This document shows positions 1-21,574 of a DNA stretch of 21,574 nt, one piece after another (within the stretch, counting starts at the first letter, position 1; each line of letters opens with the position of its first letter). Where the stretch lies: positions 1 to 21,574 of IMG/VR virus record IMGVR_UViG_3300013114_000230; one strand, 5' to 3'. Made by a program: the position numbers and the translations under genes. Source of the DNA: a virus. Below the pieces are notes generated by a model. It did not search any database. It saw only the letters and a list, made by a program, of their open reading frames with translations, and had not been told where the DNA came from.

Positions 1-608
1 GCTAATTGTAAATGAAAAGAAGTCCATCCTAAATGCCTGTTTTCATCTGTGTAATCAAAATCAGCGTTTACATCTGGTTTAATAAATGATTTAACATCTA
101 CATAACCAATATTATTAACTCCATCATCAGTAAAATCTATTTCAATAGTTCCAACCTCTATAAGTGGCTTTGAATCATCTGTGTTATATGGGTGACCTTC
201 TCTAGCCCCTACAAAAACTTTAGCTAAACCTAAATAGTTCCTATAAAACTTTATAGCTGTTCCTGTTGTTGAAGTAACACCTGTAGAAATAGCAACATCT
301 AAAACAATATCTAAACCGTCTATTGATTTTATTTGAAAATTACCACCATCTAAATCTTCTATACCAGTTCCATCTATAGTAGCAAAATCTAAAACTTGAA
401 ACTCATCATTAACAGACAAACTAACTACAGTACCTTGTAACCCTGAGTTATAAGTTACATTTGTTATTGTAAATGTGGTGTCAATTTTATTTATAGGGAA
501 AAGATTACTATCTAATTCATATCTAAGCGGTAATTCTGAACTGTTCCACTTGCTTAAGAATCCGTTTGATAGTGTTTTTTCTGGGCGTGTTACGACTGAA
601 ATAGGCAT
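1..608 (-). CDS. Partial phage structural protein, probably tail-associated
   Basis: An open minus-strand frame runs from an ATG at 608 off the left edge, giving at least 202 codons without a stop. The visible N-terminus begins MPISVVTRPEKTLSNGF and is rich in beta-type residues, Thr, Asp and Gly, with no signal peptide, membrane segment or catalytic motif. It is the last gene of the late minus-strand series, 13 bp downstream of the HK97 gp10-like gene. In comparable phages that position holds a tail tube, tail-associated or baseplate/fibre protein. I do not recognise a named family. The C-terminus is missing, so domain content is incomplete. That it is coding is well supported by the long open frame and its context; the tail role is inferred from position only. 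Confidence 0.7.
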   Translation of the reverse strand, partial: MPISVVTRPEKTLSNGFLSKWNSSELPLRYELDSNLFPINKIDTTFTITNVTYNSGLQGTVVSLSVNDEFQVLDFATIDGTGIEDLDGGNFQIKSIDGLDIVLDVAISTGVTSTTGTAIKFYRNYLGLAKVFVGAREGHPYNTDDSKPLIEVGTIEIDFTDDGVNNIGYVDVKSFIKPDVNADFDYTDENRHLGWTSFHLQL

Positions 609-621
609 AACACAAATATAA

Positions 622-1062
622 TCATTTATTATCTTTGAAAGTTTTGAAGCTAGTTCTTATGTTATTCAGTATGCTTTCTCCTACTGCTTCTTTGGTATTC
701 TTTATTATCTCGTCACTAGGAATAGATAAAAGTCCCTTTGTGCCTTCGTAACCGTTTTTATTAATGTTTGTGTAAACAGCCCAAGGATTAAGGTTTAAAC
801 CCCTATCTAGTACCCATTGTTCTATCTGTTCAAAAAATCCATTACCTCCACTCCCTCCTTCTGGTGTTGGTTTCCTTCCATCTTCTAAAGCTGTAATGTG
901 TTCGTCACCTGTAAATATTAAAGTATTAGTGTCTTTTACGGTGTACTTAATAGATTGAGCAGTTTGACCGCTTACTACCCTGTTATTATCTTGTAGTGAT
1001 TTTCGGTATAATTGGACTCCCTGCTCTCCCTGTTTGGTTAATATGTCTTCTAATCGTTGCAA
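622..1062 (-). CDS. HK97 gp10-like head-tail/tail completion protein
   Basis: 146 aa. The protein opens with a helical, charged stretch (residues 1-35, ending around NRVVSGQTAQSI), followed by beta-rich sequence and a Gly-rich loop (PTPEGGSGGNGFF, about residues 65-78). It ends in a long amphipathic helix (EIIKNTKEAVGESILNNIRTSF). Size, the 'SGQTAQSI' turn after the first helix and the Pro/Gly loop before an aromatic residue are typical of the HK97 gp10 / minor tail completion family, which connects head and tail. Its start overlaps the end of the upstream gene by 13 bp, implying translational coupling, and a predicted tail gene follows. The family call is from pattern and position, not a database match. 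Confidence 0.6.
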   Translation of the reverse strand: MQRLEDILTKQGEQGVQLYRKSLQDNNRVVSGQTAQSIKYTVKDTNTLIFTGDEHITALEDGRKPTPEGGSGGNGFFEQIEQWVLDRGLNLNPWAVYTNINKNGYEGTKGLLSIPSDEIIKNTKEAVGESILNNIRTSFKTFKDNK

Positions 1063-1532
1063 TCTATTATTTCAGTTTGTGTATTACAGAATATATCACA
1101 ATAAGTGTTTTGATCTCCAATACTTAAATTAATAGTTAACCCTTTGCCTAAACCAATATAAGAACCATCTCTAAAAAATTCAGACATAGTAAAACCGTTA
1201 ACAGTTACATCAACATTTCTTTTAACGAACCATAAAAAATCTTTAGCTAATTTATCAGCTTGTATTTCTGCTTTTTGTTTCTGTTCTGCTGATGGGTCTC
1301 TTTCTACATTAGCAACAAACACAAAAGAAGCATCATAAGTAATTAAGTTTCTTTGAGCATCGTTTAAATCTCCTGTTTCAGATAGACTAACTAAACCAAC
1401 AAAAGGAGGTTTATTCTTCATAGCCCACTTTTGAAGCCTTGTAGGTGTTTCTTTTACATAGTCAATATGTAATTGTTTAGCTGAAACTTCAAACAGCTTT
1501 AAAATATACTCTAATGATGTTAAATTACTCAT
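1050..1532 (-). CDS. Putative tail terminator / head-tail joining protein
   Basis: 160 aa, no signal peptide or membrane segment. It has an N-terminal helix, a central 'PPFVGLVSLSETGDL' beta-turn region, a charged helix (about residues 80-100) and a C-terminal strand segment around GLGKGLTINLSIGD. The size and the helix/strand alternation fit a tail terminator or joining protein, and the location directly before the gp10-like gene fits that role. No diagnostic motif is visible, so an uncharacterised structural protein is equally possible. Its ATG (1532-1530) overlaps the TAA of the out-of-frame ORF at 1532-1807 as TAATG, whereas the in-frame upstream gene stops at 1546. This is relevant to which upstream frame is translated. 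Confidence 0.55.
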   Translation of the reverse strand: MSNLTSLEYILKLFEVSAKQLHIDYVKETPTRLQKWAMKNKPPFVGLVSLSETGDLNDAQRNLITYDASFVFVANVERDPSAEQKQKAEIQADKLAKDFLWFVKRNVDVTVNGFTMSEFFRDGSYIGLGKGLTINLSIGDQNTYCDIFCNTQTEIIDCND

Positions 1533-1807
1533 TATCTCTTAGTTTTTAGGCTTCTGTAGATGTCTTCACACCTATTAAGCTCACTCTTATATTCTTCCCA
1601 CGCATAAACAAACCCGATACTAAACTCCATAACCTTGAGGGAATTGATAATATTTCCTTCGGATAACGAATGTATGTTGCTAAAACTACCCCACTTGTTA
1701 GAAAGATCGTCATAACGTGCTTGATAATACGCGTCATCAGGCTTTTTATTAACCATGTTTTCTGCGTGTTCTCGCTCAATTCGTTCAATTTGCTCAAAAA
1801 AAAACAA
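1532..1807 (-). CDS. Overlapping -1 frame ORF: frameshift extension or nested gene
   Basis: An open frame in the -1 frame relative to 1546-2331, covering its last 260 bp. It has no good start before an internal ATG near residue 18 (MVNKKPDDAYYQARYDDLSN); the listed beginning is a TTG in the U9 run. The sequence is hydrophilic, acidic and helix-prone (FEQIERIEREHAENMVNKK, later NSLKVMEFSIGFVYAWEEYK), resembling a real coiled-coil or helical domain more than a shadow frame. Its TAA (1534-1532) overlaps the ATG of the next gene as TAATG, typical of genuine phage operon spacing. It may be (a) the C-terminal extension made by -1 slippage on U9, giving about 266 aa, (b) an independently initiated nested gene, or (c) the true C-terminus with an indel error in the homopolymer. 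Confidence 0.5.
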   Translation of the reverse strand: MFFFEQIERIEREHAENMVNKKPDDAYYQARYDDLSNKWGSFSNIHSLSEGNIINSLKVMEFSIGFVYAWEEYKSELNRCEDIYRSLKTKR

Positions 1808-2331
1808 CCTAAAGTATAAGCTTCATCTGTTGGCATAGTTTCTAACACTTCGTTAAAGACTTCTTCATAGTCTTCTGTATCGTAAACAAGATCTAAACCA
1901 CAAACAGCGATACAAGTAGCTATAACTTCTAGTTTATCCTTTGTTTTAGACTCATCAGACAACGAACTAACAGCGTTTAATATATTATAGTACCTACCAG
2001 CTTTAATCTCTCTGAACTCCTTATTTATCCTGTAATACTTACCAGTTGACAACCTTTTTATATCGGTAGGTAATTTACATTTAGGTTCTTCGCTAATAAA
2101 GTTTAATTGACCGTTTAAACGTTGAAATAACTCTGGTTTATGAGGTTTTAACCACCATTCAAGATCTAAACCAGTAAAAAGAGAATAAATACGCTCGTTT
2201 TTATTTGGCTTATCATCTTCTAATATCTGATTATATTCAATGAAAGTTTTAAACGGGTAATCATTCCATGAATCACCAACAGAAAAAGACTCCTGTTTAT
2301 TTCCAAACCATATTTTTAAAGGATTAAGCAT
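1546..2331 (-). CDS. Phage structural/tail-assembly protein with possible -1 frameshift site
   Basis: 261 aa in frame 0. Residues 1-178 look like an ordinary soluble protein with aromatic-rich segments (FTGLDLEWWLKPHKPELF) and an acidic helix (DTEDYEEVFNEVLETMPTDEAY). After residue 178 the frame-0 sequence becomes basic and hydrophobic (LATYIRYPKEILSIPSRLW), unlike the rest. At exactly that point (1796-1804) the mRNA has nine U residues. A -1 slip there continues into another open frame of 88 codons whose stop overlaps the next start codon. The gene starts immediately after the stop of 2332-2523 (TAAATG). Function is unknown; a tail-assembly chaperone-like role is suggested only by position and the frameshift arrangement. 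A homopolymer sequencing error is the main alternative. Confidence 0.6.
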   Translation of the reverse strand: MLNPLKIWFGNKQESFSVGDSWNDYPFKTFIEYNQILEDDKPNKNERIYSLFTGLDLEWWLKPHKPELFQRLNGQLNFISEEPKCKLPTDIKRLSTGKYYRINKEFREIKAGRYYNILNAVSSLSDESKTKDKLEVIATCIAVCGLDLVYDTEDYEEVFNEVLETMPTDEAYTLGCFFLSKLNELSENTQKTWLIKSLMTRIIKHVMTIFLTSGVVLATYIRYPKEILSIPSRLWSLVSGLFMRGKNIRVSLIGVKTSTEA

Positions 2332-2523
2332 TTACTTAGTTTCAATACTCTCTTTTAATTCTGCTTTGTTTTTAGGTTTCCTCCCTCTTTTAGGTTTTTC
2401 AGTTTCTTGAACTAATTCAGCAACACCTTTATCAATTAACCTTTCAGCATTTTGTTTAGTGGTTAACATTTCACCGCTATAGGTCAAATACTTATTTATA
2501 AACTTAATTTTCACTTTTTCCAT
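2332..2523 (-). CDS. Small basic phage protein
   Basis: 63 aa. The first half is KVKIKFINKYLTYSGEML, then a short helix (TTKQNAERLIDKGVAEL) resembling the 'A..Li..G.Ae.v' end of many phage head-tail proteins. The C-terminus is a charged Lys/Pro/Arg tail (EKPKRGRKPKNKAELKES) with an AT-hook-like RGRKP core. This layout is common for small accessory head proteins encoded between capsid and tail genes. It overlaps the upstream exported-protein gene by 20 bp and abuts the downstream gene, so it is clearly part of the operon. Exact role unknown. Confidence 0.6.
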   Translation of the reverse strand: MEKVKIKFINKYLTYSGEMLTTKQNAERLIDKGVAELVQETEKPKRGRKPKNKAELKESIETK

Positions 2524-2842
2524 ACTGCAATTTAACTATAAAATTGTTAATATGTTCTAAGTTGTCAAGCCTAGCTTCTGAAACGTGTCTAACTAAATAA
2601 TAATTACTAAGCTGTTTAATCCTTTTAGATTGAATTATTAAAGTAGTACCGCAATCTGTTTTTTCTATGTATATTTTGTTTCTTTTATATTTTCCAACCT
2701 TATAAAATATATTGTTAAAAGGTGAATCTTGATAAAAGTTAAAATAGTTTCTAGCTTCTTCTAGTTTCTTAACATATCTTTTTTGACTGTAAGCAAACGA
2801 CAAGCTAATTAATAACGCGAATGTTAAAATAGTTTTTTTCAT
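2504..2842 (-). CDS. Exported small protein (moron candidate)
   Basis: 112 aa with a clear Sec signal peptide: MKK, hydrophobic core TILTFALLISLSFA, and a likely cleavage site before YSQKR or after it. The mature part is basic with two central cysteine/aromatic strands (IYIEKTDCGTTLIIQSKRI) and no known motif. A secreted or periplasmic protein is unusual between capsid and tail genes, which suggests a cargo ('moron') gene acting on the host envelope, though a lysis role cannot be excluded. The signal-sequence segment is almost identical in DNA and protein to that of the neighbouring gene 2871-3215, pointing to duplication. Host-envelope function is inference. Confidence 0.65.
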   Translation of the reverse strand: MKKTILTFALLISLSFAYSQKRYVKKLEEARNYFNFYQDSPFNNIFYKVGKYKRNKIYIEKTDCGTTLIIQSKRIKQLSNYYLVRHVSEARLDNLEHINNFIVKLQYGKSEN

Positions 2843-2870
2843 GTGTTAACATATCCAACTATTAAGCCAA

Positions 2871-3215
2871 TTAGTAAAAAATGAAACTACCTCTATCTGA
2901 TACTATCATAATGTTATTCGCTTTTTCTGAAATATAGATAATATCACCGCTTTTTGTCTTATAAATAAGATATTCAAAACCGTTTAATTCTTTAACCTGA
3001 TAAAAAGTTAAAGACATCGTTGTATAAGTTTCTGTACTTTCTCCTTTGCCACCATACATAATATATTTATCTGAAAAGTAAAACGAAAATTTTAACATTT
3101 CTTTTTTTGTTGTTGATGTTACTGTTCTTAGTGAATCTGTGTTAATAAACTTGATTTGTGAAAATGATACTAATGAAACTATTAAAAGTGCTAGTGTTAA
3201 AATTGTTTTTTTCAT
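2871..3215 (-). CDS. Exported small protein, paralogous signal peptide (moron candidate)
   Basis: 114 aa with a Sec signal peptide starting MKKTILTLALLIVSLVSFSQ; cleavage is likely after FSQ. The mature region is strand-rich with many Thr/Tyr/Ser residues (YTTMSLTFYQVKELNGFEYL) and ends IVSDRGSFIFY. No lipobox cysteine is present, so it is probably soluble in the periplasm or secreted rather than a lipoprotein. It sits 28 bp upstream (in transcription) of 2504-2842, with which it shares MKKTILT plus ALLI; beyond the signal peptide the two do not obviously align. No family recognised. Confidence 0.65.
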   Translation of the reverse strand: MKKTILTLALLIVSLVSFSQIKFINTDSLRTVTSTTKKEMLKFSFYFSDKYIMYGGKGESTETYTTMSLTFYQVKELNGFEYLIYKTKSGDIIYISEKANNIMIVSDRGSFIFY

Positions 3216-3217
3216 GG

Positions 3218-3541
3218 TTATTTATTTAAAATTCTTTGTATTAAGTTTCTGTTTTTTAGTTTTTTAATGTCTTCTTTTAGTATTTCTACATAATGAGAAG
3301 AAGCTTTTAATTTGTTTTCAATTACTTCTAGCTGTTTGCTTTCTATTCTGTCCAATGCTTCTTGGCAGAAATAAATCTGTTTATCTAAAAAAGAACCTCC
3401 TCTACACGTTTTAACTATCTCATAGTGTTCAATCATTGAATTATCTTTTGAGTGAATAAAAGCAGTGTAAAACATCTCACATTTATCATAATATTCTTTT
3501 TCTTCTCTCGTTATTTCTACTTTTAGATCTTTTTTATTCAT
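3218..3541 (-). CDS. Hypothetical coiled-coil protein
   Basis: 107 aa, soluble, highly charged. It begins MNKKDLKVEITREEKEYYDK, has a central region with three cysteines (one in KTCRGGSF), and ends in a long heptad-like helix (EVIENKLKASSHYVEILKED) followed by a basic tail. The stop lies 2 bp from the start of 2871-3215. Its ATG overlaps the stop of 3541-3798 by one base, so it is translated in a chain with its neighbours. Function not recognised. Confidence 0.55.
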   Translation of the reverse strand: MNKKDLKVEITREEKEYYDKCEMFYTAFIHSKDNSMIEHYEIVKTCRGGSFLDKQIYFCQEALDRIESKQLEVIENKLKASSHYVEILKEDIKKLKNRNLIQRILNK

Positions 3542-3798
3542 TATCCAAATGTTTTATTTAATGGTTCTAAAATGTCTTTTTCTATTATCTCTCCAAAAGT
3601 TTCTTCTACAACTTCCAATTCTTTAGGTAAAGCGTTTTCTGTGTAAACATTACCATCATTCATCATAGCTGATATTTTATGGTAAGTAGTTAAGCCTGAT
3701 TTTGTGCTTTTTGTTTCGATAATATCATATCTTAACTCTTGTTGCTCTGGTGTTAAACAAGAATATAAAGCAGATGTTTTTTTTACTGTGTATTTCAT
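3541..3798 (-). CDS. Hypothetical protein
   Basis: 85 aa, soluble: KYTVKKTSALYSCLTPEQQE at the N-terminus, strand-forming sequence in the middle (YDIIETKSTKSGLTTYHKIS), and an acidic C-terminal helix (EVVEETFGEIIEKDILEPL). No motif is recognised. It overlaps both neighbours (4 bp with 3795-4082 as ATGA, 1 bp with 3218-3541), which supports it being real and co-translated in the accessory block between capsid and tail genes. Confidence 0.55.
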   Translation of the reverse strand: MKYTVKKTSALYSCLTPEQQELRYDIIETKSTKSGLTTYHKISAMMNDGNVYTENALPKELEVVEETFGEIIEKDILEPLNKTFG

Positions 3799-4082
3799 GA
3801 TCTAATTTTTTCTAATCTGTTTGATGTGGAATCATTTATAAAACCTTTATCTAAAGGTCTGTTTTTAATATGTTTTTTACTTAATACAGAAGAAAAAGTT
3901 ACCTGTTTTTTCTCTAGGTACTTATAAATAAACCCGTTATAATATTCCTCTATTAACTTACATTCATAAATAAATTCATCATTAATAAACGTTTCTTTTA
4001 GTACTTCTGCATAACAGTAAAGACCTTTTTTGTCTTCAATTTCTTTTGTTAAGCTGTTTAAATAAACTTTTACAATTTTCAT
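3795..4082 (-). CDS. Hypothetical protein
   Basis: 95 aa, basic, strand-rich, with alternating aromatic and charged residues (DEFIYECKLIEEYYNGFIYK). No signal peptide. The start is supported by the leader ACGAGAT immediately before ATG, identical to that of the next upstream gene 4102-4266. The stop overlaps the start of 3541-3798 (ATGA). No family recognised. Confidence 0.55.
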   Translation of the reverse strand: MKIVKVYLNSLTKEIEDKKGLYCYAEVLKETFINDEFIYECKLIEEYYNGFIYKYLEKKQVTFSSVLSKKHIKNRPLDKGFINDSTSNRLEKIRS

Positions 4083-4101
4083 ATCTCGTTCTTTTATATT
4101 A

Positions 4102-4266
4102 TTAAGCTACTTTTCTAATTGTGTTACCTTCAACAACAAACTCACCTCCTGTTGTTCTAGCCATAAATACAGCCATAGCTTCTGTTAAATTTGCCATTTT
4201 AGGATCAACAAACCATAACCCTTTTTGACCTTGTTCTGTTGTGTGTTTTTTGATTAAGTTTTTCAT
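4102..4266 (-). CDS. Short hypothetical protein (54 aa)
   Basis: A complete 54-codon frame: MKNLIKKHTTEQGQKGLW at the N-terminus, a helix MANLTEAMAVFMARTTGG in the middle, and a C-terminal EFVVEGNTIRKVA. It fills an otherwise empty 180 bp gap. It shares the leader AACGAGAT before its ATG with the following gene, and it is the first gene after the terminator at 4325-4370, so it probably opens the accessory transcription unit. The composition is typical of a soluble protein rather than random translation. Function unknown. Confidence 0.5.
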   Translation of the reverse strand: MKNLIKKHTTEQGQKGLWFVDPKMANLTEAMAVFMARTTGGEFVVEGNTIRKVA

Positions 4267-4324
4267 ATCTCGTTGTTTTGTGATACAATACTAATACCAT
4301 AATTTTATAAAAACAAGATACGAC

Positions 4325-4370
4325 CTAAAAAAAATAAAAAAAAGAGCCGAATAATATAATTAAACGGCTC
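4325..4370 (-). terminator. Rho-independent terminator after the fibre/decoration gene
   Basis: On the minus strand the stem GAGCCG (4370-4365) pairs with CGGCTC (4349-4344) across a 15-nt AT-rich loop. It is followed by a run of eight T, then A and more T (4343 down to about 4327). It lies 22 bp after the stop of 4392-5885 and separates that gene from the accessory block. Confidence 0.8.
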
Positions 4371-4391
4371 AAACCAACTAAAACAAATTAA

Positions 4392-5885
4392 TTACCTCTC
4401 TTGTATTCTAAAGAAACTACCTGTCTCTAAAGTTACATTATTGTTACCACTGTTGTTTCTTACTTGTAGTTTTAAGAAGTCGTTTCTATCTAAAGTACCT
4501 CCATAAACAACATTAAAGAAAGCAACATCTCTACCTCCTACTAAAGAGTTTATAGGTCTTGTTGTAATAGTATAATCTAAAGGAGTAAAAGAGCTTGTCG
4601 CATCATCATATTTCATAAATCTAATACTTAATTCGTTGTTGCTTGTTCCCTCAATAGTTAAACTAGCTGTAAATTCAAACTCTCTAGGAGAAATACCATC
4701 ATGAGTAAGTTCACCATCTGCATTCCCTGTAAAGTGTTCTGCCCCTGTAGTTAAGAAGATACCCTCTAAATCGTACCAAGTAGAACCAGCACCTATAACA
4801 GTTAATTCTTCACTAGTAACGCTAGAACTAGCACCGACATAAGTGTTATTTAAACCTACATTATCTTTCCAATAACTACATAAATCAGATTCTGAAACAT
4901 TAGGCATTATGTTTGTGTCCTCTGGATTCAAAGTACTGCCCCTTGTTAATATCATTTCCTCAAGCTGTAAAGTAGAAGGATTAGGGAAATTAGAAGGTGT
5001 AAAATCTAGTAAAGGTTGTAAATCTCCTAAATCTACGTTTGCATCTGTAGCAAATCTACTTTGCATAGTGAACCCTACACCAGCCTTAAACAGTGGTTCT
5101 GTTGTGGTGTCGCTCATGTTTCTAACAATGGAAGTAACAACCCTGTAACCACCTAACCAAGTCCCTGAAAGAGTTAAGCTAGGTGACCCGCCAAAGCGAC
5201 CCGTTCCATTTTCTAATCCTTGTCTGTATCCGTTAATTTCACCTAAAGAAGTACAGTCGTTAAAATTAATCCTAGCAAACTCAAAAGCATTAAACCCGTT
5301 AACATCTGTTAAGTCATAAACTTGACTATTTGCCCCTGTTACCTCAATTTTATAATCTTTGCCTATTACGTTACCGCTACCACCAACATCAGAAACAAAC
5401 ATAGTATAGTTATCCTCACTACTTACAAGCCCCGATAAATCAAAGTTATAACCTGTTAAATTTATACCTGTTGATGGTACTGTTATTTGAGTAGTCCCTG
5501 TATCAATAATACCGTCAATAAAGTATTCTTTAGTTGAGTCTATAGTACCACCTAATGTACTAGCAAAGTTTGTTTGATTAACTATAACCCTTTCAGCTAG
5601 TCCGCCAGTAGAACCATTCTCATCTAAAAAAAAAATCGCTTGTAAAGCGTCTCTTAATTCAGTTGCTGTTGTGCTACCTGCTCCAACGCCTAATATATTG
5701 TCTGTATCTAAATAAACTGTTGCATTAGTAAACTTTGCTGAATTACTCCGAATCTCTAAAGCGTTATTCTCTGTTATATCTGGTATTATTAACTCAACAT
5801 CATTCTTACCTGCTGTGTATTGAATATCATTAAAATTAATATTAAAACTTTTACCGTTATCTATAAATTCAAATGTTATAGCCAT
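4392..5885 (-). CDS. Large beta-rich virion protein, head fibre/decoration or receptor-binding candidate
   Basis: 497 aa, no signal peptide. Composition is dominated by Thr, Ser, Gly, Asn and Asp with short hydrophobic strands throughout. Residues about 1-100 are typical of a virion-attachment domain (MAITFEFIDNGKSFNINFND). The middle (about 100-330) has repeated Gly-rich turns suggestive of a beta-helix. The last ~130 residues read like a jelly-roll, TNF/C1q-like head domain, ending GSFFRIQER; endings of this type occur in phage head fibres. It directly follows the major capsid gene and is bracketed by terminators on both sides (5912-5953 and 4325-4370), so it may be expressed as its own unit at a tuned level. 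Capsid decoration/head fibre is the best guess; tail spike is less likely because tail genes are further on. Confidence 0.6.
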   Translation of the reverse strand: MAITFEFIDNGKSFNINFNDIQYTAGKNDVELIIPDITENNALEIRSNSAKFTNATVYLDTDNILGVGAGSTTATELRDALQAIFFLDENGSTGGLAERVIVNQTNFASTLGGTIDSTKEYFIDGIIDTGTTQITVPSTGINLTGYNFDLSGLVSSEDNYTMFVSDVGGSGNVIGKDYKIEVTGANSQVYDLTDVNGFNAFEFARINFNDCTSLGEINGYRQGLENGTGRFGGSPSLTLSGTWLGGYRVVTSIVRNMSDTTTEPLFKAGVGFTMQSRFATDANVDLGDLQPLLDFTPSNFPNPSTLQLEEMILTRGSTLNPEDTNIMPNVSESDLCSYWKDNVGLNNTYVGASSSVTSEELTVIGAGSTWYDLEGIFLTTGAEHFTGNADGELTHDGISPREFEFTASLTIEGTSNNELSIRFMKYDDATSSFTPLDYTITTRPINSLVGGRDVAFFNVVYGGTLDRNDFLKLQVRNNSGNNNVTLETGSFFRIQER

Positions 5886-5911
5886 TTATTATTTATTTTA
5901 GTTGATTTATC

Positions 5912-5953
5912 ATAAAAAAAAGCAGTTCAAACAGCATATAAACACCGTTCAAA
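5912..5953 (-). terminator. Terminator after the major capsid gene
   Basis: Minus strand: GCAGTTTGAAC pairs with GTTTGAACTGC (11 bp including two G-U pairs) around a loop of about ten nucleotides, followed by eight T. It lies 45 bp past the stop of the major capsid gene and 27 bp before the next ATG, so it probably reduces read-through into 4392-5885. Confidence 0.75.
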
Positions 5954-5997
5954 CTGCCTTAATAAATATTAAAAAGAGGTTTTTACACCTCCTTTAA

Positions 5998-7212
5998 TTA
6001 TGGTTTTGTGATTGCTCCGATAGCAGTAGCAACATCTGAACACTTCATAAACGCATTAGCGTTGTTATTCTCAACTAAGAATTGAAGTTTAGCTGTAACC
6101 ATCATTGTAACATACTCATCAACAAAGTTAGTTCCGTTAGAATCTGACATTGTTAAATTGATAGAAGTTCTATCTAAGATGTTTCCTTTAGTAGTATCCA
6201 TTACATAAAGATTATTAGCAGCAACATCAACCAAAGGAATAACAAGAATATCACCAACAAAAGTATTACCTCCTACTTTTGAAATTCTAGGATCTAGGTA
6301 ATTTCCGTTTGCGTCTTTTGCAGATTCTACTTGTACGAACCAATCCATTTTGTTAACTAATGCAACATTAGATTTGAAGCTACCTAATTTACCTAATACA
6401 TCAATTTGAGTAGCCATACCCAAAATCAAATCAGCCATGTTAGCGTCTGGTATATTAGCTCCAATAGGTGCATCTACGTTAGCTGGATCAAATTCAGAAG
6501 ATACATTATCAATAGAGTTTGTTGATGTAGTAGAATTAGTTCCTAACAACAAATCAGTATCAATTTTAAAAGCAATAGAATCATTTAAAATAGTTCTATA
6601 TCTGTTTTCTACATATCCATAATCAAGAGCGTAATCCTTACAGATATCTACAGTATCTTTGATCTTTACATAGTTAACTTTTTGCTCTCCAATTTCCTCT
6701 TTAGTTAAAGAAGTAAATGATTTAGCACAACCAGCTACACCTTGAGCATCTCTTACGATACTAGTTTGCTCTAAGTAAGTGTAAGTTTCCGTAATCATTG
6801 GAATACGAGAAAACAAAGAAGCTACTTTAGGCTGTTTCTTTACAATATCAGAAATGCCAGGAGCTAACTGATCTAATACACCTGTTTGAGTTAAATCATT
6901 ATAAGTAGCATCAGCTTTTAATTCAAGTTCAACCTTACCACCATTTGTAACAAATGATTTGATTTCTGTTGATTTCTTTTCAAATTCTTCTGCAAATGCT
7001 GATTTTTGTTCAACCTTAGAAGATTTAACTTCTTTAAGTTTCTCTAATTCAGTACCATTTTTAACTAACTCATCTTTAACAGACTTCAATTCTGTTTGAG
7101 CTGTTTCTAATGCTTCTTTAGTAGCTTTTAATTCTACTTCATTTGATTCAATCTTTGCTGACTTCTCGTTAATTCCTTCGATAGCAGCGTTTAGTTTTTC
7201 TAAACCTTCCAT
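5998..7212 (-). CDS. Major capsid protein, HK97 fold
   Basis: 404 aa. Residues about 1-75 form a long charged coiled coil (for example ESNEVELKATKEALETAQTE), the delta/scaffold domain of HK97-type capsid proteins, removed by the prohead protease. After a linker, the shell domain begins near residue 90, with TQTGVLDQLAPGISDIVKKQ (N-arm and first helix), RIPMITETYTYLEQTS, and the conserved-type segment DANGNYLDPRI followed by GDILVIPLVDVAANNLYVMD. It polymerises into the icosahedral shell. It lies 5 bp downstream of the protease gene and is followed by a terminator, which matches a high-expression structural gene. Family assignment is confident from architecture and gene order. Confidence 0.9.
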   Translation of the reverse strand: MEGLEKLNAAIEGINEKSAKIESNEVELKATKEALETAQTELKSVKDELVKNGTELEKLKEVKSSKVEQKSAFAEEFEKKSTEIKSFVTNGGKVELELKADATYNDLTQTGVLDQLAPGISDIVKKQPKVASLFSRIPMITETYTYLEQTSIVRDAQGVAGCAKSFTSLTKEEIGEQKVNYVKIKDTVDICKDYALDYGYVENRYRTILNDSIAFKIDTDLLLGTNSTTSTNSIDNVSSEFDPANVDAPIGANIPDANMADLILGMATQIDVLGKLGSFKSNVALVNKMDWFVQVESAKDANGNYLDPRISKVGGNTFVGDILVIPLVDVAANNLYVMDTTKGNILDRTSINLTMSDSNGTNFVDEYVTMMVTAKLQFLVENNNANAFMKCSDVATAIGAITKP

Positions 7213-7217
7213 TTTAC

Positions 7218-7853
7218 TTATTTAATTTTTGAAATTATTTTATTCAACTCTATTAATTCATTTTCAGCTTTTTCTTCAACGGCTTGAGTGTCTTGTGACG
7301 GCTCAAGTGCTTTTAGTCTAGCTTCCAAATCTTCAATTCTTTTTATTAATTCTTCTGGTGTCATATTAACTGATTTAAGGTCTAATAGAGGTGTTTCAGA
7401 ATTAGCTCCTAAAAAGTCTAATGTTGAATATTCCATTAGATTAACCTCTTTTAAAATATTTGCTTTTTGTTCTTGTGACTTCTCTTCTTTAACTGTAACA
7501 TAACCGATACTATGCTCTAGTGTTTGATTGTTTTCAGCATAGAATTTATAATCTGAAAATGTTTCTTGACCTAATTGTTTTTCTAGGTTGATCTTTGAAA
7601 CAACATCTAACCCTTTTTCTGTTACTGTCATCTCTATAGGAACCCCTATAGCCTGATTCCAACTATGATTTTTAAGGTGTTTAACCCTTGTCTTTCCACT
7701 AGCTTTAAAATCAGAAATAGATTTATTAAATGCTTTAGAATCCATTATGTCACCATAAGAATCAATGTTACCAAACGCACTAACACGAATCTTTACTATT
7801 CCTTTTTCATCTACATCTTCAATAGATGATTTAGTATTAAACAGTTTCATCAT
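7218..7853 (-). CDS. Prohead protease, HK97 (S78/U35) family
   Basis: 211 aa. It cleaves the capsid scaffold domain during head maturation. The N-terminal motif FGNIDSYGDIM (about 27-37), the His-containing segment VKHLKNHSWNQAIGVP (His59/His63 at 57-72) and the Ser-containing segment LEHSIGYVTV (Ser115) match the His-Ser arrangement of this family; the third catalytic residue is not assigned. The C-terminus (about 165-211) is a charged helical tail that could contact the capsid. It overlaps the portal gene by 17 bp at its start and precedes the capsid gene by 5 bp, the canonical portal-protease-capsid order. Confidence 0.9.
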   Translation of the reverse strand: MMKLFNTKSSIEDVDEKGIVKIRVSAFGNIDSYGDIMDSKAFNKSISDFKASGKTRVKHLKNHSWNQAIGVPIEMTVTEKGLDVVSKINLEKQLGQETFSDYKFYAENNQTLEHSIGYVTVKEEKSQEQKANILKEVNLMEYSTLDFLGANSETPLLDLKSVNMTPEELIKRIEDLEARLKALEPSQDTQAVEEKAENELIELNKIISKIK

Positions 7854-9105
7854 TATCTACTATTTCTGTTCCTACAATTAATTGAGCTTTATCTTCTTCT
7901 ATTCCCATTGTATAAACCAAAGTTTGAATCTTTGACTCGTTAGAAATAGGAGCAGTTAAAACAGATGTTATACTATCAATCTTTAATTTATCTTTTTCAG
8001 CTTTAGTCTTTTGATCTTCTTGTAGAGCATCAACACTACTTAGATCTTGTACTATCCTTAATTCTTTATTCTCGAATGAGTTATAAGCTGGGATAATAGA
8101 CCTATAACCACCAATAATCTTTTCATTGTTAGGTATTACAGCACCAGTGTAAAACTTCTTTTCATCAATCTTAACATTACTTTCAGTTGATGCTGTTTGA
8201 TCGTTGAACATTGTAGCAGGTACAGACAACACATTGCAAAGAGTTCTAAGGTCTATTTGACCACCCTCTAGCATTTGCATTTGTTGAGCAGTCATACCTA
8301 AAGATTGAACACTTATATTTCCTGTTGATACTATGTTTTTCGCGAACTTATCAGCACCACCTAAAAGCTTATCTGTATTCTTTTGTAAATGCTCTCTTTG
8401 GTCTTCTGTCATTATCATATCTGTATTACTTGATATGATATTAGCACCACCTCCATTTTTCAACATTGAAGCTGTAGCCGTGTTACGGTTATTAGAGCTT
8501 GTTAGAGTAGAGTAAGCAGCCTGTAAAGGTGATAACCCCCTTTGACCTTTTATACCTATTCTAGAAGGGTTTAAATAAAGATTATGTACTATCTCTTCTG
8601 TTGAATAGTTAATTATGTTAGTGTCTTTTCTGTAGTACTCATAGCCTTTTACATCGTTATTCACATCGTATAAAAGGTTAACCATGTTAGACTCCAACAA
8701 TTCTAATTCAGTAACCAGATCAAAAGAACTAATTAACTTCTTCCAAAATATATCCCCTGTATTAAGGAGATAAATCATAGTTTCAAACCTAAAATCTTTT
8801 TCTGTTGTGTTAGGATTAGGATTCTTTATAAGGTCGTTAAGAGAGCTTTCTTCGTCTAATTCCCAACCATCAGGAGTATTTTGTTCAACTACAAAAGGTA
8901 TGTTTTTAGCTTCTTCACCAATCTTTTTAATAATAGCGTAAGCATCTGGATTAGATGTATATCCTTCATTTATTAAAATATCATCAGTTTGTAAACCACC
9001 AAAAGTAAACTGATTATTGATAGGCGTTCCTATAGTGTTAATAGAACCATAGCCAAATGATTTTTTTTCTGTATTGTTTTTAAATAGCTTTTGAAAGAAA
9101 TTCAT
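7837..9105 (-). CDS. Portal protein, HK97 family
   Basis: 422 aa. It forms the dodecameric DNA entry channel at one vertex of the head. Visible signatures are the early helix SNPDAYAIIKKIGEEAKNIP (about 52-70), a wing region with LLNTGDIFWKKL, and the turn-rich stretch GLSPLQAAYSTLTSSNNRNT. The following central helical segment (GMTAQQMQMLEGGQIDLRTL) and LSVPATMFND are characteristic of the Phage_portal family. Length fits the family. It sits between the large terminase and the prohead protease, with which it overlaps by 17 bp. Confidence 0.9.
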   Translation of the reverse strand: MNFFQKLFKNNTEKKSFGYGSINTIGTPINNQFTFGGLQTDDILINEGYTSNPDAYAIIKKIGEEAKNIPFVVEQNTPDGWELDEESSLNDLIKNPNPNTTEKDFRFETMIYLLNTGDIFWKKLISSFDLVTELELLESNMVNLLYDVNNDVKGYEYYRKDTNIINYSTEEIVHNLYLNPSRIGIKGQRGLSPLQAAYSTLTSSNNRNTATASMLKNGGGANIISSNTDMIMTEDQREHLQKNTDKLLGGADKFAKNIVSTGNISVQSLGMTAQQMQMLEGGQIDLRTLCNVLSVPATMFNDQTASTESNVKIDEKKFYTGAVIPNNEKIIGGYRSIIPAYNSFENKELRIVQDLSSVDALQEDQKTKAEKDKLKIDSITSVLTAPISNESKIQTLVYTMGIEEDKAQLIVGTEIVDNDETV

Positions 9106-9173
9106 TATAATATTTTGCTATTCGGTAAAAATACAAAATATTATTTTATTATTTGGTAGTATGAAAAAATATG

Positions 9174-10427
9174 CTATGGTAAAAGGTGTGTAAGTGCATA
9201 GCGTACAGCATCAATCAAATGGTTATGATCGTCAACAGGAACGTCTTTTAAACTCCATGCATAATTATTAAGTTCTTTGATTAGATTAGGACTATCACCA
9301 CAAACTACTAATTGATAAGATTGCATCTTTTTAATCCCCGCCAGAACTGAATTAGGTTTCTTTACAACAGGGTATATGTTTAAACCTCCCCTACGTATTT
9401 CGTTTATTAGCCTTAATTCGCTGTTATCTGCTATTATATTAGATTTACCACAGTTATTAATAAAAGCCTGTGTAAGTTCTTTAGTACCTAAATGTTTGGC
9501 GTATAGTATCTCTTGTAAATATATCTTATCTTTTGATACTGCAACTTTTACAATGGTCGAAGGGTCATTAGCAAATCCCCAATCAGCCCCAAATATAAAA
9601 GGTAATGATGTATCAAATTCTCCAACATCCCAATTAGAGAAGATAGCACCGTCAGCTCTTTCTTTCCAACCTCCTAAATACTCGTTTAAATAAAAGTTTT
9701 CAGCATCTTCTTTTTCTGATTCTGTTAAGTTCTTTTTAGTTATAGGGTCAAAACCTTTCTTAGCTCTTGTACGTGCCTGATAAGCCTCTAAAAGCCATTC
9801 TTTATCCAAGTAATCAGTACCTATTAAATATGTTGTATGTATGTGTTCTAATCTAGGATAAGAAGAAACTAAAACATTAAAACCATCTATTTTTTTATAT
9901 CCTTTGTTATCCTCAAACCATTTTTTGTATAAAAAGTGTTCTTTAGTTGTTGGGTTCATAACAAGTATAACCCTGTTTTGTGTGTGCTTTGATCTTATAG
10001 ATTTGTTAATCCTGTTAAATTCAGATTCATCATTAAAATCCTCCGCTTCTTCTACTACCCAATTTGTAACACTTGACAACGATTTAAGGTTACCAGTTTG
10101 AGAACTAGATGAAGTTTTGATACCTGTAAACCATATAAAAGATTTTGTTTTTTTGTTTATTACGTGTGATTCTGTTACGTCAAAATCATCTGTTAAACCT
10201 AATCTATCCATAGCCTTTTTAAACTCTGGTATAATAGACTTTTTCGCAGATGTCATAGTATAACGAGTAAACAAAATACCCTCATCTTTTTTATAAGTAA
10301 GCCTTAATATAAAATCGTGTAAAGAATGAGATTTTAAACTACCTCTACCTCCACTTATAAAAAAATACCTCTTTTTTGATGTATAAAGAGGTAAAAAATC
10401 ATCTTCTATATTATAAGCGTTACTCAT
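9174..10427 (-). CDS. terL: Terminase large subunit
   Basis: 417 aa from the chosen start. It packages DNA into the prohead using an ATPase and a nuclease domain. Walker A is SGGRGSLKS (25-33) and the Walker B-type segment is VVEEAED (124-130). The RNase H-like nuclease shows FGADWG (Asp282), IIADNSE (Asp334) and HNHLIDAVRYAL (Asp406). This layout matches the PBSX/Terminase_3-type family. I chose ATG 10427 rather than an upstream in-frame codon because it overlaps the small-terminase stop by 8 bp (ATGAGTAA), a normal coupling arrangement, and MSNAYNIEDDF is a typical N-terminus. It is followed, 68 bp on, by the portal gene. Confidence 0.92.
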   Translation of the reverse strand: MSNAYNIEDDFLPLYTSKKRYFFISGGRGSLKSHSLHDFILRLTYKKDEGILFTRYTMTSAKKSIIPEFKKAMDRLGLTDDFDVTESHVINKKTKSFIWFTGIKTSSSSQTGNLKSLSSVTNWVVEEAEDFNDESEFNRINKSIRSKHTQNRVILVMNPTTKEHFLYKKWFEDNKGYKKIDGFNVLVSSYPRLEHIHTTYLIGTDYLDKEWLLEAYQARTRAKKGFDPITKKNLTESEKEDAENFYLNEYLGGWKERADGAIFSNWDVGEFDTSLPFIFGADWGFANDPSTIVKVAVSKDKIYLQEILYAKHLGTKELTQAFINNCGKSNIIADNSELRLINEIRRGGLNIYPVVKKPNSVLAGIKKMQSYQLVVCGDSPNLIKELNNYAWSLKDVPVDDHNHLIDAVRYALTHLLP

Positions 10428-10716
10428 CAATATCAAAGTTATCCATAAAATCAATACCTTTTTCTTTGTTGCTTACCCAGTTGATTAATGGTATATCTGT
10501 TATAGAATCTCCGTTTGTTGTGTGGTCAACTGATTGTCTAGGCATACCCACAACATATTTAAACCATAACTCAACAGCCCACCTTTCACCATTTTCAATA
10601 GCTATGTTTAAAGCTGTAAATACTTTAGGGTTTAAGGGGTGAAGTTTCTCAATTACTTTTTGCTCTTCATCTTTTGGTTTTCTTCCTGCCCCTTCTCTTT
10701 TTCCTCCTGCTGGCAT
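10420..10716 (-). CDS. terS: Terminase small subunit
   Basis: 98 aa from ATG 10716. The N-terminus PAGGKREGAGRKPKDEEQK contains the GGxREGAGRKP motif common at the start of small terminases and related DNA-binding phage proteins. It is followed by helices (NPKVFTALNIAIENGERWAV and AVELWFKYVVGMPRQ) and an acidic C-terminus (FMDNFDIDE). It recognises packaging DNA and recruits the large subunit. A longer upstream reading (start 10773) would add a hydrophobic MIGVFYFLYLAF leader over the promoter/palindrome region and is rejected. The stop overlaps the large-subunit start. Confidence 0.85.
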   Translation of the reverse strand: MPAGGKREGAGRKPKDEEQKVIEKLHPLNPKVFTALNIAIENGERWAVELWFKYVVGMPRQSVDHTTNGDSITDIPLINWVSNKEKGIDFMDNFDIDE

Positions 10717-10725
10717 AATGAAATA

Positions 10726-10741
10726 ATTTGAATATTCAAAT
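10726..10741. promoter_or_regulatory. Perfect 16-bp palindrome upstream of the packaging genes
   Basis: ATTTGAATATTCAAAT is a perfect palindrome 9 bp upstream of the small-terminase start codon. Immediately upstream on the minus strand is TATCTTGC (10751-10744), which resembles a Bacteroidota -7 element. The palindrome would therefore lie at or just after the transcription start, a usual place for an operator controlling late genes. Promoter and operator roles are inferred. Confidence 0.4.
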
Positions 10742-10944
10742 GCAAGATACAAAAAATAAAAAACTCCTATCAACCTACTAATAAACCAAGATAAACTTAG
10801 TCATTCAGTCAATAAGAGTTTATAAATAAAGAAACTTTTATCATCATAAGACGAACAAGCATCTATCTAGCCTATTTCAATGTAAAAATGAACAATGTTC
10901 TAAAAAATCATATCTCAAAATTAACCTTTTATAACCTAATAACA
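10742..10944. other. AT-rich intergenic region between packaging and replication units
   Basis: No convincing gene on either strand. It probably contains the minus-strand late promoter (see 10726-10741). I see no tRNA, repeat array or strong hairpin apart from the terminator that begins just to its right. Confidence 0.4.
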
Positions 10945-10945
10945 A

Positions 10946-10975
10946 ACAAAAAACCCTCTATTTTTAGTAGAGGGC
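10946..10975 (-). terminator. Terminator of the replication operon
   Basis: Minus strand: CCCTCTA (10974-10968) pairs with TAGAGGG (10960-10954) across a seven-nucleotide loop, followed by TTTTTTG and T (10953 down). It lies just after the last small ORF (10985-11083) of the early minus-strand operon and before the late-gene promoter region. Confidence 0.85.
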
Positions 10976-10984
10976 TAAAGCGTA

Positions 10985-11083
10985 TTAAGCTTTTCTATTA
11001 AGGCAATTAACCACTAACATACAAACACTTTGCCAAATATCAAAAGCGTTAAATATCAAATAGTTGTATAATTCTACAAACAT
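10985..11083 (-). CDS. 32-aa hydrophobic peptide
   Basis: A short complete frame: MFVELYNYLIFNAFDIWQSV continuing CMLVVNCLNRKA. It is largely hydrophobic with a basic C-terminus, so a small single-pass membrane peptide is possible. The ATG is 2 bp after the stop of 11086-11448 (TAGATATG), and the operon terminator follows 10 bp after its stop, exactly where a last gene is expected. No family. The evidence is positional only; it could be a chance frame. Confidence 0.4.
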   Translation of the reverse strand: MFVELYNYLIFNAFDIWQSVCMLVVNCLNRKA

Positions 11084-11085
11084 AT

Positions 11086-11448
11086 CTATTCCTTCGATTT
11101 ACTTAACTCTTCTTTTAATACTTCTCTAATCAATTTCTTTAACACTTCCTGATCTTTTGGATTATTAGCTAAACCAGCATAAGCAAAAGGTGACCTCCCT
11201 AACCCGTCTAACTCACCATAGAATTTAGAAGTTCCTAAAACAAATTCCTTCATTTCAAAATCATTCTTTACACTTGGGTGTAATGGTTTTATTGTACCGA
11301 TTTTAGGGTATTTTTGAGTGTATTTGTTATACTCTTCATTATCTACGTGAGAACCATAATAAATAGGCTTTTCAGATTCATACCCTATTACAATAAGAGT
11401 TATAACAATACCAAAGAACCCTACTATTGATAAATTATCTTTGTTCAT
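11086..11448 (-). CDS. Single-pass membrane protein, unknown function
   Basis: 120 aa. Residues about 7-23 (SIVGFFGIVITLIVIGY) form one transmembrane helix after a short charged N-terminus (MNKDN), so the remaining ~95 residues probably lie on one side as a soluble domain. This is Pro/Tyr-rich around NEEYNKYTQKYPKIGTIKPL and ends in a charged helix (EVLKKLIREVLKEELSKSKE). It overlaps the preceding gene by 4 bp. A host-interaction or superinfection role is imaginable but not shown. Confidence 0.6.
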   Translation of the reverse strand: MNKDNLSIVGFFGIVITLIVIGYESEKPIYYGSHVDNEEYNKYTQKYPKIGTIKPLHPSVKNDFEMKEFVLGTSKFYGELDGLGRSPFAYAGLANNPKDQEVLKKLIREVLKEELSKSKE

Positions 11449-11630
11449 TTTAGAAATATTTTATTAACCTCTCTATATTGTTTTATAGCATCTTTAGGGG
11501 TGTAGAAATACTCATAGCACTCTAAAAAGAAAGCTTTGTTATTATCAATAAAACAGGGTGTAATTTCTTCTAACAACGTTTTGAAGTATTGTTTTTCTGT
11601 ACCTGTGTAGTTTCTTTTATTTTGTATCAT
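11445..11630 (-). CDS. Hypothetical protein
   Basis: 61 aa, helical, aromatic-rich (FFLECYEYFYTPKDAIKQYR). It overlaps neighbours by 4 bp on both sides, consistent with translational coupling in the replication operon. No motif recognised. Confidence 0.5.
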   Translation of the reverse strand: MIQNKRNYTGTEKQYFKTLLEEITPCFIDNNKAFFLECYEYFYTPKDAIKQYREVNKIFLK

Positions 11631-11860
11631 AATCTTTTACCTGCTAAACCTGTTATTAATTCTTTAATATCTTCCATTGTTTTAAAATCTCTTTGTAATT
11701 CGATCACATCAATATCTTGATGTAATTCAACACAATTAACATCATACCAAACAACTAGAATACCATCAATGTATTTTTGATAAGAATCAATATTTCTAAT
11801 TTGAAAACCAAAGCTAAATAATCTTTCTTTAGTAATAGGTGTTTTTTTAAATTCTTTCAT
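11627..11860 (-). CDS. Hypothetical protein
   Basis: 77 aa with strand-forming segments (RLFSFGFQIRNIDSYQKYID and GILVVWYDVNCVELHQDIDV) and a C-terminal helix. The 'FGF...Y....G..V.....' pattern resembles small phage proteins of unknown function encoded near replication genes. It starts 1 bp after the stop of the DUF1064 gene, and its stop overlaps the next gene by 4 bp. Confidence 0.55.
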   Translation of the reverse strand: MKEFKKTPITKERLFSFGFQIRNIDSYQKYIDGILVVWYDVNCVELHQDIDVIELQRDFKTMEDIKELITGLAGKRL

Positions 11861-11861
11861 C

Positions 11862-12275
11862 TTAATATTCTTTGAAGTTGTTTCTTTTTGAATCTCTATA
11901 AGTTTCTAAAAACTCATAATTAGCACCATTTAAACTTTTGAAAAGCTTTAATTTTAGTTTGTAAACTTCTGTTGTCCTACCTTTAGCATCATTTACTATC
12001 CAAGTACATTTTTTTACATTGAAGTAAACAAAATCAGCATAGTATTTAACCGCAGATATAACATCTGAATTTTTACGTATTATTGAATTAATTCTATCTC
12101 TCCCTTTGTTTTGTTTGGCTATTAGTTCAAATGGATATTGAATTTTCAACTCTTTTATTAATCCTTCTTTTTCTAGTTGTTTTAGATATTTATACCTGTC
12201 ACATTCTAATTTAGAATCAAATAAGATACCATTGTATCTAGTTTTTCTAGCGTTTGAAAATTTACTTTTAAACAT
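11862..12275 (-). CDS. DUF1064-type phage nuclease
   Basis: 137 aa. The opening RKTRYNGILFDSKLECDRYK (about 10-29, Glu24) followed by LEKEGLIKELKIQYPFEL is the hallmark of the DUF1064 family, a PD-(D/E)xK-fold group of phage proteins thought to be endonucleases, possibly acting on branched DNA. The central YYADFVYF (Asp81) and VNDAKG (Asp96, Lys98) are plausible metal-binding and catalytic residues. It sits among replication genes, consistent with a role in DNA recombination or processing of replication intermediates. It overlaps the upstream gene by 8 bp. Family call from motif recognition; activity inferred. Confidence 0.8.
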   Translation of the reverse strand: MFKSKFSNARKTRYNGILFDSKLECDRYKYLKQLEKEGLIKELKIQYPFELIAKQNKGRDRINSIIRKNSDVISAVKYYADFVYFNVKKCTWIVNDAKGRTTEVYKLKLKLFKSLNGANYEFLETYRDSKRNNFKEY

Positions 12276-12498
12276 ATTTGAATATTTGGTTATAATCTTC
12301 TATTTGTTCAGTCCATTTCATTAGCTCATATTGAACTTTTATAGGGTTGTTTATTAGATAAGATCCAAAATCAAATAAAATAAACTCGCTTTCTTCAAAT
12401 ATTGCTGTTTTTTTAAATAATTCCCATTCTTTCTTTACTTCTTTTTCAGTCAAATAATGACCGAAAGATAAACAGTCTTTTTCTGTTGCGTATTTCAT
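12268..12498 (-). CDS. Hypothetical protein
   Basis: 76 aa, acidic and aromatic (SEFILFDFGSYLINNPIKVQ), mostly helical. It overlaps the helicase gene by 4 bp at its start and the DUF1064 gene by 8 bp at its end. No motif; a small accessory protein of the replication operon. Confidence 0.5.
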   Translation of the reverse strand: MKYATEKDCLSFGHYLTEKEVKKEWELFKKTAIFEESEFILFDFGSYLINNPIKVQYELMKWTEQIEDYNQIFKYV

Positions 12499-13469
12499 CC
12501 GTATTTAGTTTTACTTTGTTGTACATCATCACCGTAATTAGTTGGATCTATTCCAGAAGGGTATAATAAAAGTCTGTCTTCATCAAATGAGTAAATTTGA
12601 TTTATAACATTACCTGTACCCCTTTTATTAATCAATCGGATATAACCTTTGTCTTTTTCTATTTCACCATCATTAACAGCATCTTTAATAAGTGAAAACA
12701 TGAAAGCAAAATCACAGTTATCTAATATCTTTTGTGAACCTCTTATAAATGGTCTAACATCTCTGGTATCAATATCAGCACCTTTAGATAAATGAGCAAT
12801 TAAACCGACAAAGATGTTATATTCGTTAGCTATTTCTTTTAGATGTGCTGTATTTTCAGAATATAATTCAACCTCTGAACCTACACCACCCATCATAGAT
12901 AAACCATCTACTATCAAAGTATTTATTTCTCCATGATCTTCTAAAGCTTTATCTATTAGTTCCCTATAATCATCTGGTTTCATTCGTGACTGTTGAGTAA
13001 TTAAAAGACGATCACCATAATATTCATTTAATCCTTTTTCAAGTTCTTTTTTTATTTCTTCTTTGTTGTCTTTTGTTAGATTATTTCTCCAATAATCAAC
13101 AGCTCTTTGAGATACTATACCTTGTGTTACCCTACCATATTGAAAGTCAATCATTCTATCTAATAGATTAGTTGCTGACATTTCCATAGTAGAATAAACA
13201 CTTTTTCCTTTTTGTTCAAAAGCATTATGACAAGATAAATTAAGAGCAAATAAAGACTTTTTAGACCCTCCATAACCTGCAAAGATACCTAGTTTACCTC
13301 TTAGATTAGATCTTAAATCTTTGTCGAAATCTTCAAAACCTGTTGTCATAGGGTTTTTTTTGATTTCTAACTCGTTATTTATCCAATCATCAACTAACTG
13401 ATAAGGAGCTTTTAAAGATAGCTTCTGATCTATTTTGTTTGCTTTGTTTTTTAACCCTTCTAACCCCAT
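12495..13469 (-). CDS. DnaB-type replicative helicase, C-terminal ATPase domain only
   Basis: 324 aa. Walker A GYGGSKKS (65-72) follows a short lead-in with TTGFEDFDKDLR, the usual entry to the RecA-like core. YSTMEMSATNLLDRM matches the 'S.EM....l..R' helix, LIVDGL (185-190) is Walker B, VGLIAHLSKG carries a helicase sensor-type strand, and a late RLINKRGTG provides the basic segment near the C-terminus. This is the DnaB/Twinkle core without the N-terminal primase-interacting domain (full DnaB is about 450 aa), as often seen in phages. It probably unwinds DNA at the phage fork, with the upstream Lin1244-like protein as a candidate loader. Confidence 0.85.
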   Translation of the reverse strand: MGLEGLKNKANKIDQKLSLKAPYQLVDDWINNELEIKKNPMTTGFEDFDKDLRSNLRGKLGIFAGYGGSKKSLFALNLSCHNAFEQKGKSVYSTMEMSATNLLDRMIDFQYGRVTQGIVSQRAVDYWRNNLTKDNKEEIKKELEKGLNEYYGDRLLITQQSRMKPDDYRELIDKALEDHGEINTLIVDGLSMMGGVGSEVELYSENTAHLKEIANEYNIFVGLIAHLSKGADIDTRDVRPFIRGSQKILDNCDFAFMFSLIKDAVNDGEIEKDKGYIRLINKRGTGNVINQIYSFDEDRLLLYPSGIDPTNYGDDVQQSKTKYG

Positions 13470-13819
13470 ATTTTTTTAGTTCCTTTTTGAAAATAGATAC
13501 CGTTGTAAGAATAGTTGTCTATTAAAATCAATTCTAAGCCCTTTTTTAGTTTACTGTTGGCACTTTCTTTATTAAATGGTACATTGATATAGTATGAAGA
13601 TAAAAGAGCGTTTAAATTATCGTTTTCTAGTTCAATAGTTTTTGATGCTGCTAAATCCATTTGAGCCATTTTTAAGATTGCTTTTAATGCTGATTCTTCA
13701 AACTCAAAATAGTTTATAGCTGCTTTTATAGCGTTCTCGTCATTTACTGTTAATTCAATCCAGTTCATGAACTTTTGAGAACGTTGTTTAAGTTCTGTAA
13801 TTATTTCGTTAGTACCCAT
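13460..13819 (-). CDS. Hypothetical protein of the replication operon
   Basis: 119 aa, helical in the first 65 residues (ENAIKAAINYFEFEESALKA), then a strand-rich C-terminus (LILIDNYSYNGIYFQKGTKK). It overlaps the helicase gene by 10 bp and the upstream replication protein by 11 bp. Its position between the two suggests a replication accessory role, for example in helicase recruitment, but no motif confirms this. Confidence 0.55.
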   Translation of the reverse strand: MGTNEIITELKQRSQKFMNWIELTVNDENAIKAAINYFEFEESALKAILKMAQMDLAASKTIELENDNLNALLSSYYINVPFNKESANSKLKKGLELILIDNYSYNGIYFQKGTKKIWG

Positions 13820-14585
13820 TTTTTAACCAAGTATTTGTCATAAGATGCGTTAAACTCTTTTTCTTCTTTTTGCCTTTAGCAACATTTGGATCATCTAACC
13901 AATCATCTAAAGATTTAATCTTTTCTTTTAATCTATCTGCTCCATATTCTTCACAAATCTTTTTATAGCTATCTATGTTTATCTGTGATTGAATATTTAA
14001 AACGTGTTTAGTTTGTTCGATGAAATTACAGAATCTTTTGAACCCATCAACTAAAGGTTTCTCATATTCTGATTCTTCAAAGTTTAAAACTTTTTGTGTA
14101 GGTGTTAAACCGTCTTTAATATCTTTTCTTATATCTTCTTCTCTTCTCTTCTCTTCTCTTAATAGTTGAGATTCTGTTGAACAAGAATCTAACACGTGTT
14201 CAACACCTGTTAAATCTTTGTTGACTTCTTGTTCCTGTTCTGCTAATTTCTTCAACCTTCTAGCTTCTGCTGATGCTTTACCGCCTTTACTTTTTTGTTT
14301 AGACTGTTCTATTCTTTCATCTTTTTGTTCATCAAGAAAATTTATAATAACAAAGTCATTTTCAACCTTTATTATTTCAGATTCAATCAAATCATTAAAA
14401 CATTTTTCTTGACAAAATCTAAACTTCTTTTTTGCTTTTGTTAAGGTTACATTTTCACACTCATTAGACCAATAATAAGAACATAGGTTAATAAATAAGC
14501 CTTGTGTTTCAAAATCTTCTAAAGTAACATCTCCGTCACTCCATTCTGAAACATTAAATTTAAAATATGGTAATTCTTTAGCCAT
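13809..14585 (-). CDS. Replication initiator/helicase-loader-like protein (Lin1244/DUF4373-type N-terminus)
   Basis: 258 aa. The first ~100 residues (YFKFNVSEWSDGDVTLEDFE, then GLFINLCSYYWSNE and TLTKAKKKF) match the winged-helix N-terminal domain of Lin1244/Lin1753-type phage replication proteins. This is followed by a charged linker (SKQKSKGGKASAEARRLKKL) and a C-terminal helical domain (EYGADRLKEKIKSLDDWLDD) ending in a Lys-rich patch and LMTNTWLKNGY, a pattern seen in primosomal/loader proteins. It probably binds the origin and helps load the helicase encoded two genes downstream. The linker codons contain a CTTCT pentanucleotide tandem repeat (14138-14160). Start at 14585 overlaps the upstream stop by one base. 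Confidence 0.75.
   Translation of the reverse strand: MAKELPYFKFNVSEWSDGDVTLEDFETQGLFINLCSYYWSNECENVTLTKAKKKFRFCQEKCFNDLIESEIIKVENDFVIINFLDEQKDERIEQSKQKSKGGKASAEARRLKKLAEQEQEVNKDLTGVEHVLDSCSTESQLLREEKRREEDIRKDIKDGLTPTQKVLNFEESEYEKPLVDGFKRFCNFIEQTKHVLNIQSQINIDSYKKICEEYGADRLKEKIKSLDDWLDDPNVAKGKKKKKSLTHLMTNTWLKNGY
14138..14160. repeat. CTTCT pentanucleotide tandem repeat (about 4.6 units)
   Basis: Perfect CTTCT repeats inside the replication-protein gene, encoding the Arg/Glu-rich linker (EEKRREE on the minus strand). Gain or loss of one unit would shift the reading frame. Confidence 0.8.
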
Positions 14586-14788
14586 TACTCCTCAATCTTG
14601 TTTATTTCTGTTCTTAATGTTTTAGCTAACTTAATAGATGTTGACTTGTCTAAGCTAATTAATTGACTGTGATAAGGAGATTCTTTATCATAATAAACCT
14701 CTATAGTAATTTCGTTGTCATTGTTTAAATAACATTCCGCTTTTGTCTCTTCGTCTGTTCCGTGAAAGACTAAACTTATATTAGCCAT
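14585..14788 (-). CDS. Small hypothetical protein, first gene of the replication operon
   Basis: 67 aa from ATG 14788: MANISLVFHGTDEETKAECY, followed by ITIEVYYDKESPYHSQLISL and a C-terminal helix. A longer frame starting at 14881 exists, but its first 31 codons run straight through the hairpin/terminator-like leader, so I take the internal ATG. The stop overlaps the start of the Lin1244-like gene by one base. No family recognised. Confidence 0.6.
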   Translation of the reverse strand: MANISLVFHGTDEETKAECYLNNDNEITIEVYYDKESPYHSQLISLDKSTSIKLAKTLRTEINKIEE

Positions 14789-14830
14789 AATTTTAATAAA
14801 GGTTTTCAGAAAACCAGTAAAATTTAAAAC

Positions 14831-14935
14831 AAAAAAACCTTGAACGATCATACAAGCTCCGACACTCATACAACCATTCAAGGCTTCTAAATAATTTATT
14901 TTGAGATACCTACTGTCGGAGATAGTATCTTTCTA
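14831..14935 (-). promoter_or_regulatory. Structured leader or small RNA: two hairpins with complementary loops, the second terminator-like
   Basis: Read on the minus strand, hairpin 1 (14929-14905) has arms GATAC/GTATC with a loop containing CTCCGACA (14921-14914). Hairpin 2 has arms CCTTGAA (14883-14877) and TTCAAGG (14844-14838), then seven T (14837-14831). Its loop contains TGTCGGAG (14864-14857), a perfect 8-nt complement of the first loop, and a TTGTATGA direct repeat flanks it. This could be a transcription attenuator with loop-loop pairing, or an independent ~105-nt RNA. It lies between a promoter-like site (14941-14971) and the replication operon. Base pairs are seen; regulation is inferred. 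Confidence 0.5.
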
Positions 14936-14940
14936 CACCA

Positions 14941-14971
14941 CTAAGATAGTGAATTTTACACTATTTTCAAA
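14941..14971 (-). promoter_or_regulatory. Bacteroidota-type promoter with operator-like palindrome
   Basis: On the minus strand TTTG (14971-14968) is followed after 19 nt by TATCTTAG (14948-14941), close to the Bacteroidota -33/-7 pattern. In the spacer, ATAGTG and CACTAT (14964-14946) form an inverted repeat separated by 7 nt, a candidate operator for a repressor. It would drive the leader and the replication operon. Confidence 0.45.
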
Positions 14972-14980
14972 TTTTAGAAT

Positions 14981-15010
14981 AAAAAAACGACTGATAAAAT
15001 ACCAGCCGTT
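14981..15010 (-). terminator. Terminator of the 15079-15327 gene
   Basis: Minus strand: ACGGCTG (15009-15003) pairs with CAGTCGT (14993-14987; one G-U) across a 9-nt loop, followed by TTTTTT (14986-14981). It lies about 70 bp downstream of the stop of 15079-15327 and upstream of the replication promoter, so it isolates the two units. Confidence 0.75.
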
Positions 15011-15078
15011 TTAAAATAATCCCTATGCGATATAACAATTCAAATATAGTTGATTGTTTTTTATAATCAAAGGTTAAT

Positions 15079-15327
15079 CTACAATTTTACTAAATCCCCA
15101 TATTCAATTGATAATAAAACCTCTGAATGTTGTCTGTCTTCATCAGTTCTTTTATATTTAGGTGAAAAGTATTTAACTGGTTTAGGTGGATTGATAGACT
15201 TTAAATCATGGTAATAATTACCTGACTTTTCACCTTTGTAAACTTTGGATACTATATACCCATGTCCTATAGAATTTTTAAACTCTTTACCATAATAAGT
15301 AACCCTGCTATTTTTTTCGTGCTTCAT
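15079..15327 (-). CDS. Small basic protein, own transcription unit
   Basis: 82 aa, basic and Tyr-rich. The N-terminus MKHEKNSRVTYYGKEFKNSI, then GHGYIVSKVYKGEKSGNYYH, looks like a small beta-barrel (KOW/SH3-like), but no family is certain. No HTH is visible, so calling it a repressor on the basis of its place between divergent units would be unsupported. It is transcribed alone, ended by the terminator at 14981-15010. A 10-bp palindrome GTATTAATAC (15352-15361) sits 25 bp upstream of its ATG and could be a control site. Confidence 0.6.
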   Translation of the reverse strand: MKHEKNSRVTYYGKEFKNSIGHGYIVSKVYKGEKSGNYYHDLKSINPPKPVKYFSPKYKRTDEDRQHSEVLLSIEYGDLVKL

Positions 15328-15459
15328 AAATTAATTTTTTTATAAACATCAGTATTAATACAACACCAAAAAAGAAATATTTAAACTTTTTTTACTTTGT
15401 TATAGGAATTATTAAAAATCGGTTGTTACTTTGATTCATCAAAACGAAAAAAAACAGAT
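15328..15459. promoter_or_regulatory. Divergent intergenic region between minus and plus early units
   Basis: Contains the palindrome GTATTAATAC (15352-15361) and two copies of TTACTTTG 34 bp apart (15392-15399, 15426-15433). The latter resemble a -7 element but lack a well-spaced upstream TTTG. GGTTGTTAC (15421-15429) resembles the right-hand end of the attC-like sites and may be the left boundary of the cassette array. It must contain the promoters for both directions. Confidence 0.35.
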
Positions 15460-15738
15460 ATGAACACTAAAGCAGACAAAACAGAATTTTTAAACATCTT
15501 AAATAACTTTGATGCTTCAAACGTTAACTTTAATACTCAAAACGGATTAACTAATGTTAATTTTGCAAACAAAGACTTTACAATAAGTATAGTTTTTGAG
15601 GAAGAAACAGAAGTAATAACGACTATTGAATCTTATAATATTAACGATAACGATAAAGGTATTCTTTTTGATAGTGGAGACGATAATCAATTTGAAGAAT
15701 TTGTTTATAAGTGGTTTAAAAATATTTTAGACCACTAA
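15460..15738 (+). CDS. Array gene 1, acidic hypothetical protein
   Basis: 92 aa, acidic and Asn-rich (NFDASNVNFNTQNGLTNVNF), with a beta-rich middle (DFTISIVFEEETEVITTIES) and a helical end (FEEFVYKWFKNILDH). No motif or signal peptide recognised. Its TAA stop (15736-15738) is embedded in the R''-like box CACTAAC of the first attC-like site, as in integron cassettes. It is the first plus-strand gene, after the divergent promoter region. Its upstream boundary does not show the start/end complementarity of the later cassettes, so it may be the original phage gene next to which cassettes were inserted. Confidence 0.6.
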   Translation: MNTKADKTEFLNILNNFDASNVNFNTQNGLTNVNFANKDFTISIVFEEETEVITTIESYNINDNDKGILFDSGDDNQFEEFVYKWFKNILDH

Positions 15739-15824
15739 CGCTTGTATAAGATACGTGCGACTAAGAAGACAAAACAAATTAAAAATAAATGTTAAATGAG
15801 CATGGATTTTATACCATGTTATAA
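15733..15824 (+). repeat. attC-like site 1
   Basis: R'' CACTAAC (15733-15739); L'' TGTATAAGATACGTGC (15743-15758); L' GCATGGATTTTATACC (15800-15815); R' GTTATAA (15818-15824), with the inferred crossover between G15818 and T15819. The inner arms pair imperfectly over 15 positions. Confidence 0.75.
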
Positions 15825-15834
15825 ATTGTAAAAT

Positions 15835-16047
15835 ATGAGTTGGCAAGAAGATTTAAATAAAAGATTATCAGTAGGAGCAACATACACTATTGATGGAACA
15901 AAGGTAAGACTATTAGAATCTCCTAGAGGTGTAAGTGGATATGGTGGTCATGGTGGTGCTATATTCGTTAGCTGCGAGGTAATCGAGGATGGAGGTAGAT
16001 GGGAAAAAGGAACAACCCAAAGATTAAACGCTGAGTTTTTAAGATAG
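15835..16047 (+). CDS. Cassette gene 2, small Gly-rich protein
   Basis: 70 aa: an N-terminal helix MSWQEDLNKRLS, then strand-rich GATYTIDGTKVRLLESPRG, a Gly-rich loop SGYGGHGGAIFVSCEV and a C-terminal WEKGTTQRLNAEFLR. It looks like a compact beta-barrel. No family recognised. It begins 16 bp inside the cassette start and ends before the complementary R'' at 16054-16062, occupying almost the whole cassette, as typical integron cassettes do. No internal promoter is obvious; expression probably comes from upstream. Confidence 0.6.
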   Translation: MSWQEDLNKRLSVGATYTIDGTKVRLLESPRGVSGYGGHGGAIFVSCEVIEDGGRWEKGTTQRLNAEFLR

Positions 16048-16053
16048 CTTATT

Positions 16054-16241
16054 ATTTATAACGACCCGTCTATAATTAGTGGCGATGTAGTTATGATAAA
16101 CGAACAATCTACCACTTAGCCGAGCTTTATAATTATGTTTTAAATTTCTATTAAACTTAAATATAACGCTTGGCGAACTAAATAAATAAAGTTAAACATA
16201 AAGAACTCACGCAACGCCATTATTTATAGACCTTGTTGTGT
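16054..16241 (+). repeat. attC-like site 2, unusually long or compound
   Basis: R'' ATTTATAAC (16054-16062) matches its own cassette start. GTCTATAATTAGTGGC (16068-16083) pairs with GCCATTATTTATAGAC (16216-16231) at 14 of 16 positions, and R' is GTTGTGT (16235-16241). The 132-nt central part holds a second foldback (16076-16136) and a second R''-like start TATAACGCTTGGCG (16162-16175), suggesting a nested or remnant site. Confidence 0.6.
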
Positions 16242-16271
16242 GTAGTTTTATTACATTTAAAGAATAATATT

Positions 16272-16754
16272 ATGAAAATGTCAGAAGATAAAAAACTAGA
16301 ATTTCAAGCTAACAGGTGGGCGAACAATAAAGAGCGATCACTACGAAATAAATGGTACGCAATAGGTAGAATAGACTTGTTAATTATTTCTATTTCAGGA
16401 GCAGGTATATACTCTTGTTTTGAAATAATAAAATTCATGTATTCTAATAAAATAGAAAGCGAGTTTCTAATGTTAAAAATTGCAGGAGCATTATTTGTAT
16501 TCTCTATTCTACTAAATTTTATATCACAATTTGCGTCTGAATATTCTAACGATAAGAACGCTATTTACAATAACAAAAAATTCAATGATTTGACATCTGA
16601 TGATAAACAAACAGAAGAAAAAACATATAATACCCTTGAATGTAAAATGGATTTATCAGACAATGTAGTGAAGTATTCAAATAGAATATCATCATTTACA
16701 ATGCTTGTAGGTGTGGCTTTAGTTACTACCTTTTTATTTACAATAGTTAATTAG
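16272..16754 (+). CDS. Cassette gene 3, three-helix membrane protein
   Basis: 160 aa from ATG 16272; the longer frame from 16233 begins inside the attC-like site and is rejected. Hydrophilic N-terminus (MKMSEDKKLEFQANRWANNK), then three hydrophobic segments: about 36-56 (LLIISISGAGIYSCFEIIKF), 68-88 (LKIAGALFVFSILLNFI) and 141-158 (MLVGVALVTTFLFTIV), with a charged cytoplasm-like loop between helices 2 and 3. The size and N-terminal charged helix plus helical pairs are reminiscent of small membrane effectors (for example SLATT-type), but no diagnostic motif is seen. A convergent tiny ORF shares its cassette and overlaps its stop. Function unknown; an effector role is speculation. Confidence 0.65.
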   Translation: MKMSEDKKLEFQANRWANNKERSLRNKWYAIGRIDLLIISISGAGIYSCFEIIKFMYSNKIESEFLMLKIAGALFVFSILLNFISQFASEYSNDKNAIYNNKKFNDLTSDDKQTEEKTYNTLECKMDLSDNVVKYSNRISSFTMLVGVALVTTFLFTIVN

Positions 16755-16875
16755 AAGACCTATCACTTCCACCAGACTTTTTTTCGAGTTTTCGAAGTCT
16801 TTCAGCTTCTAATCTCTTTTGTCTTTCAATTTCTTGAAGTTGTTTCTTGTATTCTTCTTCGTGTTGTTTTGACAT
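16747..16875 (-). CDS. Cassette 3 antisense ORF, 42-aa charged coiled coil
   Basis: A complete minus-strand frame: MSKQHEEEYKKQLQEIERQK continuing RLEAERLRKLEKKSGGSDRS and ending SN. It is an almost pure charged heptad helix. Its stop overlaps the stop of the membrane-protein gene by 8 bp, convergently, and its start is about 25 bp from the R'' of site 3. It accounts for the only non-coding part of this 751-bp cassette. Low-complexity codons make chance possible, but the regular coiled coil and tight stop overlap favour a real gene, perhaps a partner or regulator of the membrane protein. Confidence 0.45.
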   Translation of the reverse strand: MSKQHEEEYKKQLQEIERQKRLEAERLRKLEKKSGGSDRSSN

Positions 16876-16895
16876 TTTAAGTTTGGTTTAAGTAT

Positions 16896-16992
16896 TACAC
16901 ACAACGCTACTGTATAAACTGTAAGCGATTGAAGAAATGAATTATTAACATACGAGCTGTATTAGCTTATGGTTTTATACAGCTTGTTACCC
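16896..16992 (+). repeat. attC-like site 3
   Basis: R'' TACACACAAC (16896-16905), a perfect 10-bp complement of its cassette start at 16235. L'' CTGTATAAACTGTAAGC (16910-16926), L' GCTTATGGTTTTATACAG (16965-16982), the latter with one extra base, then CTT and R' GTTACCC (16986-16992). Confidence 0.8.
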
Positions 16993-17005
16993 ACTATTAT
17001 TAGAT

Positions 17006-17296
17006 ATGGATAAGTTTAAAGAATTAGTAAAAAGATGCAAATCTAGTGTTGAAATAAGAGTAAACGACCACAAAGATTATTACCAAACAGTAGAAGAATA
17101 CATTAAAGAAGATGGTTATTTCAATAATGACCATAAGGAAAAAATAGGTGAAACCATTTATAATGAAATGATAAAAAAAGACACTATTGTAATTGTAACT
17201 GCTTACCCCGACTCAGCATTAGGAAGTTATACAATATACCATTATGATATAGATACAGCAGTAGAAACTATACTTGATTGGTGCAATGGTGGGTAA
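17006..17296 (+). CDS. Cassette gene 4, acidic hypothetical protein
   Basis: 96 aa: N-terminal helix (MDKFKELVKRCKSSVEIRVN), a central acidic helix (TVEEYIKEDGYFNNDHKEKI), then strand/turn YPDSALGSYTIYHYDIDTAV and a Trp-containing tail. It has the compact alpha/beta look of small integron-cassette proteins, with no recognised motif. The TAA (17294-17296) lies inside GTGGGTAAC, which is complementary to the cassette start GTTACCCAC at 16986. The site after it is only a half, so this cassette seems fused to the next. Confidence 0.6.
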   Translation: MDKFKELVKRCKSSVEIRVNDHKDYYQTVEEYIKEDGYFNNDHKEKIGETIYNEMIKKDTIVIVTAYPDSALGSYTIYHYDIDTAVETILDWCNGG

Positions 17297-17319
17297 CGCT
17301 TAGTGTAAATTTTGAAGCG
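17289..17319 (+). repeat. attC-like half-site 4
   Basis: R'' GTGGGTAAC (17289-17297) and an L''-like TTAGTGTAAATTTTGAAGCG, without any matching L'/R' before the next gene starts at 17320. Probably the remnant of a deletion that fused two cassettes. Confidence 0.6.
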
Positions 17320-17577
17320 ATGAGAGAAGAGATACTAAAAATATTAGATAATTACCATGTTGAATTACAAGAAGCTGAGGGAATAACTGAAGAGCTTTTG
17401 AATTTACATATTTTTAGCGAAAGTTATATTAAATGTTGGAACTGTAAACAGTTTGAGCAAACAGGAACTAACTACGCTGGTAATGAAGTCGGACACTGTA
17501 AATTAAACAACTGTAAGGTATCACACCCTAAATGGCAAAAGTGCGGAGAATATGAGCAATGCGGTAATTTTCGCTAA
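17320..17577 (+). CDS. Cassette gene 5, cysteine-rich, probably zinc-binding
   Basis: 85 aa from ATG 17320. The first ~40 residues are an acidic helix (EEILKILDNYHVELQEAEGI). The second half is a Cys cluster: CWNC, then GHCKLNNC, then KCGEYEQC, giving six cysteines plus histidines, a plausible zinc ribbon or treble-clef. This suggests nucleic-acid or protein binding. The frame is open upstream into the half-site, so the start is a choice based on ATG; the original 5' end may have been lost in the cassette fusion. The TAA lies in the R'' TCGCTAAC of site 5. Confidence 0.55.
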   Translation: MREEILKILDNYHVELQEAEGITEELLNLHIFSESYIKCWNCKQFEQTGTNYAGNEVGHCKLNNCKVSHPKWQKCGEYEQCGNFR

Positions 17578-17704
17578 CGCTTGTGTAAACGCTTTGCGAC
17601 TTAACTAAATACAAATGTTCCTTAGCACCAAAAAAGACTATTTAAGCACGCCACAAGGCATAAGTACAATGTTCCTTAGCATTGCGTTTTACACCTTGTT
17701 GTAG
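17571..17704 (+). repeat. attC-like site 5
   Basis: R'' TCGCTAAC (17571-17578); L'' TGTGTAAACGCTTTGC (17582-17597); L' GCATTGCGTTTTACAC (17679-17694), with one extra T; CCTT; R' GTTGTAG (17698-17704). The variable central part contains a 14-bp direct repeat AATGTTCCTTAGCA at 17614-17627 and 17668-17681. Confidence 0.8.
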
Positions 17705-17738
17705 TGAGTACAGAATATTAACAATAAAATTAAATAAA

Positions 17739-17873
17739 ATGGACGTAGAAAATAATTTAAAAGCCATTTGTAAATGGTTAAAAGAAGTAAAAGGAATAAC
17801 AGAAATTGATATGATGGATTTAATCAATTATATACCTGAATATGAAGAATGGCTTAAATCAGCACCAAAGTAG
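17739..17873 (+). CDS. Cassette gene 6, 44-aa helical protein
   Basis: 44 aa from ATG 17739 (MDVENNLKAICKWLKEVKGI, then MMDLINYIPEYEEWLKSAPK). The longer frame from 17682 starts inside site 5 and is rejected. It is amphipathic and helical, with no motif. The cassette (17699-17960) is the smallest of the intact ones and holds only this gene. Tiny proteins like this are common in cassettes and might be antitoxins or inhibitors, but nothing shows this. Confidence 0.5.
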   Translation: MDVENNLKAICKWLKEVKGITEIDMMDLINYIPEYEEWLKSAPK

Positions 17874-17877
17874 TATT

Positions 17878-17966
17878 CACTACAACGCTTGTGTAAATGC
17901 CGTGCAAGTGTTACAAATCAAATTAACGGCTACAAATTAAGCATGGTGTTTTACACCGTGTTATCA
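17878..17966 (+). repeat. attC-like site 6
   Basis: R'' CACTACAAC (17878-17886), complementary to GTTGTAGTG at 17698; L'' TGTGTAAATGCCGTGC (17890-17905); L' GCATGGTGTTTTACACC (17941-17957), with one extra base; R' GTTATCA (17960-17966). Confidence 0.8.
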
Positions 17967-17978
17967 ATTATTTATTAA

Positions 17979-18218
17979 ATGGGACAAACTAAAAGAATAC
18001 ACGCAAAAGACTACGCTAAAAACCTATACGGTGAACATAAGCAGTATGTGCATATAGCAACAGAAGCTTTTAGGGCTGGTGAAGATAATGCTGTTTTTGT
18101 AATGAGAAAAGAAAGCGAACTTTATAAGGAACTGGAAGAGTTAAGGCAATACAAAAAAGAAAATGAAGAAATGATAAATGACCCAAACAGATTAGCGGAC
18201 ATGATAGCAGGACTCTAA
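17979..18218 (+). CDS. Cassette gene 7, small helical protein
   Basis: 79 aa, N-terminal basic stretch (MGQTKRIHAKDYAKNLYGEH), then helix YVHIATEAFRAGEDNAVFVM and a coiled-coil segment rich in Glu/Lys (SELYKELEELRQYKKENEEM). No recognised family. It starts 19 bp after the crossover point, a typical cassette spacing. Its TAA is followed by the complementary R'' (ATTGATAAC, 18221-18229) of half-site 7. Confidence 0.6.
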   Translation: MGQTKRIHAKDYAKNLYGEHKQYVHIATEAFRAGEDNAVFVMRKESELYKELEELRQYKKENEEMINDPNRLADMIAGL

Positions 18219-18262
18219 TTATTGATAACGCTTTGGGTATGGAGTCGGTTTTTTACTGATTT
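18216..18262 (+). repeat. attC-like half-site 7
   Basis: R'' ATTGATAAC (18221-18229) is complementary to its cassette start at 17960 and is followed by GCTTTGGGTATGGAGTCGG. There is no recognisable L'/R' and no GTTAGCAAC cassette start before the next gene, so cassettes 7 and 8 appear fused. Confidence 0.5.
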
Positions 18263-18283
18263 GAAACACTAAAACTAAAGATT

Positions 18284-18502
18284 ATGAGTAAAAGTATAAA
18301 TAGATTCTTAATTGAAAAAGGAATTAAAAGCAACGCACAAAAGATAACTATATTACAAATGGTGCAATGGGTAGATGAATGGCAAGAAGAAGTAAAAAAC
18401 TGCTCTATACCTGTTGTTAGCAACTGCGAATGTAAAAACTTACCTAAAGGTGAGGTAGCAATAAGTAGCAAGGCAATAACCAATCCTAATTGGGAAGAAT
18501 AG
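18284..18502 (+). CDS. Cassette gene 8, small hypothetical protein
   Basis: 72 aa: a helical N-terminus (MSKSINRFLIEKGIKSNAQK), helix ITILQMVQWVDEWQEEVKNC, and a loop with three cysteines (NC..., then NCECKNL). It ends ITNPNWEE. The two closely spaced cysteines are too few for a defined zinc site. No family. The gene lies upstream of site 8 and its cassette has lost the expected 5' border. Confidence 0.5.
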   Translation: MSKSINRFLIEKGIKSNAQKITILQMVQWVDEWQEEVKNCSIPVVSNCECKNLPKGEVAISSKAITNPNWEE

Positions 18503-18602
18503 TTGTTGCTAACGCTTGGCTATGATTATGTAGCCTTGAAACACAGAACTTTGAATTAAATATAAACTTTAATAAGGGTATTAATTATAGCCCTTGTTAG
18601 CA
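18503..18602 (+). repeat. attC-like site 8
   Basis: R'' TTGTTGCTAAC (18503-18513); L'' GGCTATGATTATGTAGCC (18518-18535); L' GGGTATTAATTATAGCCC (18576-18593); TT; R' GTTAGCA (18596-18602). The arms differ in sequence from the TGTGTAAA type but keep the same plan. Confidence 0.7.
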
Positions 18603-18614
18603 ACTTTTAAAATT

Positions 18615-18794
18615 ATGAAATTTATAGAGAAAAGTAATGTTAGCTTAAAGCAAAAATTTGGTAATGCAATAACAGGATTTGCAAAAATAGCAGATGGTTT
18701 AATTAGTGTTGTAACATTAGGTAATTATAGAAGTAATTTTTGCTTAATGTTTATAATTTATAGAAAGACAAATAATTTCTTGTTAGATGAATAA
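18615..18794 (+). CDS. Cassette gene 9, 59-aa protein
   Basis: 59 aa from ATG 18615 (MKFIEKSNVSLKQKFGNAIT then GFAKIADGLISVVTLGNY), ending in a hydrophobic stretch (FCLMFIIYRKTNNFLLDE). The frame starting at 18594 overlaps site 8 and is rejected. The C-terminal change of character suggests a possible truncation or frameshift of a longer protein. It is the last gene of the array; R'' TTGTTGCTAAC (18801-18811) closes its cassette. Confidence 0.45.
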   Translation: MKFIEKSNVSLKQKFGNAITGFAKIADGLISVVTLGNYRSNFCLMFIIYRKTNNFLLDE

Positions 18795-18800
18795 TTTTTA

Positions 18801-18840
18801 TTGTTGCTAACATATCGCTAAACGCCATTCAAAAATTGCA
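18801..18840 (+). repeat. attC-like half-site 9, right end of array
   Basis: TTGTTGCTAAC (18801-18811) is complementary to the cassette start GTTAGCAAC at 18596. It is followed by ATATCGCTAAACGCC and phage sequence, with no L'/R'. It marks the right boundary. Confidence 0.55.
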
Positions 18841-18868
18841 CCTAGTTTAAAAGCTAAAAACAAACATT

Positions 18869-19123
18869 ATGGAAGGAATAGAATTAAACATAGAAAATAA
18901 TGAAGTGCAAAAATTGCAGTATTACGATGTGTTAGATTATGTTTTAACATGTGATAAAGAAAAGCAGTTAATGATCCTAAAGGTACTTTGTAATGATTTA
19001 AAATTAACCAATATAACAAAAGCTAAGAATATACTAGGGATAAGTTATAATGGGGTAAAAGATCATAGAGAAACTATAGAAATAAGTAATAAAAAGTTTG
19101 CAGTATTAAAAAAAGGGTGTTAA
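18869..19123 (+). CDS. Early phage protein, possible HTH
   Basis: 84 aa. The N-terminal half is acidic and helical (EGIELNIENNEVQKLQYYDV, then YVLTCDKEKQLMILKVL). Residues about 48-70 (TNITKAKNILGISYNGVKDH) have the spacing of a helix-turn-helix, including Gly-Ile-Ser before the putative recognition helix, so DNA binding is possible. It is the first gene after the array and heads the recombination module. Regulator of early genes is a guess. Confidence 0.55.
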   Translation: MEGIELNIENNEVQKLQYYDVLDYVLTCDKEKQLMILKVLCNDLKLTNITKAKNILGISYNGVKDHRETIEISNKKFAVLKKGC

Positions 19124-19147
19124 TATAGCATTCCAAAAAAAAAAGAT

Positions 19148-19657
19148 ATGAGCATTTATAAAAAACTGTTAGAGGTTCAAAAAGAAGTAGGAGCTATTTC
19201 AAAGGACTCTAAAAACCCTTTCTTTAAGTCAAAGTATTTTGATATTAATCAATTAATAGAACACGTACAACCAGTATTAAATAAGAATGGTTTGGTATTA
19301 ACTCAACCTATTATTAAGGGTTATGTATTTAGTTGTTTAAATGATATTGACAGTACAGATTGTATCGAATCTTGTTTAGAATTACCTCAACAATCAGACC
19401 CTCAAAAACTAGGTTCGTGTATTACCTATTACAGACGTTATACATTAGCTTCTTTATTAGGTTTACAGGCTGAGGACGATGATGGAAACAAAGCAAGTAA
19501 ACCAAGCAAACCTAAACCAGTTGAAAAAGTTAAGATAACAAAAGAAGCTTATCAAAAAGCTGTTCAGATGTTAGGAGAAAAGAAAGTTACTTTAGATCAA
19601 ATAAAATCTAAATACATACTTTCAAAAGAACAAGAAGAAACATTAAGTAAAATTTGA
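19148..19657 (+). CDS. erf: ERF-family single-strand annealing protein
   Basis: 169 aa. It anneals complementary single strands in phage recombination. The N-terminus (LLEVQKEVGAISKDSKNPFF, then KYFDINQLIEHVQPVLNKNG) and the signature ITYYRRYTLASLLGLQAEDDD (91-112, shown in part) are characteristic of the ERF family. The C-terminal ~50 residues are Lys/Pro-rich and then helical. It is followed by the DUF3127 gene 20 bp on, a usual partnership of recombinase and single-strand-binding-like protein. Confidence 0.9.
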   Translation: MSIYKKLLEVQKEVGAISKDSKNPFFKSKYFDINQLIEHVQPVLNKNGLVLTQPIIKGYVFSCLNDIDSTDCIESCLELPQQSDPQKLGSCITYYRRYTLASLLGLQAEDDDGNKASKPSKPKPVEKVKITKEAYQKAVQMLGEKKVTLDQIKSKYILSKEQEETLSKI

Positions 19658-19677
19658 ATTATAATTAAACAATTAGT

Positions 19678-20040
19678 ATGAGTTACACATTAACAGGTAA
19701 AATAACTGAAATAAGTGAAAAACAAACTTTAAATAATGGAGGTGCTAAACTTTCTTTTAGAGTTGATACAGGAGATCAATATAACGACCCTTACGAGTTT
19801 GAGTTATACAAAGGTGAGCAGTATTTAGAACATTTAGACAATTTTATAAAATTTAATAAAGTTGGTGATAATGTAACTGTTGAATTTAATCTAAAGTCTA
19901 AATTATGGGTTAATCCAGAAACTAAAATTAGAAAAACATTTACTTCTCTATCTTGTTGGAAGGTTGAAAAGTTAGGAGATTCACAGCCAACACCAGAACC
20001 AGAAAATAGTTCAGAGGTTCATGATAATTTGCTTTTCTAA
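19678..20040 (+). CDS. DUF3127 protein, OB-fold/SSB-like
   Basis: 120 aa. The start SYTLTGKITEISEKQTLNNG, the middle YNDPYEFELYKGEQYLEHLD and VGDNVTVEFNLKSKLW, and the short strand FTSLSCWKVEKL are typical of DUF3127, a Bacteroidota-centred family with an OB-fold-like core. The C-terminus is a Pro/Glu-rich linker ending EVHDNLLF, similar to the acidic hydrophobic tip of SSB proteins. It probably binds single-stranded DNA and works with the ERF protein. Confidence 0.85.
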   Translation: MSYTLTGKITEISEKQTLNNGGAKLSFRVDTGDQYNDPYEFELYKGEQYLEHLDNFIKFNKVGDNVTVEFNLKSKLWVNPETKIRKTFTSLSCWKVEKLGDSQPTPEPENSSEVHDNLLF

Positions 20041-20041
20041 A

Positions 20042-20233
20042 ATGACTACACCAACAAAACTATATCTAGTTTATTTAACCCTCGCTTTATTAGTGGGGGT
20101 TTTATATCACACTAAAGAAATATTTGATTATGAGAACCTACACCATAATAAACTGGAGTACAAAAGAGGAAATAAAAATACAAGCGATAAACTGCATAGT
20201 AGAGAATTACCAATTTGTATTCTTAAAAAGTGA
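20042..20233 (+). CDS. Small membrane protein (partly overlapped)
   Basis: 63 aa from ATG 20042, one base after the DUF3127 stop (the longer frame from 20021 overlaps that gene and is rejected). MTTPTKLYLVYLTLALLVGV contains one transmembrane helix, followed by a basic, polar tail (NLHHNKLEYKRGNKNTSDKL). The last 104 bp overlap the next gene in another frame, which is unusual; the membrane N-terminus is plausible but the C-terminal part may be weakly constrained. Confidence 0.45.
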   Translation: MTTPTKLYLVYLTLALLVGVLYHTKEIFDYENLHHNKLEYKRGNKNTSDKLHSRELPICILKK

Positions 20234-20306
20234 AGAAGGTCAAATAATGGAAGCTTGTTATAGTACAAGATACTGGGACATAAGACAAGTTGATTATGGA
20301 AGCTAG
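20130..20306 (+). CDS. Hypothetical protein
   Basis: 58 aa from ATG 20130 (MRTYTIINWSTKEEIKIQAI, then QFVFLKSEEGQIMEACYSTR). It has a beta-strand-rich character and ends with Trp/Tyr-rich residues. It starts at a TTGATTATG context also seen before the next gene, and overlaps that gene by 11 bp. No family. It overlaps the C-terminal part of the small membrane-protein frame. Confidence 0.55.
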   Translation: MRTYTIINWSTKEEIKIQAINCIVENYQFVFLKSEEGQIMEACYSTRYWDIRQVDYGS

Positions 20307-20490
20307 AGAGTATTTTAAAATACTACAAAAGCAATCTTTACAACACAGAGAAATAAAAGGAAGAAAACAAAAAGCTGATTTTATTAAATCAATAGGTTTT
20401 CATTGGTACGAATACAAAAACATTAAAAAAACACCAATAAAAAAAGGTAAGCAATATAGATATGAACGTTTACACACAACACCCCGATAG
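20296..20490 (+). CDS. Small basic protein
   Basis: 64 aa from ATG 20296, basic and aromatic (KILQKQSLQHREIKGRKQKA, then FIKSIGFHWYEYKNIKKTPI). Overlaps the previous gene by 11 bp and the next by 29 bp. The basic character suggests nucleic-acid contact, but no motif is visible. Confidence 0.5.
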   Translation: MEAREYFKILQKQSLQHREIKGRKQKADFIKSIGFHWYEYKNIKKTPIKKGKQYRYERLHTTPR

Positions 20491-21052
20491 AGAAATAGCT
20501 TTAACTTATCCAGTTAAAAAAGAAAGAATCATAACTTATGATAATCTATCTTTTACAATCATTTTCACAGCTTATGTTGAGGCTATGTTTGATGATTTAC
20601 AAACTGTTTTAAACTCTAAAATAGATGGATCTGTTAAGAAAAAGTTAAGATTGTTAATTGATAGATTTGATAATAGTAATCAAAATTGGCTGTCATCAGA
20701 TTCAACAGCACAACTACATTTTAACCTTTGCGGTCAAATAGAAAAACACAGAGAAAAAGCAAAAAGAAACATCATAGGTAAATCAGAAGATTTAAAACAT
20801 CTGGTTATGTTTTTAAGCTATGAAATACTCGTTTTAAAGGAACGAATTAAACAATTAGATGTATCTGCTGTATCAGCTTATAAAAACACTTTAAACGGCT
20901 TAATAAATTCCTTTAATAATTATTTGCATAAGTGTAATTATGAGGATAAATTGAACATTCATAAGAAACATGGAAATATTCAAAAGATATTTTTAGGTTG
21001 TGAGAGTGATTTTGCAGAAGAATATAGAAAGTTAAAAGATGGAAATGAATAG
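20462..21052 (+). CDS. Hypothetical helical early protein
   Basis: 196 aa, mostly helical. The N-terminal 30 residues are strand-like (IALTYPVKKERIITYDNLSF); the rest forms long helices (QTVLNSKIDGSVKKKLRLLI, HREKAKRNIIGKSEDLKHLV) and ends with FAEEYRKLKDGNE. No catalytic motif or membrane segment. Its length and position in the early module suggest a DNA-metabolism or host-takeover role. Its end overlaps the next small ORF by 8 bp. Confidence 0.6.
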   Translation: MNVYTQHPDREIALTYPVKKERIITYDNLSFTIIFTAYVEAMFDDLQTVLNSKIDGSVKKKLRLLIDRFDNSNQNWLSSDSTAQLHFNLCGQIEKHREKAKRNIIGKSEDLKHLVMFLSYEILVLKERIKQLDVSAVSAYKNTLNGLINSFNNYLHKCNYEDKLNIHKKHGNIQKIFLGCESDFAEEYRKLKDGNE

Positions 21053-21149
21053 TTTTTACTGGTCATGTACTGTAATAGCTTCTGTATGGCTAATAGGTTT
21101 ATTTGTGTTAATGTTAATTAAAGAAAGAAATGAAAATAGAAGAAAATAA
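21045..21149 (+). CDS. 34-aa single-pass membrane peptide
   Basis: A complete short frame: MNSFYWSCTVIASVWLIGLF then VLMLIKERNENRRK. One clear transmembrane helix (about 5-25) followed by a basic tail, giving an N-out/C-in prediction. It starts 8 bp inside the end of the previous gene and overlaps the DUF3310 gene start by 20 bp, filling the otherwise empty 77-bp gap. Small membrane peptides of this type are common in phage early regions. Confidence 0.55.
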   Translation: MNSFYWSCTVIASVWLIGLFVLMLIKERNENRRK

Positions 21150-21342
21150 ACACCATGAACAATGGGAAGGAGTTCAAAGCAAAGATATTATAAAATCTTT
21201 CCTAACAGAAGAAGAGTATAAAGGATTCTTAAAAGGAAATCTTTTAAAATACCAGTTAAGACTTGGTAAAAAAGATGATATAAAAAAAGAAATGTCAAAA
21301 ATAGAAGATTATAGAAACGAATTAAATTTAAACAATGATTAA
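21130..21342 (+). CDS. DUF3310 (SaV-like) phage protein
   Basis: 70 aa. HHEQWEGVQSKDIIKSFLTE, then GFLKGNLLKYQLRLGKKDD and a charged helix with IEDYRNEL match the DUF3310 pattern (helix, 'GFl.GN.iKY..R...K', helix). The family is thought to be a nucleotide kinase-like or DNA-metabolism accessory protein of phages. It overlaps the next gene by 8 bp. Confidence 0.75.
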   Translation: MKIEENKHHEQWEGVQSKDIIKSFLTEEEYKGFLKGNLLKYQLRLGKKDDIKKEMSKIEDYRNELNLNND

Positions 21343-21568
21343 ACTAAAAGATTTCACGAACGGTAAAAAACCTAAATACTTTTTGATTAACGAAAAAGTA
21401 AAAAAACAATCTTTTGTGTATTCCAGAAAACAAGATATGTTAGATGATATTGATTGTTTCGGATTAACAGAATACAAAAACGGTAAAATAGAAGATCTAA
21501 AACAAGATTATACTATTGTTACTTGGGAAATTAAAGAAGGAGCTAAAAGAGTTAGAAAAGATGGCTAG
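21335..21568 (+). CDS. Hypothetical protein
   Basis: 77 aa, strand-rich and basic (KPKYFLINEKVKKQSFVYSR, then DYTIVTWEIKEGAKRVRKDG). The pattern F..G..P.Y....E..K..F.Y suggests a small beta domain. It overlaps both neighbours by 8 bp, with the stop inside the following ATGGCTAG. No family recognised. Confidence 0.5.
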   Translation: MIKLKDFTNGKKPKYFLINEKVKKQSFVYSRKQDMLDDIDCFGLTEYKNGKIEDLKQDYTIVTWEIKEGAKRVRKDG

Positions 21569-21574
21569 AACAAA
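21561..21574 (+). CDS. Start of a further early gene (cut by window edge)
   Basis: ATG 21561 overlaps the preceding stop as ATGGCTAG, the same arrangement used throughout this operon. Only four codons (MART...) are visible, so nothing can be said of the product. Confidence 0.35.

Follow-up and report, generated by a model that had tools for sequence, protein, structure and literature searches.

Background

The described systems closest to the locus reported here are integrons and CALINs, and the IntI-specific part of the integrase has been thought essential for integrons. IntegronFinder identifies integron integrases through this IntI-specific domain (sections of PMC9668308), and therefore a system whose recombinases do not carry it would go unnoticed or be counted among orphan attC clusters. 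The consensus of the R' box is given as GTTRRRY in the available part of Qi et al. (PMC9892861). The same part of that paper (Qi et al. 2023) describes phage CALINs, i.e. integrase-less cassette arrays in virulent phages including Polaribacter phage P12002L, so that such arrays are already published and not, as an initial annotation of the present DNA had it, little described. Of the two P12002L sites assayed there, one is reported to have recombined with attI1 via IntI1 (same excerpts); we do not equate those two with the sites found by our own model.

The DNA analysed, referred to below as the window, is a stretch of 21,574 nucleotides (IMG/VR virus record IMGVR_UViG_3300013114_000230), probably a fragment. 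We consider it quite probable that its cassette region is a mobile gene-cassette array of a Bacteroidota integron-like system, carried by a phage and without a recombinase.

Results and discussion

Anatomy of the array

Sites of the AAC...GTT type separate small genes in the window, as initially annotated, and 15818-18811 contains seven cassettes, the six reported first and one extra (c4). Each cassette starts with GTT (TTT once) and 7 bases, here called the label, whose reverse complement precedes the closing AAC with 6-7 of 7 positions matching. In the following list, R3 is a covariance model made from chromosomal (host) sites only, and the building set of models R1 and R2 included S3 and S5.

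15460..15738, + strand: c0, 92-aa ORF at the distal (left) array end; matching start label not found
15737..15820, + strand: site S1, AAC...GTT core; R3 E 1.3e-7 (absent from the default R3 search)
15818..16062, + strand: cassette c1, 70-aa ORF 15835-16047; label 6/7
16060..16237, + strand: site S2, long; R3 E 3.1e-7
16235..16905, + strand: cassette c2, 160-aa ORF 16272-16754; label GTGTGTA, 7/7
16903..16988, + strand: site S3; R1/R2 matches, S3 being among their building sites; R3 none
16986..17297, + strand: cassette c3, 96-aa ORF 17006-17296; label ACCCAC
17295..17415, + strand: site S4; final GTT now TTT, overlapped by the c4 reading frame; R2 E 0.37
17413..17578, + strand: cassette c4, 85-aa ORF 17320-17577 beginning within S4; label AGCGAAA, 7/7 despite the GTT to TTT change at its start
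17576..17700, + strand: site S5; R1/R2 matches, S5 having been used in building them; R3 none; 3'-arm matrix rank 5 of 1069 GTT
17698..17886, + strand: cassette c5, 44-aa ORF 17739-17873; label GTAGTGA, 7/7
17884..17962, + strand: site S6; R3 E 6.9e-4
17960..18229, + strand: cassette c6, 79-aa ORF 17979-18218; label 6/7
18227..18250, + strand: half-site S7, AAC arm only; 5'-arm matrix rank 1 of 1069 AAC
18284-18502, + strand: c7 ORF behind half-site S7; start label not found
18511..18598, + strand: site S8; R3 E 7.3e-7
18596..18811, + strand: cassette c8, 58-aa ORF 18618-18794; label 6/7
18809..18828, + strand: apparent attI-like terminal array end, closing AAC + ATATCGCTAAACGCC; position and form like the closing AAC beside host recombinases, the sequence match alone not being significant

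Damage is seen in sites S4 and S7, and neither c0 nor c7 has a matched start. A half-site lies at 18227, and the boundary at 18809 looks like a terminal (attI-like) end and not like a broken attC: it agrees with host ends at 12/14 positions, tied best of 1069 AAC, and ranks 8 when 17 positions are used, which is not significant alone.

The seven labels match at 45/49 positions in total, and a single permutation in 5040, the observed pairing, reaches this figure. For the six cassettes whose own ends had been claimed to be complementary, 7-8 of 9 positions outside GTT/AAC match in each start/end pair, while the background of 15,520 GTT..AAC pairs within the window mostly matches at 1-4 positions; the tail fractions of the six pairs multiply to 3.6e-19, the pairs having been picked post hoc, after inspection. 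None of the seven labels fits GTTRRRY.

No recombinase gene was detected in a profile search of the window with PF00589, and the array has replication/structural genes pointing leftward on one side and Erf/SSB genes pointing rightward on the other, the Erf-like and SSB genes being at 19148-20040, just right of the array; this agrees with the integrase-less array in a Bacteroidota-type phage first proposed. The carrier phage probably infects Flavobacteriia/Bacteroidota. With six full sites and no PF00589 match the window would structurally fit a CALIN, for which at least two attC sites and no intI are required; its membership of plain CALINs is not supported, because the chromosomal relatives accompany recombinases without the IntI-specific domain (see below). 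Searches of the cassette proteins against Pfam and PHROGs gave no convincing function. Phages of Arthrobacter, Vibrio, and Pseudomonas encode relatives of the c3 protein with 26-33% identity, and none of the c6 protein was present in the phage collection searched; in viral contigs one relative was found for c6 and none for c4.

Site models and motif scans

The first reading would have suffered had covariance models scored no site, and a model built on other genomes does score four of them: run as a genome search, R3 detected S1, S2, S8, and S6 on the + strand (E 1.3e-7 to 6.9e-4) and did not find S3, S4, or S5 in the window; in its default search of the window, R3 returned no true site. A 3'-arm weight matrix from 153 host sites ranked S2, S8, S1, S6, and S5 as the top five among 1069 GTT triplets on both strands, with S3 as the 49th. 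The 5'-arm matrix from host sites placed only S7 first, the other window sites ranging from 21st to 742nd of 1069 AAC, probably because the spacer length varies. Host stems covary, with 239 double changes vs 63.5 after shuffling in an alignment that had been fitted to the structure. In Polaribacter phage P12002L, R3 found 6 sites; in TJE1 and Vibrio p16, whose attC sites are reported in the available part of Qi et al. (PMC9892861), it found no site.

Two 14-mer scans of viral contigs returned mostly chance matches, and 100 of their 240 loci, known array loci excluded, were used as R2 controls; R2 matched L110 (an array, 6 matches) and gave one weak match in L127. In genome loci bearing TerL, R1 matched 0/28 and R2 gave one weak match in 36. 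A strict gapped site pattern was present in 10 viral contigs and in none of the genome contigs; the phage-specific site class suggested by that pattern was rejected, host sites being mostly ~123 nt with longer loops.

Polarity and folding strand

The unit consists of a core and the gene following it, with the R'/R'' polarity the reverse of that in the initial annotation. Stem wobbles favour one strand, G.T over A.C by 396 vs 33 in hosts and 153 vs 18 in phages, a bias that may be inflated since the site strand was set by RNA models favouring G-U. This count replaced a polarity judged by eye from extra bases in one arm. Site strand agrees within all 28 host loci and with gene direction: host genes run against the site in 120/124 cases and in the canonical direction, away from the attI-like end, and phage genes run along the site and towards that end in 52/59. 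The same strand is thus wobble-favoured though host and phage genes run oppositely, which speaks for a hairpin formed as DNA and not as mRNA.

Recurrence of cassettes among phage relatives

The complementarity does not disappear across relatives, which would have told against the first reading: 38/59 adjacent phage pairs have labels matching at 6-7/7, vs 9/363 other pairings. Left out of this count are 14 rows of L260/L261, which belong to the phage of L254, and four rows on the opposite strand (L255 two, L267 one, L251 one); six L110 rows were added. Pairs below the label threshold number 21/59 in phages and 12/124 in hosts.

Gene order is not fixed either, as c3 and c6 recur with other neighbours in other phage contigs. 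The c6 core and gene (window 17884-18233) correspond to L262 5034-5386 at 86.5% identity with different neighbours, and the c3 gene has a counterpart in L263 with 68% DNA identity and the same label between different sites. L254 11338-11613 and L263 13803-14078 are 96% identical, i.e. one unit is common to two phage contigs. An end at AAC is common to the L254/L263 unit, the window/L262 unit, and a 644-nt unit that is present four times in identical form on a single chromosome. Cores and genes also appear to move separately, because one gene common to L254 and L263 lies behind different cores and the S1 and S6 cores precede different genes in different contigs. Cores of the S1 type are 91-97% identical in L245/L254, L247, and L246/L259, there between other genes; the S6 core family is found also in L255, L256, L258, L262, L264, and L265, and overall the sharing of cores between different genes is at about 77-97% identity. 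S4 has a relative with an intact GTT (L263 12534-12654, 69.6%), the 3' end of S2 has short matches in 20/397 genomes, and S8 DNA matches Cellulophaga and Polaribacter phages.

Chromosomal arrays and their recombinases

Sites of this class also form arrays on Dokdonia-family chromosomes, where they accompany tyrosine recombinases, at 28/33 recombinase loci sampled non-randomly from large contigs. R2 sites (E <= 0.01) occurred within ~10 kb of the recombinase in 19/20 long-form and 9/13 short-form loci, and in 0/6 random regions (seven requested). Each of the 28 arrays lies wholly to one side of its recombinase, and 24 have the closing AAC of the nearest cassette at a distance of 50-134 nt from the match to the recombinase, a putative attI-like end. 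The sites closest to the recombinase are 8-9 kb off in L469 and L476, and in G115 the nearest R1 site is ~15 kb away. Using 156 of 168 matches (the weakest dropped), 112/124 adjacent host pairs have labels matching at >=6/8, vs 21/898 other pairings; RRR of the GTTRRRY consensus is present in 12/124 host labels.

The array-linked recombinases are without the ~42-residue IntI-specific insertion, the Arg-to-HxxR spacing being 91-92 residues in those with both motifs detected and 133 in a genuine IntI; an integron integrase with that domain was not found linked to the array. The recombinases of 5/5 site-bearing genomes score below the TIGR02249 cut-off, which is exceeded in 1/395 Bacteroidia genomes, and recombinase relatives are present in 123/199 genomes. 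The closest curated model is NF040815 (XerA-like; 1/4 passes the cut-off), and the closest solved relatives are PDB 4a8e and 5hxy, then IntI4 2a3v. In a tree of the first 18/30 long-form and 11/13 short-form loci (the L376 recombinase having been removed by the ORF filter), ten other chromosomal tyrosine recombinases, called Xer from size and score only, are separated from the array-linked ones by a 100/100 branch. A single true IntI falls among the array-linked recombinases on a long branch (support 88/79, placement unsure), and hence the IntI domain may be a later addition.

In viral recombinase loci, R2 sites were present in 5/80: L376-L378, which are one sequence (contigs of 84-256 kb, viral by IMG/VR classification), L381, and L431 (one site). 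The recombinase adjoins an attI-like end in phage Freya and contig L376. In the Freya record R3 gave no site and R2 one (E 0.002), and in L381, where the recombinase is near the array, the script did not find a closing AAC.

Proposed mechanism and alternatives

Each unit would comprise a core (AAC-arm-loop-arm-GTT) and a gene, and would close with the reverse complement of the ten bases directly behind the core. Excised as a circle, the unit would bring its two ends together and so restore a hairpin site of full length; folding would be confined to one particular strand, and an XerA/IntI-like tyrosine recombinase would swap units where GTT meets AAC. As in integrons, the most recent units would be expected at the attI-like end at 18809. 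Because a recombinase adjoins the attI-like end in hosts and a few phages and is absent from the window, the window cassettes are probably moved in trans by the recombinase of the host or of a co-infecting phage. Homologous recombination between common cores may provide a second route, the phage encoding an Erf annealing protein. In the open-licence PMC literature, preprints aside, we found no report of these sites recombining via their own recombinase.

This second route could be the entire explanation, with cores as homology linkers through which Erf/SSB annealing swaps genes between co-infecting phages and no site-specific recombinase acts today. The cores shared between different genes, the Erf-like/SSB genes beside the array, the gene found behind two different cores, and the recombinase-free window are all in keeping with it; we nevertheless regard it as rather unlikely, as it leaves unexplained the private ~10-nt inverted repeat at the two ends of most genes, the unit breaks at AAC, and the presence of such sites next to a recombinase and an attI-like end, as seen in hosts and in a few of the phage contigs. 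Quite unlikely, too, is a relic of an ancient CALIN-like capture whose movement has ceased, which would suit the damaged S4 and S7 and the unmatched starts of c0 and c7, but not the recurrence of c6 and c3 beside other neighbours with labels kept, nor the L254/L263 unit common at 96%. That the stem-loops work in RNA (processing, panhandle mRNA protection, or termination) and merely resemble recombination sites is very improbable: they do sit between co-directional genes, and pairing of the labels would join the two ends of a gene's transcript, but the G.T-favoured strand is antisense to the genes in hosts and sense in phages (with the strand-assignment caveat above), and an Rfam search at the array gave no match at E <= 1.

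Returning to the integron-like reading, on balance we favour a wider proposal, that Flavobacteriaceae own a widespread integron system (recombinases without the IntI-specific domain, attI-like ends, long arrays, and private 10-nt labels), that phages hold a separate pool with genes reversed relative to the site, a few phages also having the recombinase, and that the canonical IntI domain may have been added later to an older cassette system. The opposite orientation of host and phage genes to the site would make a cassette antisense if it passed from a host array into a phage array or the other way. The findings point to an overlooked gene-swapping system common to bacteria and their phages. 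If the arrays are common in Flavobacteriaceae, as 123/199 genomes and 28/33 sampled loci suggest, cassette exchange exceeds present counts and phages join in it with their own pool. The purpose of the IntI domain, the origin of cassettes (known cores reappear before new genes, with labels co-adapted), and the way in which phages exchange small early genes are now testable.

Comparison with known systems

The present site class and its linkage to recombinases are not described in open-licence PMC titles and abstracts (preprints aside). In the available part of Qi et al. 2023 (PMC9892861) neither such a site class nor such a recombinase is named, and the strings "bacteroid" and "flavobact" have 0 occurrences in its main text. 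The nearest kin of the host recombinases are XerA-like simple tyrosine recombinases, from which they differ by an extra ~80-aa N-terminal stretch (long form) and by their linkage to arrays. Compared with integrons, the recombinases are without the IntI-specific insertion, the labels are GTT and a varied 7 nt instead of GTTRRRY, and phage genes run towards the attI-like end, not away from it with attC at the 3' end of the gene. In common with integrons and CALINs, as portrayed in sections of the IntegronFinder 2.0 paper (PMC9024848), there are attC-like hairpins with AAC/GTT ends and complementary arms, small genes in tandem between them, and complementarity of each cassette's own ends; in common with integrons (same sections), a putative attI-like end lies beside a tyrosine recombinase, and one strand is preferred in folding.

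Cassette array of the window

The window represents a Bacteroidota integron-like site class without its recombinase, and its array consists of nine small rightward ORFs (c0-c8) flanked by leftward replication/structural genes and rightward Erf/SSB genes. The complementary ends ascribed to six cassettes in the initial annotation were confirmed as reverse complements over ~10 bases, the bases after the opening GTT (the label) reappearing reverse-complemented before the closing AAC. A seventh cassette, c4, carries a label that pairs at 7/7 positions despite a change of its first base from G to T. In a permutation test of the seven cassettes, the observed total was attained by one permutation in 5040, namely the observed pairing. 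The array had also been described as lacking an integrase, and PF00589 recombinase is indeed absent from the window; at the attI-like end, the closing AAC that terminates the array (18809), an 84-aa ORF occupies the recombinase's place. The TerL of this tailed phage shows ~42% identity to Riemerella phages and 40% to Nonlabens phages, and the 21.6-kb record is probably a fragment. Further features of the window are:

5912-6000, minus strand: match to the Rfam SR6 antitoxin (30.7 bits, below the gathering cut-off of 55), probably due to chance
16755-16877, minus strand: small reverse ORF (~40 aa, by eye) located where c2 ends and oriented against the remaining array genes
17006-17296, rightward: c3, whose protein is 26-33% identical to relatives in phages of Arthrobacter, Vibrio and Pseudomonas, far from the Bacteroidota

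Probable cassette exchange among phages

DNA comparison related the window to Cellulophaga and Polaribacter phages, and ten viral contigs were matched by the gapped site pattern. Arrays in phage relatives were marked by two covariance models of the sites, R1 (built from 17 sites) and the wider R2 (58 sites); window sites were included in both, and the window scores are therefore not independent. Phage cassette ends usually take the form GTT-N7-(G/T)TT ... AAT-N7'-AAC, and the start/end complementarity persists across relatives, since 38 of 59 adjacent phage pairs match at 6-7 of 7 positions vs 9 of 363 other pairings. R2 sites extend over ~12 kb, i.e. about one third, of a 38-kb phage record (L261 7272-19003, record G006; also L254).

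The same cassettes in other orders, which the initial annotation proposed to look for, were found in other phage contigs, where c6 and c3 relatives stand beside different neighbours. A core plus the c6 gene is common to window 17884-18233 and contig L262 5034-5386 (86.5% identity), and contigs L254 (11338-11613) and L263 (13803-14078) have one unit in common (96% identity); both units run from a core AAC to the next AA(C), and their neighbours differ. L263 also holds a c3 relative (68%) with the identical label ACCCAC, flanked by other sites, and an S4-type core elsewhere. From these shared units with differing neighbours and the c3 relative with its kept label, we infer that content and order vary among phages while labels stay with the gene. 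The best supported explanation is site-specific exchange of cassettes, the recombinase being supplied by the host or another phage. The main rival is annealing recombination at shared cores, which may also act beside site-specific exchange; against a pure cassette reading, the S1 and S6 cores precede different genes, and one gene common to L254 and L263 has a different core in front of it in each.

As to recombinases carried by phages, a TIGR02249 search of 14 phage/viral records detected one in Freya only. The Freya integrase gene (51-866) begins ~46 nt past a closing AAC (located by eye) near the record's origin. In L376-L378 (one sequence), a closing AAC at 9901 is followed by a recombinase at 9950-10750, and in L381 sites at 7450-9021 lie 1 kb before a recombinase at 10040-10852. 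R2-marked sites accompany 5/80 viral recombinase loci. A single R2 site (E 5e-4) was noted at L431 1053-1172, ~0.8 kb ahead of a viral recombinase match (1958-2683).

Chromosomal arrays

R1 sites were present in 5/299 genomes belonging to the same family as a Dokdonia MAG (taken as Flavobacteriaceae), and four of these five genomes encode a tyrosine recombinase on the side of the array, ~0.7 kb (G074), 1.5 kb (G135), 6 kb (G296) or 15 kb (G115) from the nearest R1 site, with an insertion-sequence-like ORF pair intervening in G115. The G115 chromosome also carries a 644-nt unit in four identical copies (L320 7456-15125, ~8 kb) that breaks at AAC and whose neighbours differ where readable (two flanks are masked), pointing to one cassette that was lately inserted or duplicated several times.

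Relatives of the four-recombinase profile occur in 123/199 genomes (E <= 1e-70). Among loci chosen from large contigs, R2 sites (E <= 0.01) surround 19/20 long-form and 9/13 short-form recombinases, vs 0/6 random regions. Each of the 28 arrays is confined to one side of its recombinase, and in 24 of them the closing AAC of the recombinase-proximal cassette is 50-134 nt from the recombinase match. Adjacent host pairs match at 6 or more of 8 positions in 112/124 cases vs 21/898 others. Class-wide, R2 sites were found in at least 25/295 genomes (strict filters, 13 candidates scored per genome). Long-form recombinases (L335, L336, L341; residues 1-90) share an N-terminal stretch of ~80 residues covered by no Pfam model. 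By ORF reading, cassette genes in L339 (3510-8368) and L341 (2203-4497) resemble a type III restriction-modification pair and a gene for a large NTPase whose N-terminus is restriction-like; phage defence may possibly be carried as cassettes in these host arrays.

A third model, R3, was made solely from chromosomal sites (125), which were aligned with R2. It matched S1 (E 1.3e-7), S2 (3.1e-7), S8 (7.3e-7) and S6 (6.9e-4) in the window; a plain default search of the window found none of these four, its sole hit being weak and on the wrong strand at S2, and the differing outcome is likely a filter effect. With a host-only 3'-arm matrix, five window sites ranked top among 1069 GTT triplets; with the 5'-arm matrix, the half-site S7 alone came first and the other window sites ranked low. 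R3 sites were also detected in Polaribacter phage P12002L (6), phi13:2 (6) and phi17:1 (4), with one weak site in Pseudoalteromonas phage H101 and none found in TJE1, Vibrio p16 and Freya.

Polarity and folding strand

Relative to the site, genes point one way in hosts (120/124) and the opposite way in phages (52/59), where each gene lies behind its own core and points toward the attI-like end. Stem wobbles favour one and the same strand in both (G.T 396 vs A.C 33 in hosts, 153 vs 18 in phages), a bias possibly inflated by strand assignment with RNA models favouring G-U, although the assignment was consistent within all 28 host loci. The favoured strand is antisense to the genes in hosts, and folding of the sites therefore seems to matter in DNA. 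Viewed from the host side, this strand is the bottom strand of canonical attC; the R'/R'' assignment of the initial annotation was inverted, and the two are to be swapped.

Comparison with known integrons

CALINs in phages are already known (Qi 2023). We found no earlier description in the open-licence literature of this class of sites, of its associated recombinases that lack the IntI domain or of the inverted phage polarity, and as far as that literature shows these three are novel. The array-linked host recombinases contain PF00589 and a SAM-like domain, and NF040815 ("site-specific tyrosine recombinase/integron integrase") is the curated model closest to them, its cut-off being exceeded in one of four. 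In a 47-row tree, a 100/100 branch separated ten other chromosomal tyrosine recombinases (named Xer by our own labelling only) from the rows for array-linked recombinases, phage recombinases and IntI, the place of IntI within the tree being unsure. True IntI, as defined by TIGR02249, occurred in 1/395 Bacteroidia genomes. In two papers, the IntI domain is described as essential or defining (PMC8138268, PMC9668308). The array-linked recombinases lack this insertion: the Arg-HxxR spacing is 86-89 residues in the Freya and L381 enzymes and 91-92 residues in the array-linked host rows in which both motifs were found, vs 133 in a true IntI of the same class.

Follow-up and report, generated by a model that had tools for sequence, protein, structure and literature searches.

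The window, by which we mean the whole stretch of 21,574 bases that was analysed, is a viral contig from IMG/VR with a G+C content of 30%. It carries genes for a terminase, a portal and a major head protein, and also for a DnaB-like helicase, an SSB-like protein and an Erf-like annealing protein (19148-19657); a Holliday-junction-resolvase gene is likewise present in the phage. Between 15.4 and 18.8 kb there is a series of small ORFs on the + strand with hairpin-like sites between them. None of these small ORFs has a family match over the cut-off, and an Rfam scan of the window gave no relevant match.

We recognised eight sites on the + strand, each running from a left box (AAC) to a right box (GTT) and each associated with one ORF on the same strand. 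Site 1 (15737-15820, AAC at 15737 and GTT at 15818) contains both of the G·T wobbles described below; its ORF (15835-16047, 70 aa, no family) has no relative in the viral contigs. Site 2 (16060-16237), which has a long loop, is followed by the ORF 16272-16754 (160 aa, no family over the cut-off), and site 3 (16903-16988, AAC at 16903 and GTT at 16986) by the ORF 17006-17296 (96 aa). In site 4 (17295-17415) the right box has decayed to TTT (17413-17415); the ORF 17320-17577 starts in the loop of this site, and the right arm and right box lie inside it. Site 5 (17576-17700, AAC at 17576 and GTT at 17698) precedes the ORF 17739-17873 (44 aa), and site 6 (17884-17962, AAC at 17884 and GTT at 17960) the ORF 17979-18218 (79 aa). 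Site 7 (18227-18418) again has an ORF, 18284-18502, that starts in its loop and includes its right arm. Finally, site 8 (18511-18598) is followed by the ORF 18615-18794 (59 aa). The array ends with a terminal left box AAC (18809-18811, + strand), to which no further site belongs. Immediately upstream of site 1 lies the ORF 15460-15738 (+ strand), and no site was recognised before it. The left box reads AACG in all eight sites, and seven of them have intact AAC and GTT boxes with paired, imperfect arms, the exception being site 4. Between the R and L stems there is an unpaired central spacer of 4-7 nt on the left and 2-5 nt on the right.

ORFs that start in the loop and read through the right arm, such as 17320-17577 and 18284-18502, were also seen in L005 (585-707) and in L028, a contig from a Chitinophagales MAG. 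In ORFs starting inside the hairpin loop, GTT AGY is often in frame as Val-Ser. The two window proteins of this kind have a common Cys-containing C-terminal pattern, with the ends NPNW and HPKW, and may be related to each other.

The initial annotation had taken the sites for attC sites of the integron type, and had noted that in sites 3, 5 and 6 one arm is longer than the other by one base, always in a TTTTA run, and that site 1 has no such base. Moving from the boxes toward the loop, we aligned the left arm, starting at AAC, with the reverse-complemented right arm, starting at GTT. The alignment bears out both observations: sites 3, 5 and 6 each have one T more on the right-hand side, invariably within the TTTT run, and site 1 has no extra base. 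Its position counted from GTT is 9-12 in site 3, 7-10 in site 5 and about 7-11 nt in site 6, the exact position being ambiguous because of the T-run. The attC-type identity of the sites holds as well, and an asymmetry of this sort is what gives attC its polarity. The bulge that was expected from folding was found in part. When the arms alone are folded as + strand with DNA parameters, sites 3 and 5 give a hairpin whose right arm bulges by a single base; the hairpin of site 6 has a 1x2 internal loop, in which the additional base again belongs to the right arm. On the other hand, hairpin and bulge are absent from the whole-site MFE folds of the window sites, in which long loops dominate.

A right-arm bulge is present in only three of the eight window sites. 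Sites 1 and 2 lack an extra base, site 4 has no clear one, and in sites 7 and 8 it is the left arm that is longer by one base; the bulge is therefore not universal. We also found the extra base in homologous sites of the phage contigs L006, L007, L008, L011, L012 and L013 and in the Polaribacter phage P12002L (GGCTAAACGG/CCGTTTTAGCC). Sites 5 and 6 and the homologs with an extra base in other contigs look related by descent, and given this apparent common descent they are not independent cases.

The arms were named by comparison with a real attC, the canonical one downstream of aadA7 on a plasmid. Its bottom strand reads CATCTAACGCTTGAATTAAG..GAATTGTTAGA. The + strand of the window has the left arm CTAACGCTTG, which is identical to the 5' part of that bottom strand, and CTTGTTRRR on the right-hand side. 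Since the + strand matches the bottom strand of a canonical attC, the sites are inverted with respect to the ORFs, and the right arm is L''. This rules out the earlier naming, which had assumed the canonical orientation and called the arm with the extra base L'. Extrahelical bases are by definition located on the R''-L'' arm (PMC2727003), and it is only through the inversion of the sites that the extra T falls on this usual side. Furthermore, the R' AAC is followed by G in the window sites, as it is in most attC sites (PMC2727003). The order within a cassette is site and then ORF; the canonical order of ORF and then attC, which we checked on aadA7, was not found, and the ORFs are antisense to the attC polarity in every array seen.

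The boxes, the conserved G after the R' AAC, the spacer and the polarity marks on one arm would all be expected if the region were a canonical attC cluster without integrase (CALIN), captured from an ordinary IntI integron and marked by canonical extrahelical bases. However, the antisense ORFs, in all arrays seen, do not agree with such an origin, and neither does the way in which most of the sites are marked, namely by G·T wobbles and with no unpaired base.

We now turn to the related sites, which were found with a relaxed pattern in ten viral contigs and which also occur in Cellulophaga and Polaribacter phages and in Bacteroidota genomes. A strict site pattern had no match in the viral contigs. 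The relaxed pattern had none in the cellular genome contigs, that is, the exact site type of the window was not found there, though the family is present. A nearly identical copy of the 84-bp site 1 lies between unrelated ORFs in L005, L009 and L010, and site 8 has relatives in the Cellulophaga phages phi17:1, phi13:2 and phi18:3 and in the Polaribacter phage Freya. Note that the site scanner required AACG and TGTT, so that outside the window the conservation of these letters follows from the search itself. The model R1, which was trained without the window sites and without loops and is loop-intolerant, does not recover the window sites.

Among 61 distinct sites, scored for wobbles in a strand-symmetric manner, G·T outnumbers A·C on the ORF-sense strand by 119:11 (p = 5e-24). 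Pairs with G on the left and T on the right are concentrated at two distances from GTT, 9 nt (33 cases) and 14 nt (48 cases). In an alignment of 26 sites, from which the members of the window were excluded, 96% of the cells are paired and the arm covariation is 0.527, compared with 0.141 in shuffles. The two G·T pairs are retained in 24 and 25 of these 26 sites, and their neighbours vary among Watson-Crick pairs. In the window, there is a T at right-arm distance 9 in all eight sites and at distance 14 in six; the bulged sites 3 and 6 have a T at 15. Canonical extrahelical bases are located at about 8 and 15-17 nt (numbering of PMC2727003; T-N6-G spacing in PMC3053210), and most sites of the family have their G·T pairs near these positions and no unpaired base. 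We infer that the general strand-marking feature is the two conserved G·T wobbles and not the extra base; the latter is real in sites 3, 5 and 6, and the suggestion that it determines strand choice in general does not stand. It is most readily understood as a form of the proximal mark in which the extra T takes the place of the first G·T wobble. In attC, a T as the first extrahelical base means little loss (PMC2727003).

The predicted fold of the sense strand (+ in the window) is more stable than that of the minus strand in 52 of 60 family sites, with little or no difference in the expected direction for sites 4, 5 and 8. The strand that folds is thus the mRNA-sense strand, and together with the co-directional ORFs and the near-invariant pairs, which would be G·U in RNA, this is what intercistronic hairpins in the sense mRNA (terminators, processing signals or regulatory elements) would look like. 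Such RNA elements do not explain that whole units are gained and lost at one box, that unit ends are specific to their cassettes, or that an integrase and an attI-like box lie beside arrays (see below), and there is no relevant match in Rfam. We therefore consider them highly improbable as an explanation of the array, while the hairpins may have an extra RNA role alongside recombination.

What moves is larger than a site, a point missed by the initial annotation. In all eight units, the sequence after the right box of one site complements the sequence before the left box of the next over about 6-10 nt; the score of these cognate unit ends is 70.3, as opposed to 23.6 for the flanks of the same site (permutation p = 7e-5). 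The unit comprises the hairpin and the downstream ORF; it begins at the left AAC box of its site and stops at the corresponding box of the following site, with the left box as the putative point of cutting. The ORFs of units 4 and 7 cross the right box, and none crosses the left box, except for stop codons to which the box supplies the TAA. For example, the unit of site 6 with the ORF 17979-18218 is also found in L011, between unrelated neighbours: the homology starts at the left box, runs through the site and the ORF and stops at the next AAC. The encoded protein has a relative with 86% identity in L011/L020.

Sites of types 1 and 6 are very similar between unrelated neighbours, as REP- or MITE-like mobile repeats would be if hairpins inserted alone between genes. 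What is seen to move, however, is a hairpin with its downstream ORF, the unit ends complement each other and not the flanks of their own site, and inserts with ORFs enter one fixed box beside the integrase in the phage Freya; we give this explanation hardly any credence.

A recurrent G·T wobble was also seen outside the box, at the 8th base beyond GTT, in about five of the eight window units and in several chromosomal ones; examples are the unit ends 16238-16250 and 17701-17713 and those in L028 and L046. In a circle, the whole core site may consist of two arms of ~13 bp around the spacer, like Xer sites.

The exchange of units can be followed between near-identical phages. Where the Polaribacter phages P12002L and P12002S share sequence in this region they are 99.6% identical, but they differ by whole units, and nearly all of the breakpoints are within the left AAC box or a few bases from it. 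In one case, GCAGGTAAC is followed by a site and a methylase ORF, up to GCTAAC, and then by GTTTGG. Furthermore, the Polaribacter phages Freya_2, Freya_6 and Freya_10 have 100% identical flanks around a single point, between TTTACAAC and ACCCC. At this point, at one AAC and adjoining an annotated integrase gene, there are inserts of 1374 and 4100 bp, which account exactly for the differences in genome length. The inserts, which include ORFs, have one fixed, attI-like box as their point of entry, and one of the junction partners is a box without a hairpin. The integrase was taken by the discoverers of Freya as a sign of lysogeny (PMC8776804). In this comparison of natural variants, the junction of exchanged cassettes is at the R' box.

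The Erf-like, SSB-like and Holliday-junction-resolvase genes of the phage would also allow mosaicism by homologous recombination between hairpins, with an Erf-like protein and no site-specific recombinase. It is scarcely believable, given that junctions lie at boxes a few bases long with no homology on either side, among them the hairpin-less box of Freya, and given the strict association of arrays with an integrase.

The methylase cassette of P12002L (gp36, a DNA methylase; L019 30078-30848) is shared with the Cellulophaga phage phi12:1 (90% at the DNA level) and also occurs in the Flavobacterium mumin phages (87%). The methylase has relatives with 58-66% protein identity in Lacinutrix and Chitinophagales genomes.

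Around 20 Freya-like integrase genes in Flavobacteriaceae genomes we found 49 sites in 324 kb, and none in 390 kb around 20 Xer-type controls from the same genomes; several of the 20 loci that have no sites stop at a contig edge beside the integrase. The chromosomal sites lie on one side and on one strand, toward the integrase and independent of the direction of its own gene. Behind the terminal AAC of several chromosomal arrays there is a conserved palindrome, ATAAACACA..TGTGTTTAT; this and the fixed insertion box of Freya correspond to an attI-like docking site. In the window, the only trace of an attI is the terminal AAC at 18809. No integrase gene was found in the 21.6-kb contig, which is a fragment, and a search for proteins related to the Freya integrase, which covered the window and other IMG/VR contigs, gave no match but Freya itself. 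We also considered gp38 of phi13:2 as the recombinase of the arrays; it is an XerD-like phage integrase with a weak family match and was ruled out.

The Chitinophagales contig L028 has an array of six or more sites, each ~120 nt long, and the family thus extends beyond Flavobacteriaceae. At another locus (G032:C1:1171592-1172413), the integrase frame beside an array of six sites is broken by one stop codon, and this array may be without an active integrase.

The Freya-type integrases have their best score with NF040815. Their matches to TIGR02249, the integron integrase, break at about 178-238 and stay below the cut-off, and in an alignment to IntI4 the residues 179-245 of IntI4 have no counterpart. 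The interval from KG to HxxR is 62 residues in nearly all of them and 104 in IntI1, i.e. about 42 shorter, as judged against IntI1 and PDB chains only. A SPLD-like motif is found near the C-terminal end both in IntI1 and in the Freya-type integrases. Judging from these alignments, the additional domain that defines IntI (PMC9668308) is absent from the integrases associated with the arrays. Most of the chromosomal integrases (L056-L075) start with ~100 residues that match nothing in Pfam, an N-terminal stretch of their own; those of Freya, L043, L067 and L073 are without it.

These integrases bear directly on the CALIN explanation, as those co-located with arrays lack the IntI domain (62 versus 104 residues between KG and HxxR in IntI1). 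On the other hand, Qi et al. 2023 (PMC9892861) predicted attC sites in P12002L, a phage with many sites of the family, and showed that IntI1 recombines P12002L_attC2, which may be one of them. Taken together, we regard a capture from an ordinary IntI integron as unlikely.

We have considerable confidence that the region, in a tailed Bacteroidota phage, is a cassette array belonging to a gene-capture system akin to the integrons by which antibiotic resistance is spread. It would work as follows. As single-stranded DNA, the gene-sense strand would fold into a hairpin, in which the outer stem, the box, the unpaired spacer and the inner stem would form the core site of the recombinase. The two G·T wobbles would mark the strand, in the role of the canonical extrahelical bases, with the unpaired T standing in for the first G·T mark in sites 3, 5 and 6. 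The cut would be made at the left (R') box, and cassettes would enter at attI. For the phage of the window, the recombinase would have to act in trans or be encoded outside the contig. As the ORFs are antisense to the attC polarity, the genes are read toward the integrase and need their own promoters or those of the phage.

The activity of the recombinase, the use of the strands and the role of the wobbles we infer from sequence comparison; the junctions, the units, the docking box and the integrase are evidence of a system that would work like an integron. We do not class it as a canonical integron because, when looked for, the IntI domain and the order of ORF and then attC were not found. 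It is somewhat more likely than not that the integrons of these Bacteroidota and of the phages that infect them form a class of their own, with an IntI-like recombinase that lacks the domain regarded as necessary for recombining folded attC sites and reads G·T wobbles where others read extrahelical bases, and with genes that face the docking site. Such a class could be a sister or an ancestral lineage of the known integrons.

Bacteroidota are thought to be nearly devoid of integrons, and IntegronFinder 2.0 found one complete integron in this phylum, in Salinibacter (PMC9024848). If our interpretation is true, many marine Bacteroidota and their phages have a gene-capture system in common, and current detectors miss it because its integrase has no IntI domain and its sites are marked by wobbles. 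The standing question of whether the additional domain of IntI is needed for the recombination of single-stranded attC would become testable, with the Freya isolates as a near-isogenic natural series. A search that did not reach most subscription papers and preprints found no published report of this system.

A close published case is that of the phage CALINs of Qi et al. 2023 (PMC9892861), which, in the parts accessible, are attC clusters without integrase in virulent phages, including P12002L. There, two sites of P12002L have divergent directions, whereas we see a family-wide inversion; neither this inversion nor the wobble signature, the unit exchange with P12002S or the integrase was found in those parts. 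With integron arrays in general (classes 1-3 and the Vibrio superintegrons) the system shares the folded site, the R and L boxes, the unpaired spacer, the docking site beside the integrase and small ORFs without assigned function, and with attC the G after the R' AAC, strand marks on the L'' arm and the junction at the R' box. It differs from them in that the ORF is downstream of the site, antisense to the attC polarity and reading toward the integrase, in that G·T wobbles replace most of the extrahelical bases, and in that in the circular form the stem runs about 6-13 bp past the R box. The integrase differs from IntI by lacking the additional domain. It resembles XerA, XerC and XerD (NF040815, TIGR02224/5) in its best score, with NF040815, and in a similar compact catalytic domain; unlike these, it adjoins arrays, has a SPLD-like motif as IntI1 does and in many cases carries the unnamed N-terminal stretch of ~100 residues. 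Finally, an unusual orientation is also known from the reverse integrons of Spirochaetes (PMC9668308), but there it is intI that is reversed; in the present arrays the reversal, with respect to attC and attI, concerns the cassette ORFs.
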